The translations under genes were made by a program, and so were the position numbers. Below the pieces are notes generated by a model that worked only from the letters and a program-made list of their open reading frames with translations, was not told where the DNA came from and did no database searches. A DNA stretch of 64,000 nt from Pseudomonadota bacterium (GTDB lineage Bacteria; Pseudomonadota; Gammaproteobacteria; Steroidobacterales; Steroidobacteraceae): contig JAFEDU010000004.1 of NCBI GenBank assembly GCA_018241425.1, positions 1 to 64,000 on the forward strand, in the 5' to 3' direction. This document shows, one piece after another, positions 1-64,000 of this stretch. How positions within the stretch are numbered: position 1 is the stretch's first letter; every line of letters begins with the position of its first letter.

Positions 1-98
1 ATCCGCACCCCTTACCCTCCTGGGCAGAGTGCAGGATGTATCTGGCCTTAGTCAGCAACTGCGGCGGGCGGACGGAACAGCGCTCCCGCAGCCGAATT

Positions 99-1496
99 TT
101 AGGCCGGCGTGCGCGCCAGCACCGCATCGATTCGCGCAAGGCTGCGCTCACGTCCCAGGAGCGCGAGCGTGGCATCGATCGGCGGGGAGACCGCGGTTCC
201 CGTGACGGCCACACGCACCGGCTGCGCGATCTTCCCCAGTCCCGCGCCTACGCGCGTCGAGAGGTCGTTGAGCGCTGCATGCAGGCTGACCGGGGTCCAC
301 TCCGCGAGCCCTGCCAGCGCTGCCCGGACCTCCCGCAGCAGTGCGAGCGCCTCGGGCGTGAGGTGCTTCGCGGCGGCCTTGGGGTCGATCTCCACCGTGT
401 CGACGAAGAAGAACCGGCTGTTCTGGGCCATTTCCTTCAGCGTCTTGGCACGCTCACGCTGCGCCACGATGACCCCCTCTAGCAGGGCCTGGTCGGAGCT
501 GTCGATGCCGAGCCGCTTGAGGTGGGCACGCAGGTACGGCACCACGGCGGACGGAGCCGCCCGCACCATGTGCTGCTGGTTCAGCCACAGCAGCTTCTCG
601 GGATTGAATGCGGAGGCGGCCTTGTTGACGTCGTGGATATCGAAGGCGGCAACCATCTCCTCGCGGGTGAACACCTCCTGGTCCCCATGCGACCAGCCCA
701 GGCGCACCAGATAATTAAGGAGTGCGTCGGGGAGGAAACCCTCCTCCTCGTACTGCAGCACGCTGACCGCGCCGTGGCGCTTGGAGAGCTTGGCGCCGTC
801 GGGACCCAGGATCATCGGCACGTGCGCGTAGACCGGTGGCTTGGCACCGAGGGCGCGGAGCATGTTCATCTGCCGCGGCGTGTTGTTGAGGTGATCATCG
901 CCGCGGATGACGTGGGTGATGCCCATGTCCATGTCGTCCACCACGACACAGAAGTTGTAGGTCGGCGTCCCGTCGGATCGGGCAATGATCAGGTCGTCAA
1001 GCTCGGTGTTCTGGAACGTCACCGCGCCGTGAACCAGGTCGTCGACCACCACGGAACCCTCGAGCGGGTTCTTGAAGCGTACGACGGGGCTGACGCCCGG
1101 CCGCGGCTGATGCCGGTCGCGGCAGATCCCGGTGTAGCGCGGCTTCTCCTTGCGCGCGATCTGTCCCTCGCGCAGGGCGTCCAGTTCCTGCTTGGTGCAG
1201 TAGCAGTGGTAGGCCGTTCCAGCAGCGAGCATGCCGGCGATGACCTCGCGATAACGGTCGAAGCGCTGCGTCTGGTAGTACGGCCCCTCGTCGGCCTTGA
1301 GGCCGAGCCAGTCCATGCCCTCCAGGATGACGCCCACGGCCTCGTCGGTCGAGCGCTCGCGGTCGGTATCCTCGACCCGCAGGATGAACTTGCCCTTCAT
1401 GCGGCGCGCGTACAGCCAGCTGAAGAGCGCCGTGCGCACCCCGCCGACATGCAGCAGGCCGGTGGGGCTGGGCGCGAAGCGAGTAACGACCGTCAT
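99..1496 (-). CDS. gltX: Glutamyl-tRNA synthetase
   Basis: Class I aminoacyl-tRNA synthetase that charges tRNA-Glu in the cytoplasm. The 465-residue length is usual for bacterial GluRS. The N-terminus carries the HIGH-type motif ([11 protein letters not shown], about residues 9-19), and the KMSKS-type motif appears as KLSKRHG in mid-protein. The Rossmann catalytic domain comes first and the helical anticodon-binding domain forms the C-terminal third. The ATG start lies immediately before the conserved TRFAPSPTG segment, so the start is secure. It is transcribed away from the PEP-CTERM gene, as a single gene here. No frameshift or missing motif is seen. Confidence 0.97.
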
Positions 1497-1594
1497 GGGC
1501 TCAGTGGGACCGTCATCGAAAAAAGGGCGGGCATGGTAGCAAGAAGACCTGATCGACCGCGGGGCGCGTGCTGCGGTGCGGCGATGTAAGTCCT

Positions 1595-1624
1595 TGTAAA
1601 GCCAGACAGTCGGCGCACTTTACA
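1595..1624. promoter_or_regulatory. Inverted repeat between gltX and PEP-CTERM gene
   Basis: TGTAAAG at 1595-1601 is mirrored by CTTTACA at 1618-1624 with a 16-base spacer, a perfect 7-bp dyad. It lies in the divergent intergenic region and could serve either gene as an operator or a transcript hairpin. The rest of 1497-1742 shows no other clear signal. Function is inferred from position only. Confidence 0.3.
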
Positions 1625-1742
1625 CATGTTGGAACTCCGGCGTGCAGCGCGATCTGCAAGCCGCTGATCGCAGAAACGTTCTGAGGGATTGCACGGTATT
1701 TGCTGAGGTCAAGAAGTCTCCGCACCACCGAGGTTCACCGCC

Positions 1743-2564
1743 ATGTTCGCTCCTGCTGTGCGTCAAGGACTCGCCGCGCTTCTTGCGGCCACGATCGGCG
1801 CCGCGCTCGGCGCTCCCTCCCCCGCGCGCGCCGACGATTCGGTCACCATCCAGTACTTCACCATCTCCCCCAGCGATCCGGATGCGGACCATCTGTCCTT
1901 CGGTACCGTCGACAATGAGGTCCAGAACCAGCTGGGTCCGGACGGCTTGCCGGTGCTGAACACGGCCGCCTTCGGCTGCACCAGCAACTGCTTTTCACTG
2001 CCGAGCGGCCCCACGAACCTGGTGGCCAGCGGCGCAGGCGCGGGTGAGATCACCTACTGGGATCCGAAGCTGAACCCGTTCGTGACGCTCACGAGCACCG
2101 CCACGACCACGCTGCCCTTTGATCATCCGTCGAATTTCTTCCCTCCGAACGGGACCGGGACCTGCGACGGGCCCTGCGGTTATCAGGCGGCGGAGATCAC
2201 GGGCAACATCGTCGTGCCGACCGGGCAGAGCGACACTATCTCGTTCACGATCGGCGCCGACGACATGGCGTTCGCATTCCTGGATGGCAAGGTGGTGTGC
2301 GACCTGGGTGGCGTACATGGATCGACAGCCGGGACCTGCGTGTCGCCGTTTGCGATCGGCGCCGGCGATCACAGCCTCGAGGTCTTCTTCGTCGACATCA
2401 ACCAGGTTCAGTCGGGCCTCACGTTCACCGTGAATAACACCGACGTCACGGTGACCCCGCCGGGCGGCGGTGACGGCACCGGAGTTCCTGAACCTGCGAG
2501 CCTGTCACTGTTTGCCCTCGGCTTCGGGGGACTCGCCTTCATTTGGCGGCGGCGGATGAACTAG
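1743..2564 (+). CDS. PEP-CTERM protein with fibro-slime/PA14-like domain
   Basis: Predicted exported surface or matrix protein of 273 residues. Residues 1-30 form a Sec signal peptide ending ARA. The C-terminus has the full PEP-CTERM sorting signal: VPEPAS, a hydrophobic segment and an arginine-rich tail (WRRRMN). Such proteins are processed by an exosortase (EpsH/XrtA family) and are linked to exopolysaccharide. The middle part (about 165-235) contains a DDMAFAFLDGKVVCDLGG-like stretch followed by GDHSLEVFF. This resembles the fibro-slime/PA14 lectin-like fold, where an Asp-Asp pair and DLGGVHG are typical. Four cysteines lie in the secreted part. No exosortase gene lies in this window, so processing must depend on genes elsewhere. 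The ATG has a GAGG about 10 bases upstream. Confidence 0.85.
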   Translation: MFAPAVRQGLAALLAATIGAALGAPSPARADDSVTIQYFTISPSDPDADHLSFGTVDNEVQNQLGPDGLPVLNTAAFGCTSNCFSLPSGPTNLVASGAGAGEITYWDPKLNPFVTLTSTATTTLPFDHPSNFFPPNGTGTCDGPCGYQAAEITGNIVVPTGQSDTISFTIGADDMAFAFLDGKVVCDLGGVHGSTAGTCVSPFAIGAGDHSLEVFFVDINQVQSGLTFTVNNTDVTVTPPGGGDGTGVPEPASLSLFALGFGGLAFIWRRRMN

Positions 2565-3146
2565 CCGATCGCGCCAACGAGCCACTCCCGCCAGCCACCG
2601 TTGGTCTCCCGAACAGCTCGATAGGCCTCAAGAACGCCGGTCTTTCGCCCCTCAAGAGATTCCAACCCGACGAATCCATGCGCATGCCTTCGATGAATCC
2701 CACGCACCACTCGTCGACGATGATGACCTTCTTCCCCCGGACTCTACTTTCGTAAAACGTTGGCTCGAACTCGCTGGGAGCCGTCTCGAAAACCACAGCG
2801 ATGCTGTTGTAGAACCCCATGACGAGCGCTACGAAGCGATTGAGCTCGTCGAGATCCTTGACTTGGTGGGTTGCTTCCCACCCCAGACCTTCGGTAACCA
2901 AGCGATCGGGGACAGCGTGTTTGGGCCGATGATGTCTGGTATCAGCTTAACTGGCAGCGTGATCTCTGCCCCGTTCGCGAGCGTGATCTGCAATGCCTGC
3001 TGTGTCTGGCGGTACACGACGGCGCTGGCTCGCGCTTCTGTTTTCGCCGCATGCTTTCCGGCGCGGGACGCCCGAGCAAAACTCTCCCGTGGCTCCTGGC
3101 CTATCCATCGACCCTTCAGGTGTGGTGACTTCCGCATCTGAACCAA
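2539..3146 (-). pseudogene. Decayed DUF2442 / UPF0149 (YecA-like) composite
   Basis: Read on the minus strand, the first part (3146 to about 2940) resembles the N-terminal half of DUF2442 proteins: a basic helix, a Tyr, then LQITLANGAEITLPVKLIP. It runs straight into IGPNTLSPIAWLPKVWGG, which looks like the middle of UPF0149 (YecA/YgfB) proteins. Near 2865 the reading frame shifts. The second frame, which has only a TTG at 2901, continues the UPF0149 pattern: LDELNRFVALVMGFYN, then VDEWCVGFIEGM and W. The 3' end overlaps the PEP-CTERM gene antisense and lacks the usual UPF0149 C-terminal tail. This looks like two genes joined by deletion and then frameshifted. Family assignments come from recalled consensus, not a search. 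Confidence 0.55.
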
Positions 3147-3240
3147 ACGCTTGGGCTGTTTGGGCCGCCGCGCAGTCCCAAACCTGCCCCAAGTTCGAAT
3201 GAGGCGGCCTGAAGAAGTTTTCCTAAAGTCGTGATCTGAA

Positions 3241-3315
3241 TGGTGGGCGGTACAGGGCTTGAACCTGTGACCCCTGCCGTGTGAAAGCAGTGCTCTACCG
3301 CTGAGCTAACCGCCC
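3241..3315 (-). tRNA. tRNA-Val (CAC anticodon)
   Basis: A complete cloverleaf reads on the minus strand. The acceptor stem GGGCGGT pairs with ACCGCCC, the D arm begins GCTC, and the anticodon stem CTGCT/GGCAG encloses loop TTCACAC with anticodon CAC (valine, GUG codons). The T arm contains GGTTCAAGC and a 3' CCA is encoded. Length is 75 nt. It stands alone between a pseudogene and a membrane protein gene, and no integrase or repeated tRNA 3' end is seen beside it. Confidence 0.95.
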
Positions 3316-3331
3316 ATTTTGGGGGAGCGGA

Positions 3332-3360
3332 AGTCTATCGGCGGCTAGTCCGTAAGGCAA
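3332..3360 (-). promoter_or_regulatory. Promoter of tRNA-Val
   Basis: On the minus strand TTGCCT (3360-3355) is followed by exactly 17 bases and TAGACT (3337-3332), a good sigma-70 -35/-10 pair. A GC-rich discriminator (ccgctcccc) lies before the tRNA, typical of stringently controlled stable-RNA promoters. Position fits tRNA transcription starting about 10 bases upstream of the mature 5' end. Confidence 0.65.
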
Positions 3361-3536
3361 ATCTGTTTAAGTTCAGCAGCTTGGCGAGCGCGGGGCAAGG
3401 TCAGCACGCTTTGCCACATGGATCCCACGGGTTGCAGCGGCGGGATTTGGCTTAAGCTTTCTCGCGGGGTGCTGCACGTTCAGACGGTGCAGCGAGGTCC
3501 GGTCTGGTTGGCCGGAATGTTCAGGGGGAATTGCGA

Positions 3537-4319
3537 GTGGCCATCCTGATGTTGGGAGGCGCCATGGTGGCTGCCATGGCGTTACTCGCCCTGTACTACT
3601 GCCGGCGCGCGCAGATCGCCCGGTTCGCGCGTGAGATCGTGAGTGCCCCCGGCGATACCCGCCAGGCGGCCTTCGCACTCGCCGAAGCCATCTTCACCGG
3701 CGTTGGCCGTCGCAACAAGGACCCCCACTTCCTGAGCCGAATCCTCGCACCACTCGGCCCATCGCCGGTCGCGGTACTGAGCCAGGGAGGCTGCTGCTCC
3801 GGCATCCACCGCCTCTTCATCACCGCGCTGGATACGCTCGGGATTGCCTCCGCTCAGATCACCGTACTGCGGCGCGTGGCCCCTGCCCTCGCCCACTGCC
3901 TCGTTCAGGTCCAGGTCGGTGACACCTCCTATCTGATCGACGCCGACTACGGTGTGTGGCTCCACGATGGCCAGGGTCGGCCATTGAGCCTGGTCGACCT
4001 GCAGCGCGGCGTGGTGCCGGTGATCGAGCCGTTCGTGGCTGACGGCGTCGCCCGCTACGTCGGGAGCGACCGCAGCCGGCCGCCGGGCTTCCCTGACCGG
4101 GAGTATTACCGCTTCGACTACGAGCTCACCCGGACGGCCAATTGGGCCGAAGGCCCGATCCGGCGAATCGCGTACTTCGTGCTCAAGCCCCTGACCCGCG
4201 GCCGCATCGACCGCCTGCTCCTGCCGGCCGCCCTTGAATGGCCGGAGCTCTTGCTGGCTTGTGCGCTGTGCGGCGTGGCGCTGACGGCGCTCGTCGCGGC
4301 CCGGACCCTCATCACCTAG
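3537..4319 (+). CDS. Membrane-anchored transglutaminase-like protein
   Basis: A protein of 260 residues with an N-terminal transmembrane helix (about 1-21) and a C-terminal one (about 233-255). The soluble part has a plausible transglutaminase/papain-like triad: Cys in GGCCSG (about 86-87), His in AHCLVQVQVG (about 120) and Asp in IDADYG (about 135), with a beta strand between His and Asp. Such folds act as proteases, peptide ligases or transferases; the substrate here is unknown. I chose GTG at 3537 because AGGGGG lies 8 bases upstream; the TTG at 3531 is too close to that site. No operon partner is present. Confidence 0.6.
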   Translation: MAILMLGGAMVAAMALLALYYCRRAQIARFAREIVSAPGDTRQAAFALAEAIFTGVGRRNKDPHFLSRILAPLGPSPVAVLSQGGCCSGIHRLFITALDTLGIASAQITVLRRVAPALAHCLVQVQVGDTSYLIDADYGVWLHDGQGRPLSLVDLQRGVVPVIEPFVADGVARYVGSDRSRPPGFPDREYYRFDYELTRTANWAEGPIRRIAYFVLKPLTRGRIDRLLLPAALEWPELLLACALCGVALTALVAARTLIT

Positions 4320-4362
4320 GACCCCCGCGCTGACCCCACCCAGGGGTTCGTGCGAATCTTCT

Positions 4363-4390
4363 TGCCAATGTACTAATGCGCTAGTACATT
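4363..4390 (+). promoter_or_regulatory. his operon promoter with TrpR/HisR-type operator
   Basis: AATGTACTA (4367-4375) and TAGTACATT (4382-4390) form a perfect 9-bp inverted repeat with spacer ATGCGC. The CTAG/GTAC content recalls the E. coli TrpR operator (ACTAGTTAACTAGT). A promoter overlaps it: TTGCCA at 4363-4368, a 16-base spacer and TACATT at 4385-4390. A transcript starting 6-8 bases further on would begin at or next to the ATG at 4398, so the first gene may have a leaderless mRNA. The expected role is autorepression and repression of the his operon by its first product. Confidence 0.7.
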
Positions 4391-4397
4391 AATTACC

Positions 4398-4754
4398 ATG
4401 AAGGCGCATCTGACCGTGACCCCCCGCCAGGAAGCGCAGGCCGAGCGCAACCTGTGTGCGGCGCTGGCCGCGCTGCAGACGGCCGAGGAATGCCGCGCCT
4501 TCCTTCGCGACCTGTGTACGCCCGCAGAACTCCAGGCCATGGCCGACCGCTGGGCCGTGGTCGATTGCCTCAAGCGTGGCCTGCCCTACCGCGAGGTGCA
4601 CCGCCTCACCGGCGTGAGCGTCACGACCATCGGGCGCGTCGCCCGCTTCCTTGCCGCCGGCAGCGGCGGTTACGACACGGCGGCCCGCCGCCTGCAGGAA
4701 TCTCGGCGTCCGGGATCAGGCGGGGGCCAGGTCGTTGGCTCCCGCCATGGATGA
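4398..4754 (+). CDS. TrpR/YerC-like repressor, likely regulator of the his operon
   Basis: DNA-binding protein of 118 residues in the TrpR/YerC-YecD family. The middle carries the family pattern: LCTPAELQAMADRW, then a helix-turn-helix around YREVHRLTGVSVTTIGRVARFL. Comparative genomics has proposed TrpR-family 'HisR' regulators beside his genes in several bacteria; whether this one senses histidine is inferred. It is the first gene of the his operon, its last 8 bases overlap hisG, and a strong palindrome lies at its promoter. No Shine-Dalgarno sequence precedes the ATG, consistent with a leaderless start. The last 30 residues are Gly/Ser/Arg-rich and probably disordered. Confidence 0.8.
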   Translation: MKAHLTVTPRQEAQAERNLCAALAALQTAEECRAFLRDLCTPAELQAMADRWAVVDCLKRGLPYREVHRLTGVSVTTIGRVARFLAAGSGGYDTAARRLQESRRPGSGGGQVVGSRHG

Positions 4755-5643
4755 GGCACGCCTCAAGCTCGCGGTCCAGAAATCCGGGCGGCTGAGCGAC
4801 CCCTCGCTCGAGCTCCTCGGGCGCTGCGGGCTCAAGCTTTCACGCGGCAAGGACCAGCTGCTCGGCTTCGGCGAGAACATGCCGCTCGACGTGCTGTTCG
4901 TGCGCGACGACGACATCCCGGACCTGGTGGAAGAAGACGTCTGTGACCTCGGGCTCATCGGCCGCAACGTGCTCGAGGAGAAGCGGCTGGAGCTGGCTGC
5001 ACAGGGACGTGCGGCCCGCTTCGAGACGGTGCGCACCCTGGACTTCGGACGCTGCCGCCTGAGCCTCGCCGTCCCCCAGGAATCGCCTTGGTCGGGGCTC
5101 GAGAGCCTGCGTGGCCGCCGCATCGCGACAACCTACCCTTACCTGCTGGGTGATTTTCTGCGCGCGCGCGGCATCCGCGCCGAGATCGTCACGCTCTCCG
5201 GAGCCGTGGAGATCGCCCCACGCCTGGGGCGCGCCGACCTCATCTGCGACCTCGTCTCGACCGGCTCCACGCTCGCGGCCAACCACCTGCGCGAGGTCGA
5301 GACGGTACTCGAGAGCCAGGCGCTGCTGATCCGCACGCCGCTCCCGCTCGCGCCCTCCAAGGCGGAGTGGATGCGCCGCCTGCTGCTGCGGATCGAGGGC
5401 GTGCAGCAGGTGCGCGAGAGCAAGTACATCATGCTGCATGCACCGCGCAGCGCGCTGCCGGACATCCGCCGGCTGCTGCCCGGGTCGGAGTCTCCGACCA
5501 TCATCCCGCTGGAAGGCTCGAGCGAGCGCGTGGCGGTCCATGCCGTATGCCGCGAGAACGTCTTCTGGGAGACCCTGGAGAGCCTCAAGCAGGCCGGTGC
5601 GAGCGCGCTCCTGGTGCTGCCGGTGGAGAAGATGCTGTCCTGA
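4747..5643 (+). CDS. hisG: ATP phosphoribosyltransferase (long form)
   Basis: First enzyme of histidine synthesis; it joins ATP and PRPP and is feedback-inhibited by histidine. The 298 residues match the long, E. coli-type HisG with a C-terminal regulatory ACT-like domain. Conserved segments include MQKSGRLS-type VQKSGRLSDPSLELL at the start, NMPLDVLFVRDDDIP, CDLVSTGSTLAANHLREVE (PRPP loop) and RESKYIMLHAP. The ATG at 4747 is chosen because it aligns with the family N-terminus; a longer open frame upstream overlaps the repressor gene and has no conserved content. The 8-base overlap with the repressor suggests translational coupling. Confidence 0.97.
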   Translation: MDEARLKLAVQKSGRLSDPSLELLGRCGLKLSRGKDQLLGFGENMPLDVLFVRDDDIPDLVEEDVCDLGLIGRNVLEEKRLELAAQGRAARFETVRTLDFGRCRLSLAVPQESPWSGLESLRGRRIATTYPYLLGDFLRARGIRAEIVTLSGAVEIAPRLGRADLICDLVSTGSTLAANHLREVETVLESQALLIRTPLPLAPSKAEWMRRLLLRIEGVQQVRESKYIMLHAPRSALPDIRRLLPGSESPTIIPLEGSSERVAVHAVCRENVFWETLESLKQAGASALLVLPVEKMLS

Positions 5644-5661
5644 AGAGGGCGTCGACTCCGC

Positions 5662-6972
5662 ATGCGCATCATCGACTGGTCGTTGCTCGATCCCGCCACC
5701 CGCCGCGCCGCCCTGCAGCGGCCACGGCTCACCACCTCGGGCGCCGTGGTGGCGGCCGCGAAGGACATCATTGCCGCAGTGCGCGCCGGCGGCGACCGCG
5801 CCGTGCGCGAGCTGACACGGCGCTTCGACGGCATCGACCTCGAGGACACCCGGGTCACGGCGGCGGAGTTTGCCGCCGCGCGGAGCACCCTGGCGGCTGC
5901 CGACGTTGCCGCACTCGAGCGGGCGCTCGCCAACGTGCGCCGCTTTCACGCTGCGCAGCGCCCAGCTCCCTTCACGATAGAGACCGAACCCGGCGTGCGC
6001 TGCGAGCAGCTGGTGCGGCCGCTGGAGCGCGTCGGCCTCTACGTGCCGGCCGGCAGCGCCCCGCTGCCCTCCGCGGCGATCATGCTGGGAGTACCCGCGG
6101 CGCTGGCCGGCTGCCCGGTGAAGATCCTGTGCACGCCCGCACGACGCGACGGCAGCGCCGACCCCTCGGTCCTGGTCGCCGCCCGGCTGTGCGGGGTGGA
6201 GGACGTCCACAAGGTCGGGGGCGCGCAGGCTATCGCCGCGCTCGCCTACGGCACCGGTCGCATCGGGGCGGTCGACAAGATCTTCGGCCCGGGGAACGCC
6301 TACGTCACCGCCGCGAAGCAGCTGGTGGCCTCCGACCCGGAAGGCGCCGCGTGCGACCTGCCGGCCGGCCCCTCCGAGGTGCTGGTGATCGCCGATGAGA
6401 CCGCCCGGCCCGCGTTCGTGGCGGCCGACCTCCTGGCGCAATCCGAGCATGACGCGCTCTCACAGGCGATCCTGGTGACGGACAGCCGCCCACTCGCAGG
6501 CGAAGTCGCCGACGCCATCGCCCGCGTGCTGCCGACGCTTACGCGCCAGGACCAGCTCGGACGTTCGCTCCAGCATTGCCGTGCGCTCGTGGTGCCCGAC
6601 CTCGACACCGCGCTCGACATCGCCAACGCCTATGCGCCGGAGCACCTGCTGCTGCAGGTGAGGGAGCCACGGCGCTGGCTCGGGCGCGTGCGCCATGCGG
6701 GTTCGGTATTCCTGGGCGACTTCGCCCCGGAAACTCTGGGCGACTACTGTTCCGGCACCAACCACGTGCTCCCGACCTATGGCCACGCGCGCGCCCTGAG
6801 CGGGCTTACGGTGCGGGACTTCATGAAGACGATCAGCGTGCAGGAGGTGTCCGCGGACGGGCTGCGCTCACTCGGGCCGTGCGCGGTGAGACTGGCGGGG
6901 CTCGAGGGACTGGATGCGCATGCACAGGCCGTCCAGTGCCGCCTCGAATACCTGGAAGGGACCCGCCCATGA
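5662..6972 (+). CDS. hisD: Histidinol dehydrogenase
   Basis: Zinc- and NAD-dependent enzyme that oxidises L-histidinol to L-histidine in two steps. At 436 residues it has normal length. Visible signatures are FGPGNAYVTAAKQ, DLPAGPSEVLVIAD, the zinc-ligand region QSEHDALSQA and GDYCSGTNHVLPT near the C-terminus. It follows hisG after 18 bases, one of only two non-overlapping junctions in this operon, and its TGA overlaps the hisC ATG as ATGA. Confidence 0.98.
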   Translation: MRIIDWSLLDPATRRAALQRPRLTTSGAVVAAAKDIIAAVRAGGDRAVRELTRRFDGIDLEDTRVTAAEFAAARSTLAAADVAALERALANVRRFHAAQRPAPFTIETEPGVRCEQLVRPLERVGLYVPAGSAPLPSAAIMLGVPAALAGCPVKILCTPARRDGSADPSVLVAARLCGVEDVHKVGGAQAIAALAYGTGRIGAVDKIFGPGNAYVTAAKQLVASDPEGAACDLPAGPSEVLVIADETARPAFVAADLLAQSEHDALSQAILVTDSRPLAGEVADAIARVLPTLTRQDQLGRSLQHCRALVVPDLDTALDIANAYAPEHLLLQVREPRRWLGRVRHAGSVFLGDFAPETLGDYCSGTNHVLPTYGHARALSGLTVRDFMKTISVQEVSADGLRSLGPCAVRLAGLEGLDAHAQAVQCRLEYLEGTRP

Positions 6973-8021
6973 GCTGGGTCACGCAGCTCGCGCGCCCCGA
7001 GGTGCTGCGCCTCGCACCCTACGAGCACGCCGCCTTCGGCGGCCCACGCACGCGGCTGCATGCCAACGAGTCACCGTGGCGCCTCGGTGGCGACGGATCG
7101 CAGGCCGGTCTCAACCGCTACCCCGAGCCGCAATCGCCGCCGCTGCGCGAGCGCCTCGCGCAGCTCTATGACGTGCGCCCGGAACAGCTGCTGATCAGCC
7201 GCGGGAGCGACGAGGCGATCGACCTGCTGGTGCGTGCGTTCTGCCGCCCGGCCGAGGACGCCGTGCTTATCTGCCCGCCCACCTTCGGTATGTATGCCGT
7301 GTCAGCCCAGATCCAGGGCGCCGCACTGGTCAGCGTCCCGCTGCGCGCGGAGGCGGGCTTTGCGCTCAACGTGCCGGCCGTGGTTGATGCCGCCGCGGCC
7401 GCCCGGCTCTTGTTCCTGTGCTCGCCGAACAACCCCACCGGCAACCTGCTCGATGCCGACGAGATCCTGCGGCTCGCCGACCGCCTCGCCGGCCGCGCGC
7501 TGGTCGTGGTGGATGAGGCCTACATCGAGTTCGCCGGACGCGCGAGCCTCGCGGCACAGATCCCGCGGCGCCCGAACCTCGCCGTCCTGCGCACGCTGTC
7601 CAAGGCGCACGGGCTCGCTGGCGCCCGCCTGGGGACCCTCATCGCCGACCCGGAGGTCATCGCACTGGTCCGCAAGCTCATCGCGCCCTACGCCGTCCCG
7701 CAGCTGGTGATCGAGGCGGTCAGCCGCCTCTTGAGCGGGGACCGCCCGGTCCAGCGCGCGAGCCGCATCGCCACGTTGTGCGCCGAGCGCGAACGGCTCT
7801 CCGGCGCGCTGGCGGCCTCGCCGCTCATCGCCCGCGTTCACCCGAGCGCGGCGAACTTCCTCCTGCTTGAGTGCCGGGATGCGGATGCCGTGCTGGCGCG
7901 GGCCCATGGCGCAGGCCTGCTGCTGCGCGACGTACGCGGCCACGCGGCCCTTCCGTGGGGGGTGCGGGTCAGCATCGGCACGCCGCAGGAGAACGATGCC
8001 CTGCTCGGGGCGCTGCGATGA
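6969..8021 (+). CDS. hisC: Histidinol-phosphate aminotransferase
   Basis: PLP-dependent class I/II aminotransferase that converts imidazole-acetol phosphate to histidinol phosphate. It has 350 residues. SPNNPTG (152-158), DEAYIEF (182-188) and the PLP lysine in TLSKAHGLAGARLG (Lys212) are all in place, with the phosphate-binding Arg220 in the same motif. ATGA overlaps join it to hisD upstream and hisB downstream. Confidence 0.97.
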   Translation: MSWVTQLARPEVLRLAPYEHAAFGGPRTRLHANESPWRLGGDGSQAGLNRYPEPQSPPLRERLAQLYDVRPEQLLISRGSDEAIDLLVRAFCRPAEDAVLICPPTFGMYAVSAQIQGAALVSVPLRAEAGFALNVPAVVDAAAAARLLFLCSPNNPTGNLLDADEILRLADRLAGRALVVVDEAYIEFAGRASLAAQIPRRPNLAVLRTLSKAHGLAGARLGTLIADPEVIALVRKLIAPYAVPQLVIEAVSRLLSGDRPVQRASRIATLCAERERLSGALAASPLIARVHPSAANFLLLECRDADAVLARAHGAGLLLRDVRGHAALPWGVRVSIGTPQENDALLGALR

Positions 8022-9085
8022 ACGCCGCCACGCTCTTCATCGACCGCGACGGCACCCTGATCGAGGAACCGCCGGACGAGCAGGTCGATGCGCTGGGCAA
8101 GATACGCTTCATGCCGGGGGTATTCGCCGCGCTCGCCGAACTGACGCGCCGGGGGCGGCGCCTGGTCATGGTCAGCAACCAGGACGGGCTCGGCACAGCC
8201 GCCTTCCCCGCGTCTGCCTTCCAGGAGTGCCAGGAGTTCATCCTCGAGGCGTTCGGTTCGCAGGGCGTGGCCTTCGATGCGGTGCTCATCTGCCCGCACC
8301 AGGCACACGAGTCCTGCGCCTGCCGCAAGCCGCGCACCGCACTTATCGACCACTACCTGGCCTCCCACGCCCTCGACCCCACGACCAGCGCGGTCATCGG
8401 GGACCGCGAGAGCGACCTTCAGCTCGCCCGCAACCTCGGGCTGCGCGGGCTTGCGGTGCGGCGCCACGGGACGCCGGAGGAGACCTGGCCGGTGGTCACC
8501 CGGGAACTGCTGCAGCGCGCCTTCGCGGTGCGACGCACCACGCGCGAGACCGACATCGAGATCCGCGTGAACCTCGATGCCCCTGGGCCGCTCACCGTCG
8601 CCACGGGCATCGGCTTCTTCGACCACATGCTCGAGCAGCTCGCCAAGCATGCCGGCTTCGCGCTCGAGCTGCGCTGCGCCGGGGACCTGCACATCGACGA
8701 GCACCACACCGTCGAGGACTGCGGGATCGCACTGGGCCAGGCGCTGCGCGGCGCCCTCGGCGACAAGGCCGGCGTCGCCCGCTTCGGGTTCCTCCTGCCG
8801 ATGGACGAATCCCGGGCGCAGGTGGCCCTGGACCTGTCCGGGCGGTGCTACGCGCGCTTCTCCGGGCAGTTTTCCCGCAGCGAGGTGGGTGCGCTCCCGA
8901 CCGAGCTCGTGCCGCACTTCTTCCGCTCGCTCGCCGAGGGCCTGGGCGCGGCACTGCACCTGGACGTCGAAGGGGAGAACACCCACCACATGGTCGAAGC
9001 GTGCTTCAAGGGCACCGGGCGGGCCCTGCGCCAGGCAATCCGCCGCGAGGGCGAGGAACTGCCGACCACCAAGGGGCTGCTGTGA
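8018..9085 (+). CDS. hisB: Bifunctional histidinol-phosphatase / imidazoleglycerol-phosphate dehydratase
   Basis: Two enzymes in one chain of 355 residues. The N-terminal HAD-type phosphatase (about 1-160) has the DxD motif IDRDGTL (Asp9, Asp11) and a Cys/His-rich zinc loop (CPHQAHESCACRK). The C-terminal IGP dehydratase (about 165-355) has GIGFFDHMLEQ, HIDEHHTVEDCG and NTHHMVEACFK, the metal-binding His/Glu clusters. The fused form is typical of E. coli-like and related gammaproteobacteria. Overlaps of 4 bases join it to hisC (ATGA) and hisH (GTGA). Confidence 0.97.
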   Translation: MNAATLFIDRDGTLIEEPPDEQVDALGKIRFMPGVFAALAELTRRGRRLVMVSNQDGLGTAAFPASAFQECQEFILEAFGSQGVAFDAVLICPHQAHESCACRKPRTALIDHYLASHALDPTTSAVIGDRESDLQLARNLGLRGLAVRRHGTPEETWPVVTRELLQRAFAVRRTTRETDIEIRVNLDAPGPLTVATGIGFFDHMLEQLAKHAGFALELRCAGDLHIDEHHTVEDCGIALGQALRGALGDKAGVARFGFLLPMDESRAQVALDLSGRCYARFSGQFSRSEVGALPTELVPHFFRSLAEGLGAALHLDVEGENTHHMVEACFKGTGRALRQAIRREGEELPTTKGLL

Positions 9086-9684
9086 GCACGCCCGCGGCGA
9101 CCGTGATCGTGGACACCGGCGGGGCCAACATTGCCTCGCTGCGCTACGCGCTCACGCGCCTGGGAGAGCGCTCGAGCGTCAGCGGCGATGCGGCGACGAT
9201 CGAGTCCGCCGCGCGGGTGATCCTGCCCGGGGTCGGCGCGGCTGCTCCCGCGATGGCGCGCCTCGCCCGGCTCGGGCTCGTGCCGGTCCTGCAGCGCCTC
9301 ACGCAGCCGGTGCTCGGCGTGTGCCTGGGAATGCAGCTGCTGTTCGCGGCCTCCGAGGAAGGTCCCGCGCAATGCCTGGGCCTGCTGCCGGAATCGGTCC
9401 GCGCGCTCAAGTCCGCCGTCGGCCGGCCGGTCCCGCACATGGGCTGGAACTGCCTCGCGGGGCTGCGGCCGGACCCGCTGCTGGAGGGCGTGCGGGAGGG
9501 TGAGTACGTGTACTTCGTGCACAGCTACGCCGTGGCCTGCGACGAGCACACCCTCGCGTACACCGAGTACGGACAGCCGCTCGCGGCGGTCGTGCGCCGC
9601 GGCAACTTCTGGGGTACGCAGTTTCACCCCGAGCGCTCCGCGGCGGCCGGCAGCCGCGTGCTGCACAACTTCCTCAGGCTCTGA
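9082..9684 (+). CDS. hisH: Imidazole glycerol phosphate synthase, glutaminase subunit
   Basis: Class I glutamine amidotransferase of 200 residues that feeds ammonia to HisF. The nucleophile is Cys81 in GVCLGMQLL and the partner residues are His182 and Glu184 in GTQFHPERS. It starts at GTG (9082), whose last bases form the hisB stop (GTGA); a longer open frame upstream only reads through hisB out of frame. hisA follows after 4 bases. Confidence 0.96.
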   Translation: MSTPAATVIVDTGGANIASLRYALTRLGERSSVSGDAATIESAARVILPGVGAAAPAMARLARLGLVPVLQRLTQPVLGVCLGMQLLFAASEEGPAQCLGLLPESVRALKSAVGRPVPHMGWNCLAGLRPDPLLEGVREGEYVYFVHSYAVACDEHTLAYTEYGQPLAAVVRRGNFWGTQFHPERSAAAGSRVLHNFLRL

Positions 9685-9688
9685 ACCC

Positions 9689-10459
9689 ATGCAGCTCCTG
9701 CCAGCGATGGACCTGATCGGCGGACGCGTGGTGCGGCTGCGGCAGGGGGATTTTGGCCAGGCCTCGTACTACCCGAGAACGCCGGCGGCGCAGCTTCAGC
9801 AGTACGCGGCGCTCGGTGCCGCCTGGGCGCACGTCGTGGACCTGGACGCGGCGCGCACCGGCCTTGCCAACCCCGGCCGCGTGCGCCAGCTATGTTCGGG
9901 CACCACGCTCAAGGTGCAGGTGGGGGGCGGCGTGCGCTCGCACGAGGACCTTGCCGCCCTCCTGGACGGCGGTGCGGCGCGGGTGGTCGTGGGCTCGGCC
10001 GCAAGCGAGCGACCCGGGGAAGTCGCCGCGTGGCTCCGCCACTTCGGCGGCGAGCGCCTGTGCCTCGCCTTCGACGTGCGGCTCGATGAGTCCGGCGTGC
10101 CGCGGGTGCACACGCGCGGCTGGCAGGAGCGCACGGCGCTGTCGCTGTGGGCGGCACTGGAGCGTTATCCCCCCATGCTCGTCCGGCACGTGCTGTGCAC
10201 GGACATCGCGCGCGACGGGGAGCTCGCCGGCCCTAATCTCGAGCTCTACGCGGCTGCCGTCGGGCGTTTCCCGCACATCCAGTGGCAGGCCTCCGGCGGC
10301 GTCCGCAATGCCCTGGACCTTGCCGCGCTGGCGCGCAGCGCCGTGTCCGCCGCGGTGTGCGGCAAGGCGCTCCTGGAAGCGCGCATCCAACCTCAGGAGT
10401 TGCGACCATTCTGGCCCGACGCATCATTCCCTGCCTCGACGTCCGCGACGGCTCCGTAG
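9689..10459 (+). CDS. hisA: ProFAR isomerase (phosphoribosylformimino-AICAR-P isomerase)
   Basis: (Beta-alpha)8-barrel isomerase, 256 residues. The catalytic Asp8 lies in [15 protein letters not shown] and the second catalytic Asp in the [14 protein letters not shown] segment. QVGGGVRS and QASGGVRN are the two phosphate-binding loops. Its last 52 bases overlap the start of hisF. The C-terminal tail (about the last 15 residues) is therefore constrained by hisF coding and is rich in Ser/Ala/Thr. Confidence 0.96.
10395..10410 (+). promoter_or_regulatory. Ribosome-binding site and apparent AUU start codon of hisF
   Basis: AGGAGT at 10395-10400 is followed by 7 bases and ATT at 10408-10410. No ATG, GTG or TTG exists in the hisF frame at a suitable place; the nearest in-frame GTG is about 20 codons upstream, inside hisA and with no matching protein conservation. 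Starting at ATT puts the catalytic aspartate at residue 11, as in well-studied HisF proteins. CTG at 10411 is the only close alternative but is further from the ribosome-binding site. Confidence 0.7.
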
Positions 10460-11172
10460 TCAAGGGCGTGCGCTTCCGCGACCACGTTTACGCGGGGGAC
10501 ATCCTGGCGCTCGCGGGTCGCTACCAGGCGGCCGGCGCCGACGAGCTTGTCTTCTACGACATCGGCGCGAGCCCCGGCGGAGGCACGGTCGACCGTGCCT
10601 GGGTGCGACGCGTCGCGCGCTTGATCGACATCCCGTTCTGTGTCGCCGGCGGGATCAGGAGCGAGGCGGATGCCGAGCGCGTGCTCAACGCCGGCGCCGA
10701 AAAGGTCTCCATCAACACGCCGGCGCTCGAGAACCCCACGCTGATCGACCGACTGAGCCGCCGCTTCGGGGCACAGTGCGTGGTCGTGGGCATCGACAGC
10801 CGACGAACGCCCCAGGGACTGCGGGCCTGGATGCGCACCGGGGATGAGCGGCGTGCCTGCGACAGCGGCCGGGACGTCCTGGGATGGGTGCGCGAGGCCC
10901 AGGAACGTGGCGCCGGGGAGATCGTCCTGAACTGCATGGACGCGGACGGGGTCCGGGACGGCTACGACCTCGCCCAGCTGCGCGAGGTGCGCGCACAGTG
11001 CGAGGTCCCGCTGGTCGCCTCCGGCGGGGCCGGTTGCGAGGAGCACTTCGCGCAGGCCTTTGCCTGCGGCGCCGACGGGGCGCTCGCCGCAGGCGTGTTC
11101 CACTCCGGGGCGCTCGCCATCGGTGCCCTGAAGGGCTACCTGCGCGGCCGGGGCATCGAGGTGCGCCCATGA
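10408..11172 (+). CDS. hisF: Imidazole glycerol phosphate synthase, cyclase subunit
   Basis: Uses PRFAR and ammonia delivered by HisH to make imidazole glycerol phosphate and AICAR. With the proposed AUU start the protein has 254 residues, the usual length. It begins (M)[11 protein letters not shown] with catalytic Asp11; the second catalytic Asp is in [13 protein letters not shown]. Barrel phosphate loops CVAGGIRS and VASGGAGC are intact. The gene overlaps hisA by 52 bases and ends with an ATGA overlap into hisIE. Confidence 0.93.
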
Positions 11173-11783
11173 AGCCCGTCGACCCGGACTTGCTCGCCTG
11201 GGACAAGGGTGCGGGCCTCCTGCCGGTCACCGTGCAGCATGCCGGCACGCACCAGGTGCTCATGTGCGCGTACACGAACCGCGAGGCGCTCGCGCGCACG
11301 CTCGCGAGCGGCGAACTCACCCTCTGGAGCCGCTCGCGGCAGCGCCTGTGGGTCAAGGGGGAAACCTCCGGCCACCGCATCCGCATCGAGTGCGTCATGA
11401 GCGACTGCGACCAGGACGCGCTGCTGATGCAGGGTTGGCCCGAGGGGCCGGTCTGCCATACCGGCGCGGCCGACTGTTTCGGCGGCGCGCCCGATCCGGG
11501 CCTGCCGGCCTTCCTCGGCGAGCTCGAGCGGATCATCGATGAGCGCCTCGCAGCTGACCCTGCCGAGAGCTACACCGCCCGCCTTGCCGTCGGGGGCCTG
11601 GCGCGGCTCGCGCAGAAGGTGGGCGAGGAAGGCGTCGAGGTCGCCCTGGCGGCGCAGGGGCCGGCCGCACAACTGACGGCGGAGGCCGCCGACCTGGTCT
11701 TCCACCTCCTGGTGCTGCTGCGCAGGCGCGGACTCGGACTTGCGGACGTCGAGCGCGAGCTGCGCGCCCGGCACGAGGCGTAA
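11169..11783 (+). CDS. hisI: Bifunctional phosphoribosyl-AMP cyclohydrolase / phosphoribosyl-ATP pyrophosphatase
   Basis: Fused HisI-HisE protein of 204 residues catalysing steps two and three of the pathway. The cyclohydrolase half (about 1-115) has [16 protein letters not shown], the metal site around SDCDQDALL and a Cys pair in [11 protein letters not shown]. The pyrophosphatase half (about 118-204) has [13 protein letters not shown], the MazG-like acidic helix. It is the last gene of the operon. The 94 bases to the next gene hold GC-rich partial dyads but no convincing terminator. Confidence 0.96.
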
Positions 11784-11877
11784 GGCCACGCGCGGATCGC
11801 GGTCCCGCGGGCATTCCCGGCCCGGGCGGCTTAAGCTGTCCCCGCGGCCCGTGCCGCCGCGGCCCAGGGAGCACCCC

Positions 11878-12936
11878 ATGAGCGTGACCGCCACCAGTTC
11901 GAGCGAGGGCGCCGCCCTGCGCTATCCGTTCGCCTCGATTCCCGAGCCGGGCAAGTCCCTGACCGTGGCCCCGGGGGTTGAGTGGCTGCGCATGCGGCTG
12001 CCGATGGCGGGCCTGCCGCACATCAACGTCTGGGCGCTCGAGGACGAGGACGGCTGGGCGCTCGTCGACACGGGCATGCAGACCGACGATACGGCCGCAA
12101 ACTGGCAGGCTGCGTTCCTCGGACCCCTGGGAAGCCGGCCGGTGCGGCGCGTGATCTGCACGCACATGCATCCGGACCACATCGGCATGTCGGGCTGGCT
12201 CACGCGCCGCCACGACTGCCGCCTGTGGACGACCCGCCTGGAGTACATCACCTGCCGCATGCTGGTCGCCGATACGGGCCGGCTGGCTCCGACCGACGGG
12301 GTGCGCTTCTACCGCGCGGCAGGCTGGGACGAGGCCGCGCTCGAGCACTACCGTGCGCGCTTCGGCGGCTTCGGCAAGGCCGTGCACGCCCTGCCCGACA
12401 GCTATCGCCGCGTCCGCGACGGTGAGCGGCTCGCGATCGGCCCGAGCGAGTTCGAGGCCGTGGTCGGCTGCGGGCACTCCCCCGAGCACCTGTGCCTCTA
12501 CAGCCGGGCGCTGAAGGTGTTCATCTCCGGCGACCAGGTCCTGCCGCGGATCTCATCCAACGTCTCGGTGTTCCCGACCGAGCCGGACGCGGACCCCCTG
12601 AGCGACTGGCTGGGCTCGCTCGCCGCCCTGAAGGCGCGCGTCGCCGACGACGTGCTGGTCCTGCCCTCGCACAACGAGCCGTTCTATGGACTGCACGAGC
12701 GCCTGGACGCCCTGATCGACGGGCACGAGCGGCGCCTGGAGCGCATGCTGGAGGAACTGCGGACGCCCCGCCGCGCCATCGATCTGTTCAGTGCCCTGTT
12801 CCGCCGGCCGGTGGGCCTGGAGATGATCGGCATGGCCACGGGGGAGAGCCTGGCGCACCTGAACTGCCTCATCGGCCGGGGCCTGATCGTGCGCGATGCG
12901 GATGCGGCGGGCATCCTCTGGTACCGCAGACAGTAG
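11878..12936 (+). CDS. Metallo-beta-lactamase-fold hydrolase
   Basis: Cytoplasmic hydrolase of 352 residues. The signature metal motif is THMHPDHIGMSGW (about residues 98-110), with a downstream His in GCGHSPEHLCLY and Asp in ISGDQVLP, giving a two-metal site. Related proteins include glyoxalase II-like, lactonase-like and thioesterase-like enzymes; the substrate cannot be told. The C-terminal 80 residues (HERRLERMLEEL onward) look like a winged-helix cap. An AGGGAG lies 6 bases before the ATG. It may be co-transcribed with the his operon but has no obvious role in it. Confidence 0.8.
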   Translation: MSVTATSSSEGAALRYPFASIPEPGKSLTVAPGVEWLRMRLPMAGLPHINVWALEDEDGWALVDTGMQTDDTAANWQAAFLGPLGSRPVRRVICTHMHPDHIGMSGWLTRRHDCRLWTTRLEYITCRMLVADTGRLAPTDGVRFYRAAGWDEAALEHYRARFGGFGKAVHALPDSYRRVRDGERLAIGPSEFEAVVGCGHSPEHLCLYSRALKVFISGDQVLPRISSNVSVFPTEPDADPLSDWLGSLAALKARVADDVLVLPSHNEPFYGLHERLDALIDGHERRLERMLEELRTPRRAIDLFSALFRRPVGLEMIGMATGESLAHLNCLIGRGLIVRDADAAGILWYRRQ

Positions 12937-12987
12937 GGTCGGTCAAGTAGGCGCGGTGCGGCGCCCGCTTGCGTAAGATCCGCGCCC

Positions 12988-13848
12988 ATGTTCGTTTCCG
13001 CCCCGTTTCGCACCCGCGTGGCCGCGGTGCTCTGTGCCCTCGCCCTGAGCGCCGTCGCCCGCGCCCAGGAACCCTCCTCGACGCCGACCCCGCTCCCGGA
13101 TCCCCCGCTGCCGCACGTTCCCAGCGACCAGGACCAGCCCCCGTCGGCCGGCTCGGTGCTCTTGTCCGACGTCAAGGCCTATTACACCGCTCCGCTGCAC
13201 TGGGACCTGGGCGACTGGGCCTGGTTCGGGGGGAGCCTCGCGGCCATCGGGGTCGCGCACCACTACGACACCCAGGTGCGCACCCACTTCATCAAGCGCT
13301 ATGGACCCACCGACGGCGCCAACACCCACGACCTGAGCGACGCGGTGCCCATGATCGCCGTGCTGGGCGGAACCTGGGTGTACGCGACCTTCACCGACAG
13401 CAGCGCCGGGCACCGCGAGGTGTGGAACATGATCGAGGCGGCGGGGCTGACCGCCGTCACCACCGAGGCGCTGAAGTATGCCGCCGGGCGCGAGCGGCCC
13501 TACGACAGCAGCGATCCGAACGAGTGGTTCAAGCACGGCAGCTCGTTCCCCTCGATGCACGCGAGCGCCGCATTCGCGATCGGCACGGTGCTGGCCGAGT
13601 CCGGCAACGACGAATACCGCTGGTTGCGCCGCCTGCTCGGCTACGGTCTGGGCTTCGCCACGAGCTACCAGCGCCTGCGCCATAACGCGCACTGGCTCTC
13701 CGACACCGTGGCGGGGGCTGCCCTGGGCACGGCCACCGCGCGCTTCACGCTGAACCGCCACCCCTCCGGCGAGGCCGGCGACAACAGCCTCGCCCTGCTC
13801 CCGGTCGAGGGCGGCGCGATGCTCACGTACCGCCACACCTTCGACTGA
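12988..13848 (+). CDS. Exported PAP2-family phosphatase
   Basis: Protein of 286 residues with a Sec signal peptide (cleavage after about 26, ARA-QE) and a proline-rich spacer. The three PAP2 acid-phosphatase motifs are present in order: KYAAGRERP, SSFPSMHAS and RLRHNAHWLSDTVAG. Family members dephosphorylate lipid phosphates or phosphate esters, often undecaprenyl pyrophosphate or phosphatidic acid, at the periplasmic side. Only 15 bases separate its stop from that of the convergent relaxase gene. Confidence 0.85.
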   Translation: MFVSAPFRTRVAAVLCALALSAVARAQEPSSTPTPLPDPPLPHVPSDQDQPPSAGSVLLSDVKAYYTAPLHWDLGDWAWFGGSLAAIGVAHHYDTQVRTHFIKRYGPTDGANTHDLSDAVPMIAVLGGTWVYATFTDSSAGHREVWNMIEAAGLTAVTTEALKYAAGRERPYDSSDPNEWFKHGSSFPSMHASAAFAIGTVLAESGNDEYRWLRRLLGYGLGFATSYQRLRHNAHWLSDTVAGAALGTATARFTLNRHPSGEAGDNSLALLPVEGGAMLTYRHTFD

Positions 13849-13863
13849 GGCGAGCCCTCAAGG

Positions 13864-14799
13864 CTAAGGCGACAGGTCCTCGTCGCGGGCATGCCCCGCG
13901 TCCAGGCTCGGTGCCTCCTGCGCGGCACCACGTTCGCGCAGTTTCAGCCATGCGGTGCGCGCCTGCCGCCGCACCTCCTCCAGGTCGCGCGGGGCGTTCA
14001 GGGCCGGCGTGGCGTCCTTCGCCACCTGTTTCTCCTCGCGCGCGGCGACCCGCGCGCGGTACTCCGAGCGCAGCCGCTCCGCGAGCTCGCTGCGAACCCC
14101 GCGCTGCTCCATGCGCAGGTGCATCAGGGGGATGCGCGGCCGGGGCTCGCGGTCGACGCCCTGCGCGGCGAGGCTGCGATGATCGATGCGCTCCGCGCGG
14201 TTCTCGGCGGACAAGGCGGCGTTGGCGAGCTCGGCCCAGCGCTCGCGCACGTTCACGTACTCCTGGCGGTGGTCGGGCAGGCCGCGCTGGCGTCGCTCAC
14301 GGGCCGCAAGATCCAGGCCAGCCTTCGCCCCGAGCCCCGCCGGCGTGACTTCGCGGGTCGTCACCAAAAGGTGCGCGTGGAAGTTGCGCGGGTCGCTCCC
14401 GGCGCGCGGCGCATGGACCGCGAGGTCGACGGCGATGCGGTAGCGCTCGGCGATTTCGCCCGCGAACGTGCGGGCGAGTGCAAGCCGCGCCTCCGGGGAG
14501 AGCTCCGCGGGCAGGTTCACCTGGAACTCGCGCGCGACGCGGGCGTTGTGGCGGCGTTCCGCATGCTCGGCCGTATTCCACAGCCGCTCGCGCCGCCGCG
14601 CCCATTCCAGCGGCTGGTCCGCGAACTGCTGCGGCACGAAGATCTCGGTATGCAGCACGTCCCGACGCTGTGCGAAGTTGTGCAGCTCGCCGCTGCGCTC
14701 GTCGCGCACGCGCTCCCCGGCACGGTAGGCGGCCGCGGCGGTCGCGCGTCGGCCGGAGGCACGGCTGAGGGAACTGATCTGCAGGTAGAAGAGCGCCAT
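13864..14799 (-). CDS. MobA/MobL-family (MobQ) relaxase
   Basis: DNA transesterase of 311 residues that would nick oriT and stay covalently bound to DNA during transfer. The N-terminal motif ATAAAAYRAGERV places the catalytic Tyr at 25, as in RSF1010 MobA. Motif III, RNFHAHLLVTTRE, has the metal-binding histidines 141 and 143. The basic helical C-terminus (about 220-311) has no primase domain, so this is a short relaxase. ATG 14799 is chosen because the family N-terminus (MALFYLQ) begins there. It is the last gene of the minus-strand transfer block, 4 bases after the second coupling protein. No oriT is recognised. Confidence 0.85.
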   Translation of the reverse strand: MALFYLQISSLSRASGRRATAAAAYRAGERVRDERSGELHNFAQRRDVLHTEIFVPQQFADQPLEWARRRERLWNTAEHAERRHNARVAREFQVNLPAELSPEARLALARTFAGEIAERYRIAVDLAVHAPRAGSDPRNFHAHLLVTTREVTPAGLGAKAGLDLAARERRQRGLPDHRQEYVNVRERWAELANAALSAENRAERIDHRSLAAQGVDREPRPRIPLMHLRMEQRGVRSELAERLRSEYRARVAAREEKQVAKDATPALNAPRDLEEVRRQARTAWLKLRERGAAQEAPSLDAGHARDEDLSP

Positions 14800-14803
14800 G
14801 GGG

Positions 14804-16183
14804 CTAGGTGCGCCGGAAGCGGACGCGCAGCCACGCGCGGCGGTGCGCGGTCTTGAGGTAGCCGGTGAGGTCCGGGAGCTGCTCGATCTGTGCCGGCAGC
14901 ACGGCCTGTTCGGTGACGCAGGCATCGCTGATGCTGAGGGAACGCCGCGCACCCGCCGACGACGGCCACCCACCCCGGTCGCGACCCCGCGAGCGCTGCC
15001 GGCGCAGCACTTCGCGCTCGCCGATCAGGCGCGAGGCGAACTGCGCCGTGCCCCCCTGCTCACTCGCGGAGCTCCGCAGGATCAGGGTGTTGCCGCAGTT
15101 CTCGACGAGGGTCTGGGCCTCGTTCCCGTAGGTCGCGCTCACCTGCGCGACGGACTGGAAGCCCAGCACGCAGCGGCCACCGAACTTCCGCAGGCGGGCG
15201 AGTGCATCCTTCAGCCCGTCGATCGCACCCAGGGCGTCGAGTTCGTCCACGACGAACCAGATGCGCTGGTCGCGCGTCGGCGGCTGCTGCATCACCTCGA
15301 AGATCGAGAGCCTGACCCAGGTTGAGATAATTGTTCGCAGCGCCGCGATCTGCGCCGCCTGGTAGGGCAGGAACAGCACGCCGCTGCCGCCGGCGACGAA
15401 GCGGCGTACCGAGAACGGGGCGGCGCGCTGGGCGTCGACGAACTCCAGCGCCGCCGCCACCGAGCCCGCGACCGACCGCAGCGAACCAAACATCCGGGAA
15501 TTCTCAGGCTCCACGAGGGGCTGCGCGGGGGTGCCGGCCAGCAGCGGGGCGAGCTGGGCCGCCGGGGCGGTCATGAGCAGCCGCCACAGCTGTTGGCAGT
15601 CGGCATTGCCCGACTGCGCAAGACGCCGGATCAGGGCCGCGAGGAAGGTGCGCGCGTAGCCGCGCCACTCGCGTCCCGAAGGGTCGTCGCAGTTGGGGAC
15701 GAGGCTGGCGGCGAGTTGCTCGGCGTCCCAGGGCGCGCGCACCTCGGCGAACGGGTCCCATCGCAGCGAGCGCGGATCGAAGGGGTTGAGGATGACGTCA
15801 CCGCGGCGCGGGTCGTGGAACCGCTCCGTGTACAGCCCGTCAGGGTCGGTGATCACCGCGCGGTCGCCCCGCGCCAGTGCCTCCGCAATGAGTGCGGCGA
15901 TCGCGGTGGACTTCCCCGTGCCGGTGGCCCCGAGGATCTTGAAGTGCCGGGTCTCCTCCTCGAACGACAGCCGCACTCCCGCCAGGGACACTCCGCGCCG
16001 CCGCGGCGACCATGCGGCGCAGCGCGCGCAGAGGCCAGTCAGGACCTCGGCGCCGCGCCGGTAGCGCTCGTCGGCGCGACGCGCGAGCCCCGCCGCGAGG
16101 TACGGTACCAGCGCCAGCGGCCACAGCATCCAGGCGCCCGCAGGGACGTTTGCCAGCCGCGCGAGGAGCGAGCCCGGATCCAT
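14804..16183 (-). CDS. VirD4/TraD-like coupling protein 2
   Basis: ATPase of 459 residues that would deliver the relaxase-DNA complex to the type IV channel. A hydrophobic N-terminal segment (about 18-34) anchors it in the inner membrane. Walker A is GATGTGKST (85-93), Walker B is IWFVVDELDALG, and the TraG/TraD C-terminal motif FGGRCVLGFQSVAQVS follows. It is a clear paralogue of the coupling protein encoded just upstream (16646-18247), sharing long identical stretches such as DGLKDALARLRKFGGRCV. It has only one short membrane anchor where the other has a longer hydrophobic region. ATG 16183 is 2 bases after the preceding stop. Confidence 0.85.
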   Translation of the reverse strand: MDPGSLLARLANVPAGAWMLWPLALVPYLAAGLARRADERYRRGAEVLTGLCARCAAWSPRRRGVSLAGVRLSFEEETRHFKILGATGTGKSTAIAALIAEALARGDRAVITDPDGLYTERFHDPRRGDVILNPFDPRSLRWDPFAEVRAPWDAEQLAASLVPNCDDPSGREWRGYARTFLAALIRRLAQSGNADCQQLWRLLMTAPAAQLAPLLAGTPAQPLVEPENSRMFGSLRSVAGSVAAALEFVDAQRAAPFSVRRFVAGGSGVLFLPYQAAQIAALRTIISTWVRLSIFEVMQQPPTRDQRIWFVVDELDALGAIDGLKDALARLRKFGGRCVLGFQSVAQVSATYGNEAQTLVENCGNTLILRSSASEQGGTAQFASRLIGEREVLRRQRSRGRDRGGWPSSAGARRSLSISDACVTEQAVLPAQIEQLPDLTGYLKTAHRRAWLRVRFRRT

Positions 16184-16185
16184 GA

Positions 16186-16659
16186 TCAGTAGCCCTTGAC
16201 CACCCGGAATTCGCCGCCCGCGCCGTACGCCGGGGCCCCCGCCTCGATGCGCACGCACAGCCGCGCGCTCGCTCCACAGCGCCGCAGCTGCGTACGTCCC
16301 CCTTCCCTCTCGAGCGTGGCAATCGCGGCGCTCAGCTCCGCCCTGCGGGCCCGCAGCGCCTCGATGCCGGCCGGCGAGGGCAGCAACAGACCGGCCACCG
16401 CAAGCGGCGCCGCACCCGCGACCGCGGCGACGAGGGCGCCAGGCAGTGCACGGCGCACCACGGTCCGCCATCCGGGAGGTTCGTGTGCAAGGCCGGCGCG
16501 AACCTGCGAGCTCAGCAGTCCCGGAAGTCCCTGGAGCTGTCCGCGGAGCTCCGCGAGCAGCTCACCGGCCTCGCGGCGCTGGGTTTCGACGGCATCGAGC
16601 AGCAGGCCCGCCCGCAGCGTGAGGGGATCCAGCGGTGCAGCAGGATCAGGCGAGCTCAT
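16186..16659 (-). CDS. Small membrane protein of the mobilisation module
   Basis: A protein of 157 residues, family not recognised. The N-terminal 65 residues are helical and charged, a hydrophobic segment lies at about 70-95, and a short helical, possibly coiled region (ALRARRAELSAAIATLERE) precedes a C-terminal domain with two cysteines. It sits between the two coupling-protein genes: it overlaps the upstream one by 14 bases and ends 2 bases before the downstream one. Position suggests an accessory to relaxase docking or coupling. It may correspond in role to MobB-type membrane proteins, but sequence support for that is lacking. Confidence 0.6.
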   Translation of the reverse strand: MSSPDPAAPLDPLTLRAGLLLDAVETQRREAGELLAELRGQLQGLPGLLSSQVRAGLAHEPPGWRTVVRRALPGALVAAVAGAAPLAVAGLLLPSPAGIEALRARRAELSAAIATLEREGGRTQLRRCGASARLCVRIEAGAPAYGAGGEFRVVKGY

Positions 16660-18247
16660 GGCCGGCGCCCCCGATGCTGTGGCCCGCAGACTTCAACGGC
16701 GGCTGCAGCCTGATCCGCTGCCACTGGGCGCGCGAGGCGAGCTTCAGGTACCCGGCCAGGTCCGGCAGCTGCTCGATCTGGGCGGGCATCACGGCGCTCT
16801 CGCTCACATGGTGCTCGCTGGTGCTGATGGAGCTGCGCCACGCGCCGGGATGACGTGTGTACGAGTGCTGCATCCGCAGCACCTCGCGCTCGCCGATGAG
16901 CCGCGAGGCAAACTGCGCCGTGCCCCCGCGCTCGCTGGCGGAGCAGCGGAAGATGACGGTGTTCGAGCAGTTTTCCACGATCGTGTCGGCTTCCCCGGCA
17001 CCATAAGTGGAGGAGACCTGAGCGACCGACTGGAATCCCAGCACGCAGCGGCCCCCGAATTTCCGCAGGCGCGCCAGGGCATCCTTCAGCCCGTCGATCT
17101 GGCCGAGTGCGTCGAGCTCGTCGACGACGAACCACAGGCGCGCCTCCTGTTGCTGAGGTGGCTCGCGGTTCATTGCCTCGAAAATTGCCAGGCGCATCCA
17201 TGCACTGATCGTCGAGCGCAGCGCTGCGATCTGCCCCGCCCGGTAGGGAAGGAACAGCACCCCACCCCTGCGATCCTGGTTGCCGCGCACCCAGGAGCGG
17301 ACACTGAGCGGATCGCTCCTCTGGCGCGCCACGTGCTCGAGTGCGCCCACCGCGGAGCTCGTGACAGAGCGGATAGAATCAAACATCCGCCCGTTGTGCT
17401 CCTCCAAGAAGGGCTGCGCCGGCGTTCCCGCGACCAGCGTACGCAGCTCGGAGGTCTCGGCGACCACCAGCAGCCGATACAGCTCGCTGACATCGCGGCT
17501 GCCCGCGGCGTGCGCCTGTGAGGCAACCGCGCTGAAGAAAGTCCGCGCGTAAGCACGCCAGCTGCGGTCGGAGCCTTCGTGATCGGGGATCAGCGACCGT
17601 GCCAGCTGGTCGACGTCGTACGCGTTCTCGATCTCGCCGAACAGGTCCCAGCGCGCCGAACCGGCCTCGAAGGGGTTGAGGATGACGTCGCCGCGCCCTG
17701 CATCGTAGAAGCGCCGCAGGTAGCCCCCGTCGGGGTCGGCGATCACCGCGCGGTCGCCGCGGAGCAGGGCCGCCTGCAGCAGCTCGTGGATCGCAGTGCT
17801 CTTGCCGGTGCCGGTCGTGCCCACGAGCTTGAAGTGCTTGCTCTCGTCGGCCGCGGGGATGGGAACGCCGCCGAGGGTGAGTTCGTGCCCGACCGCGTGC
17901 GCGTGCGGCGGCCGCGGCTCAGCCTCCTCGACCCGGGCACCGCGCAGGTACCCGGACGCGCTGCCGGCACGACGGGCCAGGGCCTTCCCGGCAAGCCAGC
18001 CGAGCGCGGCCGCGGTCCCCGCTGCGGCCGGTATGGCCGGGAGGCTGCCCAGGGCGAGTCCCAGGGTGCGCGCCAGCGGCGCGGCTGCGGCGAAGGCCGC
18101 ACCCGCACCGATCGTCACCGCTGCGCCAGCCAGGGGCGCGGCAAGAAACTGGCGCAACGGCGCGCGGCCGCGGACCAGGGCCGCCACCAGGGGCGCCTCG
18201 ACCGTGGCGTAGGCCGCCATGAGCCCCGACCAGCCGTGCAGGTTCAT
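16646..18247 (-). CDS. VirD4/TraD-like coupling protein 1
   Basis: Type IV coupling ATPase of 533 residues. Hydrophobic segments at about 35-60 and 63-88 form the membrane anchor. Walker A is GTTGTGKST (143-151), Walker B is LWFVVDELDALG, followed by FGGRCVLGFQSVAQVS and a C-terminal TraG-D domain. The start ATG overlaps the VirB11 stop (TGATG), so it is translationally linked to the secretion block. The product is paralogous to the 459-residue coupling protein at 14804-16183, an unusual tandem pair in one transfer module. Confidence 0.87.
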   Translation of the reverse strand: MNLHGWSGLMAAYATVEAPLVAALVRGRAPLRQFLAAPLAGAAVTIGAGAAFAAAAPLARTLGLALGSLPAIPAAAGTAAALGWLAGKALARRAGSASGYLRGARVEEAEPRPPHAHAVGHELTLGGVPIPAADESKHFKLVGTTGTGKSTAIHELLQAALLRGDRAVIADPDGGYLRRFYDAGRGDVILNPFEAGSARWDLFGEIENAYDVDQLARSLIPDHEGSDRSWRAYARTFFSAVASQAHAAGSRDVSELYRLLVVAETSELRTLVAGTPAQPFLEEHNGRMFDSIRSVTSSAVGALEHVARQRSDPLSVRSWVRGNQDRRGGVLFLPYRAGQIAALRSTISAWMRLAIFEAMNREPPQQQEARLWFVVDELDALGQIDGLKDALARLRKFGGRCVLGFQSVAQVSSTYGAGEADTIVENCSNTVIFRCSASERGGTAQFASRLIGEREVLRMQHSYTRHPGAWRSSISTSEHHVSESAVMPAQIEQLPDLAGYLKLASRAQWQRIRLQPPLKSAGHSIGGAGHELA

Positions 18248-19317
18248 CAGGGGTTCGTGCCGGGATCGCCGCAGTGTTGCTTGCGCTGCGGCTCGTACCA
18301 GATCTCGCGCACGACGCGGCGATGCTGCTCGACATCGCACTGGATCACGACATCCACCAGCAGGTACAGGAGGCTGCGGATGTCCGCACGCGCCAGGGTG
18401 CGGCCGGCCGGACTCTGCTTGATGAGCAGCGTCAGCTGCTCGAAGGCCAGTTCGGCGCTCGTGGCGTGCACGCTCGTGACCGAACCGGGGTGACCGGAGT
18501 TCACGTTCCGGAGGTAGTCGAAGGCCTCCTCCGCGCGCAGCTCCGCCAGCAGGATGCGGTCCGGGCGCATGCGCAGGCAGCACTCCAGGAGCTGCTTGGG
18601 CGTGACCCGCGCGAGTCCCTGGCCATCCTTGCTGTAGTACAGGCGCACGTGATTCGGATGGGCATCGAGGACCAGTTCACGGGCGTCCTCGATGGTCACC
18701 AGGCGCTCCTCGCTGGGAATCTCACGGATGAGCGCCTTGGTCCAGGTGGTCTTGCCCGAGCCCGTCGCCCCGGATACCACGATGTTCTTGCGGGCCCGCA
18801 CCGCGAGACGCATGAAGGCGGCGAACTCCCCGGCGCGATGCAGCTTCAGCAGTTCCCGCTCGCAGACCGCGCCGGGCTTCGCGCCGCGCTCCAGTGAGGA
18901 CAGCGCCCCGCGCTCGGCCAGCTCCGCAATCGTCCAGACGCGCTCGGCGGGCCTGCGGATCGTGATCGCGACGCATCCTGCGGTCGTGGCCGGCGGCAGT
19001 ACGATCTGGATGCGCTCGCCGGAGGGGAGCCACGCCGACAGGAGCGGGAGTGACTCATCGACCCGCTGGCGCGTGACGTTGGCGATGAGCTTGGCGAGCC
19101 GCCGGCACCAGTCGAAGTCCGCGAAGCGCAGCTCTTCCCGGTGCCAGCCGCTGGCAGTCTCCAGGTACGCCTCGCGCGGCCGGTTGATGCAAAGCTCGGT
19201 CACCTCCGGGTCGCACAGCAGCGGTCGCAGGGCGCGCATCGTGAGCTCCAGCGCGCTGTGCTCGGGACCCGCGGGCCTGCGCACGCTGCCCTCAGGGCAC
19301 GGCGGAGTGCAGCTCAT
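18247..19317 (-). CDS. virB11: VirB11-like secretion ATPase
   Basis: Hexameric traffic ATPase of 356 residues at the cytoplasmic base of the type IV secretion system, powering assembly and substrate transfer. Walker A reads SGATGSGKTTWTKA. The Asp box lies in TIEDARELV, the region MRPDRILLAELRAEEAF contains Walker B, and the His box is SGHPGSVTSVHA. The ATG lies inside the end of virB10 (26-base overlap). The 1-base TGATG overlap passes translation on to the coupling protein. Confidence 0.92.
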   Translation of the reverse strand: MSCTPPCPEGSVRRPAGPEHSALELTMRALRPLLCDPEVTELCINRPREAYLETASGWHREELRFADFDWCRRLAKLIANVTRQRVDESLPLLSAWLPSGERIQIVLPPATTAGCVAITIRRPAERVWTIAELAERGALSSLERGAKPGAVCERELLKLHRAGEFAAFMRLAVRARKNIVVSGATGSGKTTWTKALIREIPSEERLVTIEDARELVLDAHPNHVRLYYSKDGQGLARVTPKQLLECCLRMRPDRILLAELRAEEAFDYLRNVNSGHPGSVTSVHATSAELAFEQLTLLIKQSPAGRTLARADIRSLLYLLVDVVIQCDVEQHRRVVREIWYEPQRKQHCGDPGTNP

Positions 19318-20461
19318 ATACCGTCCGGAAGTCGACGTCGCGCGCCACCAGGACCTGGATGCGCTCGCCGTTCGCCTTCGTGAGCGTGGGTGGGATCTGG
19401 GCGCTCTCCTTGAGCGACTCGGTGAGCACGTCCTGGGAGGCGCCCGGCGCGTAGATCACCGCGCCGCTGCGGCTGCTGGCCGCCTGGACACCCGCCTGTA
19501 CACCCCCATCGATCACCGAGATCAGGATGGCGGCGCCGAAGCGCTGCCAGAAGTGGCGTTCGACCTCCCCGCCCAGGCCTGCGCGCCCGAGCTCATCGGT
19601 ACCGGGCGAGTTGAGCGGCACGACCACCCCACCGGGGGTACGGGCCTCGCTCCACAGCACGAACAGGCGCGCCTGTCCCTGCTGAAGCTGGCCGCGCGTC
19701 TCGCCCACCAGCTTGGTACCGCGCTCCATGAGCACCACCTTGCCGTCCGCGCCGAAGGTGTCGGCGGCCGTGATGCAGGTCGTAAGACCGGGGAGCGTGG
19801 AGTCGATGGCGGTCTCGAGCGTGCAGTCGAGGAAGGCCCCCCGGGGCAGCAGAAAGCGCGGATCCGGCAGGCGCTGGGCGGAGGCCGCGGCAGCGACGGT
19901 CGGCTCGAGGAGGCCTCCCAGCGCGGAGCCGGCGGTCGGCGCCCGGGCGGCCGGCGATCCCGTGCCCGCGGCGGGCGGTGCGGCCTGTGGGGACTCGCGC
20001 GCGAACACGGCCCCGCCGAGCTCGCGCTGCTGCCGCAGCTGCGCGGGCGAGGGTTCCTGCGGCCCAGGAGCCGGTAAAGCCTGCGAGGAGGATGGCGGGG
20101 ACTGGGCCTCCAGGAGCGGAAGGTCCGGTGGGCCAGGCGCCGGCACCGCGGATGCGACGGCCGGGACAGTGACTGGCGCAAGTACCGGCCCCAGGGCAGG
20201 CAGCGTCATCTCGCCCTGTGCGCGCGCGCTCGCCTGGGACTGGGCCTTGCGCCGCGCCGCGGCGGGACGATCCAGGGCGTGCGCGTAGTACCAGTAGAGC
20301 GAGGCAACCGCGAGCGAGCCGATGAAGAGCGCCGCGAGCAGGCCGCTGGAGCGCGACCGCAAGCTCGCGGACTCGTGCACGATGGCCGCGCCACGCTCTC
20401 CCGGGACCGCCGACACGGTCGCCCCCGGGCCCGCAGAAGCGTCATTCCCGGCAGGGTTCAT
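19292..20461 (-). CDS. virB10: VirB10-like energy-sensing channel protein
   Basis: Inner-membrane protein of 389 residues that spans the periplasm and forms the outer-membrane pore ring with VirB7 and VirB9. One transmembrane helix (about 42-58) is followed by a long Pro/Ala-rich linker (about 65-185) and a conserved C-terminal TrbI/VirB10 domain. That domain has FLPRGAFLDCTLETAIDS-like sequence, GTKLVGE and LNSPGTDELGRAGLGG, with the antenna region IDGG-VQAG. It overlaps virB9 by an ATGA. Confidence 0.92.
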   Translation of the reverse strand: MNPAGNDASAGPGATVSAVPGERGAAIVHESASLRSRSSGLLAALFIGSLAVASLYWYYAHALDRPAAARRKAQSQASARAQGEMTLPALGPVLAPVTVPAVASAVPAPGPPDLPLLEAQSPPSSSQALPAPGPQEPSPAQLRQQRELGGAVFARESPQAAPPAAGTGSPAARAPTAGSALGGLLEPTVAAAASAQRLPDPRFLLPRGAFLDCTLETAIDSTLPGLTTCITAADTFGADGKVVLMERGTKLVGETRGQLQQGQARLFVLWSEARTPGGVVVPLNSPGTDELGRAGLGGEVERHFWQRFGAAILISVIDGGVQAGVQAASSRSGAVIYAPGASQDVLTESLKESAQIPPTLTKANGERIQVLVARDVDFRTVYELHSAVP

Positions 20462-21249
20462 GGGCGCACCTCGCGCTGCAGCCGGCGCACCGCCGGGGTC
20501 ACCGTGCCGCTGCCGAGCGCCGCGCCGCCGCCGGCGAAGCGCTGGTTCACGATGCAGCCGGTCAGCGCACCGCGGCGCACGACGAAGCGGCGTGCCACCC
20601 GGTGCAGGACCAGCTCGTCGGCGACGACCGTGAAGTTCACGAGTGACTCGCTGCCGTCCTCGTTAAAAAGGAACACCGCCGGCAGCTCCTGGCGCGCCCC
20701 GAAACGCACGTGTGTCTGCACGCCGTCGTCCCAGGCGCTTTCGGGCTTCAGTGCCGCAGGCCCGCAGTAGGCGTAGGCCAGGTTGTGCGGTCGGGTGTCG
20801 GCGGCGCGCACCAGCTGTTCTTCGAGGTGCGCGGCGGGAGGCTCCGGCGAGGGTGGCGCTGCATAGACGAAGCGCACCGCGTACACGACCTCCATGGTGT
20901 GCGGACGTCGCAGGGCCGCCCGGTAATCGAAGTGGTAGGTTCGCCTATCGGTGATCACCGTCAGGTTGGTCGCCACCGGTGCGGCCTTGGGCTTGATGAA
21001 GAGATGGTTGTCCTGGGCCGCGTACGCCAGGCTGTCCAGGTCCCCGGCGCCCAGGCCCACGAAGCGCTCACCCGGCTCGAATTCGACGTCGATCTGCCAG
21101 CCTGCATAACCCTCGAGCCGGTAGACCTCGTCCGGCGCCCACACCAGGGTGCGCAGGCGGGGGTCGGCAACTCCCTCCGCCGCGGCGACTGCGGAACCGA
21201 GCAGCAGCAGTACCCCGGGAAGAACTCGCGACAACGACACGTCAACCAC
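20458..21249 (-). CDS. virB9: VirB9-like outer-membrane complex protein
   Basis: Periplasmic protein of 263 residues with an N-terminal signal peptide (about 1-24, ending AAA). The family pattern is visible: an N-terminal domain with TNLTVITDRRTYHFDY, a linker, then YCGPAALKPESAWDDGVQT and HRVARRFVVRRG in the C-terminal VirB7-binding domain. It starts at GTG 21249, overlapping virB8 by 8 bases. Confidence 0.9.
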   Translation of the reverse strand: MVDVSLSRVLPGVLLLLGSAVAAAEGVADPRLRTLVWAPDEVYRLEGYAGWQIDVEFEPGERFVGLGAGDLDSLAYAAQDNHLFIKPKAAPVATNLTVITDRRTYHFDYRAALRRPHTMEVVYAVRFVYAAPPSPEPPAAHLEEQLVRAADTRPHNLAYAYCGPAALKPESAWDDGVQTHVRFGARQELPAVFLFNEDGSESLVNFTVVADELVLHRVARRFVVRRGALTGCIVNQRFAGGGAALGSGTVTPAVRRLQREVRP

Positions 21250-21955
21250 CCCGCGCCGCCACCGGACCGGGATCCTGCACTTCCGGTTCGGTGGTGAGCT
21301 CGATGACCTTGAAGCCCAGTGGATTCCAGCGCCGCACGCGCACGTCCTGGGAAGGCGTGGCGAAGGCGTACTGGATGGTCGCGACCCAGTGGGTCACCTG
21401 CTCGTCGGCGCCACCCGCAGCTCGCTGCGCCTTCAGGTAACGCACCTGCGCCAGGTCGGTTACCCCGCTGGCTCGCTGGAAGAAACTGACCGACTGCACC
21501 TGTACGCGGACGCTGCTGCCATCCTTGTGGACATTGAGCGGCGATGCCGGGTTGTGCGGATTCCACAGTGCATACCAGGCCTGGTTGCGCTGCGCGCCGT
21601 GAAAGGAACCGCACTCCTCGTAGTCACTCTCGGCGGTCGCGAAGTTGAAGCGCTCGCACACCGTGACGTAGTGGGTAAGGAAGTAGCGCGTGACGGCGGG
21701 CTCCGCCACGGCACCGGGGGCGTACACCGGCACCGTGTCCACGACCCCGGTCGTGCGGTCGACGCGGATCACGTACGGCTCGACGCGCTTCAGCGGCAGC
21801 AACAGCACGAGCGTGACCCCGGACAGGAGCGCGAGGGCCCAGCCGGCCGCGGCGACCAGCCACGCCCGCCGTGCGCTGCGCGCCGCGTCCCGGTAACGGT
21901 CCGCATCCCAGGTGCGTGCACCCTCGAAGTACGCCTCCAGTCCCTCAGCGCTCAT
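21242..21955 (-). CDS. virB8: VirB8-like inner-membrane assembly factor
   Basis: Bitopic inner-membrane protein of 237 residues: short cytoplasmic tail, one transmembrane helix (about 32-53), then an NTF2-like periplasmic domain. The family NPxG motif is present as NPLGFKV near the C-terminus. It contacts VirB10 and VirB5 during assembly in known systems. The start overlaps the virB7 stop by 11 bases. Confidence 0.9.
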   Translation of the reverse strand: MSAEGLEAYFEGARTWDADRYRDAARSARRAWLVAAAGWALALLSGVTLVLLLPLKRVEPYVIRVDRTTGVVDTVPVYAPGAVAEPAVTRYFLTHYVTVCERFNFATAESDYEECGSFHGAQRNQAWYALWNPHNPASPLNVHKDGSSVRVQVQSVSFFQRASGVTDLAQVRYLKAQRAAGGADEQVTHWVATIQYAFATPSQDVRVRRWNPLGFKVIELTTEPEVQDPGPVAARGG

Positions 21956-22088
21956 CGGCGCCCTCCGCTGCCCGGGTCACCGGATTGATCGGCTGCAGGG
22001 GTCCGCTGCAGCGCTGCGGATGCGCGCTGCAGCCGCCGAGCGCCAGCAGCAGCACGGCGAGGAGCGTCCTGGCGACGAGGTGCCTCAC
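21945..22088 (-). CDS. virB7: VirB7-like small lipoprotein
   Basis: A 47-residue lipoprotein that starts at GTG (22088), whose bases also form the virB6 stop (GTGA). It has a basic start, a hydrophobic core and lipobox ALGGC with the lipidated Cys at 20, then a short Pro/Arg-rich tail with a second Cys at 27. In known systems VirB7 anchors VirB9 to the outer membrane, sometimes through a disulphide to such a cysteine. Its place between virB6 and virB8 is the canonical one, which supports the call despite the small size. Confidence 0.85.
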   Translation of the reverse strand: MRHLVARTLLAVLLLALGGCSAHPQRCSGPLQPINPVTRAAEGADER

Positions 22089-23044
22089 TTGGCACCCCAG
22101 CTGTCGCGCGTCACCGTGAAGCGCAGTGCCGGCGCCGGCGCGGTGGCGGTCGGCGCCGGCAGTGCCAGCCCGAGCCCCATGCGCGCGGCGGCGACCCCCC
22201 GGCCCAGGCCCCAGTTCACGAAGCGGCTGGCGAGTGAATGGGTGCTGAGTGCGACGCCGCCGGCGAGCCCTGAGGCAATGGGCATGACCTGGCGCATGAG
22301 CAGGAACACCAGGACCGCCATCAACACCATGTCCAGGGCATCGACGGTGAGGATGGCCGCCCCGCGCGCCGCAGTCTGCTGGGCGTAGTTCGCGACGATG
22401 CGCAGGAGCAGTGCCGCCGACAGCACCGTCAGGACGCTGATCAGGGCGTAGTTTGCGAGCTGCGCGAGCCACGCCTCGAAGTAGCGCCGCGTGCTGTCGA
22501 ACAGCAGCATCGCGATGAACAGCGGTCCAAGTGCAAGCAGTACGGCGAGCGCCACGCTCGAGAGCGCGATGAGGAACATGGTGTAGGCGCACAGGAGCCC
22601 CATGAGCACCCACACCACGGCGCCGGCGACGTAGTAGCCGAAGTCGCCGCTGAACACCCCGCCGTTGTTCCACAGCGCATCGGCCACCGCCCCACCCCGG
22701 CTCCAGATCACGTCCAGCGTGGCAACCGGGTCGCTGCTGCCGATGACCGCGGCGGCAAGCTCCGCCGGCGCCCGGTAGAAGGTGTCGACGATCACGTCGT
22801 TGTAGAGCCACAGGTGCAGCGCGCACCCGAGCACCACCGTCAGTAGCGTGATGCGCCTCAGGCCCTCACGGAACGGCTCGTCGATGCGTCCCGTCAGCTG
22901 CAGGAAACCCCACAGGCTGACGTAGACCGCCGCCAGTGTGACCGCTGCCGGCTCGAGGGCAGCCGCCACGCTCGCCGCGTTGGCACCGATGTAATCGGCC
23001 AGCTGGGCGTTCAGCCAGGACCAGAACGTTGCGAAGAAACCCAT
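22085..23044 (-). CDS. virB6: VirB6-like polytopic membrane protein
   Basis: Inner-membrane channel component of 319 residues with about six hydrophobic helices (around 30-50, 67-85, 132-152, 155-180, 190-215 and 230-255) and a hydrophilic C-terminus. It matches the TrbL/VirB6 pattern, including a polar central loop with WSRGGAVADALWNNGG. The ATG at 23044 has GGAG and AGG upstream; the longer open frame beyond it overlaps virB5 and is not conserved. It ends with GTGA into virB7. Confidence 0.87.
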   Translation of the reverse strand: MGFFATFWSWLNAQLADYIGANAASVAAALEPAAVTLAAVYVSLWGFLQLTGRIDEPFREGLRRITLLTVVLGCALHLWLYNDVIVDTFYRAPAELAAAVIGSSDPVATLDVIWSRGGAVADALWNNGGVFSGDFGYYVAGAVVWVLMGLLCAYTMFLIALSSVALAVLLALGPLFIAMLLFDSTRRYFEAWLAQLANYALISVLTVLSAALLLRIVANYAQQTAARGAAILTVDALDMVLMAVLVFLLMRQVMPIASGLAGGVALSTHSLASRFVNWGLGRGVAAARMGLGLALPAPTATAPAPALRFTVTRDSWGAK

Positions 23045-23069
23045 TGCCTGCTCCCCGTGTGCGCGGCAC

Positions 23070-23771
23070 TCACGGTGCCGGGCTGAAGCGGGCGTCGAAC
23101 CGCCCGTGACCCGCGATGGCGAGCTCGCGGGCATGCTGCCGGTCGAGCTCGGACTGCGCCTGCTGCGTCTGGAAGAGCACCTGCAGCTTGGTGTTCTCGT
23201 TCTGGAGCATCCCCGCCTCGGCACTGATGCGTGCCGCCAGATCGAGCGCCGCCTTCTGATCGCTCGCCTGCCCGATGGCATTGATCAGCTGCTGCAGTGC
23301 CGCGAACCGGGCGCTGGCGTTGCTGAGCGCCTGCTGGGCCAGGCCCGAGAGCACCGCAGGGTCGCGGCGCTCGGCGCCCAGCTGGGCGGCCGCGGCCGGG
23401 CCCAGCGCCTTCAGCTGCGTATCGGTGAGCACGGCGACCGAGGCCTGCGCCGCCCGTACGCTCGCGTCGAGCGCTGCGAAGCTGCCCCCCGGCAGCGCGA
23501 GCAGCGCGGACCCATCGCTCGGCAGGTAGTTGCGGTTGGTACCCGACAACAGCGACTGCATCCCACGGGTGCCGGTCATCGCCTGGAACTCCGCCTGCGC
23601 CTGGGACAGCTGGCTGCGCGCGGTCGCCAGCTGCTGCTCGAGGGTCTGAACCTGCTCGATCAGCTGGGTGACCGAGGCCACGTCGATGACGGCGAACTGC
23701 GCCTGCGCGAGTGGTGCACCCAGGCATCCGGCAAGCAGGGCGGCGACGGCCGCGAGTCGGGAGGTCTTCAT
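23070..23771 (-). CDS. virB5: VirB5-like minor pilin protein
   Basis: Secreted protein of 233 residues with a Sec signal peptide (about 1-24, AQA-QF). The rest is almost wholly alpha-helical with long Gln/Ala-rich segments (SVTQLIEQVQTLEQQLATAR, LDLAARISAEAGMLQNENTK), as in the VirB5/TraC three-helix fold. The family acts at the pilus tip in adhesion. It lies 12 bases after virB4 and 25 before virB6. Confidence 0.85.
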   Translation of the reverse strand: MKTSRLAAVAALLAGCLGAPLAQAQFAVIDVASVTQLIEQVQTLEQQLATARSQLSQAQAEFQAMTGTRGMQSLLSGTNRNYLPSDGSALLALPGGSFAALDASVRAAQASVAVLTDTQLKALGPAAAAQLGAERRDPAVLSGLAQQALSNASARFAALQQLINAIGQASDQKAALDLAARISAEAGMLQNENTKLQVLFQTQQAQSELDRQHARELAIAGHGRFDARFSPAP

Positions 23772-23783
23772 GCGGTCTGCTCC

Positions 23784-26252
23784 TCAGGTGAGAGTTGTGG
23801 GTTCGGGTGCGGGGTCGAGGCCTGCCATGAACGGCGGCAGCCACTGCTCCACCGCCGCGCCGCAGGACTCCTGCAGCCGGTGCATGCGCGCCACCTCGCG
23901 CGCCCGCCCCGAGATGACGGCGAGCTCGGCGTCGCATCCCTTGAGATCCAGGCGGCACACGATGCTGTGGTGGCCCTGCTTGACGAGGAACGTGCGCGAC
24001 CCGGGGTCGAGTTGCTCGCGGATCAGACGGAATTCGCGCTCGCTGAGGCCGAGTCCCTCGATGTAGTCCTGTGGGTGAGCCTCGGTGCTCGGAAAGAACA
24101 CCTTGGTCGGCGTCTGTTCCACGATGGTGCGGCTGATGGGGCTTGCCAGGACGTCGCTCGGGCTCTGGGTCGCCAGGCACATGACCCCGTTCAGCTTGCG
24201 CCAGGTCTTGGGGCCGTCCTTGGCGAACGACTCGAAGGCGGCATCGGACAGGAGGCGCCAGAACTCGTCCATCCAGCACACCAGGCGCCGCCCGTCGAGC
24301 AGCTGCCGCACCAGATGAAAGATATAAAGAGTGAGCGGTGCTCGGGTGGCCTCGTGCCCGAGGAACTCGGTGACATCGAAGCCGATGACGGCCCGGCCGT
24401 CGAGGCGCGCGGCGATCGAGTCATCCGGGTTGTCAAACACCCAGGCGTAGTCTCCCTGGGTGCTCTCACACCAGCGCGACAGGCGCGCGTGCACGCCCTC
24501 CGGATCGGTCGGGTCCAGGAAATCGATGAGTCGGGACAGACGGCGGGCCGCCGGCTCGAGCGCGAGGGTCCCGCGCAGCGCCTGCTCCAGGTCGGCGCTC
24601 TCGCGGGCGCTGAGGGCGGCGTTGCCGCCCTGACGGACCAGGAGCTGCAACCAGCCACGCAGGAATTCGCTGTGCTGCGGCCCCTCCGGCAGCTGCAGCG
24701 GGTTGAACCCGGTTGGCAGGCCCTGCCGCAGCTCAAAGTACTCTCCGCCGAGCGCGCGCACGAGAATTTCCAGGCCCCGATCCTTGTCGAAGATCACCTG
24801 GGTCGCGCCCTGGCTGCTGAGCAGCGTGACGAGGAAGCCGATGAACACCGTCTTGCCGGAGCCCGTCGGCCCGCAGATGAGCGTGTGCCCGGTGTCCTTG
24901 CGACTGCCGCCTTCCGGGTCCGAGGGATCGCTCGCGTGCAGCGAGAAGTAGTACGGCGAGCGCGCCGCTGTCGAGAGCAACGCCAGTGCCTCGCCCCAGT
25001 GATTCCCGTCCGGCCGCCCGCCGGGGTAATTGTGAAAGGGGGCCATCGCGGCGAAATTGCGCGACGTGATCGGCGCCTGCCGCGGGCGCATGGCGAAGTT
25101 TCCGGGCAGCTGCGCCCAGAAGGCCGCCTCCAGCGCCAGGTCCTCGCGCGCCACCGTCATGCCGGTGTCGGCGAGCAGGCTGCGCGCCTGTGCCACGCAG
25201 TCATTCAGGGGCCGCAGGCGCCGCGCGTCGTCAGGATCGTCGGCGGCCACCTCGGCGAGCACCTGCAGCGTGAAATGGTGGTCGCCGATGGCGAACTCAT
25301 TTGCCGCGAGCCCGTCGAGCGCCTGCTTCAGCTGCGCGGCCTGTGAGACCGCGAAGTCCCCGGCATTGACGAGCCGGTTGAACTGGCGCTGCAGCAGCGA
25401 CTGCCCCGCCGCACGCGAGACGAACGAGAACGACTGGGCGAGGATCAGCGGGAACGGGGCCGACAGCAGCCGGTTGTACATGCCCACCGTACTGGGCGTC
25501 GGGTACTCCTTGATGCCCAGCACCGCGCCCACGCGCGTCGCCGTCGGCAGCCGGTACTCGATCGCCTCGTTGCCGAACATCAGCCGGGTCGTGGTCAGCG
25601 CCTCGCTGATGGGACCTGCCGGCAGCGGGACCGGGCGCATCTCGCCGTTCACCAGGAGCGCCAGGTACTCGAGCAGCGCCGAATACCAGCGGCCGCCGCG
25701 GGCGTAGACGCGCAGGCCCTCCGGCTCGTAGCGCGCGAGCGATACCTCCAGGGTGCGCGCGAGCTTCTCGCTGGCGTTGAGCCCGGCCAGGAGGTCGCGC
25801 CGCGCCTCCGCCGGTCGCGAGCGCTCGAGCAACCGCGAAAGTAGGCCCACGGCCCTGCCGGGAGCCGGGCGGTAGAGCAGCGCGACGTACAGCTCGTTGG
25901 CCATCAGGACTTCCTGGGCCAGGCGCTTACCGTAGCTCGCGGCCAGGTGGACTGCGAAACTGCCGCGCGCGGTACCGCGCAGGGTGGCCGCGACGGGCCT
26001 GCGGATGAGGTGCGTCCACAGCGCGACCTCGGGGCTCGCGAGGTTGCGCCACAGCACGTTGAGGCGCTCGTGCCAGGCGTTGAGCTGCGCGTCGTCGGCG
26101 CTCTCGAAGCTCGCGCCGCCCAGCCGGAACGCCTGCAGGTAGTCCCCCGCCGCGGTGCGCACCACCCCGGGTGCGACGTGCGCGCTGTAGGGAATGTGGA
26201 CCGCGGCATTGCGCTCGCGTCGCAGCGCGGCCTGACGCAGCGCGCCCCTCAC
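23784..26252 (-). CDS. virB4: VirB4-like secretion ATPase
   Basis: Largest ATPase of the system, 822 residues, needed for pilus assembly and substrate transport. The N-terminal CagE/TrbE/VirB domain occupies about 1-400. Walker A is CGPTGSGKTVFIGF, Walker B is VCWMDEFWRLL, and the C-terminal motif LATQSPSDVLASP follows. The start is GTG 26252, overlapping the virB3 stop as GTGA; the open frame upstream runs through virB3 in another frame and is not conserved. Confidence 0.92.
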   Translation of the reverse strand: MRGALRQAALRRERNAAVHIPYSAHVAPGVVRTAAGDYLQAFRLGGASFESADDAQLNAWHERLNVLWRNLASPEVALWTHLIRRPVAATLRGTARGSFAVHLAASYGKRLAQEVLMANELYVALLYRPAPGRAVGLLSRLLERSRPAEARRDLLAGLNASEKLARTLEVSLARYEPEGLRVYARGGRWYSALLEYLALLVNGEMRPVPLPAGPISEALTTTRLMFGNEAIEYRLPTATRVGAVLGIKEYPTPSTVGMYNRLLSAPFPLILAQSFSFVSRAAGQSLLQRQFNRLVNAGDFAVSQAAQLKQALDGLAANEFAIGDHHFTLQVLAEVAADDPDDARRLRPLNDCVAQARSLLADTGMTVAREDLALEAAFWAQLPGNFAMRPRQAPITSRNFAAMAPFHNYPGGRPDGNHWGEALALLSTAARSPYYFSLHASDPSDPEGGSRKDTGHTLICGPTGSGKTVFIGFLVTLLSSQGATQVIFDKDRGLEILVRALGGEYFELRQGLPTGFNPLQLPEGPQHSEFLRGWLQLLVRQGGNAALSARESADLEQALRGTLALEPAARRLSRLIDFLDPTDPEGVHARLSRWCESTQGDYAWVFDNPDDSIAARLDGRAVIGFDVTEFLGHEATRAPLTLYIFHLVRQLLDGRRLVCWMDEFWRLLSDAAFESFAKDGPKTWRKLNGVMCLATQSPSDVLASPISRTIVEQTPTKVFFPSTEAHPQDYIEGLGLSEREFRLIREQLDPGSRTFLVKQGHHSIVCRLDLKGCDAELAVISGRAREVARMHRLQESCGAAVEQWLPPFMAGLDPAPEPTTLT

Positions 26253-26641
26253 GTGCGCTCCCCGAAGGCGGCCACCGGGATCTCCGCGGCGCGCCGGCGC
26301 CGGCGACCCGCGCGGTCCGGGAGCTCCAGACGCAGCGGCGAGTAGCTGCTCGCGTGCCACAGCGGCAGCGAGGTAAGACAGGCCGCGATGCGGGTGCGGG
26401 CCCACAAGGCCACGAGGTCGAAGAAGCGCGGGTCGCGGGCGCACAGGAGCGCACTCGCCCCGTGCACCGGCAGGCACACCAGGAGCGTGAGCAGGTTGCG
26501 GGTCAGGAGGAACGCCTCGAGGGTGAGAACGAGGTTCGTGATGAGCGCCCCGTAAGTCACGCCCCAGCGCATCGGCGGCCGCGTCGCTCCGACGAAGAGC
26601 ACGTCCGCCGTGACTCCGCCATTGCGGGCACCGGAGCTCAT
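26249..26641 (-). CDS. virB3: VirB3-like membrane protein
   Basis: A protein of 130 residues with two hydrophobic segments (about 26-45 and 48-68), as in VirB3/TrbD. The stretch ADVLFVGATRPPMRWGVTYG is typical of the family start. The C-terminal third is basic. ATG 26641 overlaps the virB2 stop (ATGA) and its own stop overlaps virB4 (GTGA). Confidence 0.83.
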   Translation of the reverse strand: MSSGARNGGVTADVLFVGATRPPMRWGVTYGALITNLVLTLEAFLLTRNLLTLLVCLPVHGASALLCARDPRFFDLVALWARTRIAACLTSLPLWHASSYSPLRLELPDRAGRRRRRAAEIPVAAFGERT

Positions 26642-26961
26642 ACGCCGAACATCCCGCGCACCCACGTGACGATCTGCGGCGCCCCGAAGGCGATTGCAAT
26701 TCCCAGGATCGCGCCGAGGCACCAGCCCCAGGAAATTCGGTTGGCCATAGCCATGGCCCCGAGCACCATCACAAGTATTACGGCAATGGGCGTGAGCCAG
26801 GCGAGGATGTTCGTCTGCAACGCATTGGCGCCGGTGAGGAACGGCGAACTGGCCTGCGCGAGCACCAGCGAGGGCACGAGCAGCGTGGTGAGCGCGTACG
26901 CGGCCTGACCCATGCGGGCAGTTGCGCGCAGGCCGCGTCGGATCGGGTGCGTGTCGGACAT
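26638..26961 (-). CDS. virB2: VirB2-like major pilin
   Basis: Prepilin of 107 residues. A long signal peptide ends at about residue 36 (LVLAQA-SS), followed by two transmembrane helices (about 53-75 and 82-102) separated by a short polar loop with ANRISWGW, the TrbC/VirB2 architecture. AAGGAGG lies 8-9 bases before the ATG, the strongest ribosome-binding site in the block, fitting a highly made pilin. It is the first gene of the minus-strand secretion operon; no virB1 transglycosylase precedes it. Confidence 0.85.
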   Translation of the reverse strand: MSDTHPIRRGLRATARMGQAAYALTTLLVPSLVLAQASSPFLTGANALQTNILAWLTPIAVILVMVLGAMAMANRISWGWCLGAILGIAIAFGAPQIVTWVRGMFGV

Positions 26962-27153
26962 GTAGCGTGCCTCCTTGAGTGCAGTCAGCGCGCGGGTGCG
27001 CATCGGGGGAGGCAGTCTAGGAGTGAATGGCGCGCCTGGAATCCGCCGTTGCGCGCGCGTTCGTGCAGAAACGCAGCCGCGTGGCTGTCTGCAGGTGCGG
27101 GCAGTGAGTTATCGTCTCCCCAACATCGGCGCGCGCACGGCGGGAGGCAGACC

Positions 27154-27387
27154 ATGTCACTGGTGAACGAGCATCACGAAGAACACGCGCTCGAGCTGTG
27201 CATCGACGAGCTCGGGGAGGCGCTGCGGGCGCTGGATCACTTTCCGCCGACCGTGGTGGCCGTCGCCCTGCGCACGCACCTGGAGACGCTGCTGCAGGCA
27301 CTCCTGGAGGGCGGCGTGTGCTCGCATGCGGAAGTGCGCGACTACCTGCGCGAGTTCGAGCGCGAGGTACTGCAGTACCAGCCCTGA
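27154..27387 (+). CDS. Small acidic helical protein divergent from virB2
   Basis: A 77-residue protein, not recognised. It is acidic and almost all alpha-helical (HHEEHALELCIDELGEALRA, EVRDYLREFEREV). GGGAGG precedes the ATG at good distance, and codon use matches the neighbours. The 192 bases between it and virB2 form a divergent regulatory region with no clear promoter boxes. Adjacency to the pilin gene suggests a regulator or accessory of the transfer block, but it may be unrelated. Confidence 0.55.
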   Translation: MSLVNEHHEEHALELCIDELGEALRALDHFPPTVVAVALRTHLETLLQALLEGGVCSHAEVRDYLREFEREVLQYQP

Positions 27388-27399
27388 ACCGACGCGGCC

Positions 27400-28299
27400 T
27401 CAGAGCGTGGCGGGCAGCTGCGTGGCGAGGAAGTCGATGAAAGCGCGCACCGACGGTCGCATGCCGCGGCGGCTCGGGAACACCACGTGCAGGATTCCCT
27501 GCGGCACGTTCCACTGCGGCAGCACGCGCACCAGTGCGCCGCTGGCAAGATCGTCGCGCACCACGCTCTCGGGCAGGAGCGAGATGCCGCGCCCGGCGAG
27601 TACGGCATCCCGCAGCATCACGAAGTCCAGGCACGCGAGTTGCGGCGTGAACTCGATCCGCACCTGCTCGCCGGTGGGCCCGGTAAGGTCCCAGGCGCGC
27701 CGCTCGAGCTCGCCCGAGTGTTCGAGTGTCGTGTGCCGCGCGAGATCGGCCGGTTCCGCAAGAGGCGGCGCCGCGGCGAGGTAGCCGGGAGTCGCCACCA
27801 GGAACTCATCGAGCTGGCGGAAGGTGCGCATCACGAGGCCGTCCTCGCCCGAGGGCACCCGCCGCACCCGCAGCGCCGCATCGAAGCCCTCGCCCAGCAC
27901 GTCGACGCGGCGGTTGGTGATGTCGGCCTGCAGGCGCACCGCCGGAAAACGCGCGAGGAATGCCGGCAGGATGCGGGACATTGAGGACTGGGCGATCGAC
28001 ACCGGGCAGCTGAACCGGATCGTGCCGCGCGGCTCGGCGCGGGCCGCCTCCGCCACGTCGACGGCGGCATCGGCCTCGGCGAGCATGGCGCGCGCGTGCT
28101 GCAGGACCTCGCTCCCGAGCTCGGTCAGGACGAACCGTCGCGTCGAGCGCTGGATCAGCCGTGAGCCGAGGTGCTCCTCCAGGGCCGCGACGTGGCGCGA
28201 CAACCGCGACTTCGGGATCCCGAGGGCCCGGGCCGCGGGGGCGAAGCCCTGGTGCTCGGCAACCCGCGCGAAGTAGTAGAAGCCCTCCAAGGGCTGCAT
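27400..28299 (-). CDS. LysR-family transcriptional regulator
   Basis: Regulator of 299 residues. The N-terminal winged helix-turn-helix (about 1-60) reads MQPLEGFYYFARVAEHQGF, with AARALGIPKSRLSRHVAALE as the recognition segment. The co-inducer-binding domain covers about 90-299. It is divergent from the azoreductase gene across 112 bases, the usual layout for a LysR regulator and its target; pirin lies just beyond. Similar LysR-azoreductase-pirin groups respond to electrophiles or quinones, which I infer here. Confidence 0.88.
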   Translation of the reverse strand: MQPLEGFYYFARVAEHQGFAPAARALGIPKSRLSRHVAALEEHLGSRLIQRSTRRFVLTELGSEVLQHARAMLAEADAAVDVAEAARAEPRGTIRFSCPVSIAQSSMSRILPAFLARFPAVRLQADITNRRVDVLGEGFDAALRVRRVPSGEDGLVMRTFRQLDEFLVATPGYLAAAPPLAEPADLARHTTLEHSGELERRAWDLTGPTGEQVRIEFTPQLACLDFVMLRDAVLAGRGISLLPESVVRDDLASGALVRVLPQWNVPQGILHVVFPSRRGMRPSVRAFIDFLATQLPATL

Positions 28300-28323
28300 T
28301 GTGACTCCAGAAGTACCAATAAT

Positions 28324-28367
28324 AGGACGATAAGTTCCATTTTAGGCGGATACCCGATAATTGTCCT
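28324..28367. promoter_or_regulatory. Candidate LysR operator region between lysR and azoR
   Basis: The divergent gap is conspicuously AT-rich for this genome. AGGAC at 28324-28328 is mirrored by GTCCT at 28363-28367, each flanked by GATAA (GATAAGTT and CCCGATAATT). Spacing and position suit a multi-site LysR regulator acting on both genes. No exact T-N11-A palindrome stands out, so this is tentative. Confidence 0.35.
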
Positions 28368-28411
28368 GAATATTAACCTTCTCCCACGGTACTACGGGTT
28401 TGGGAGAACGC

Positions 28412-29005
28412 ATGAACATCCTGCACATCGATTCGAGCATCCTGGGGGAGGCCTCTGCCAGTCGGGACCTGACGCGGCAGGTGGTGACTCACCTGAGCCG
28501 GAGGCACCCGTCCGCAGCGGTCCAGTACCGCGACCTTGCGGCCGATCCCCTGCCCCACCTGTCGGCGGCCTCGCTTGCCGGCGCAGATGCGGCGGAGGCC
28601 GCGCGCAACGAGCAGGTCCTGAAGGAATTCCTGGCCGCGGACGTCGTGGTCATCGGGGCCCCGCTCTACAACTTCAGCGTGCCCTCGCAGCTGAAGGCGT
28701 GGATCGACCGCATCAGCATCAAGGGGCGCACGTTCCGCTACACCGAGAAGGGGCCGCAGGGCCTGGCGCTCGGCAAGCGGGTCGTGATCGTGACCGCGCG
28801 CGGCGGCGTGTACGAGGTCGGTGCCGGCACCGAGTTCGCCGAGTCGTACCTGAAGTTCCTGTTCAACTTCCTCGGGATCCGTGACGTCGACTTCGTGCGC
28901 GCCGAGGGGCTGAACGTGTCCGGCGAGCACCGCACGCGCGCCATGGGCGAGGCACGTGCGAGGATTGGCCAGCTGCCGCCGCCGGTCGCGGACCTTGCCG
29001 CCTGA
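28412..29005 (+). CDS. azoR: FMN-dependent NADH-azoreductase (quinone reductase)
   Basis: Flavodoxin-fold reductase of 197 residues that reduces quinones and azo compounds with NAD(P)H. The N-terminal FMN phosphate loop is HIDSSILGEASASR. APLYNFSVPSQLKAWIDRI and TARGGVYEVGAG are the other AzoR signatures. The ATG at 28412 is chosen because MNILHIDSS is the family start; the ATG four codons upstream lacks support. Followed 56 bases later by a pirin gene. Confidence 0.92.
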   Translation: MNILHIDSSILGEASASRDLTRQVVTHLSRRHPSAAVQYRDLAADPLPHLSAASLAGADAAEAARNEQVLKEFLAADVVVIGAPLYNFSVPSQLKAWIDRISIKGRTFRYTEKGPQGLALGKRVVIVTARGGVYEVGAGTEFAESYLKFLFNFLGIRDVDFVRAEGLNVSGEHRTRAMGEARARIGQLPPPVADLAA

Positions 29006-29061
29006 AGTGCGCAACCCCACATAGGGCCCACCGGATTTCCACCGAATTCAAGGAGAGCGAC

Positions 29062-29928
29062 ATGAGCCAGTTACAGGCGACCCCCCGCGCGGTCCAGCGC
29101 ATCGTGCACGGCCTGCCGACCTCGGACGGTGCGGGCGTGAAGCTGCGCCGCGTGATCGGCCAGCCGCAGCTGCCGGACCTGGATCCGTTCCTGATGCTCG
29201 ATGAGTTCGGCACCGACCGTGCCGAGGACTACATCGCGGGCTTCCCGGATCACCCGCATCGCGGCTTCGAGACCGTCACCTACATGCTCGACGGGCGCAT
29301 GCGCCACCGTGACAACCACGGCAACGAGGGCGTGCTGGTCCCGGGCAGCGTGCAGTGGATGACGGCGGGGCGCGGGCTCGTGCACTCGGAGATGCCCGAG
29401 CAGCAGGAGGGACGCATGCGCGGCTTCCAGCTGTGGCTCAACCTGCCCGCGCGCGAGAAGATGACGGAACCGAAGTATCAGGAATTCGGGCCCGAGCGGA
29501 TCCCGAGCGCCGCGCCTGCCCCGGGCGTGACGGCGAAGGTGATCGCAGGCACCGTGGCGGGCGTCACCGGACCGATCCGGCAGCCGGCGACGGACCCCAC
29601 TTACGTGGACCTCGCGATTGCCCCCGGGGCGCGGTTCGAGCAGCAGCTGCCGGCGGATTACGCGGCATTCCTGTACGTGTTCGAGGGCGAGATCCAGGTC
29701 GGAACGGAGCCCCAGGCGGTGCGGACGCACGAGCTCGCGGTCCTCGGTGAAGGCACACTCGTGCAGCTGAAGGGACTCAAGGCCGCGGGCAACGGCAGCC
29801 CGGCACGGGCGATCCTGGTCGCGGGGCGGCCGCTGAAGGAGCCGGTGGCCAAGTACGGGCCGTTCGTCATGAACACCCGTGCGGAGCTGCAGCGCGCCTT
29901 CGAGGACTTCCAGGCCGGACGGTTCTGA
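29062..29928 (+). CDS. Pirin-family protein
   Basis: Bicupin protein of 288 residues. The N-terminal cupin has the metal-binding motif DHPHRGFETVTYMLDG, with further ligands in HRDNHGN and HSEMPEQ. The C-terminal cupin (about 160-280) has diverged ligands, as in other pirins. Family members have quercetinase activity or regulatory roles. GGAGAG lies before the ATG. It is co-directional with azoR, probably one redox-stress operon. Confidence 0.92.
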   Translation: MSQLQATPRAVQRIVHGLPTSDGAGVKLRRVIGQPQLPDLDPFLMLDEFGTDRAEDYIAGFPDHPHRGFETVTYMLDGRMRHRDNHGNEGVLVPGSVQWMTAGRGLVHSEMPEQQEGRMRGFQLWLNLPAREKMTEPKYQEFGPERIPSAAPAPGVTAKVIAGTVAGVTGPIRQPATDPTYVDLAIAPGARFEQQLPADYAAFLYVFEGEIQVGTEPQAVRTHELAVLGEGTLVQLKGLKAAGNGSPARAILVAGRPLKEPVAKYGPFVMNTRAELQRAFEDFQAGRF

Positions 29929-29939
29929 GCGCCGATGGG

Positions 29940-29976
29940 GCCGCGGGCCGCAGGGGATCATCCTGCGGCCCGCGGC
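29940..29976. terminator. Strong hairpin between convergent pirin and modA genes
   Basis: A perfect 15-bp stem (29940-29954 with 29962-29976) around a 7-base loop, with an all-GC core of CCGCGGGCCGCAGG. It fills the 53-base gap between the stops of two convergent genes, so it can stop transcripts from both sides. No U-tract follows on either strand, so it may act as a barrier or 3'-end stabiliser more than a classic terminator. Confidence 0.7.
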
Positions 29977-29981
29977 GCCGT

Positions 29982-30794
29982 TCACATCGGGGTCTTGAAG
30001 CCGTAGCGCGCGAAGATCTGCCGCGCGCCCTCAGTGTGAAGAAAATCCAGATAACGGGCACTCTCGGGACGCCCACCGAGCGTCACGGCCACCGGGTAGA
30101 TGACCGGCGGATGTGAGTCTTCGGGGAAGGTGTCCACGATGCGCACGTGCTTGTCCGCGAGCGCGTCGGTGCGGTACACGATGCCGAGCGGCGCCTCGCC
30201 GCGAGCCACGTAGGCGAGCGCCGCCCGCACGTTCTCCGCCCGCGCGAGATGCGGGGCCACCGCATCCCACACGCCGAGCTTGGTGAGCGCCGCGCGCGCA
30301 TAGATCCCCGCGGGCACCGAGTCCGGATCCCCGGTCGCCAGGCGCCCGGTGCCCAGGGCCGCGGCGAGCGCAAACCCCGGGGCAATCTTCAGCTGCACGC
30401 TGCTGTCGGCCGGGGCCACGAGCACCAGCGCATTCCCCAGAAGGTCACGCCGCGTTCCGGCGCGGATCTGGCCATGCTTCTCAAGGTAATCCATCCATTC
30501 CCGGTCGGCGGACAGGAACACGTCTGCGCCGGCGCCCGACTCGATCTGCTTGGCGAGGGTGGCGCTCGAGGCGTACGAGGTCTTCACGGCGATGTGCGTG
30601 TCGCGGGTAAAGGCGCGATCCACTTCGTCCAGGGCATCCGTCAGGGAGGCTGCGGCAAAGACCGTCAGCGTGGGCTCAGGCAGGGCTGCAGACCCGGGCG
30701 CGGCTTCACGGGCGAGGCCCACGCCGCATACCAGGGCGGCCGTCAGTGCTGTCAGAAACCGCCACGGCCGAGTGGGCGTTTCTCCGATTGTCAT
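29982..30794 (-). CDS. modA: ModA-like molybdate-binding periplasmic protein (orphan)
   Basis: ABC-transporter binding protein of 270 residues. Signal peptide about 1-30, then the ModA pattern: VFAAASLTDALDEV, SSATLAKQIESGAGADVFLSA and GDPDSVPAGIYARAAL. The serines in these loops are oxyanion ligands in known ModA proteins. No modB or modC lies nearby, so it must work with a transporter encoded elsewhere or have taken another role. A short dyad lies about 26 bases upstream. Confidence 0.85.
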   Translation of the reverse strand: MTIGETPTRPWRFLTALTAALVCGVGLAREAAPGSAALPEPTLTVFAAASLTDALDEVDRAFTRDTHIAVKTSYASSATLAKQIESGAGADVFLSADREWMDYLEKHGQIRAGTRRDLLGNALVLVAPADSSVQLKIAPGFALAAALGTGRLATGDPDSVPAGIYARAALTKLGVWDAVAPHLARAENVRAALAYVARGEAPLGIVYRTDALADKHVRIVDTFPEDSHPPVIYPVAVTLGGRPESARYLDFLHTEGARQIFARYGFKTPM

Positions 30795-30819
30795 TCCCGG
30801 GGTCCTTCGCTAAATACGT

Positions 30820-30838
30820 TATGTCTGATTGTGACATA
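30820..30838. promoter_or_regulatory. Palindrome upstream of modA
   Basis: TATGTC (30820-30825) and GACATA (30833-30838) form a perfect inverted repeat around TGATTGT, within a locally AT-rich patch (taaatacgttatgtc). It lies between modA (minus) and the Omp85-like gene (plus). Its length and position suit an operator, for example of a ModE-type molybdate sensor, though it does not match the E. coli ModE site closely. Confidence 0.4.
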
Positions 30839-30984
30839 CGGACGTCGCGATTAATGCAGCCTGCACGGTCCGGGGCTCCCGGGCGCGCGAAGTGGTACCT
30901 GCGGCAGCGGAGGCCGGGAACCCCTCGCGCACAATGCCTCGATGTATACGCCGGGATCCTGACGGAATCCGGGGGCTGACGGCC

Positions 30985-32787
30985 ATGGCCGGCCAACTTC
31001 CCGAGCGCTCCCCTGCCGGACCGTCGCGGTCGCGCACCGGCCCGTGGGCATTCGTGCTCGCCCTGCTCCTGGGCGCTGCCGGCGGCATCGCAGCGGGCGA
31101 GCCCGCCCCGGAGTCCCTGTCGGCCGCAAACGTTATTGCGGTGCAGCATCCGACCCCGGAGGAAGCCGACGACCCGGATGAGCTGGGACCTGAGCTCGTG
31201 AGCGTCCGCCCGCGCTACATCCCCGGCCAGACCGAGGGCATCCCCTCCGACTCGGTGCTCGAGGAGGAGCATGCGGTGATCGGGGAAGTGCTCATCGACA
31301 ACCAGAACATCTTCAACCTCGACGACCCGGCGGACGACAAGAAGATCTTCCGCCTCGCCGACCGCCTGCACATCAAGACACGCGCGAGCGTGGTGCGCGC
31401 GCAGCTGCTGTTCAAGCCCGGCGACCGCTACTCGCGCCGCCTCCTGGAGGAGTCCGAGCGGCTGCTGCGTGCCAACAGCTATTTCTACGACGCCTGGATC
31501 CGGCCGGTGAAGTACGCCGACGGCAAGGTCGACCTCAAGATCACGACCAAGGACGTCTGGACCCTGGACCCCGGCTTCAACTACTCCCGCAGCGGGGGCA
31601 CCAACTCCACAGGCGCGAAGCTCGAGGATGCGAACCTGCTGGGCACCGGGGCCTCTCTCAACCTCGGGTACACCAACAACGTCGACCGCTCCGGCTACTC
31701 GGTCGACCTGAACGACAAGAACACCTTCAATACCTGGACGGCGGTCGACCTCAATTACGGCAACTTCACCGACGGGGACGTACGTGGGGTCACGGTGACG
31801 CGCCCGTTCTATGCACTCGACACGCGCTGGGCGGCCTCCGGGGCGATCCTCGACAACACCCAGACCGACCCGCTCTACGACCGCGGCAACATCATCGACC
31901 AGTTCCAGGACCACCACGACGAGGTGCTCGCCTACTACGGCTGGTCGGCGGGACTTAAGAACGGCTGGGTGCAGCGCTGGACAGCGGGCTTCGTGTACGA
32001 CGAGCACCGCTTCGCCTCCGTCACCAACTCCAACGGCACGACCAACCTGCTTCCCGCCGACCGGCGCTTCGTCTACCCCTTCATCGAGTGGGACCTGGTG
32101 CAGGACGAATACCTCAAGCTCTACAACCACAACCAGATCGGGCGCACCGAGGACTTCGCGCTCGGCACCAACGCCAGCGTGCGCATCGGCTACGCCGATG
32201 CGAGCTTCGGGTCGACCAGCACCGCGGTGATCATGAGCGCGAGCGCCAACAAGGGCTTCCGCTCCGGCGGCTCGACGCTGGTCCTGGCCAGCGACTTCTC
32301 CGGTCGCTACGAGGAGCACGCGCTGCGCAACGGGATCGCGGACGCATCGGTCCGGTACTACGTCGAGCAGAGCAAGAACTGGCTGTTCTTCAGTTCACTG
32401 AGCGGCACGCGCGGCTGGAACCTCGACCTCGACAGCCAGATCCTCCTGGGGGGCGACAACGGGCTGCGCGGCTACCCGCTGCGCTTCCAGGATGGCAACA
32501 CGCGGGCGCTGTTCAGCCTCGAGCAGCGCTACTTCACCGACTGGTACCCGTTCCGGCTGTTCCGCGTGGGCGGGGCGATCTTCTACGACATGGGGCGGAC
32601 CTGGGGGAGCGCGCCGCTTGCCCAGCCGAGCCTCGGGATGCTCAAGGATGCGGGCTTCGGGCTGCGCTTCGGCAACGCCCGCTCGGGGCTGGGCAACGTG
32701 ATCCACGTCGACCTCGCCTTCCCGCTCGATGGCGGGAGCGGGATCAGCAAGGTGCAGTTCCTGGTGCAGACCGAGGCGACCTTCTGA
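30985..32787 (+). CDS. Omp85/surface-antigen-like outer-membrane protein
   Basis: A 600-residue protein with a signal peptide after a basic start (about 1-38), then a POTRA-like domain (about 100-192: VIGEVLIDNQNIF through KITTKDVWTLDPG). A long C-terminal beta-barrel follows (about 200-600) and ends in Phe, as outer-membrane barrels do. The segment LGGDNGLRGYPLRFQDG resembles the conserved VRGY/F loop of Omp85 and TpsB proteins. BamA itself is longer with five POTRA domains, so this is a small relative of unknown cargo. ATG 30985 is chosen at the start of the signal peptide; an upstream GTG-initiated extension lacks one. Confidence 0.75.
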   Translation: MAGQLPERSPAGPSRSRTGPWAFVLALLLGAAGGIAAGEPAPESLSAANVIAVQHPTPEEADDPDELGPELVSVRPRYIPGQTEGIPSDSVLEEEHAVIGEVLIDNQNIFNLDDPADDKKIFRLADRLHIKTRASVVRAQLLFKPGDRYSRRLLEESERLLRANSYFYDAWIRPVKYADGKVDLKITTKDVWTLDPGFNYSRSGGTNSTGAKLEDANLLGTGASLNLGYTNNVDRSGYSVDLNDKNTFNTWTAVDLNYGNFTDGDVRGVTVTRPFYALDTRWAASGAILDNTQTDPLYDRGNIIDQFQDHHDEVLAYYGWSAGLKNGWVQRWTAGFVYDEHRFASVTNSNGTTNLLPADRRFVYPFIEWDLVQDEYLKLYNHNQIGRTEDFALGTNASVRIGYADASFGSTSTAVIMSASANKGFRSGGSTLVLASDFSGRYEEHALRNGIADASVRYYVEQSKNWLFFSSLSGTRGWNLDLDSQILLGGDNGLRGYPLRFQDGNTRALFSLEQRYFTDWYPFRLFRVGGAIFYDMGRTWGSAPLAQPSLGMLKDAGFGLRFGNARSGLGNVIHVDLAFPLDGGSGISKVQFLVQTEATF

Positions 32788-32804
32788 AGGGTCGCGGCCG
32801 GCCC

Positions 32805-33203
32805 TCAGCGCTTGGGGGTCGTGCTGCCGTTGGCAGGGCGCGCCGGGGCGCCCGCGGCCGGGCCCTGCGGCGGCAGGACCTCGACCGATAGAGTGAAGGT
32901 GCGCTTCTCGGCCCCCGACAGGGCGCCGACGTTGACCACCTGGCGCGCGACTTCCTCGCCGCGATCGTTGCGGATCGCGATGACGACGAAGTACTCCCAC
33001 GCCTCCTGGAGCGAGGGGTGACGGATCACGCCTTCGACGCGCAGCGCCGAGGTGGCCGCCACCTGGCGCTTCGCCGCTTCCTGGTCGAAGCGCAGGTGGT
33101 GCATGCAGCCCGGGCAGATGCTCAGGCTCTCGAGGATGGCCGCCTTGCAGTGCGGACACGTGCGCGTCTTGCCCGGGGTCACCGGGCGAGAAGCGACGTT
33201 CAT
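32805..33203 (-). CDS. Zinc-ribbon protein next to bactofilin
   Basis: A 132-residue protein with two CxxC knuckles near the N-terminus (CPHC and CPGC, about 16-33), followed by a domain that looks like a small beta-sandwich (about 45-110) and a Pro/Ala-rich tail. It starts within the bactofilin stop (ATGA), so the two are translated together. Zinc-ribbon proteins of this layout often occur beside bactofilins in proteobacteria; a direct role is unknown. Confidence 0.6.
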   Translation of the reverse strand: MNVASRPVTPGKTRTCPHCKAAILESLSICPGCMHHLRFDQEAAKRQVAATSALRVEGVIRHPSLQEAWEYFVVIAIRNDRGEEVARQVVNVGALSGAEKRTFTLSVEVLPPQGPAAGAPARPANGSTTPKR

Positions 33204-33724
33204 GCGTTGCCGTGGCCCTTGTCGGACTTGCCGCCGTGCGCGGCGCCCTCGTAGCCGAACTCGACCTGGCCGCGCATGCGGGAGCCGGCGGCTACCGTGA
33301 GCGAGCCCGCCTTCACGTCGCCGTTGATGACGCCGCTTTCCAGCAGCTCGACGCGCTTGGCATTCTCGATGTTGCCGATGAGCTCGCCCGAGACGCTCAC
33401 GACGCCTGCCTTGACGTGGCCTTCCAGGCGCGCGCCGGCATCGAGCGTGACGTTGCCTTCGACCTGCACGTCGCCCTTGAACTTGCCGGCGATGCGCACG
33501 TGTCCGGTGCCGATGATCTTGCCCTCGATCGTCAGATCGGAGGCGATGTGGGATTCCTTCATGTCGTTGCGGTGCGGTGCCGGGGCGGGCGCCGGGCGGG
33601 CGGCCGGGGCCGGGCTGATGGGGGCGACGTTCGCCCGCTCGGGCTCACGGTGAACCGGCGCCGGGCTGGGAGCCGGGCCTGCGGGGGCGGCGGAGCCGGT
33701 GTTCGAGTCTTTCCAAAGCGCCAT
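33200..33724 (-). CDS. Bactofilin cytoskeletal protein
   Basis: A 174-residue protein. After a Pro/Ala-rich flexible arm (about 1-52), the bactofilin beta-helix runs from about 58 to 155: SHIASDLTIEGKIIGTGHVRIAGKFKGDV and following rungs with regular Gly/Val spacing. Bactofilins polymerise without nucleotide and act in cell shape, stalks or polar placement of envelope enzymes. It sits at the 3' end of the exopolysaccharide locus, after manB with 277 bases between that hold no clear gene. Start ATG 33724 has AGGGA upstream. Confidence 0.88.
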   Translation of the reverse strand: MALWKDSNTGSAAPAGPAPSPAPVHREPERANVAPISPAPAARPAPAPAPHRNDMKESHIASDLTIEGKIIGTGHVRIAGKFKGDVQVEGNVTLDAGARLEGHVKAGVVSVSGELIGNIENAKRVELLESGVINGDVKAGSLTVAAGSRMRGQVEFGYEGAAHGGKSDKGHGNA

Positions 33725-34001
33725 GGGTTGTCCCTGTGGTAGATGAACGGTGGAAGTTACCTGCGGTCCCGGCCTCCCGGGAAGTGTCTCCCGTGACAGA
33801 CATAAGCCCATGCCATGGGCCAACGATCCGCCAAGATAGAGCTCAAGTCCAGAAAGGAAGCGCGACCGGCCCGAGTCTAAGCGCAGACCCCGGGCAGAAA
33901 CATGTCACGGCTCTCACTTGTGACGCCGGTAACAGTCCCGTATACGGCCATTGCGGGGGCCGCAGAGCCGATGGAGGACGGCAGGTCCCGGGACAGCGGC
34001 C

Positions 34002-35357
34002 TCAGCCGTCAATAAATCGCAGGATCTCTGCGGTCTTTTCCTGCATCAAAGCCGGATCCGCGCGCGATTCCACGTTGAGGCGTACCAAGGGCTCGGTGTT
34101 CGAGCCGCGCAGGTTGAAGCGCCACTCCTTGAACTCGATTGAGAGGCCATCGGTGAGGTCGATGTTCTGAGCGCCCGCCTCGTAGTGCGCCCGCACCCGC
34201 GCGAGGATGGACTTGGCGTCGGTCGTGAGCGTGCGGTTGATCTCGCCGCTCGCGGGAAACAGGCGCATCCGCTCCCCGACCAGCTCCGAGAGCGACTTGC
34301 CCGAGGCGCTGATCACGCCCAGGACCAGGAGCCACGGGATCATGCCGCTGTCGCAGTAGGAGAAGCGGCGGAAATAGTGGTGGGCGCTCATTTCCCCGCC
34401 GTAGGCCGCATCGACCTCGCGCATCTTCGCCTTGATGAAGGCGTGTCCCGACTTGCACAGCACGGCGACGCCGCCGTTGCGACGCACGATATCGAGCGTG
34501 TTCCAGGTGAGCCGCGGGTCGTGAACGATGCGCGCACCCGGCTCCTGGCGCAGGAAGGTCTCGGCCAGGAGGCCGACGAGGTAGTAGCCCTCGATGAAGG
34601 TCCCGGCCTCGTCGAAGAAGAAGCAGCGATCGTAGTCGCCGTCCCAGGCGAGGCCGACGTCGGCGCCCGTTGCGCGCACCTTCTCTGCCGTCGCGTCGCG
34701 GTTCTCCTCCAGCATCGGGTTGGGCACCCCGTGCGGGAAGGTGCCGTCGGGCTCGTTGTGGATCTTCACGAAGTCGAACGGCAGGTGCGGCCCGAGCGCA
34801 TCCACGATCAGCCCCGCGCCACCGTTGCCGGCGTTGGTGACCACTTTCAGCGGCTTCAGCTTGGCCAGGTCGACGTAGCCGAGCAGATGCCGCAGGTACT
34901 GCGGCCGGATCTCGAGCGGCTGCTCGCTGCCGGCCCGGGATGCCGGGGGCGGGAGCGTCCCGGTCTCGATCATCCGCCGCATGTCCACAAGTCCGGTGTC
35001 GGCACTGATGGGTCGGGCCTCTTCCCGCACGAACTTCATGCCGTTGTAGTCGGGCGGGTTGTGGCTGGCAGTCACCGTGATGCCGCCGTCGAGCTTCTCG
35101 GCGAAGGTCGCAAAATAGGCGCCCTCGGTGCCCCACAGCCCGATGTCGAGTACGTTCGCCCCGCCCTCGCGCAGGCCGCGTTTCAGGGCTGCAGCGAGGC
35201 CCGGGCTCGACAGGCGGATGTCGTGGCCGACCGCGACGCGCTGCGGACGGACGAACGCGGCGTAGGCGCGGCCGATCTGGTAAGCAAGGTCCTCGTCGAG
35301 TTCCTGCGGGATGCGCCCACGGACGTCGTAGGCCTTGAAGCAATCGAGACTGCGCAT
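34002..35357 (-). CDS. manB: Phosphomannomutase
   Basis: Converts mannose-6-phosphate to mannose-1-phosphate, feeding GDP-mannose. 451 residues, the length of CpsG/ManB. The catalytic phosphoserine loop is TVTASHNPPDYNGMK, the metal loop is DGDYDRCFFFDE, the sugar loop is GGEMSAHHYF and the phosphate-binding loop is RGSNTEPLVRLNVE, all intact. It follows manC after 33 bases. Its products serve Gmd and Fcl further upstream in the cluster. Confidence 0.95.
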   Translation of the reverse strand: MRSLDCFKAYDVRGRIPQELDEDLAYQIGRAYAAFVRPQRVAVGHDIRLSSPGLAAALKRGLREGGANVLDIGLWGTEGAYFATFAEKLDGGITVTASHNPPDYNGMKFVREEARPISADTGLVDMRRMIETGTLPPPASRAGSEQPLEIRPQYLRHLLGYVDLAKLKPLKVVTNAGNGGAGLIVDALGPHLPFDFVKIHNEPDGTFPHGVPNPMLEENRDATAEKVRATGADVGLAWDGDYDRCFFFDEAGTFIEGYYLVGLLAETFLRQEPGARIVHDPRLTWNTLDIVRRNGGVAVLCKSGHAFIKAKMREVDAAYGGEMSAHHYFRRFSYCDSGMIPWLLVLGVISASGKSLSELVGERMRLFPASGEINRTLTTDAKSILARVRAHYEAGAQNIDLTDGLSIEFKEWRFNLRGSNTEPLVRLNVESRADPALMQEKTAEILRFIDG

Positions 35358-35390
35358 GCGCGAAGAGGCTCCTTGGGACTTGAGGTGCGG

Positions 35391-36782
35391 TCAGCTCAGG
35401 CGCCGCGGCGACTCGGCCGGGGGCTCCGGCTCCTGGCACGACACCTCCACCAGGTGTAGCGCGGACGTGCCGGCGTTGGCGAGGGTGCAGGGCGCATCGG
35501 GGGCGACCGCCACCATGTCTCCGGCGGCGAGGCTGAGGACGGTCTCGCCGCGCGTGAGGCGCGCCGTCCCGGCGGTCACCAGCCAGTGCACGCGCCGGCG
35601 CAGGCCGTCGATCTTGAGCGCCGCGCCCGGACGCACGGTGAGGCGCGCGATCGAGCCCAGTACGTCATTGCGCAAGAGCTCGCTCATGCCCCACGGATGG
35701 AACGTGACGCGATGCCCGGCACGCTCGGGACGCCCGGCGTCCTTGAGCTTCTGCACGATGGCCTTGACCTCCTGCGCGCGCGCCTTGGGGGCGACCAGCA
35801 CCGCATCGTCGGTCTCGACCACGACGTGATCGCGCAGCCCGACCGCCGCCAGCAGCCGGTTCTGGGCAAAGAGGTAGCTGCCGTGGGTGTCCTCGAGGAG
35901 CACATCGCCGCGCACGACGTTGCCGTCGGCGTCGTGCTCGAGGGTCTCGTGGAGGGAGGACCAGGAGCCGACGTCGCTCCAGCCGGCATCGAGCGGCACG
36001 ACGACCGCCGCGGTGGTCTTTTCCATCACCGCATAATCGATCGAGTCGGACGGGCAGGCGGCAAAGAGCTCCGCATCGATGCGGGCGAAGTCCCCCTCGC
36101 GCCTGAGACCTGCGTAGACCGCGGCGCACGCCTGCGCCATCACCGGTGCGCAACGGGTGAGTTCCTCGAGGTAGCGCGCGGCCCTGAACATGAACATGCC
36201 GCTGTTCCAGTAATAGGATCCCGCGGCGAGGAACTGCTGCGCACGCGCCAGGTCGGGCTTCTCGACGAAGCGCTCGATGCGGTAGGCGCCCTGCTGCGCC
36301 GCGCCGCGCTGGATGTAGCCATAGCCGGTCTCCGGCCGGTCCGGCACGATCCCGAAGGTCACGAGGTTGCCCGCCTGTGCGGCCGGCAAGGCCGCGCCCA
36401 CCGCGGCGCGGAACGCCGCCAGGTCGCGGATCACATGGTCGGCGGGCAGCACCAGGAGCACCGCATCGTCACCGACCCCGGCGCGCACCGCGTGCGCGGC
36501 CAGCGCGATGGCCGGCGCCGTGTTGCGGCCGAAAGGCTCGAGCAGCAGCGACAGCGGCGTGACCGCGATCTGGCGCAGCTGCTCCCCAACCAGGAAGCGG
36601 TGCGCCTCGTTGCACACGATCACCGGCGCGGACACGTCGAGGCCGGCGAGACGCTCCACGGTCTGCTGCAGCATCGTGTTCTCCCCCGTGAGCGGCAGGA
36701 GCTGCTTCGGGTGCAGCTCGCGCGACAGGGGCCACAGGCGCGTCCCGGCGCCGCCGGAGAGGATGACAGGAACCAGCGTCAC
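35391..36782 (-). CDS. manC: Mannose-1-phosphate guanylyltransferase with degenerate isomerase domain
   Basis: Makes GDP-mannose from mannose-1-phosphate and GTP. 463 residues, the size of the bifunctional ManC/CpsB type. The nucleotidyltransferase domain is intact: ILSGGAGTRLWPLSRELHPKQ, FGRNTAPAIALAA, VEKPD and YYWNSGMFMF. The C-terminal cupin, which in type II phosphomannose isomerases carries QxHxHRxEHW, reads LKIDGLRRRVHW (about residues 389-400). All but one of the expected metal-site residues are therefore lost, and isomerase activity is unlikely. It starts at GTG 36782, 10 bases after the ugd stop. Confidence 0.9.
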   Translation of the reverse strand: MTLVPVILSGGAGTRLWPLSRELHPKQLLPLTGENTMLQQTVERLAGLDVSAPVIVCNEAHRFLVGEQLRQIAVTPLSLLLEPFGRNTAPAIALAAHAVRAGVGDDAVLLVLPADHVIRDLAAFRAAVGAALPAAQAGNLVTFGIVPDRPETGYGYIQRGAAQQGAYRIERFVEKPDLARAQQFLAAGSYYWNSGMFMFRAARYLEELTRCAPVMAQACAAVYAGLRREGDFARIDAELFAACPSDSIDYAVMEKTTAAVVVPLDAGWSDVGSWSSLHETLEHDADGNVVRGDVLLEDTHGSYLFAQNRLLAAVGLRDHVVVETDDAVLVAPKARAQEVKAIVQKLKDAGRPERAGHRVTFHPWGMSELLRNDVLGSIARLTVRPGAALKIDGLRRRVHWLVTAGTARLTRGETVLSLAAGDMVAVAPDAPCTLANAGTSALHLVEVSCQEPEPPAESPRRLS

Positions 36783-36792
36783 GTACGGACCG

Positions 36793-38133
36793 TCAGGCGT
36801 GGGCGGCGGGGGTACCGCGGCCGATCGCGTAGTAGGTGAGCCCGAACCGCGCCACCATGCCGGGGTCATAGAGGTTGCGGCCGTCGAAGACCACCGGCTG
36901 CTTGAGAAGCTGCCGCAGGCGCTCGAAATCGGGGCTGCGGAACTCCTGCCACTCGGTGACGATCGCCAGCGCGTCGGCCTTGTCGACGGCCTCGTAGGCG
37001 CTGCGCGCCAGCGTGAAGCCGGCACGGCCGGCGAACACGCGCTGCGCCTCGGCCCCGGCGATCGGGTCATAGGCCACCACGCGCGCGCCGGCCTTGATCA
37101 GGAGCTCGATCAGCGCCACCGAGGGCGCCTCACGCATATCATCGGTGTTCGGCTTGAAGGCCAGTCCCCACAGAGCGAACACGCGCCCCTTGAGTTCGCC
37201 GGAGAAATGCCGTCCGATCTTGTGGAACAGCACCTCCTTCTGGCGCGCGTTGACCTCCTCGACCGCCTCGAGGATGCGCGGCTCGTGGTTGACCTCGCGC
37301 GCCGAGCGGATGAGTGCCTGCACGTCCTTCGGGAAGCAGGAACCGCCGTAGCCCGTGCCCGGGTAGATGAAGCTGTAGCCGATGCGTGGGTCGGAGCCGA
37401 TGCCGATGCGCACCTTCTCGATGTCGGCCCCGACGCGCTCGGCGATCCCGGCCAGCTCGTTCATGAAGCTGATCTTGGTCGCGAGCATCGAGTTGGCGGC
37501 GTACTTGGTGAGCTCGGAGGAACGAATGTCCATCACGATGAGCCGGTCGTGGTTGCGCGTGAAGGGCTCGTACAGCGCCCGCATGAGCTCGGTGGTGCGT
37601 GGATTGTCCGTGCCGATGACCACGCGGTCCGGCTTCATGAAGTCGGTGATCGCCGCCCCTTCCTTCAGGAACTCGGGGTTGGAGACGACGTCGAACTCGA
37701 CCTTCGCGCCGCGCTCGCTGAGGGTGCGGGTGAGCTCGGCGCGAACCTTGTCGGCGGTGCCGACCGGCACGGTCGACTTGGTGATCACGATGGCGTAGCG
37801 GTTCAGGTGCGTGCCGATGGTGCGGGCCACGGCCAGCACGTAGCGCAGGTCCGCCGAGCCGTCCTCCCCGGGGGGCGTGCCGACCGCGATCAGCTGGAAC
37901 AGGCCGTGCTCGATGCCCTTGGCGGCATCAGTGGTGAACTCGATGCGGCCCGCCTCGGCATTGCGCTTGATGAGCGCGTCCAGGCCCGGTTCGTGGATGG
38001 GGATGTCACCGCGCTTCAGGCGCTCGATCTTGGCGGCGTCGACGTCCACGCAGACCACGTGGTTGCCGGCATCCGCCAGGCACGCGCCGGTGACCAGCCC
38101 GACGTAGCCGGAGCCAAAAATCGTTACGCGCAT
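36793..38133 (-). CDS. ugd: UDP-glucose 6-dehydrogenase
   Basis: Oxidises UDP-glucose to UDP-glucuronate with two NAD. 446 residues. Rossmann motif [17 protein letters not shown] at the start, [19 protein letters not shown] and the catalytic-cysteine motif [12 protein letters not shown]. The sequence is of the Ugd class more than the WbpA (UDP-GlcNAc) class, but I cannot exclude relaxed specificity. Upstream, 38134-38258 contains a 12-base palindrome AAAGGCGCCTTT at 38233-38244 and possibly its own promoter. Confidence 0.93.
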
Positions 38134-38258
38134 TGTTACTTAAGTTCTTGAGTGGAAAGGAAGAACGCAAGCCTAAATGAAGGCCACCGGCCCCTCAAGC
38201 GCCGCCCCCGCAAATCAAGGGCTTAAGGGCACAAAGGCGCCTTTCCGCGCCGCGAGTT

Positions 38259-39053
38259 TCAGGAGCCCGGGGCGGTCAGGATGAAGAGATGGTTGGCGCG
38301 CTCGCGGTGCACCAGTGCATACCCGGCGGCGCGCAATGCGCGCAGGACCCCGAGCAGCTCGAGCCAGAAAGCCGGGTTCAGCGGCTGGTTCACCTGGTCG
38401 AACTCCACCAGCAGCTGTCGCGGGCGCACCGCGCCGGACAGCATGGAGCGCAGCACCGCGTACTCCGCACCCTCGATGTCCAGCTTGAGGAGCGCGATAG
38501 CGCCGATGCCGCGCGCGGCGAGGAGCGTCGCGAGCGTGGTGGCCCGCACCGTCACCACAGACGAGGTGTGCTGCAGGTTCAGCGCCGAGTAGCTGACGTG
38601 GGTGGGGTCCCGCGGGGCGAACAGCTTGAGCGTCCCGTCTTCCGACCACACCGCCGCGTCGATGAGTTCGAAGGCCGCGGGATTGAAGCCGGCCAGGTCG
38701 TAGGTGAGCGGGCCGGCCTCGATCAGCATCGTGCTGCCGGCCCGCTGGGCCGCCAACAGCGCGCGCACGTGCGCCACGGCGCGTGCCGTGGGATCCACGC
38801 ACAGCACCCGCATCCGATAGCGCGCATTCAGGGCCACGTCGAATGACACGTCCTCCCCGGCCCCGCAGCACACGGCAACGCCTCCCTGCGGCAGCAGGGA
38901 CGGGTCGCAGTACCAGCCGCCGTAGTCAGTGCCGATGCGCTCGAGCCTGCGCCTGTCGCGCACCCCCACGAGTGCGAACAGTACCGCGGCCATCGCACGC
39001 CCGTAGGTGAGCTTCAACCGGTCGATGAGGTAGCGTGCACGTCGGCCCATCAT
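38259..39053 (-). CDS. FkbM-family methyltransferase
   Basis: SAM-dependent methyltransferase of 264 residues, probably adding an O-methyl group to a sugar of the polysaccharide. GVAVCCGAGEDVSFDVAL is the SAM loop, and the FkbM signature LLKLDIEGAEYAVLRSM lies in the second half. Its start ATG overlaps the stop of the glycosyltransferase gene upstream. An N-terminal basic region of about 35 residues precedes the catalytic fold. Confidence 0.8.
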   Translation of the reverse strand: MMGRRARYLIDRLKLTYGRAMAAVLFALVGVRDRRRLERIGTDYGGWYCDPSLLPQGGVAVCCGAGEDVSFDVALNARYRMRVLCVDPTARAVAHVRALLAAQRAGSTMLIEAGPLTYDLAGFNPAAFELIDAAVWSEDGTLKLFAPRDPTHVSYSALNLQHTSSVVTVRATTLATLLAARGIGAIALLKLDIEGAEYAVLRSMLSGAVRPRQLLVEFDQVNQPLNPAFWLELLGVLRALRAAGYALVHRERANHLFILTAPGS

Positions 39054-40285
39054 TCGCCCCGTCCGGGCGTCACCACGACGGGCGTGGCCTGACCGCGGTG
39101 CGCCCCGTTCTCCGCGGCCGCCTCGTACATGCGCTGCGCCTGCCGCGCGACCGCCGCCCAGGTGTAGTGCCGCTCCACGAGTCCGTGCGCGCGGCCGCCA
39201 TCGGCGTCCGCCCGGCCCGGGTCTGCCGCGTAGGCGCGCAACGCATCCGCGATCGGCGCGGGCGCCCCCGCCACGATGATCCCGGCGCCGGAAGCCGCAA
39301 CCTCGGGAAACTTGCAGCGGTCGGAGATCACCGCCGGGCGGCCGGCGGCCAGTCCCTCGAGGATGCTCAGGCTGAAGCCCTCGTCGCGACTGGGCTGCGC
39401 GAGGCACACTGAATTGCGCAGCAGCCACAGCCGCTCGCGCCCGGAGACCATCCCGGGAAAGTGCACCCGCGCGGTGAGTCCGAGTTCCTGCACCCGCGCC
39501 TCGAGGCCCGGGAGCAGCCCGAAATCCGGGCCGGCGAACACAAGTTGCAGGTGCGGAAACTGCCCCGCCATCGCGGCAAACCCCTCCAGCAGCAGGTCCG
39601 GGCCCTTCATCGTGTGCAGGCGGGCGAGGAAAAGGACATAGGGCGCGGGCCCATTCGGCGCAGTCAGCTGCGCGAGCGAGGCCGGGGGCCGTGCCGCCGG
39701 GTCCTCCGCGAACTGCGCGAGCGTCACGCCGTTGGGTACGACGTAGATCGAAGGTCCGCGCCCGCGCAGGCAGGCGCGGATCTCGGCCGCCTCGAGCTCG
39801 TTCAGGGCGTGGAAACCGCGGGCGTGCCTGAAGATCGCGTCCCACACCACGGTCCGCGCCAGGCGCTTCTTGGCCCATTTCTGGCTGAGTGCCCAGGACG
39901 ACATCGCGGTATGCGGGGCGATCAGGTAGGGAACCCCGCGCCGCCGGGCACGGCGCGCCGCAAGCGTCGGCACGACCCGCCACAGTGAGTGGATGTGGAC
40001 CAGGTCATAGTCGCGCAGGTTGGCGTCGAGCCAGGCGCGCGTCTGTGTACGTCGCCTGAGGAGTCCGTCGCGGCGGTCACAGCCGGCCTGGAGCCACTGC
40101 GTCTGGAAGCCCGGTTCGTGCAGCTCCCAGAAGCGCCCCTGCTCGGCGAGCGTGCCGCGGTCGGCGCACAGCACGTGGGGCCGCAGGCCCAGCGCGTGTT
40201 GCGCGACGGCGAGCCCGGCGACGACGCGCGGGGGCCCGCCCTCGTGAGCCGACATGGTCTCGATCACGTGCAGGATGCGCAGCAT
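39050..40285 (-). CDS. Glycosyltransferase family 4
   Basis: GT-B fold sugar transferase of 411 residues acting on the lipid-linked repeat unit. The N-terminal half opens LRILHVIETMSAHEGGPPRV (acceptor side). The donor half has VPNGVTLAQF, YVLFLARLHTMKGPDLLLEGF and the E(x7)E motif in DEGFSLSILEGLAAGRP. ATG 40285 is the family start; the longer open frame upstream overlaps the previous glycosyltransferase. The transferred sugar cannot be predicted. Confidence 0.87.
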   Translation of the reverse strand: MLRILHVIETMSAHEGGPPRVVAGLAVAQHALGLRPHVLCADRGTLAEQGRFWELHEPGFQTQWLQAGCDRRDGLLRRRTQTRAWLDANLRDYDLVHIHSLWRVVPTLAARRARRRGVPYLIAPHTAMSSWALSQKWAKKRLARTVVWDAIFRHARGFHALNELEAAEIRACLRGRGPSIYVVPNGVTLAQFAEDPAARPPASLAQLTAPNGPAPYVLFLARLHTMKGPDLLLEGFAAMAGQFPHLQLVFAGPDFGLLPGLEARVQELGLTARVHFPGMVSGRERLWLLRNSVCLAQPSRDEGFSLSILEGLAAGRPAVISDRCKFPEVAASGAGIIVAGAPAPIADALRAYAADPGRADADGGRAHGLVERHYTWAAVARQAQRMYEAAAENGAHRGQATPVVVTPGRGE

Positions 40286-40301
40286 CTGCGTCAAGGCCCG
40301 G

Positions 40302-41621
40302 TCAGGCGGGTGCAGTCTCCCGCTGCGCGACCGCGGCTTCGTAGTCCGCGAGCCGCGCGCGCGCGATGCTGCTCCAGCTGAAGTTCTCGACCATGCGCCG
40401 CGCGCCGACGTCCCCGAGCGCACGGCGCCGGGCCGGGTCGGCCAGGGAGCGGATCTGCCGGGCGAGATCGGTGGCATCGTTGAGGTGATAGGTGATGCCG
40501 TTGCCGTCGATGCGCTCCCGCGCGAGCAGCGTGTCGTTGACGATGATGGGCAGACCGCAGGCGGCCGCATCGAGCATCGACATCGACTCCTGGGTCGGCC
40601 ACACGCCGATCTCGCAGGCACGGTAGACGTTCGGCAGCTGCCGGTGCGGCATGAACGGCAGGGTCACGCAGCCCTCGATGGCGCTGATGGCACCCTGCTG
40701 GGAACCGTTGCCGATGAAGAGCCCGCGGACGCGCATGCCCTGCGACCGCAGCTGCTGCACGGCGTGCGCCAGCACCAGGGGGTTCTTGGCCTCGGTGAAC
40801 TGGCCGGTGTAGACGCATACCAGCTCATCGTCCGCAAACCCGAGCTCGCGACGGAATGCGACGCGCCGCTCCAGGTCCGCCGCCCCGCGCGGCGGATAGA
40901 AGTTCTCGGTGTCCACGCCGAGCGGCGCCACGCGTACCTTGGCAGCCGGCATGCCGTAGAAGCGCACCGCGACGTCCGCACAGTCATCGGTGGCCGCGTA
41001 GCAGCGCTCGGTAGCCGCGCTCACCAGCCGTCCGGGCACGGCGCGCGCGGCGAAGTTCGCCAGGTAGCGGGGATTCCAGAGCCGTACGGGACGCTGCGCC
41101 AGCGGGAACACTGACACGGTGGTATGGGCGGCGGAGAACAGCGTGAAGCCGAGTTTGAGCTTCGCCGCCGCGGTCTGCAGCGGCACCCAGCCGGCATTGA
41201 TCAGCAGCTGCACGGCATCGGGCTGCAGTTCACGCAGCTTCTCGGTCAGGCCCTCGAACCAGGGCACGCCCAGGACATAGCGGTGGCCGATGCAGTGCAC
41301 GGTGTAGCCGTCGTAGGACTCCACCTGGCCGGGCTTCATCGTCACGTCGGCACTGAAGCCGGTGTAGGCGGCTCGAGCATCGCGGCTCTTGTGGTAGACC
41401 GGCAGGTCGGTCGCGATGTAGTGGACGTCAGCCCCGAGGCGGGCCAGGTACCGGGCAAGCATGGTGTTCGAGTAACCCATGTCGCGCGGGAACGAGTAGA
41501 AGATGATCGCGACGCGCAGGCGGCTCTTGCGCGGGGTGACCAGATGCGGACGAGTCCGGGTGACCGGACTCACCAGGGGCACGGCAGACTCGGCAACGCG
41601 CGCGGGTTCTTGCGGCGTCAC
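40302..41621 (-). CDS. Glycosyltransferase family 4
   Basis: Second GT-B glycosyltransferase, 439 residues. The catalytic fold begins near residue 34 (RLRVAIIFYSFPRDMGYSN), so the first 33 residues are either an extension or the true start is downstream. VYTGQFTEAKNPLVLAHA, APLGVDTENFYPPRG and MSMLDAAACGLPIIVND mark the donor domain. The start used is GTG 41621, which has only a weak ribosome-binding site. It lies 16 bases before the next glycosyltransferase. Confidence 0.82.
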   Translation of the reverse strand: MTPQEPARVAESAVPLVSPVTRTRPHLVTPRKSRLRVAIIFYSFPRDMGYSNTMLARYLARLGADVHYIATDLPVYHKSRDARAAYTGFSADVTMKPGQVESYDGYTVHCIGHRYVLGVPWFEGLTEKLRELQPDAVQLLINAGWVPLQTAAAKLKLGFTLFSAAHTTVSVFPLAQRPVRLWNPRYLANFAARAVPGRLVSAATERCYAATDDCADVAVRFYGMPAAKVRVAPLGVDTENFYPPRGAADLERRVAFRRELGFADDELVCVYTGQFTEAKNPLVLAHAVQQLRSQGMRVRGLFIGNGSQQGAISAIEGCVTLPFMPHRQLPNVYRACEIGVWPTQESMSMLDAAACGLPIIVNDTLLARERIDGNGITYHLNDATDLARQIRSLADPARRRALGDVGARRMVENFSWSSIARARLADYEAAVAQRETAPA

Positions 41622-41824
41622 AGCGAGCGGAGGCAGGGATAGTGGTGCGCGGCCAACACCGGGAGAGTGGAAGCCCCACTACGGCACCAACTGCCGCGGC
41701 GCGGCATGGCAGGCGAACCGAAGCAGGCGTGCCCGGCCGCTGCCTGAGGATCCTTCATCACCCCTCCGTTCTTGGCACTCTCACGTCCTTGTGAGTACGT
41801 GGGAGGCGCCTATAAGTTGCCGCG

Positions 41825-41860
41825 ATTGTAAGGTATTCAGTGCAGGCAGGCGACGCCTGC
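41825..41860 (-). promoter_or_regulatory. Candidate promoter and palindrome before the glycosyltransferase genes
   Basis: The 314-base gap 41622-41935 holds no gene. On the minus strand it has TACAAT (41830-41825), a good -10 box, and a perfect 15-base palindrome GCAGGCGACGCCTGC (41846-41860) where the -35 would lie, suggesting a regulated internal promoter of the cluster. CTCAC (41780-41784) and GTGAG (41791-41795) form a smaller dyad downstream of that start. Confidence 0.4.
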
Positions 41861-41935
41861 GACGGCCATAACGGCTGGAGTTAGCGTCGGTTGACCGCCC
41901 AGAACCCTCGGCAGGGCTTGGGGCCTAACACTAAC

Positions 41936-42976
41936 TTACGAGTCGGTGACCGGCTGCTCGTGTTCCTGTCGCCCGGACCCGACACCCAGGCACACGGCCG
42001 CCAGGGCGCTCAGCGTGATGAGCGCCACGTTCATGGCGTTGGAAGGATGTTGCCCGGCCAGGAATCCGACCGGCAGCAGCACCGTGACGTTGATCAGGAC
42101 CGCCGTGGTGCTGACCGCGCGGTGGCTGTTCCAGCGCCGCGCAAGCCACTGGAAGGCATGCGTGCGATGGGCCTTGTAGACGCGCTCACCGCGGAACATC
42201 CGGCGCGCAAGCGTGATCGTGGCATCGGCAAAGAAGAGCGCGCCCAGGATCAGCCATACCCACGGTGCTGCCGGCAGGCCGCGGCCCGCATTCAGGGCGA
42301 GCACGGCGATCAGGTAGCCCAGGTAGCAGCTGCCGGTGTCACCCATGAAGATCTTCGCGGGCGGCCAGTTCCAGAGCAGGAAACCACCCGCGGCGGCGGC
42401 CGCCATGAGCGCCGCCGGACCGGCGCCGGCAGTTCCACCGGCGATCAGCCCGCCCGCCCCCAGTACGAACACCGCCTGGGAGCCGGCCAGGCCATCCAGG
42501 CCATCCATGAAGTTGAAGAGGTTCAGCGTCCAGACGATCCCGAGGAAGGCCAGGATCAGGCCCCATAGCCCCAGGTCCGACACCTCGGAACCGACATCCA
42601 AGGGGGCCATGCCGTGCAGGCACACGAGGGCCCAGCCGGCGGCCAGGCAGTGCACCGCCAGGCGCAGCGCATAGGAAACGGGCTCGAGGTCATCAGCAAA
42701 GCCGATGGCCGCGACGGCCACGCCGCCCGTGAGTGCGAGCAGCAGGTTCAGTGGAATCTGTCCAAAGAAGTAGAGGGCCAGCGCCCCCACCTGCGTAGCC
42801 GCCACGATGGCGATGCCGCCACCGCGTGGCGTCGGCTCGAGGTGGGAGCTGCGTGCATTGGGCACGTCCAGCATGCCGCGGTGCAGCACGAACTTTCGTG
42901 CCGCGCCGGTCAGGGCCGCCGCGAGCACGAACGCGAGCGCTGCAATCAGCCAGGTGGTCAGGTTCACGGGCGGCAT
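41936..42976 (-). CDS. WbpL/WecA-like sugar-1-phosphate transferase
   Basis: Polytopic enzyme of 346 residues that transfers an N-acetylhexosamine phosphate to undecaprenyl phosphate, starting the repeat unit. About ten hydrophobic helices. Family motifs: PTPRGGGIAIV near residue 49, DD in GFADDLEP, LFNFMDGLDGLAG, IFMGDTGSCYLG and the C-terminal basic loop KAHRTHAFQ. It resembles WbpL, which uses 6-deoxy N-acetyl sugars, at least as much as WecA; the true donor is unknown. It is the likely first committed step of this cluster. Confidence 0.87.
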   Translation of the reverse strand: MPPVNLTTWLIAALAFVLAAALTGAARKFVLHRGMLDVPNARSSHLEPTPRGGGIAIVAATQVGALALYFFGQIPLNLLLALTGGVAVAAIGFADDLEPVSYALRLAVHCLAAGWALVCLHGMAPLDVGSEVSDLGLWGLILAFLGIVWTLNLFNFMDGLDGLAGSQAVFVLGAGGLIAGGTAGAGPAALMAAAAAGGFLLWNWPPAKIFMGDTGSCYLGYLIAVLALNAGRGLPAAPWVWLILGALFFADATITLARRMFRGERVYKAHRTHAFQWLARRWNSHRAVSTTAVLINVTVLLPVGFLAGQHPSNAMNVALITLSALAAVCLGVGSGRQEHEQPVTDS

Positions 42977-42999
42977 CTTAGGCGCTCTTGAGATCCGCC

Positions 43000-44232
43000 T
43001 CAGCGGATCTTGGTGCGCATTCCACCGGGTGGAACGCTGATGTTGTTGCTTCCCATCTGCAGCCCGGTCGTATAGATCGAGGAGATGGCGATGTAGTTGT
43101 TGCTGAGTTCATTGTCCTGCAGTACGACGCCCATGCCGTGGTTCAGTGCGATGGCGCCCTTCAGAAGAGTACCGTCGTAACGGTCGGTCTGGCCCGAGAT
43201 CTTGTTGCCAGTGATGCGCAGCGGTCCAGCGGTATTGATGTAGATGCCGCAGGACACCGCGTCCTGGATCGTATTGTCGGTGATATCCACCTGCTGCGGC
43301 ACCTGCCCGTTGCCGTGGGCGGCGCTGTTATAAACCATGATGCCGTAGCGGCCCAGCTCAGGACTCGGCCCGCGCGGCAGGCGCAGCCCTGTGTCCTTGA
43401 CGAGGTTCGCGTGCACGGTCGTGCCGTAGGTGCCCGCCCACACCGCGATACCCTTGTTCACGTACGCGGACTCGAGCGTGTTGTTGGCGATGACCGTGCC
43501 GCGGATCAGCCCGCCCTGGGGCGTGTTGTCCGGGCCATGGACCGAGATCATCGCCGCCACGTCGCTCATGAGTCCCGTGCCCGCGCAGCCCCCGGCAAGG
43601 TTGGCGTCACTGACCAGCACGTTATTGGTGATGCTGACCGCGCTCATCCCCGGGCTGTTCTCGGAGGCATTGACGTCGATCCAGCCGGTACCGTTGAAGT
43701 TGTGGACCTCGTTGCCGGTGACGCTGACGTTCTCGACCGGGGCGCTCTGGTTGCTGTCGGAGCGAACATAGATGGCGTGTCCGTAGTCGAAGTGCTTGTG
43801 ACACCCGCTGTCGTAGGGCGAGCCCTCCAGGCGCAGCCCACGGATCACCACGTTCGATGCGTTGCGCACCCACAGGAAACCCTGGTAAGTGCCGCCGGCC
43901 GCCACCGCGAGCACCGTCGCCTGCGGGCCATCGCCCTGCAGCGTGGTACCGGTCGGAATCGCAAAGCCCACGGCGTATCCGGTGGGCGCAAAGGTATAGG
44001 TCCCGGCGGCGATGTGGATCGTGCGGCCCTTGCAGTCGGCGAGCAGCTTGGTGAAGGCGGTGCTGTTGTCCGCCGCATCGGCCCGCAGCCCGTGGTCGGA
44101 TGCCTCGCAGGTTTCCTGCGCGTTCGCTGCGGCGCAGAACAGCATAAACGCCGCCGCCACCGCGAGGCTCAAAACCGCCATGACGCCAGCGCGGCAAACT
44201 CGTCCGTGATTGCCCATGTGTGCGTTCCCCAT
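43000..44232 (-). CDS. Secreted right-handed beta-helix protein
   Basis: Exported protein of 410 residues. Signal peptide about 1-39 (ANA-QE). The rest shows parallel beta-helix rungs with N-rich ladders (VRNASNVVIRGLRLEG, VENVSVTGNEVHNF, AVSITNNVLVSD, GTVIANNTLES, QVDITDNTIQD, PLRITGNKISGQ), the fold of pectate lyases and polysaccharide epimerases. A leading domain KGRTIHIAAGTYTFAPTGYA is typical of pectate-lyase-like proteins. Its place among biosynthesis genes suggests it trims or modifies the polymer in the periplasm. No catalytic residues can be assigned by eye. Confidence 0.75.
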   Translation of the reverse strand: MGNAHMGNHGRVCRAGVMAVLSLAVAAAFMLFCAAANAQETCEASDHGLRADAADNSTAFTKLLADCKGRTIHIAAGTYTFAPTGYAVGFAIPTGTTLQGDGPQATVLAVAAGGTYQGFLWVRNASNVVIRGLRLEGSPYDSGCHKHFDYGHAIYVRSDSNQSAPVENVSVTGNEVHNFNGTGWIDVNASENSPGMSAVSITNNVLVSDANLAGGCAGTGLMSDVAAMISVHGPDNTPQGGLIRGTVIANNTLESAYVNKGIAVWAGTYGTTVHANLVKDTGLRLPRGPSPELGRYGIMVYNSAAHGNGQVPQQVDITDNTIQDAVSCGIYINTAGPLRITGNKISGQTDRYDGTLLKGAIALNHGMGVVLQDNELSNNYIAISSIYTTGLQMGSNNISVPPGGMRTKIR

Positions 44233-44256
44233 CGTCGTTCGCGCCTGCCGCCCCGG

Positions 44257-45225
44257 TCAGCTGTCTGCGGCTGCAGACACCCGGCGGATCGAACTCTGTG
44301 CACGGTACCAGTCGTACACCTGCTGGATGCCGTCGTGCAGCGCAATCCTTGGCTGCCAGCCCAGCGCTCGCAAGCGGCTTACATCGAGCAGTTTGCGCGG
44401 CGTACCGTCGGGCTTGGTGGTGTCGAACTCGAGCCGACCGCGGTAGCCCGTAACGCCGATGATTGTGTCACACAGCTCCCGGATGGTCACGTCCTCACCC
44501 GTGCCGACATTGATGATCTGCTCCCCGTCATAACGCTCGAGCAGCATCACCGCGGCGTCGGCAAGGTCATCGACGTGCAGGAATTCGCGCCGTGGCGTGC
44601 CGCTCCCCCAGGCAACGACCTGGGGATCGTCGCGCTCCGTCGCCTCGTGGAACCGCCGCAGCAGCGCCGGCAGCACGTGTGCGCTCTGCAGGTCGAAGTT
44701 GTCGCCGGGACCATACAGGTTGGTGGGCATCAGGGAGATCGCGTTGAAGCCGTACTCACGACGCAGCGCCTGACACAATTTGATACCAGCGATCTTGGCC
44801 ACCGCGTACCACTCGTTGGTGGGCTCCAGGGGCCCGGTCAGCAGGTACTCCTCTTTAATGGGTTGCGGCGCCAGGCGCGGGTAGATGCAGCTCGACCCCA
44901 GGAACAGGAGCTTTCCGGCGCCCGAGCGGTAGGCGGCGTCGATCACGTTGTCCTGGATCAGCAGGTTGTCGCGAATGAACTGCGCCGGGTGGGAGCTGTT
45001 GGCGTGTATCCCGCCGACCTTCGCGGCCGCCAGCACCACGACCTGCGGACGTTCCCGGGCGAAGAAGCTGCGCACCGCAGCCTGGTCGGTGAGGTCCAGC
45101 TCGGCGCGCGTACGCTGCACCAGGTTGGTATAGCCGGCACGCTGCAGCGCGCGCGAGATCGCCGATCCGACCATGCCGCGGTGCCCGGCCACATAGATGC
45201 TGGCGCTGCGCGCGATCGTGGCCAT
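44257..45225 (-). CDS. fcl: GDP-L-fucose synthase
   Basis: Epimerase-reductase of 322 residues that converts GDP-4-keto-6-deoxymannose to GDP-L-fucose with NADPH. Short-chain dehydrogenase fold: nucleotide loop [41 protein letters not shown] and the YxxxK catalytic pair in [15 protein letters not shown]. Its start lies 2 bases after the gmd stop. A longer open frame upstream overlaps gmd and is spurious. Confidence 0.95.
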
Positions 45226-45227
45226 GG

Positions 45228-46316
45228 CTACTCGGCGGTGCGCGCGACGGCGTAGCCCTCGCGCGCGACCAGGGCATCGCGCCGGGCGAGCGCCAGGTCC
45301 GCGTCGACCATTTCCTTCACCAGCTCCTCGAAGGTGGTCTCCGGCTGCCAGCCCAGCTCGGCCCGGATGCGGCTCGCATCCCCGAGTAGGGAATCCACTT
45401 CCGCCGGCCGGAAGTAGCGCGGGTCGACACGCACGAGGGTACGCCCGCTGGCGGCATCGACCCCGACTTCCTCCGCGCCGCGCCCGGACCAGCGGATCTC
45501 CATGCCCAGGTGGCGCGCGGCGCTCTGCACGAACTCCCGTACCGAGCGCTGCTCGCCGGTCGCGACCACGTAGTCCTTCGGGGTCTGCTGCTGCAGCATC
45601 AGCCACTGGGCGCGGACGTAGTCACGCGCATGCCCCCAGTCGCGCCTGGCATCGAGGTTGCCCAGGTGCAGCGTCGGCTGCAGCCCGGCCTGGATGCGGG
45701 TGAGTCCGCGGGTGATCTTGCGCGAGACGAAGGTCTCTCCCCTCATGGGAGACTCGTGGTTGAACAGGATCCCGCTGCAGGCATACATGCCGTAGGCCTC
45801 GCGGTAGTTCACGCAGATCCAGTGCGCATACAGCTTAGCGACCCCGTAAGGGGAGCGCGGGTAGAACGGCGTCGTCTCCCGCTGCGGCACTTCCTGGACC
45901 TTGCCGAACATCTCCGAGGTCGAGGCCTGGTAGAAGCGCGTGCGGCGCTCGAGCCCCAGGATGCGCAGTGCCTCGAGCATGCGCAGGGTCCCGACCGCGT
46001 CCGCGTTGGCAGTGTACTCGGGCGTCTCGAACGAGACGGCCACGTGGCTCTGGGCGGCCAGGTTGTAGATCTCGTCCGGCTGCACCTGCTGGATGATGCG
46101 GATGAGATTGGTCGCATCGGTCAGGTCGCCGTAATGCAGGGTCAGGCGCACGTCCGGTTCGTGGGGATCCTGGTAGAGCCGGTCGATGCGGTCAGTGTTC
46201 AGGAGCGAGGCGCGTCGTTTGATACCGTGGACGCGGTAGCCCTTGGCGAGCAGCAGTTCAGCGAGGTAGGCACCATCCTGCCCGGTGATGCCGGATATCA
46301 AGGCAATCTTCGACAC
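45228..46316 (-). CDS. gmd: GDP-mannose 4,6-dehydratase
   Basis: Makes GDP-4-keto-6-deoxymannose from GDP-mannose, 362 residues. NADP loop [27 protein letters not shown], YxxxK in [19 protein letters not shown], and [19 protein letters not shown], all diagnostic of Gmd. Paired with fcl it gives GDP-L-fucose. GDP-mannose comes from ManB and ManC, encoded 9 kb downstream on the same strand. Confidence 0.96.
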
Positions 46317-46369
46317 AAAACACCCGCCCGATGACTAGAGCGTGGAGTCTAGCACCGGGCCCGGCTGCC

Positions 46370-48310
46370 TCAGGGCAGCGTCGCGGCGAACGGCAGAGAC
46401 AGGCTACGGATGCTGTTGATCGGGCGGTCGTTGCCGGCATTCGGGTCGGTCCCGCCGGTCCCGGCGATGATCACGAGCTTGAGCGAAGTTTCAGCCCCCA
46501 CCACGTAACAGGTCGGCGCGTGGCGCGGCTCGAAGACGTCATTGTCCGATAGCGCGGTGCCGACGTCAGCCTTGAACTGCTTCCAGTCGGTGCCGTTCTT
46601 GGAGTACCAAAGGTCGGCATGATTCGCGCCGTAGCGCCGCGTGATCGTGCCCCCGTTATTGTTGTAGTCGGTGGGTGCATAGCCCCCGACCAGCCAAACC
46701 ACCCCATCACCATTGGTGGCAGCGCACGACCACATCCGTCCGGGCCATGCGTTTACCGTGGTGCTCTGGGTCCAGTTGACGCCGTCGGGCGAGGACCAGA
46801 CGTCGTTGTAGACCTTGGAGTAGTCGCAGGCTCCGCCGCCCACGATCCACATCTTGCCGTTGAGCACGAAGGCTGCCTCCCCGCAGCGTGGCGCGAAGTT
46901 CGGGATCGCGCCGAGTGCGGTCCATGTGGCCGCATCGGCATCCGTCGTCGAGTACACCAGCGCCGCTTCGGGCTTGAAGTAGTAGAGCGTGGAGCCGAGG
47001 ATCAGGGCGCGTGAATTTTCGGTGGCCTGCGTGGTCACCGGACCCGGCACAGCCGTGCCGTCGGATTGATTGTTGCGCGCCCAGTGCACCCCATCGGCAG
47101 ACCGCCACACGGTCGAACCAATGGCCGTCAGCTGGCCGTTCCATACCGTCAGCGAACTGTATGAGTCGTAGAAATCCGTCGGTACCGGGGCGTCCTGCAC
47201 GCCGTTGTTCAGGCCCGGGATGATGTCGCGCGGGTTGGGCGCGGTGGCAGTCTCAAATGAGGCAGTGGCGTTCCAGGCAAAGCCGAGGTCGTCGCTCGAA
47301 CTCCACAGGTCGAAGTAGCTGCAGGTGAGGAAGCAGCTGTTGGAGTTAGTCGGCACAGTGTATCCGCCACTCACCCATGCATGGCCCAGGAACAGCGCCC
47401 CGTGCGCACTGTCGCGCGGGGCGAACGGCGCGTTGCCGTTCGCCGTCCAGTCGGCCACCGAGACGGTCTGCCCTCCCCCATCCAGATTCTGGCCGTTCGG
47501 GCTGAGGTACACGGCGCCAGAATTGAGCTGCGCCAGCACGCCGCCGGACACCTGCACCAGTCGCTGCACGAGGAGGTTGGAGCTCGTGGCGCTGACGGTG
47601 TTGCCACCGCCGCCGAGATTGGAGTTATCGGGGCTGTAGAACGTCGTGCCGGTGTCGAACAGCGTCACCACCGCGTCAGCGGTACCGACGGGCACGATCT
47701 GCACGACCTGCTGCCCGCCCGCATAGATCTTGACGGTCTTACCGCCGCCGGCGAGATTGAGGCCGTCGGGGCTGTAGTAAACCGGACCGTTGTTGGCGAA
47801 GATGGCGTCCACGCCGCTGCCAACCGGCACGAGTGCGTTTACGACGCCCTCGCCCTGGTAAGCCAACTGGGTCGATCCCCCGCCGCCGAGGTTGGTGCCG
47901 TCGGGACTCATGTAGACCGTGCCGTCTGACATGAGCGCCTCGACGCCGCTGCCGACCGCGGCGATCTGCTTCACCGACAGGTTGCCGCTGTAGGCGGCGA
48001 TCGTCGCGCCGCCTCCGCCCAGGTTATAGCCGTCCGGGCTGTAGTAGGCCGCCCCGTCCGGAAAAAGGGCTACGACCGCCGGGCCGTTCGGGATGTGCAC
48101 GATCGCACTGTACGCGCCGGTCTCGGTCGCAACGGTCGACTGGTTGTTCAGAACTTCGGATGTGGGTGTCGAGCCGGAAGACCCCCCGCACGCGGACAGG
48201 ACGAGTGCGGCCATCGCCGGAACAGCGCGCCGCAGTGTGCCTGGAACGAAACTCGCCGGGGATAATGTCAAATCGCTCACGCCGGTCACGCGGTCCTCAT
48301 ACCTCAGCAA
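46370..48310 (-). CDS. Repeat lipoprotein with C-terminal propeller-like domain
   Basis: A protein of about 646 residues. AALVLSAC is a lipobox with Cys41 if ATG 48310 is used; GTG 48280 is an equally possible start. Residues about 86-283 hold five repeats of a 44-46-residue unit centred on SPDGxNLGGGG (91, 135, 180, 226, 270). The C-terminal half has spaced WxSxDGxxW motifs (VWRSADGVHWARN, DVWSSPDGVNWTQS, DLWYSKNGTDWKQF), recalling Asp-box sialidase or kelch propellers, plus paired cysteines. I do not recognise the repeat family. It lies between wzx and gmd, so a role in binding or handling the secreted polymer is plausible. Confidence 0.65.
   Translation of the reverse strand: MLRYEDRVTGVSDLTLSPASFVPGTLRRAVPAMAALVLSACGGSSGSTPTSEVLNNQSTVATETGAYSAIVHIPNGPAVVALFPDGAAYYSPDGYNLGGGGATIAAYSGNLSVKQIAAVGSGVEALMSDGTVYMSPDGTNLGGGGSTQLAYQGEGVVNALVPVGSGVDAIFANNGPVYYSPDGLNLAGGGKTVKIYAGGQQVVQIVPVGTADAVVTLFDTGTTFYSPDNSNLGGGGNTVSATSSNLLVQRLVQVSGGVLAQLNSGAVYLSPNGQNLDGGGQTVSVADWTANGNAPFAPRDSAHGALFLGHAWVSGGYTVPTNSNSCFLTCSYFDLWSSSDDLGFAWNATASFETATAPNPRDIIPGLNNGVQDAPVPTDFYDSYSSLTVWNGQLTAIGSTVWRSADGVHWARNNQSDGTAVPGPVTTQATENSRALILGSTLYYFKPEAALVYSTTDADAATWTALGAIPNFAPRCGEAAFVLNGKMWIVGGGACDYSKVYNDVWSSPDGVNWTQSTTVNAWPGRMWSCAATNGDGVVWLVGGYAPTDYNNNGGTITRRYGANHADLWYSKNGTDWKQFKADVGTALSDNDVFEPRHAPTCYVVGAETSLKLVIIAGTGGTDPNAGNDRPINSIRSLSLPFAATLP
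47462..48055 (-). repeat. Five tandem SPDGxNLGGGG protein repeats
   Basis: Coding repeat within the lipoprotein gene. Each unit is about 135 bases and ends in a glycine-rich turn: SPDGYNLGGGG, SPDGTNLGGGG, SPDGLNLAGGG, SPDNSNLGGGG, SPNGQNLDGGG. The linkers share a VGSGVDAL-like strand followed by G-x-V/T-Y/F. Divergence between units shows an old duplication. The pattern suggests one blade or rung per unit. Confidence 0.75.
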
Positions 48311-48525
48311 ACCGATCCAACGCAGAACTGCCGGCGCCGCTGACGCATGCCCGCCCCTGAGGACGACCGCGCACGAGACGCTTCGGCCGGCTCCGTTCTG
48401 GCACCATTCCTGAAGTGGCCCTCATGGCCACGGCACTTGCGCCGGGATCGGGTACGCCATGTCGAGCGGCCGGTTCACGTGCCGGTATCTGCCGGTACCC
48501 GTTCCAACAGTCATCGTCGACTGAA

Positions 48526-49995
48526 TTACCCCCGCTGACGCTGCTGTCCGGCGCTGGGATCACCAACATGCAGCTGCGCAAGCGACCTGAGTATAGCAGT
48601 CCCGCCGCGCAGCCTAAGCCACCCGGCGAGCACGACCGTCATAAGAAATCCATAGCCGGCAACGCGCGCCACCGCCAGGTGCGCCTGGTGAACCGTCGCT
48701 GCACCGGCCACCGCCACCGAGAGCACCCCCAGACCCGACCCACAGGCGCGGCGAAAATCGGCAAGGGGGAAGCCGCAGGCGATGAAAGTCGTTAGGAAGT
48801 AGACCCAGTAGTAGATGAGTCCCAGGGCGGCAAAGGCCCACGTGACCGAGACCGGGTCCAGAAACTGGGCCAAGACGCCTACGGTCACAACGGATACCAG
48901 GGTGAAACTCGCCTCGAGGGCGAACCCGGCGTGTTGGCGCCGGAAGGAGTCGAAGGCGCGGTCGAGCCAGCAGGTCGCCGCAAGCATCAGCGCGGGGGCG
49001 GCGAGCGCCCGCAGGTAGGGGCCGGTGCCATGCCATTTCTCAGACAGCAGCTCGTCGGTGAGGCCGGGAGCCTCGATCGCGAAGGCGGTATAGGGCACCA
49101 CCAGGGCGACAAACATGGTCTCGACCAGGGCACCGGCGATCCGGCCCACGGCTTCCCGCGTGCCGCGGCTTGCGATCGAGTAGAAGATCGGGGATACGGC
49201 GCTGTAGATGAGCGAGTTGGGTGCAAAGGCCACCCGGTAAGCCAGCCCGAACCGGCCGACGGCCGCCGCACCTGCCCCGAGGCCGAGCATGATCTGGATG
49301 AGCCGGTCGCGAACCGAGGATGCGAGGGCATAACCGACCATGTAGGTCGGAAACCGGCGGTAGCGAGCGGCCGCAATGCGCATGCCGCGCAGTGAAGCTC
49401 CGCGCAGCCAGTGGCCCGGCAGGTGCGCCGGAAACGCGAGGCAAAGGCTCTGTGCCACCAGCGCCCCGACGTATCCCCACACCAGCGCCGGCAACTGGGG
49501 CATCACCCGCACCAGCAACAGCTGCATCACCACGGTCATCAGCGCGAAGGTGAACTGGCCGACGCCGATGCTGAGGAATCGGGAGTCCCGCACGCACCAG
49601 CTCGTCAGGCAGCGCTGCACCGCGCCGACCAGGGTCGCAGCCGCGAGCGCCAGGCCGAAGGATCGACCGACCTGGGACGCCTCTCCCGACAGCAGCGCGG
49701 GCGCGATGATCGCCAGCAGCGCAATGCCGCTAGCCACGACCAGCGTAATCGCCATCACCAGGCTGCTCAGCGCCTGCGCTATCATCGCCTGGCGCGGCAG
49801 CACGATCGCCGAGTCGTAGCGCAGGCCGGCGAACACGCTGATCACGGCCGTGATGCCAACGAAAATGACGTACTCGCCGTAGGCGCCGGGATCGAACTGC
49901 CGCGAGTAGAGCGGCAGTGTCCCGATGACCAGAAGCTGCCCCGCTGCAGTAAGGCTACCCAGGGCTATGGCGCGCGATACGACGCGGACAGCCAT
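48526..49995 (-). CDS. wzx: Wzx-type polysaccharide flippase
   Basis: Membrane protein of 489 residues with about 12-14 hydrophobic helices and no cytoplasmic ATPase domain, in the MOP/PST superfamily (polysaccharide biosynthesis protein). It would move the undecaprenyl-linked repeat unit to the periplasmic face. Opens with AVRVVSRAIALGSLTAAGQL and carries the typical long helix pairs with charged residues (RRFPTYMVGYALASSVRDRL). It follows wbpG after 6 bases. Upstream of the next gene, 48311-48525 holds no gene, only a short direct repeat TGCCGGTA at 48480 and 48490. Confidence 0.85.
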   Translation of the reverse strand: MAVRVVSRAIALGSLTAAGQLLVIGTLPLYSRQFDPGAYGEYVIFVGITAVISVFAGLRYDSAIVLPRQAMIAQALSSLVMAITLVVASGIALLAIIAPALLSGEASQVGRSFGLALAAATLVGAVQRCLTSWCVRDSRFLSIGVGQFTFALMTVVMQLLLVRVMPQLPALVWGYVGALVAQSLCLAFPAHLPGHWLRGASLRGMRIAAARYRRFPTYMVGYALASSVRDRLIQIMLGLGAGAAAVGRFGLAYRVAFAPNSLIYSAVSPIFYSIASRGTREAVGRIAGALVETMFVALVVPYTAFAIEAPGLTDELLSEKWHGTGPYLRALAAPALMLAATCWLDRAFDSFRRQHAGFALEASFTLVSVVTVGVLAQFLDPVSVTWAFAALGLIYYWVYFLTTFIACGFPLADFRRACGSGLGVLSVAVAGAATVHQAHLAVARVAGYGFLMTVVLAGWLRLRGGTAILRSLAQLHVGDPSAGQQRQRG

Positions 49996-50001
49996 CGGCG
50001 A

Positions 50002-51135
50002 TCAGCGGATCCAGCGCAGCTTGTGGCGCAGAAAGCGGTAGAGATCCAGCCCGCGACCAAAGATCCAGTGGTTCTGCAGGTTCGGGTAGTCCATGTAGCG
50101 CCGCCGGGGCGAGGCCATGATGGCGTCGAACTCCTGGCGCGAGACCCCGAGCTTCTTCGCAACGAACTCCGTGTCCGGCTCGATCTGGTCGGGCGGATAC
50201 GCCGGCAATGCGATCTCGTCCAGCGCCTGCGCGCGCGACATCTGGCCGCTGCAGACCAGGGTGGACAAGTGCATGCGTCGCTTGTCGTAGCCGAACTTGT
50301 GCGGAAGCATCCAGCCCTGGTAGAACTTGGTGTAGAGCGACTCGTAGTGCTTTCCGCCGTAGTCTTCCCAGCCGTACTTGTCCATCAGCAGGCGCTTGGC
50401 TTCCGCCTTGTCGTACTCCAGGTAGTCGAGCATGAAAATCGTGCGTGGCCGGTGCAGCACGATGTTCAGGACCAGCCGCACGACCGGGATCACCGGGAAG
50501 TACTTCAGGCGCTTGCCCGTAAAGCGGCGGTAGACGCTCTTGATGTAGCGGCCATCGAGGTGCCCCTGCGACCACTCGCGCACGTGGATGCCCTCGGTGC
50601 GGAAGTTGATGCCGCTGATGCAGTAGCCGATGTGATGCCGCGCGCTGGCGTTGTAGAAGGAGGCCACGATCGCGTGGTCAGAAGGGATTTCCGAGTCCGG
50701 CGTCGAGGCACGCAGGAAAGCCAGCTGCAGTTCGCGGAACTCCTTCCAGTTGAGCACCACCGTGGACAGGTCGATCTGCAGCGCATCGAGTAGCCGCTTG
50801 ATGTTGCCGACGGCCTTCTCGGAGTTCCAGCCGTTGTCGACGTGGATCGCGAGTGGCCGGAGCCCGAGCTCCTTGACCTTGATCGCGAGGTAGCTGGAAT
50901 CGACCCCGCCGCTCACGCCGATAATGCAGTCATAGTCGTGCCCGCGTCCCTGGGCCTTCATCTCCTCGACCAGCGCGTTGAGCTGACGCGTGCGCTCAGC
51001 GAGCGGCAGAGAGTAGAACTGGGCGCGCTTGAACCAGCCGGTGCAGTGGTTACACACGCCCCCGGCATCGAAGACGATGTCCGGGTCGGTCGTGTCCATG
51101 ATGCAGCGGGTGCAGATCTGATAGGGCTTTGACAT
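50002..51135 (-). CDS. WbpG-like N-acetyl sugar amidotransferase
   Basis: ATP-dependent ligase of 377 residues that, with HisH2 and HisF2, turns an acetamido group of a UDP-sugar into an acetamidino group (established for Pseudomonas aeruginosa O5 WbpG). Two CxxC pairs near the start (CTRC, CNHC) bind zinc. The PP-loop is GVSGGVDSSYLA, and DYLEYDKAEAK and the FGYDKRR segment follow. ATG 51135 gives the family N-terminus MSKPYQICTRC. It lies 4 bases after hisF2. Confidence 0.88.
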   Translation of the reverse strand: MSKPYQICTRCIMDTTDPDIVFDAGGVCNHCTGWFKRAQFYSLPLAERTRQLNALVEEMKAQGRGHDYDCIIGVSGGVDSSYLAIKVKELGLRPLAIHVDNGWNSEKAVGNIKRLLDALQIDLSTVVLNWKEFRELQLAFLRASTPDSEIPSDHAIVASFYNASARHHIGYCISGINFRTEGIHVREWSQGHLDGRYIKSVYRRFTGKRLKYFPVIPVVRLVLNIVLHRPRTIFMLDYLEYDKAEAKRLLMDKYGWEDYGGKHYESLYTKFYQGWMLPHKFGYDKRRMHLSTLVCSGQMSRAQALDEIALPAYPPDQIEPDTEFVAKKLGVSRQEFDAIMASPRRRYMDYPNLQNHWIFGRGLDLYRFLRHKLRWIR

Positions 51136-51139
51136 CTCT

Positions 51140-51919
51140 TTAGTGATTCCGGGGGCGGCTGCCGAGCGCAACGATCTCGGCCGGCCGCGGGTAACTGATC
51201 AACGGTGCACGGTGCTTGCCGTGAAGCACGAACATCGTACCGGCGGCGGCGGCCGACACGCCCGGGGTGTGGAGTACCTCGCCCAGGTGTGCAAGGCTAC
51301 CGGCTCCTCCGCATGCAATGACGGGAATCTGGACCGTCGCGCCGATTTCCCGTGTGAGCGCAAGATCGTAGCCGGTGCGCGCCCCCTCCAGATCGATCGA
51401 CTGCACGAAAAGCTCACCGGCACCGCAATCCTGCATCTGTCTTGCGTACTGAACCGGATCGATCCCGGCGGCCCTGGTGCCGCTGAGGGTGTAGACATCG
51501 CGGCGACCGAACAGCGGCTTGTGCACGTCGATGGACACCACGATGCTCTGCGCGCCGAACACCTCGGAGGCCGACCGGACCAGGGCTCCGCCGAGAGCTG
51601 CCGATCCCAGCACCACTTTCTCGATCCCGATCGACAGGATGCGGCGAATCTGCTCGAGCTGCGTGATTCCGCCGCCGTAGGCGAGCGGCATGAACGCCTC
51701 GGAGGCGAACTCCTCGATCATCGCGTAGTCCGGCTCGCGGTGGTCACGGCTGGCGCGGATGTCGCAGACGATGAGCTCGTCGCACTCCAGGTCGTTGAAG
51801 AGCTTGACCGCGTTGATCGGGTCGCCGAGGTACTGGGGATCCTTGAAGCGACGCGTCTTGAACAGCTCACCGTCGGCGAACTGCAGACAAGGGATCACGC
51901 GGGGTCGAAGCGAACTCAT
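51140..51919 (-). CDS. HisF2, cyclase-like partner of the sugar amidotransferase
   Basis: HisF-like barrel of 259 residues. It opens RPRVIPCLQFADG where histidine-pathway HisF has IPCLDVxxG, so the catalytic Asp11 is replaced by Gln. The second catalytic Asp position is kept (SIDLEGARTGYD) and the phosphate loops YGGGITQL and ACGGAGS remain. Loss of Asp11 argues against a role in histidine synthesis and fits an ammonia-channel role with WbpG. The start overlaps hisH2 (ATGA). It is a distant paralogue of the his-operon hisF at 10408. Confidence 0.88.
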   Translation of the reverse strand: MSSLRPRVIPCLQFADGELFKTRRFKDPQYLGDPINAVKLFNDLECDELIVCDIRASRDHREPDYAMIEEFASEAFMPLAYGGGITQLEQIRRILSIGIEKVVLGSAALGGALVRSASEVFGAQSIVVSIDVHKPLFGRRDVYTLSGTRAAGIDPVQYARQMQDCGAGELFVQSIDLEGARTGYDLALTREIGATVQIPVIACGGAGSLAHLGEVLHTPGVSAAAAGTMFVLHGKHRAPLISYPRPAEIVALGSRPRNH

Positions 51920-52527
51920 GTCTGTGCGAAGTTGGCGAGCAGCTGCAGGCCGAAGCGGTGGCTCTTCTCGGGATGAAACTGCACGCCGGCGATGCTCCCG
52001 GAACAGATAGCGGCTGCGAACTCGATGCCGTAGGCACAGGATGCCAGCATGTTCCGGGGGCTGTCGCACAACACACAGTAGGAGTGCACGAAGTAGAACC
52101 GGCTCTCCTCCAGCAGCCCGCGTGCCAGGGGATGCTCCGGCTGGTTCCAGCGAACGGCGTCCCAGCCCATGTGGGGAATGCGCAGGCCCTGCGCATCCGG
52201 CAGCCTGCGCGTGTGCGCCTCGATGAGGCCGAGGCCGGGCAGCCGGCCCTCCTCGCTGCCGGAGGTGAGCATCTGCATCCCGACGCAGATCCCGAGGAGC
52301 GGCCTCCCCGAATGCGCGAAATCCATGAGGGCGCCGCGCAGCCCGGAGTCATCCAGTAAGCTCATGCAGGCATCGAACGCGCCGATCCCCGGCAGGATGA
52401 CGCGCTTGGCACTGGCGAGGGCATGCGCATCGGTCACGACCTGTGCCGAGACCCGCAGCTTGCGCAGCATGTTGACAATCGAGCCGACGTTTCCGATCCC
52501 GTAGCCTACGACCGCTATCTCTGCCAC
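51916..52527 (-). CDS. HisH2, glutaminase for the sugar amidotransferase
   Basis: Class I glutaminase of 203 residues. Nucleophile Cys81 in GICVGMQML and the His/Glu pair in GVQFHPEKS are intact, so ammonia can be released. It is paired with hisF2 and wbpG in the order known from P. aeruginosa O5. The his operon has its own hisH, so this copy is dedicated to the polysaccharide. It overlaps wzy by 13 bases. Confidence 0.9.
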   Translation of the reverse strand: MAEIAVVGYGIGNVGSIVNMLRKLRVSAQVVTDAHALASAKRVILPGIGAFDACMSLLDDSGLRGALMDFAHSGRPLLGICVGMQMLTSGSEEGRLPGLGLIEAHTRRLPDAQGLRIPHMGWDAVRWNQPEHPLARGLLEESRFYFVHSYCVLCDSPRNMLASCAYGIEFAAAICSGSIAGVQFHPEKSHRFGLQLLANFAQT

Positions 52528-53804
52528 TGGGCCCGCCCGCGCGTGATGTCGGTCACGAGGCCGTCGCTGATCATCACCAGCAGCGGTATGAATATGAGCC
52601 CGCCGGAGAGAAACGCGGTGAACGCCGAGGTCACCATGAGCTCGAACAAGCCGTACAGGCCACTCACGAGCAGCGCCACGGCTATCGGGCTCTTGCCGAG
52701 GCTGGTCGCGTAGATATCGACCGCCTTGACGACGAACCCGACCAGCAGCGACATCACGATCACGCCAGCGTACGAGAAGTCGACCCAGGCATCGGCGATA
52801 TAGAAGGCATCGAAGGTCGCATTCTCCGCGCCGAAGAAGTTCGCCACTCGCACGTAGGACGAGGTGAGCTCGCCGGATCCGAAGATCGAGTGGATGAGCC
52901 CGATGTTCATGCCCCAGGTGTGCGGCAGGTGATCGGGGTAGACGTAAAAGGTCTGGTATACGACCTCGTCATTGACCTCGAAGATGCGATAGGCGAGCCA
53001 CTCCGAGACGTCCCCGACCTGCAGGTCGGGCAGCGCCACGAGCGCGGCGCCGACGGCGCCCCCGAGTAGCACCACCAGCAGCAGCAGAATCCGCCCGAGC
53101 CCGATCTCCAGGCGCTTCGAGACCTGGAACAGGATTACCAGCTGCAGGACGTATACGACCCAGATGATCTTCTGGAAGGTGCCGACCTTGGCGGCGAACA
53201 GCACGACCGCGAGAACCGCACCGGTGATGAATACGTAACGACTGCGGGTGACGAGTCCCTTGACGAGCAGCAGGAAGCTGAGGAAGGGCGCGATGCAGAC
53301 CACCAGCATCTGGTAGAGGTAGCCGCCCTGCCCGCCCAGCTCGAAACGGAAGTTCTGCTTCTCGCGGGTGGAGTCCAGTGCAAAGAACGTGGCGATCTGC
53401 CCCAGCTTCCCCATGCCGACGAACATGGCGAGCATGAAGAGCGCCACCACGATCCCGGTCGCAGCCAGGAGCTGGTTGTTGGCGCCGTCGTCGCGGAGCG
53501 GGGTCTGCGACCAGCTGCGGACGTTGTATGCCGAGACGTTGGCCAGCCGCGAGAACGATGCGCGCGCCAGCTCGATCCCGATGATCAGGCAGAACCACAT
53601 GAGGATCAGGCACAGCGAGACGGTATCGCGCACCTCCTGGACGGCGTCGCCGTCGGCGAAATAGATGATCGTGCCGACCCCATAGAGCACGAAGAAACCC
53701 AGGAGCGTCAGCGGCGTCAGCAGGAGCCGCGCCGGCTCGCGCTGCCATACGTAGAGGGCCACCCCGATCAGGCAGCATGCGTGCACGTAGTCCAGGAACT
53801 GCAC
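52515..53804 (-). CDS. wzy: Wzy-type polysaccharide polymerase
   Basis: Integral membrane protein of 429 residues with about 11-12 helices and one large periplasmic loop (about 250-330). The sequence is otherwise variable, as is usual for Wzy. Assigned by topology, length and position between wzz and the amidotransferase genes. It would polymerise repeat units on the periplasmic side. Sequence identity to known polymerases is not visible by eye. Confidence 0.7.
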   Translation of the reverse strand: MQFLDYVHACCLIGVALYVWQREPARLLLTPLTLLGFFVLYGVGTIIYFADGDAVQEVRDTVSLCLILMWFCLIIGIELARASFSRLANVSAYNVRSWSQTPLRDDGANNQLLAATGIVVALFMLAMFVGMGKLGQIATFFALDSTREKQNFRFELGGQGGYLYQMLVVCIAPFLSFLLLVKGLVTRSRYVFITGAVLAVVLFAAKVGTFQKIIWVVYVLQLVILFQVSKRLEIGLGRILLLLVVLLGGAVGAALVALPDLQVGDVSEWLAYRIFEVNDEVVYQTFYVYPDHLPHTWGMNIGLIHSIFGSGELTSSYVRVANFFGAENATFDAFYIADAWVDFSYAGVIVMSLLVGFVVKAVDIYATSLGKSPIAVALLVSGLYGLFELMVTSAFTAFLSGGLIFIPLLVMISDGLVTDITRGRAQWQR

Positions 53805-53813
53805 GAGGACTTG

Positions 53814-54680
53814 TCAGCTCGTGCGGCGCCGGCGCGATGCTGCGATTACGATGCCCGCCAGCAGCCCCAGCAGTGCTCCGCCCAGCCCGTACAGTATGCG
53901 GTTGGGGCTGTCCCGGTCCTTGAAGTCGCGGGGGACCGCAGGATCGAGAACCTTGAATGCGTAGGCGTCGCGCGTCCGCGCCAGCATCGCATCGCGCAGC
54001 TCCGACTCCATGGCTTTGTAGATTGCCGCCCGCAATTCGACCACGGAGGTGTTCGCGGTCTCGTTGGTCAGGTACGCAAGGCTGCGGGTGTACTCGGCGA
54101 TGGCGCGCTGCCGCAGCGCATCGTCGGCCTCCGCGATGAACTGGTTGGCCCACTGGGCGGCCAGCTCGCGATCGCTCCAGGTGATGGACAGCTTCACGAT
54201 GCCGGTGCGGCGATCTTCGGTAATCTGGCGGAGCTTCTTGGAGAAGCGCTTCTCCCCGTCCGACAGCGTCGGCGGATCGTCGGTCTTCCACTTGCCCGCG
54301 TGCGCATCCCACTTGTTTGCAAACAGCACGGGGAGCAGGTTGTGCTTCTGGATGAACTCACGCGTGAATCCCTGCGAGCGCAGGTACTCGAGGAACTCCT
54401 CGGAGCGCTTGCCGGCGCCACCGAGACTGACTCCCGCCAACGCCGCAAGCCCCCCGAGGCTGCCGCCACCGAGATCTCCCATGCCGCCGGAGCCGTTGGT
54501 TGGGGCGAATACGACCTCCGAGCGCCAGTAGCGTGTGAGCGCGTACGAGAGGGCTACGCCAGCGATGCCGGCGACCAGCACGCACAGGATGATGAGTTTC
54601 GCGTTGCGGAGCAGGAAGCGTCCGATGGCGAACAGGCTGATCTGGGGTGTTATCGGGTCAACGTTCTGGTTCATGTCCAT
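53814..54680 (-). CDS. wzz: Wzz-type chain-length determinant
   Basis: Bitopic inner-membrane protein of about 288 residues with two transmembrane helices (about 22-45 and 262-282) around a periplasmic helical domain. The C-terminal helix is preceded by KVLDPAVPRDFKDRDSPNRI, the proline-rich Wzz motif. No cytoplasmic kinase domain is fused. The start is MDMNQN at 54680 or MNQN at 54674; both overlap the wbpI end. A glycine-rich loop (GGMGDLGGGSLGGLAAL) lies after the first helix. Confidence 0.87.
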   Translation of the reverse strand: MDMNQNVDPITPQISLFAIGRFLLRNAKLIILCVLVAGIAGVALSYALTRYWRSEVVFAPTNGSGGMGDLGGGSLGGLAALAGVSLGGAGKRSEEFLEYLRSQGFTREFIQKHNLLPVLFANKWDAHAGKWKTDDPPTLSDGEKRFSKKLRQITEDRRTGIVKLSITWSDRELAAQWANQFIAEADDALRQRAIAEYTRSLAYLTNETANTSVVELRAAIYKAMESELRDAMLARTRDAYAFKVLDPAVPRDFKDRDSPNRILYGLGGALLGLLAGIVIAASRRRRTS

Positions 54681-55794
54681 GCTCGCAAAGCTCGCAGACA
54701 GCCGCGACGATGTGGGTGGCGGCGTGACCATCGCCAAACGGTCCGCGCATGGCTGCCCCGGGGGTCAGCTGCGGTACCGCCCCCGGGAGATGCTCGAGCG
54801 CCTCGAGCACGCGGGAGCCGTCGCTGCCGGCAATCTGGTTGGCGCCGTTCTTCAGGGTCTCGACCCACTCGGTTTCGTTGCGCAGGGTGATGCAGGGTCG
54901 GCCGAGGAAGTATGCCTCCTTCTGCAGTCCCCCGGAGTCCGTCAGGACGCAGCGCGCTGCCTGCACCAGGGCCAGCATGTCCAGGTAGCCCAGCGGGTCC
55001 GTGATCAGCAGGTTGCGCCCGGGCTGCCAGTCGCTGACCGCCTCACGCAGCACCGCGGCGGTGCGCGGATGGACCGGGAACACGATCTGGCCGAAGCGCT
55101 CGGCGGCCTGGTTGAGGGCCGTCAGCAGCGTACGCAGCTCCGCCGGGGATGTGTTTTCCGCGCGATGCACGGTGGCGACACCGAAGGTCGCCCCGCGGAC
55201 CTTGAGTGAGTCCAGGATCGCGGAATGTGAAGCGGCCAGGCGCGCGCTGAAGAGCACGGCGTCGTACATCACGTCTCCGGTCAGCTGCGCCCGGGGCGCG
55301 AGGCCCTCGAGCGCCAGGTTCGCCATCGCGGTATCGGTCGGCGCGCACAGCAGCTGGGACAGATGATCGGTGGCTATCCGGTTCAGCTCCTCCGGCATGC
55401 GCCGGTTGAAGCTGCGCAGGCCCGCCTCGACGTGCACCACGGGAATGTGCAGCTTGGCGGCGGCGAGTGCCCCCGCGAGGGTCGAATTCGTGTCCCCGTA
55501 CACGATCACGGCATCCGGGGACGTTTCCAGGAGGTAGCGCTCGATCGCCTCCAGCATGCGGGCGGTCTGGGCGCCCTGCGAACCCGAGCCCACGCCGAGG
55601 TTCACCGTCGGCCGCGGGATCTCGAGCTCGTCGAAGAACACCTTCGACATCGATTCGTCGTAGTGCTGCCCGGTATGGACGATGCAGTCGGCGATCGGCT
55701 GGCGCGAGCGCGCCATGGCGCGCGCCACGGGGGCCAGCTTCACGAACTGAGGCCGGGCTCCGACTACGCTCACCGTGCGCAGCGGCCGCGTCAC
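54658..55794 (-). CDS. WbpI/WecB-family UDP-sugar 2-epimerase
   Basis: Non-hydrolysing C2-epimerase of 378 residues. [18 protein letters not shown] at the start, [45 protein letters not shown] and [17 protein letters not shown]. The ARPQFVK form and EWVE segment resemble WbpI (acting on UDP-2,3-diacetamido-glucuronate) more than E. coli WecB. It begins at GTG 55794, overlapping the acetyltransferase stop (GTGTGA). In this cluster the likely product is the manno-configured diamino uronic acid. Confidence 0.85.
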
Positions 55795-56372
55795 ACGGTC
55801 CCCACCGCAATGCACACGCCGTCGCGCAGCACATAGCGCTCGCCGCTCTCGTCGCAGCGGGCCTCGCCGTTGCCCTCGAGCGGCAGCCCGAGGCGCCTGC
55901 CGTGCCGGCTCATCCAGCCGATCTGTCGAGCCGGCACGCCCACCACGAGGGCGTGTGGCGGCACGTCGCGGTTGACGACAGCTCCGGCACCCACGAATGC
56001 GTACTCGCCGATCGTGGTGCCGCACACGATGGTGCAGTTGGCGCCAAGCGTCGCGCCGCGGCGCACCAGCGTGTCGCGGTACTCGTGCTTGCGGCTCACG
56101 GCCGAGCGCGGGTTGTAGACGTTGGTGAAGACCATGCTCGGCCCGCAGAAAACATCGTCCTCCAGCGTCACGTTGTCGTACACCGAGACGTTGTTCTGGA
56201 TCTTCACGTTACGTCCGATCTGCACCCGGTTGCCGACGTAGACGTTCTGGCCGAGCGAGCAGTCCGCACCGATCCGCGCACCGGCGCACACGTGCGTCCA
56301 GTGCCAGATCCGGGTGCCCTCCCCGATGCTGGCACCGGCGTCGACGATCGCGCTCGCATGGACCGTGGCCAC
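55791..56372 (-). CDS. WbpD-like UDP-amino-sugar N-acetyltransferase
   Basis: Left-handed beta-helix (hexapeptide) acetyltransferase of 193 residues. Regular I/V-G-x-x-x-x repeats run from [17 protein letters not shown] to [13 protein letters not shown], with the family motif [14 protein letters not shown]. In WbpD/WlbB this enzyme acetylates the 3-amino group of UDP-GlcNAc3N-uronate. It lies 4 bases after the oxidoreductase gene and overlaps wbpI. Confidence 0.88.
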
Positions 56373-56376
56373 GGCT

Positions 56377-57435
56377 TCAGTACTCCAGCGGCAGCGCGAC
56401 GCGGCGCCCGTCGCGGGCCGACAGGTAGCTCGCGATCAGGACCTCGAGCGATCGCAGTCCCTCGCGCCCGTCGGTCTCGGGCTCCGCCTCACCCCGCAGG
56501 GTGCGGATCACGTTGTCGTAGTAAAGCGGGTGTCCGAAGCCGTACACCGAGGTCGTGGCGTAGCTGGCCTCCTCGACCTGCGCATCCTCGGGCTCCGGGC
56601 TCGCGAACTCCCAGTGCTCGATCTTGTTGACCGCGACGCCACCCACGCGCACGGTGCCGGTCTCGCCGAGCACCGTGATCGAGCCCTCGTAGTTCTTCGG
56701 GTAAGTCAGCATCGTCGCGTTGATGGAGCCCAGCGCCCCGGAGCGCCAGCGGATGCCCACGACCGCGGTGTCCTCCACCTGGATGTCGCGGGCCAGCGTT
56801 GCGGTGTAGGCCTGCACGCTTTCCACCGGCCCGATCAGCCAGTCGACCAGATCGACATAGTGGCTCGCCTGGTTCATGAGCGCGCCGCCGTCGAACTCCC
56901 AGGTGCCGCGCCAGCGGGCGCCGTCGTAGTAGCTCTGCGGCCGGCTCCAGAAGACGTTGAGGTTGACCATGTAAATGCGCCCGAAGCGCTTGTTGTCGAC
57001 GGCCTTCTTGAGCAGCTGCAGCGTCGCGTTGCGGCGGTTCTGCTTGACGACGAACAGCCGCACGTTGGCGGCATCGCAGGCTTCCACCATGCGCTTGCCG
57101 TCGGCCCAGCGGGTCGCCATGGGCTTTTCGGTGATCACGTGCCGGCCAGCGGCGGCCACCTGCACGGTCTGTGGCGCGTGCAGGCCGCTGGGAGTGCACA
57201 GGAGCACCACGTCGGCATCGCAGCCGTCGAGCATGCTGGTGAGGGAGTTGTATCCCGGCGCCCCGGTGCGCGCGGTCGCGGCCTCGAGCGCTGCGCGGTC
57301 GCCGTCGCACACGGCGACCAGTTCCATGCGCTCGCCATGCGCCGCGATCGCCTCGAAATGGCGCTGCGCGATGCGCCCGCAGCCGACCAGCGCTACGCGG
57401 ATCTTGCGGTCGACCACGACCTCATAGGTGCTCAT
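56377..57435 (-). CDS. WbpB-like UDP-GlcNAcA 3-dehydrogenase (Gfo/Idh/MocA)
   Basis: NAD-dependent oxidoreductase of 352 residues. N-terminal Rossmann loop [17 protein letters not shown], then [17 protein letters not shown] with the catalytic Lys, and [19 protein letters not shown], the WbpB/WlbA signature. It makes the 3-keto intermediate that an aminotransferase (WbpE) would aminate; no such aminotransferase is in this window. It follows the MarR regulator with a 4-base overlap. Confidence 0.88.
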
Positions 57436-57818
57436 CTGTTCTCCATCCGGTGTCTGCCCCAGGTCCCCGTGCCGCGCGCGGGCGTCGTGCGCGCACCCCT
57501 GCCGGAGGCCTCCCGCCGCAGCTGCTCGATCTCGGATCGCAGCGTCTCGTATTCGCGCATCTTGATGCGCAGGTACCGACCGGTGAGCAGCGCCTTCTGC
57601 GCAACGCCGTCCGGGGTCAGAAGGTAGCGGTACGCCACCCGGTTGCGGCTGTTCCTGAGCGGCACTGCCCGTACGTAGCCCTGTTGCACCAGGGCCCGCA
57701 GGCAGTAGTTGACCTTGCCGAGGCTGATGCCGAACTCGCCGGCCAGCTCGCGCTGGCTCACGCGCGGGTTGGCGGCGATCAGGCGCATGAGCTGCAGCGG
57801 CATCTCGTCCACACTCAT
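57432..57818 (-). CDS. MarR-like EPS-associated transcriptional regulator
   Basis: A 128-residue regulator of the type found at the head of EPS clusters. Winged helix about 5-75: MRLIAANPRVSQRELAGEFG, ISLGKVNYCLRALVQQGYV, then YRYLLTPDGVAQKALLTGRYLRIKMREYE, a C-terminal helix that probably dimerises, and a basic tail. It is the first gene of the segment that includes WbpB/D/I. Its own promoter, at 57854-57901, carries interleaved dyads. Confidence 0.85.
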   Translation of the reverse strand: MSVDEMPLQLMRLIAANPRVSQRELAGEFGISLGKVNYCLRALVQQGYVRAVPLRNSRNRVAYRYLLTPDGVAQKALLTGRYLRIKMREYETLRSEIEQLRREASGRGARTTPARGTGTWGRHRMENR

Positions 57819-57853
57819 AGTCGGTGCCCGCTCCGCGGCGCGTGGATCGGTGT

Positions 57854-57901
57854 GTTCAACGATTGAACGTTGAGCCTAGAAGCGCCTCCACGCCTTGTCA
57901 A
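57854..57901 (-). promoter_or_regulatory. Promoter and operator of the EPS regulator operon
   Basis: On the minus strand TTGACA (57901-57896), a perfect -35, is followed by 17 bases and TAGGCT (57878-57873). Just downstream lie two interleaved perfect dyads: TCAACG (57856-57861) with CGTTGA (57868-57873), and GTTCAA (57854-57859) with TTGAAC (57863-57868). They cover the expected start point, a classic place for repression, probably by the MarR-like product. Confidence 0.7.
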
Positions 57902-57911
57902 ACGCACGCGC

Positions 57912-60900
57912 CTAGAAGGAGTGCACTGCCGCAACCGCGATCGCCACGTTGTAGAGAATGCCCGTGACGGCCTGCCAGAACGGCAGCGGTGGCATGCGCT
58001 CGGTATCGAGCGGCACCACGATCGTGTCGCCCGGCTGCATCTTCACGCCCGAGTTGTGCTCGAACCAGCGGCTGCCCTCGCTCGAGACCACGCCGCCGTT
58101 GGCACGGACGACGTAGATGCGACTGCGGTCGGCGCGGCGCGTCACCCCGCCGCTCAGCGAGATGTAGTCCTCGCGCGTCAGGCGCGGGTTGTAGAGGAGC
58201 GAGGTCGAGTTCTGCACCTCGCCCATCACGGTGACCTGCTGCTGGAAGCGCGGCACGATCAGCTGGTCGCCGTCGCGCAACACGATGTCGTCGGCGGAAC
58301 CAACGCGCTCGCGCATCAGCCGCGGCAGGTCGATGACCATGCGGCCCACCGCGCGCGCCCCGCGCACCTGCCCGAGCAGCGACTGCCCGAGCGTAATGGT
58401 CGAGGTACCGCCGCCAGCGACACCGTTGGCCGCCGCCGAGATCGCCAGCGCGGTGATGTCGGTCTGCATGCGGGCCGCGATCTGGTCGAGCTGCTCCTGC
58501 TCGCGCTTGCGCAGCCATTCGCGAGTGAACACGCTGCCCTCAGGGAAGGCGAAGTTGGTAAGTCCGCCGGCGCGTTCGATCACCGACTTGAGCGTCTCGC
58601 CGCGGCGGATGTTGTATGCACCGGGGAAGCGCACCTCCCCTTTCAGCACCACGACCTCCTGGTCGCTCCACAGCGGCACCTGCTTGATCGTGAGGGTGTC
58701 AAAGGCCTGGAGCGTGATATTGGCGTTCGGGTCACCGCGCAGGGCCGAGGCCAGGTCGATCGGGATCAGCTTGGTCTGGCGCGAGTCGCCCACGACATAG
58801 CGCGCCAGCTCGGCCTGGGAGCCGTAAGCCGCATCCGCGGCGCCGCCGCCGGCACGCACCAGGTCCGCCACGCGCATCCCGGGCTCGAGCGGGTATTCGC
58901 CCGGCACCTTGACCTGGCCGGCGACATGTACGGTCTGGGTCGGCTGTGCGGAGGTGCCCTGCACCCGCAGCTCCTCGAGCAGCGGCTGGATCACCTGGTC
59001 GCGGCCGGAGGCCAGGTCGAACACCGTGATGCGGTCGCGCGGCATCAGGGGCGTGTCGAGGTCCGAGCCCGGCGCGCGCAGCGCCGCCGCGAGGTCCGCG
59101 GACAGCACCGTGATGTGGCGGTCGGGCGGCACTTCACGGCGGATGAGGAGGTAATGCAGGTCGGCATCCGGCCGCAGGTCATCGACGGAGGGGATCACGT
59201 CCGTCAGGCGGATACCCTGGTGATAGGCATACGAGCCCGGCGAGAAGGTGTGCCCCGCGATCTGGATCCCGGAGTCCAGCGTCGGGCGCAGGCGCATGAC
59301 CCGCACCAGGTCGCCGTTGCGCACGGCCTCGACACGCGCACCGCCAGTGAGGTCCACCGGCACCACGACGCGGTGCTGGGCCGCGTCGATGCGGGTGAGC
59401 ATGGCATTGGACAGGTCCGCTTCCGGGGTGACGCCGCCGGCGAGCTCCAGCACGTCAGCCACCGTCGCGTTGCCCTTCACCTCGTAGATGGCCGGTCGCC
59501 GCACCTCGCCATCGATGCTGACGGTCGCCCCCACGGGCGGGATGAAGATGACATCGCCGGAGAGCAGCTTCACGTCATCGCTGGTGTCGCCGCGGATCAG
59601 CAGGTCATACAGGTCGAAGCGCCGCACCAGTTCGCCATGGCGCTTCAGCTGGACGTTGCGCAGCGAGCCGGCGCGCTTGGCGCCGCCCGAGGCATACAGC
59701 GCCGAGGTGATGGTGGCGAGGCCGCTCACGGTGTAGGTACCGGGATAACGCGCCTCGCCGACCACGAAGACGCGGATGGAACGCGTGTCGCCCATGGAGA
59801 CGCTCGCGTGCGTTCCCATCATCTGGCGGCCGACCCGCGACTCGATCGCATCGCGCGCGGCGTCGTAGCTGAGGCCCGCCACGGCCACGGGCCCGATGTC
59901 GGGCAGGTTGATCTTGCCATCGCGGCCGACCACCAGCTGCAGGTGCCGGTTCTGCGTGCCGTACAGCTGCACGATGAGCTGGTCGCCCGGGCCGACGACG
60001 TACTCGGACGGCACCGGCACGTTGGTGGACGGGGCAAACGTCGACAGGTCATGGTCGAACAGGTCGTAACCGAAGGGCTTCAGTCCCTCCATGCCGGTCT
60101 TCTTCAGCGGCAGGCGCGTCAGGCGCACGTCCAGCCCGCGGAATGCCGGCTCCACCTTGAGCCGCAGCGTCGCCTGCTCCTCGGTGAGGCCCAGGAGCTG
60201 CATCGGCGCGAAGCCGGGCAACGCCAGGCTGCCGTCGGCCCCGAGCCGGTACGGATTCTTGGAGCGCACCAGCTCCATGAGCTTCTCGATGCGGGTGCGC
60301 TTGTCCTCGGTCAGGGAGGCCTCGAAGGCGGTCATGGGCAGGCCGCTGGCATTGGTCCCGACGCCGTTGCTGGCGGCGGCGCCATTGCTCGCCAATCCCG
60401 CACCGGCGGCGGTCTGCGCCGCCTGCGCCTTCTGCGCGTCGGTGGCGGCAGCCATCGCGACCGCCTGGGTGCTCTGGGGCGCGTACAGGGAGGATTCGTA
60501 CGGGGGCACGGGCCGCGGCGGCAGCTGGAAGTCGATCTCCACGATCACCCAGTCGCGCGCCTTCAGCACCGGGATCAGCGAGTCCTCCTCTTCCTGATCC
60601 TCCTCGTCGAGCTTCTTGCGGTCACCCGCCTTGCCCTTGGCGTCGCTCGTGCCGTAGGGGTTGAAGGAGCGCGCCCGCCCGAACTGGTCGGTCGAGGTGC
60701 GGTCCCCGGTTCCGAAGCCGGACTGGTCGGAGGTCCCCAGGCCCCCGGCACCGCCCTTGGTCATCGACTCGAGGATGGCCTGCTGCTGCTCGGGGCTTAA
60801 GCCCTGGAAGATCTGCAGTTGCTCGGCACTGGGCGCGCTCTGCCCCATCGCGAGCTCGGGGGATCCCGCAATGCAGCCCAGCAGGAGCACCAGGGCCCAA

Positions 60901-60932
60901 AGCAGCCCGCGCAGCGGTCGGATCACTCGCAT
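57912..60932 (-). CDS. Large Wza-like polysaccharide export protein with multiple SLBB domains
   Basis: A 1006-residue exporter, far longer than classic Wza (about 380). Signal peptide about 1-30 with LLLGC near residue 19 as a possible lipobox. A low-complexity acidic stretch (about 60-125) comes before the polysaccharide-export domain (about 300-400: PSEYVVGPGDQLIVQLYG). About six SLBB-like units follow (AGLSYDAARDAIES, VEGEVRRPAIYEVK, VAGQVKVPGEYPLEPGM, LKGEVRFPGAYNIRRGETL), and the C-terminus is hydrophobic and ends in Phe. It likely forms the periplasmic and outer-membrane conduit. AAAGG precedes the ATG; TACAAT at 61015-61010 may be its -10. No Wzc kinase gene accompanies it. Confidence 0.87.
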   Translation of the reverse strand: MRVIRPLRGLLWALVLLLGCIAGSPELAMGQSAPSAEQLQIFQGLSPEQQQAILESMTKGGAGGLGTSDQSGFGTGDRTSTDQFGRARSFNPYGTSDAKGKAGDRKKLDEEDQEEEDSLIPVLKARDWVIVEIDFQLPPRPVPPYESSLYAPQSTQAVAMAAATDAQKAQAAQTAAGAGLASNGAAASNGVGTNASGLPMTAFEASLTEDKRTRIEKLMELVRSKNPYRLGADGSLALPGFAPMQLLGLTEEQATLRLKVEPAFRGLDVRLTRLPLKKTGMEGLKPFGYDLFDHDLSTFAPSTNVPVPSEYVVGPGDQLIVQLYGTQNRHLQLVVGRDGKINLPDIGPVAVAGLSYDAARDAIESRVGRQMMGTHASVSMGDTRSIRVFVVGEARYPGTYTVSGLATITSALYASGGAKRAGSLRNVQLKRHGELVRRFDLYDLLIRGDTSDDVKLLSGDVIFIPPVGATVSIDGEVRRPAIYEVKGNATVADVLELAGGVTPEADLSNAMLTRIDAAQHRVVVPVDLTGGARVEAVRNGDLVRVMRLRPTLDSGIQIAGHTFSPGSYAYHQGIRLTDVIPSVDDLRPDADLHYLLIRREVPPDRHITVLSADLAAALRAPGSDLDTPLMPRDRITVFDLASGRDQVIQPLLEELRVQGTSAQPTQTVHVAGQVKVPGEYPLEPGMRVADLVRAGGGAADAAYGSQAELARYVVGDSRQTKLIPIDLASALRGDPNANITLQAFDTLTIKQVPLWSDQEVVVLKGEVRFPGAYNIRRGETLKSVIERAGGLTNFAFPEGSVFTREWLRKREQEQLDQIAARMQTDITALAISAAANGVAGGGTSTITLGQSLLGQVRGARAVGRMVIDLPRLMRERVGSADDIVLRDGDQLIVPRFQQQVTVMGEVQNSTSLLYNPRLTREDYISLSGGVTRRADRSRIYVVRANGGVVSSEGSRWFEHNSGVKMQPGDTIVVPLDTERMPPLPFWQAVTGILYNVAIAVAAVHSF

Positions 60933-61044
60933 CGTTGACCTTTATCAGTAGGCAAGGGCGTCACGCGGCCGATTTTCGTCTTGGTGCCGGCACTGCGGCG
61001 CAACTCGCTATTGTACTGGATGCGGAGCGGCACGGCCGGAAGCC

Positions 61045-62172
61045 TCAGGCAGCGCCCGAGGACGCAGCCGGGCCCCCGGCGCCCGTGAGCCTGCACCAGG
61101 TGCTAAAGAAGGTGTCCACGGAAACCGCATCGGCCCGGCTGGAGACCGGCGGGCCGCCCACGCTCAGCACGGGGCTCCCGTCCGGGCTGCGCGGCAGCCA
61201 GGAAGCGGGTGCCTCGGCACCGTAGAGCACCACGAGCGGCACGCTCAGGGCGGCGGTCGCATGGGCCGGACCGGTATCGACCGAAACCACGCTGCTGGCG
61301 ATCTCGCACAGGGCGTACAGCTCCCGCAGCGTGGTCCCGATAGTCACCACATCCGCAAGCCCGGTAGCGTCACGGATCTCCCCGAGCATCGGCACCTCTT
61401 CCTGCGAGCCGCGCAGGACCAGGAGCGCCCCGGGGCGGGCGGCGTGGATCCGGCGGAGGAGCTCCGACCAGCGCTCGACCGGCCACCACTTGTCGTCGGT
61501 GTTGAGGCGCCGCCAGCGCTCGCGTCGCGGTCCCATGCTGCGGTGGTTGCCCGGCTGCACCAGGATCAGCTCGCGCCCCGCCCATCCCCGCTCGCGCAGC
61601 ATGCGGTCGCGCTCCCGCCGCTCCGCATCCAGAACGTACAGGCGCGGGCCGTTGAGGGCGTCTTGCGGGGGCGCCGGGTAGTCCACCTCGCGCAGCGCAG
61701 CGGGGGTGCGGTAACCGAGCGCGACCATCCGATCGACCAGGTGCTGTCCCTCGATCACGGGCTGGTCGGTGAGGAACACGCAGCGGGCCGGGTCAACGCC
61801 CGCGAGCCGCAGCATGCGGCGGATGCGCGGCAACTGCCGGTAGTGGCGCTCGCAGATGTAAATCGGTCCCGGGGCGCTGTCCTTCAGCGCGCGCCGCACG
61901 GGACGCCACGCCGAGTCCAGCAGGAACGGCAGGTGACGGTGGAACGCCCACACGGAGGCAACGTCGGGGTTGCCGAAGTAGGTCGTGGGCGTCCAGGAAC
62001 CGGTGCCGATCACCTGGCACGGCCGCCCGTAGCGGCGATGCAGCAGGTTCAGCATGCGCGTCACCATCACCATGTCGCCCAGGCGGCAGAAAAAGAAGAC
62101 GGTAGGCGTCACGGGCGCGGCCGCCGCGGTCGCGGCGCCCCCAACAACCTGCTTGAAACCCCCGCTGGCCAT
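61045..62172 (-). CDS. Glycosyltransferase family 9 (heptosyltransferase-like)
   Basis: GT-B transferase of 375 residues. After a basic Ala-rich start it shows VFFFCRLGDMVMVTRMLNLLH, ILVQPGNHRSMG, a mid-protein WRRLNTDDKWWPVERWSELL and the donor motif SSVVSVDTGPAHATAALSVPLVVLYG, all GT9/ADP-heptose-transferase features. Here it probably adds one sugar of the exopolysaccharide or modifies the outer core. It lies between the SLBB exporter and wzi, 14 bases after the wzi stop. Confidence 0.87.
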   Translation of the reverse strand: MASGGFKQVVGGAATAAAAPVTPTVFFFCRLGDMVMVTRMLNLLHRRYGRPCQVIGTGSWTPTTYFGNPDVASVWAFHRHLPFLLDSAWRPVRRALKDSAPGPIYICERHYRQLPRIRRMLRLAGVDPARCVFLTDQPVIEGQHLVDRMVALGYRTPAALREVDYPAPPQDALNGPRLYVLDAERRERDRMLRERGWAGRELILVQPGNHRSMGPRRERWRRLNTDDKWWPVERWSELLRRIHAARPGALLVLRGSQEEVPMLGEIRDATGLADVVTIGTTLRELYALCEIASSVVSVDTGPAHATAALSVPLVVLYGAEAPASWLPRSPDGSPVLSVGGPPVSSRADAVSVDTFFSTWCRLTGAGGPAASSGAA

Positions 62173-62186
62173 GAGGCGGCGGCCGC

Positions 62187-64000
62187 TCAGAACTTCCGCG
62201 ACACGTACAGCGTCGCCATGCTGATGTCGTAGTACGCGTCGGGCCGATAGCCGGACTGCGGCTCGCCCGGAAGGGTGCGCAGCCGGTCGACCTTTTGCGC
62301 GTAGCGGTAGTCGACGCCCACGTCCCAGTGCGGGATCACCTCGCGCCACTGCAGGCCCGCGCCATAGTAGAACCCGTAGGCCGGCGTGGCGGCGGCGTAG
62401 CGGGCCGCCCCCAGGAACAGGTTGAGCGCCAGCGGATTGTTGAAGCGCCAGCGCCAGTCGACGATGCGCGCGCCGACGAGGGAGACGCCGTGGACGTCAT
62501 CCGCATCGATGGCCGCGCCGATGTCCTGGTGGTCGGTCATCCCGCGGCGCGCGCCGATCGTCAGGTGGGGGCCCACGCCAGTGCCGGAGTTGATCCGCGG
62601 GGTGTCGCTGGTTATGTCGGCCAGGATGCTGCTCGCGACCGCACCCACATCGACGTGCACCTCGGTGTGGTCGGGGCGCTCGTATTCGGCCGCCTCGTCG
62701 GTGTCGTCCGCGCCACCGTGCAGCGCATCGCCGTAGCGGTAGAACGCGGAGAAGCGCGAGTAGTGGCCGCCGAAGACGTCGCGGCCGTAGTCGACCTGTG
62801 CGCCCAGGATGTTGTCACCGACGGGACGCGAGTACATGAGCGTGCCCATGTTGGCGTGGTGGTACGCAAAGGGTGTCGAGGTCACCGAGTAGTAGGAGTC
62901 GTTGACCAGCGAGCGCAGCGTCAGCTCCAGGCGCCCCTGCTCGCCCGGCTCCCAGCCGATGCGTAGCATGTTGCTCTGGCCGCCGATCGCATCGCCGAAC
63001 ACCCGCTGGTCGCCGAACCAGTGCCCGATGCTCAGGAGGTAGTTGGTGATGCCGTCCTCGTAGCCGGTCTGCACGGAGCTGAAGCCGTGCACGTACCACG
63101 TCGGCTGCCACTCGGAGAACTCGTACGTCACGTCGAACGGACCGAGGCGCGGGAACTGCAGCCCGACCGACAGGTCGGTCTTGGAGAACGACAGGCGGTT
63201 GCCCGAGGCAGTGTCGTTGCCCGCATACTCGAAATAGATCGAGAACGGGATACGGCCCGGGTAGATGAAGCGGCTGGTCAGCGAGGCTTCCTGTTTGCCG
63301 ATCACGTCCTCGGTGCCGAAACCGGTGGTCTGTGCCTTGGTCGGATCGAAGAAGGCCTGCAGCACGCTCCAGAAGGACTGCCCGCCGGCGGCGCCGCCGC
63401 CGAAGATGATCACGCGGTTTGCCGACAGCGACCAGCCGGCGTTGCCCGGCTCGATACCCAGCCGGGCACCGGCGAACTTGGGATAGCCGGCCGTGAAGTC
63501 CCCGTTGGTGAGCACGATCTTGTCCGAGTAGGACATGCGCGCCAGGAACACCTCGTACTGCCAGCCGAGCCGCGTGAGGGGCGCGTAGTTGGAGATCGTC
63601 ACCGAGGGCATCGTCGGCGCCTCGGTACTGATGAGCGTCGAGCTGTCGGTCATCGGCGACCACCAGTGATCGCGGTACCCGATATCCAGCTGCGCCCAGT
63701 CGGACCCGACACTCACGAACGAGCCGGTGGCCTTCTGCCGGCCGTCGTAGGCGACGCCGCCCACGTTCACCAGGAGGTAGTCCCAGGGCTGCAGGTAGGC
63801 GGCGCCCGCGGCCTGATAGGGGCTCTGCTCGTCCTGGCCGTGCTGGTTGGGGATGGTCACGTGGTCCCCGTGGGTGACCGAGCCCTCGAGGCTCAGGAAC
63901 TCCACGCCAGTGTTCTGCATGTAGCGCTTGAGCGCCCGGCGCACCCGGCCACACAGGACCGCGTCCACCTCGCAGGCCTTCGGGAGTGCGTCCAGCACCG
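62187..64000 (-). CDS. wzi: Wzi-family capsule assembly protein (5' end beyond window)
   Basis: At least 603 residues are visible; the true start lies beyond 64000 because the frame is still open and no signal peptide is seen. The chain is rich in alternating strands and aromatic residues and ends in RKF, an outer-membrane barrel terminus. YLQPWDYLLVNVGGVAYD, YRDHWWSPMTDSSTLIS, RVIIFGGGAAGGQSFW and GWEPGEQGRLELTLRS are typical of the Wzi family. Wzi is an outer-membrane lectin that holds the polymer at the surface. Confidence 0.85.
   Translation of the reverse strand, partial: VLDALPKACEVDAVLCGRVRRALKRYMQNTGVEFLSLEGSVTHGDHVTIPNQHGQDEQSPYQAAGAAYLQPWDYLLVNVGGVAYDGRQKATGSFVSVGSDWAQLDIGYRDHWWSPMTDSSTLISTEAPTMPSVTISNYAPLTRLGWQYEVFLARMSYSDKIVLTNGDFTAGYPKFAGARLGIEPGNAGWSLSANRVIIFGGGAAGGQSFWSVLQAFFDPTKAQTTGFGTEDVIGKQEASLTSRFIYPGRIPFSIYFEYAGNDTASGNRLSFSKTDLSVGLQFPRLGPFDVTYEFSEWQPTWYVHGFSSVQTGYEDGITNYLLSIGHWFGDQRVFGDAIGGQSNMLRIGWEPGEQGRLELTLRSLVNDSYYSVTSTPFAYHHANMGTLMYSRPVGDNILGAQVDYGRDVFGGHYSRFSAFYRYGDALHGGADDTDEAAEYERPDHTEVHVDVGAVASSILADITSDTPRINSGTGVGPHLTIGARRGMTDHQDIGAAIDADDVHGVSLVGARIVDWRWRFNNPLALNLFLGAARYAAATPAYGFYYGAGLQWREVIPHWDVGVDYRYAQKVDRLRTLPGEPQSGYRPDAYYDISMATLYVSRKF

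What the first reader, a model, noticed from the sequence alone, without database searches (positions are those of the whole stretch)
46370..48310. Lipoprotein with an unfamiliar five-fold SPDGxNLGGGG repeat
Five 44-46-residue units end in a near-identical glycine-rich turn, and a propeller-like half with WxSxDGxxW motifs follows. It sits inside the EPS genes. This looks like a polymer-binding or polymer-processing surface protein of a type I cannot place.
Basis: partly seen in the sequence, partly recalled or inferred. Interest (0 to 1): 0.6.

Follow-up and report, generated by a model that had tools for sequence, protein, structure and literature searches.

The report
Lipoprotein with new propeller-blade repeats
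A gene inside a bacterial sugar-coat gene cluster encodes a lipid-anchored surface protein predicted to fold as two propeller-shaped domains, one built from five copies of a blade repeat that no family database lists and that also turns up in secreted proteins of cyanobacteria and one Bacteroidota bacterium; what it binds is not known.

Summary
ORF 46370-48310 (minus strand) has a lipobox (LSAC), then five 44-46-residue units ending in SP[DN]GxNLxGGG, then a kelch-like half. A profile built only from other organisms' units finds all five (155 bits; best of 2000 shuffles 8.5). No Pfam, NCBIfam, PHROGs or PDB sequence match covers the window's repeats. The units recur in one full-length homologue from another genus of the same family (42% identity over 585 residues), in ~200-residue secreted cyanobacterial proteins, and behind a reprolysin-like metalloprotease in a Saprospiraceae MAG; they are otherwise very rare. 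AlphaFold2 predicts four strands per unit; the cyanobacterial version folds with high confidence (pLDDT 93) as propeller blades. Profile comparison puts the SPDG turn closest to the Asp-box (BNR) hairpin, with Leu-Gly-Gly-Gly where Asp-boxes have Thr-Trp, so the conserved turn is probably structural, not a binding site. Best reading: an outer-membrane lipoprotein of two tandem beta-propellers, probably a non-catalytic binder of an envelope polymer or partner. The EPS context is real (a Wzx/Wzy-type cluster), but the homologue shows no EPS cluster on its 5.5 kb contig, so EPS specificity is unproven. New variant of a known kind (propeller blade); function open.

The parts
46370..48310 (-). Open reading frame of the lipoprotein (646 aa from TTG; probable real start GTG at 48289)
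   Evidence: GAGG upstream of GTG read
48188..48199 (-). Lipobox L-S-A-C (residues 38-41), +2 residue Gly, so outer-membrane sorting expected
   Evidence: sequence; lipobox LAGC also in homologue L037
47978..48100 (-). Blade unit 1 (motif SPDGYNLGGGG at 48008-48040)
47846..47974 (-). Blade unit 2 (SPDGTNLGGGG at 47876-47908)
47711..47842 (-). Blade unit 3 (SPDGLNLAGGG at 47741-47773)
47573..47707 (-). Blade unit 4 (SPDNSNLGGGG at 47603-47635)
47450..47569 (-). Blade unit 5 (SPNGQNLDGGG at 47471-47503)
46391..47428 (-). Kelch-like second propeller (residues 295-640), with three SxDGxxW-like hairpins (s-Asp-box pattern) at residues 404-410, 507-513 and 570-576
   Evidence: weak kelch Pfam/PDB matches; Foldseek; kelch-unit HMM, seq E 1.6e-13
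45228..46316 (-). GDP-mannose 4,6-dehydratase, directly downstream
   Evidence: Pfam PF16363
48526..49995 (-). Wzx-type polysaccharide flippase, directly upstream
   Evidence: Pfam PF13440

Best explanation
An outer-membrane lipoprotein made of two tandem beta-propellers. The N-terminal one is built from five copies of a four-stranded blade of the Asp-box (BNR) kind in which the usual Thr-Trp after the Asp turn is replaced by Leu and glycines; the C-terminal one is a kelch-like propeller. The repeated SPDGxNLGGGG hairpin holds each blade together (inferred from the Asp-box) and is not itself the ligand site; variable loops on the propeller faces would do the binding. Most likely role (inferred): a non-catalytic scaffold or lectin-like binder at the cell surface that holds an envelope partner, with the EPS made by the surrounding Wzx/Wzy cluster as the first candidate ligand. 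Shown: repeat family, extracytoplasmic signals, location in an EPS cluster. Predicted: fold and blade kinship. Inferred: function.
For: About four strands per unit, pLDDT about 75-90 across most of the repeat half; cyanobacterial version pLDDT 93.4, pTM 0.88, 15 strands = four blades; Foldseek hits are propellers: full-length to PorZ, kelch and GH74, repeat domain to Scone-R, Cdc20/Cdh1, Ycf48 and viral BNR/RCC1 proteins. Repeat profile against Asp-box units of L121: hhalign probability 90%, score 26.7, against at most 9.7% and 14.4 in 60 column shuffles; against kelch units 12.8%. The repeat HMM also picks up L121, an Asp-box protein, as a whole (seq E 6e-7 in a small set; best single unit iE 3e-4). 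Lipobox in the window protein and in L037; by eye a lipobox-like FVSC in the Saprospiraceae protein and signal-peptide-like N-termini in the cyanobacterial ones. EPS cluster: Wza-like, Wzz, weak Wzy, Wzx, UGD, gmd, fcl, glycosyltransferases. The top full-length fold hit, PorZ, is a two-propeller surface protein shown to bind A-LPS glycan (PMC8545088).
Against: No ligand or activity is tested. The two propellers are not resolved as closed rings: full-length model pTM 0.52, the junction and parts of the C half below pLDDT 50, and TM-scores to PDB are low for the full length. The homologue L037 is not seen in an EPS cluster. No non-aromatic residue at the Trp position was found in any known Asp-box structure (PMC2716378), so membership proper fails.
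Confidence: 0.5

Rival explanations
1. EPS-processing enzyme: a propeller glycosidase, lyase or epimerase that trims or modifies the polymer made by the cluster.
For: [quoted passage not shown] Foldseek lists GH74 xyloglucanases; EPS clusters often carry such enzymes (general knowledge).
Against: No match to any glycosidase family in Pfam or NCBIfam; GH74 TM-scores are only 0.2-0.27; no catalytic residues could be assigned.
Confidence: 0.15
2. Envelope scaffold for a protein partner (BamB-like or Ycf48-like assembly factor), with the EPS location incidental.
For: Repeat domain resembles Ycf48 and BamB in Foldseek; homologue L037 is not seen in an EPS cluster; relatives occur in unrelated contexts, including behind a metalloprotease.
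Against: Found in only two genomes of the order examined, so it cannot be a core assembly factor; it lies on the same strand as, and between, gmd and wzx.
Confidence: 0.3
3. LGFP-type cell-wall-binding repeat.
For: Pfam LGFP matches the relatives: L027 33.9, L064 25.5 and L057 23.1 bits against a cut-off of 22, L036 and L044 just below.
Against: Only about 18 of 53 profile positions match, around the IYxSPDG turn; the window protein itself has no LGFP match at E<=10; the LGFP motif is absent.
Confidence: 0.05

Closest known systems
Asp-box (BNR) beta-propellers
   Same: Strand - S-x-D - turn - strand hairpin in each blade; profile match 90% in register over 18 columns
   Different: One residue shorter turn, Leu instead of the conserved aromatic, followed by three to four glycines; no BNR Pfam match
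Kelch / galactose-oxidase-like propellers
   Same: C-terminal half: kelch Pfam/PDB matches at weak significance, kelch-unit HMM seq E 1.6e-13
   Different: Below curated Pfam cut-offs; carries SxDGxxW hairpins; joined to the repeat propeller
[quoted passage not shown]
   Same: Top fold hit; surface protein of two tandem propellers that binds a glycan
   Different: 13% identity, TM 0.23-0.27, two seven-bladed rings, T9SS C-terminal domain; no SPDGxNLGGGG repeats
LGFP repeat (PF08310)
   Same: Cell-envelope tandem repeat with an IYxSP-type turn matched in some relatives
   Different: Window protein does not match; only a third of the profile aligned

Membership tests
Asp-box (BNR) propeller | (S/t)-X-(D/n)-X-G-X-(T/s)-(W/f/y) with aromatic at the last position | tested here: not met
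   Units read S-P-D/N-G/N-x-N-L; no aromatic; definition from PMC2716378
Asp-box (BNR) propeller | Profile similarity of blades | tested here: met
   hhalign 90.2%, E 1.5e-6 against L121 units; 60 column shuffles at most 9.7%
Asp-box (BNR) propeller | Match to Pfam or NCBIfam models at cut-off | tested here: not met
   No BNR model listed even at E<=10
Beta-propeller fold | Repeated four-stranded blades arranged radially | tested here: inconclusive
   Predicted: four strands per unit and propeller matches; ring closure of the five-blade domain not established
Kelch propeller (C half) | Kelch Pfam match above curated cut-off | tested here: not met
   PF24681 28.5 bits against cut-off 50; Kelch_4 16.4 against 21.6
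LGFP repeat | Match of PF08310 over the repeat | tested here: not met
   No match in the window protein; partial match in relatives
RCC1 repeat | Match to RCC1 Pfam models | tested here: not met
   None at E<=10
Outer-membrane lipoprotein | Lipobox with non-Asp +2 residue | tested here: met
   LSAC-G in the window, LAGC-G in L037; lipidation itself not tested
EPS-binding protein | Binds the cluster's polysaccharide | not testable with these tools
   Needs purified protein and polymer

The most novel reading that the evidence does not exclude
A blade family that spreads between phyla as a ready-made secreted module, re-amplified to 4, 5 or 6-7 blades in each host, and used as a recognition head: for EPS in this bacterium, for substrate targeting on a metalloprotease in Saprospiraceae, and possibly as a self-assembling half-ring in cyanobacteria (its four predicted blades match part of eight-bladed designs such as Scone-R).
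Probability: 0.15. Interest if true: 0.5.

Novelty: new variant of a known kind. Interest (0 to 1): 0.33.

Why it matters
It defines a small, so far unlisted family of propeller blades in secreted and surface proteins of three phyla, with a compact 162-residue cyanobacterial member that should be easy to solve. If its ligand is a polysaccharide, it would give a clean minimal system for how propeller blades gain glycan specificity; if not, it is a modest addition to propeller diversity.

Tried and rejected
Solirubrobacterales and other actinobacterial matches to the DNA pattern: single motifs in the context GKGVFQE...EYFTPDGxNLGGGG, which looks like S41 (CtpA-type) proteases, so chance or convergence (family not scanned). 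Viral contig match L104: glycine-rich low-complexity protein, rejected. Weak order-level matches around 21.7 bits: PurH-like proteins; L123: RibA/B-like protein (by eye). PDB sequence matches of the repeat profile: TrmD and others, not significant; uridylate kinase, E 1.1, rejected. RCC1 idea from a first look: no Pfam support. Plasmids and phages: only Leptospira kelch proteins matching the C half in plasmids, none for the repeats. GC3 gives no sign of recent import: 0.84 against 0.77-0.91 for neighbours.

Full report
Observation. The minus-strand ORF 46370-48310 encodes 646 residues. A Shine-Dalgarno-like GAGG precedes a GTG at 48289, which is a likelier start than the TTG (by eye). After a lipobox LSAC (residues 38-41) come five units with SP[DN][GN]xNLxGGG at residues 91, 135, 180, 226 and 270. 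The DNA copies are visible too, and the motif pattern is absent from shuffled windows. The second half has SxDGxxW-like hairpins at 404, 507 and 570.

The repeat is a genuine family. One scan of 84,980 species genomes with an exact 11-residue pattern gave 44 stretches. Most are single motifs in an S41-protease-like context in Solirubrobacterales and are set aside. The real relatives are: L037, an uncultured proteobacterium with a full-length homologue, 42% identity over 585 residues; secreted proteins of about 200 residues in Tychonema, Calothrix, Nostoc and UBA11371, plus a partial one in Kamptonema and a fragment in Nostoc NMS8; and a Saprospiraceae protein with a reprolysin-like metalloprotease domain and six detected units. 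A profile made without any unit from the window or L037 finds all five window units (155 bits in total; shuffles at most 8.5), and one made from the window units alone finds the others. No family library or solved-structure sequence covers the window's units, and no paper in the library holds five tested spellings of the motif.

Spread. Apart from the starting genomes, the repeats were seen in 0 of 57 genus members, 0 of 248 phylum genomes, one further genome among 338 of the phylum of Nostoc sp. S4 and 0 of 344 of the phylum of the Saprospiraceae MAG. At order level only the genome of L037 itself reappears, in the same family as the window's genome but in another genus. In L037 unit 4 has decayed beyond detection and unit 5 is weak, while units 1-3 are kept. 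These counts come from samples, and the all-species scan needed an exact motif, so diverged members may be missed.

Fold. AlphaFold2 on the window protein gives about four strands per unit at pLDDT of about 75-90 in most of the repeat half, with a poorly defined junction and overall pTM 0.52. The Nostoc domain alone is predicted with pLDDT 93.4 and pTM 0.88: 15 strands, three full four-stranded blades plus a three-stranded first one. Foldseek aligns it to about four consecutive blades of WD40 rings, designed eight-bladed rings and Ycf48, TM (query) 0.37-0.67, and in viruses to BNR and RCC1 proteins. The full-length model hits PorZ, kelch proteins and GH74.

Which blade type. The unit profile aligns to Asp-box units of L121, a protein from the same order, at 90% probability; 60 column-shuffled controls reach at most 9.7%, and kelch units 12.8%. 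In Asp-boxes the conserved residues are structural and are considered highly unlikely to bind ligand (PMC2716378). The units lack the aromatic residue that defines the Asp-box, so they are a variant, not members. Blade numbers of 4, 5 and 6-7 in different hosts fit the repeated amplification of single blades described for propellers (PMC9218822).

Context and role. The gene lies between gmd and a Wzx flippase, on the same strand, in a cluster with Wza-like, Wzz, UGD, fcl, glycosyltransferases and a weak Wzy match. The flippase itself is nearly private to this genome within the genus: one other genome, 28% identity, as is usual for variable EPS loci. The 5.5 kb contig with L037 shows TauE, a TupA-like ATP-grasp (PF14305, a family tied to surface polymers by general knowledge) and the start of a lactate permease, so EPS linkage is not shown to be conserved. 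Cysteines conserved between the two full-length proteins (visible) fit an extracytoplasmic location. My working model is a lipid-anchored, non-catalytic binder at the outer membrane. PorZ, a surface protein of two propellers that binds A-LPS (PMC8545088), shows that such an architecture can bind a polysaccharide, but the structural resemblance is distant.

Confidence. Repeat family and lipoprotein signal: near certain. Propeller blades: about 0.85. Asp-box kinship: about 0.7. A glycan as ligand: about 0.35.

Verdict. Real, under-described repeat; fold kind known; function unproven. Interest is moderate.

Noticed in passing
L057:4577-6646: Saprospiraceae MAG protein: lipobox-like N-terminus, reprolysin-like metalloprotease (HEFGHLMGSRHTH) followed by about six blades alternating SPDGxNLGGGG and NxDGTNPGSG types, nearly identical in pairs, suggesting recent amplification of a two-blade unit.
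   Followed up: partly
L007 (691-aa frame; G300): Protein of about 12 near-identical kelch units each carrying an SSDGVNW-type hairpin, in a genome of the same class; a clear kelch / s-Asp-box hybrid and likely recent amplification.
   Followed up: partly
L030; L110 (genomes G663, G1491): Broken remnants of the cyanobacterial gene (frames of 40 and 78 codons) in relatives of Nostoc sp. S4, suggesting loss in progress.
   Followed up: no
window 51140-52069 (-): HisF-type protein (PF00977) inside the EPS cluster, perhaps part of a sugar amidotransferase pair; partner not identified.
   Followed up: no
window 43000-44232 (-): Right-handed beta-helix protein next to fcl, a candidate EPS-modifying protein.
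   Followed up: no
L028-L070 (most): S41-like proteases of Solirubrobacterales carry a conserved YFTPDGxNLGGGG stretch, an apparently convergent copy of the motif.
   Followed up: partly
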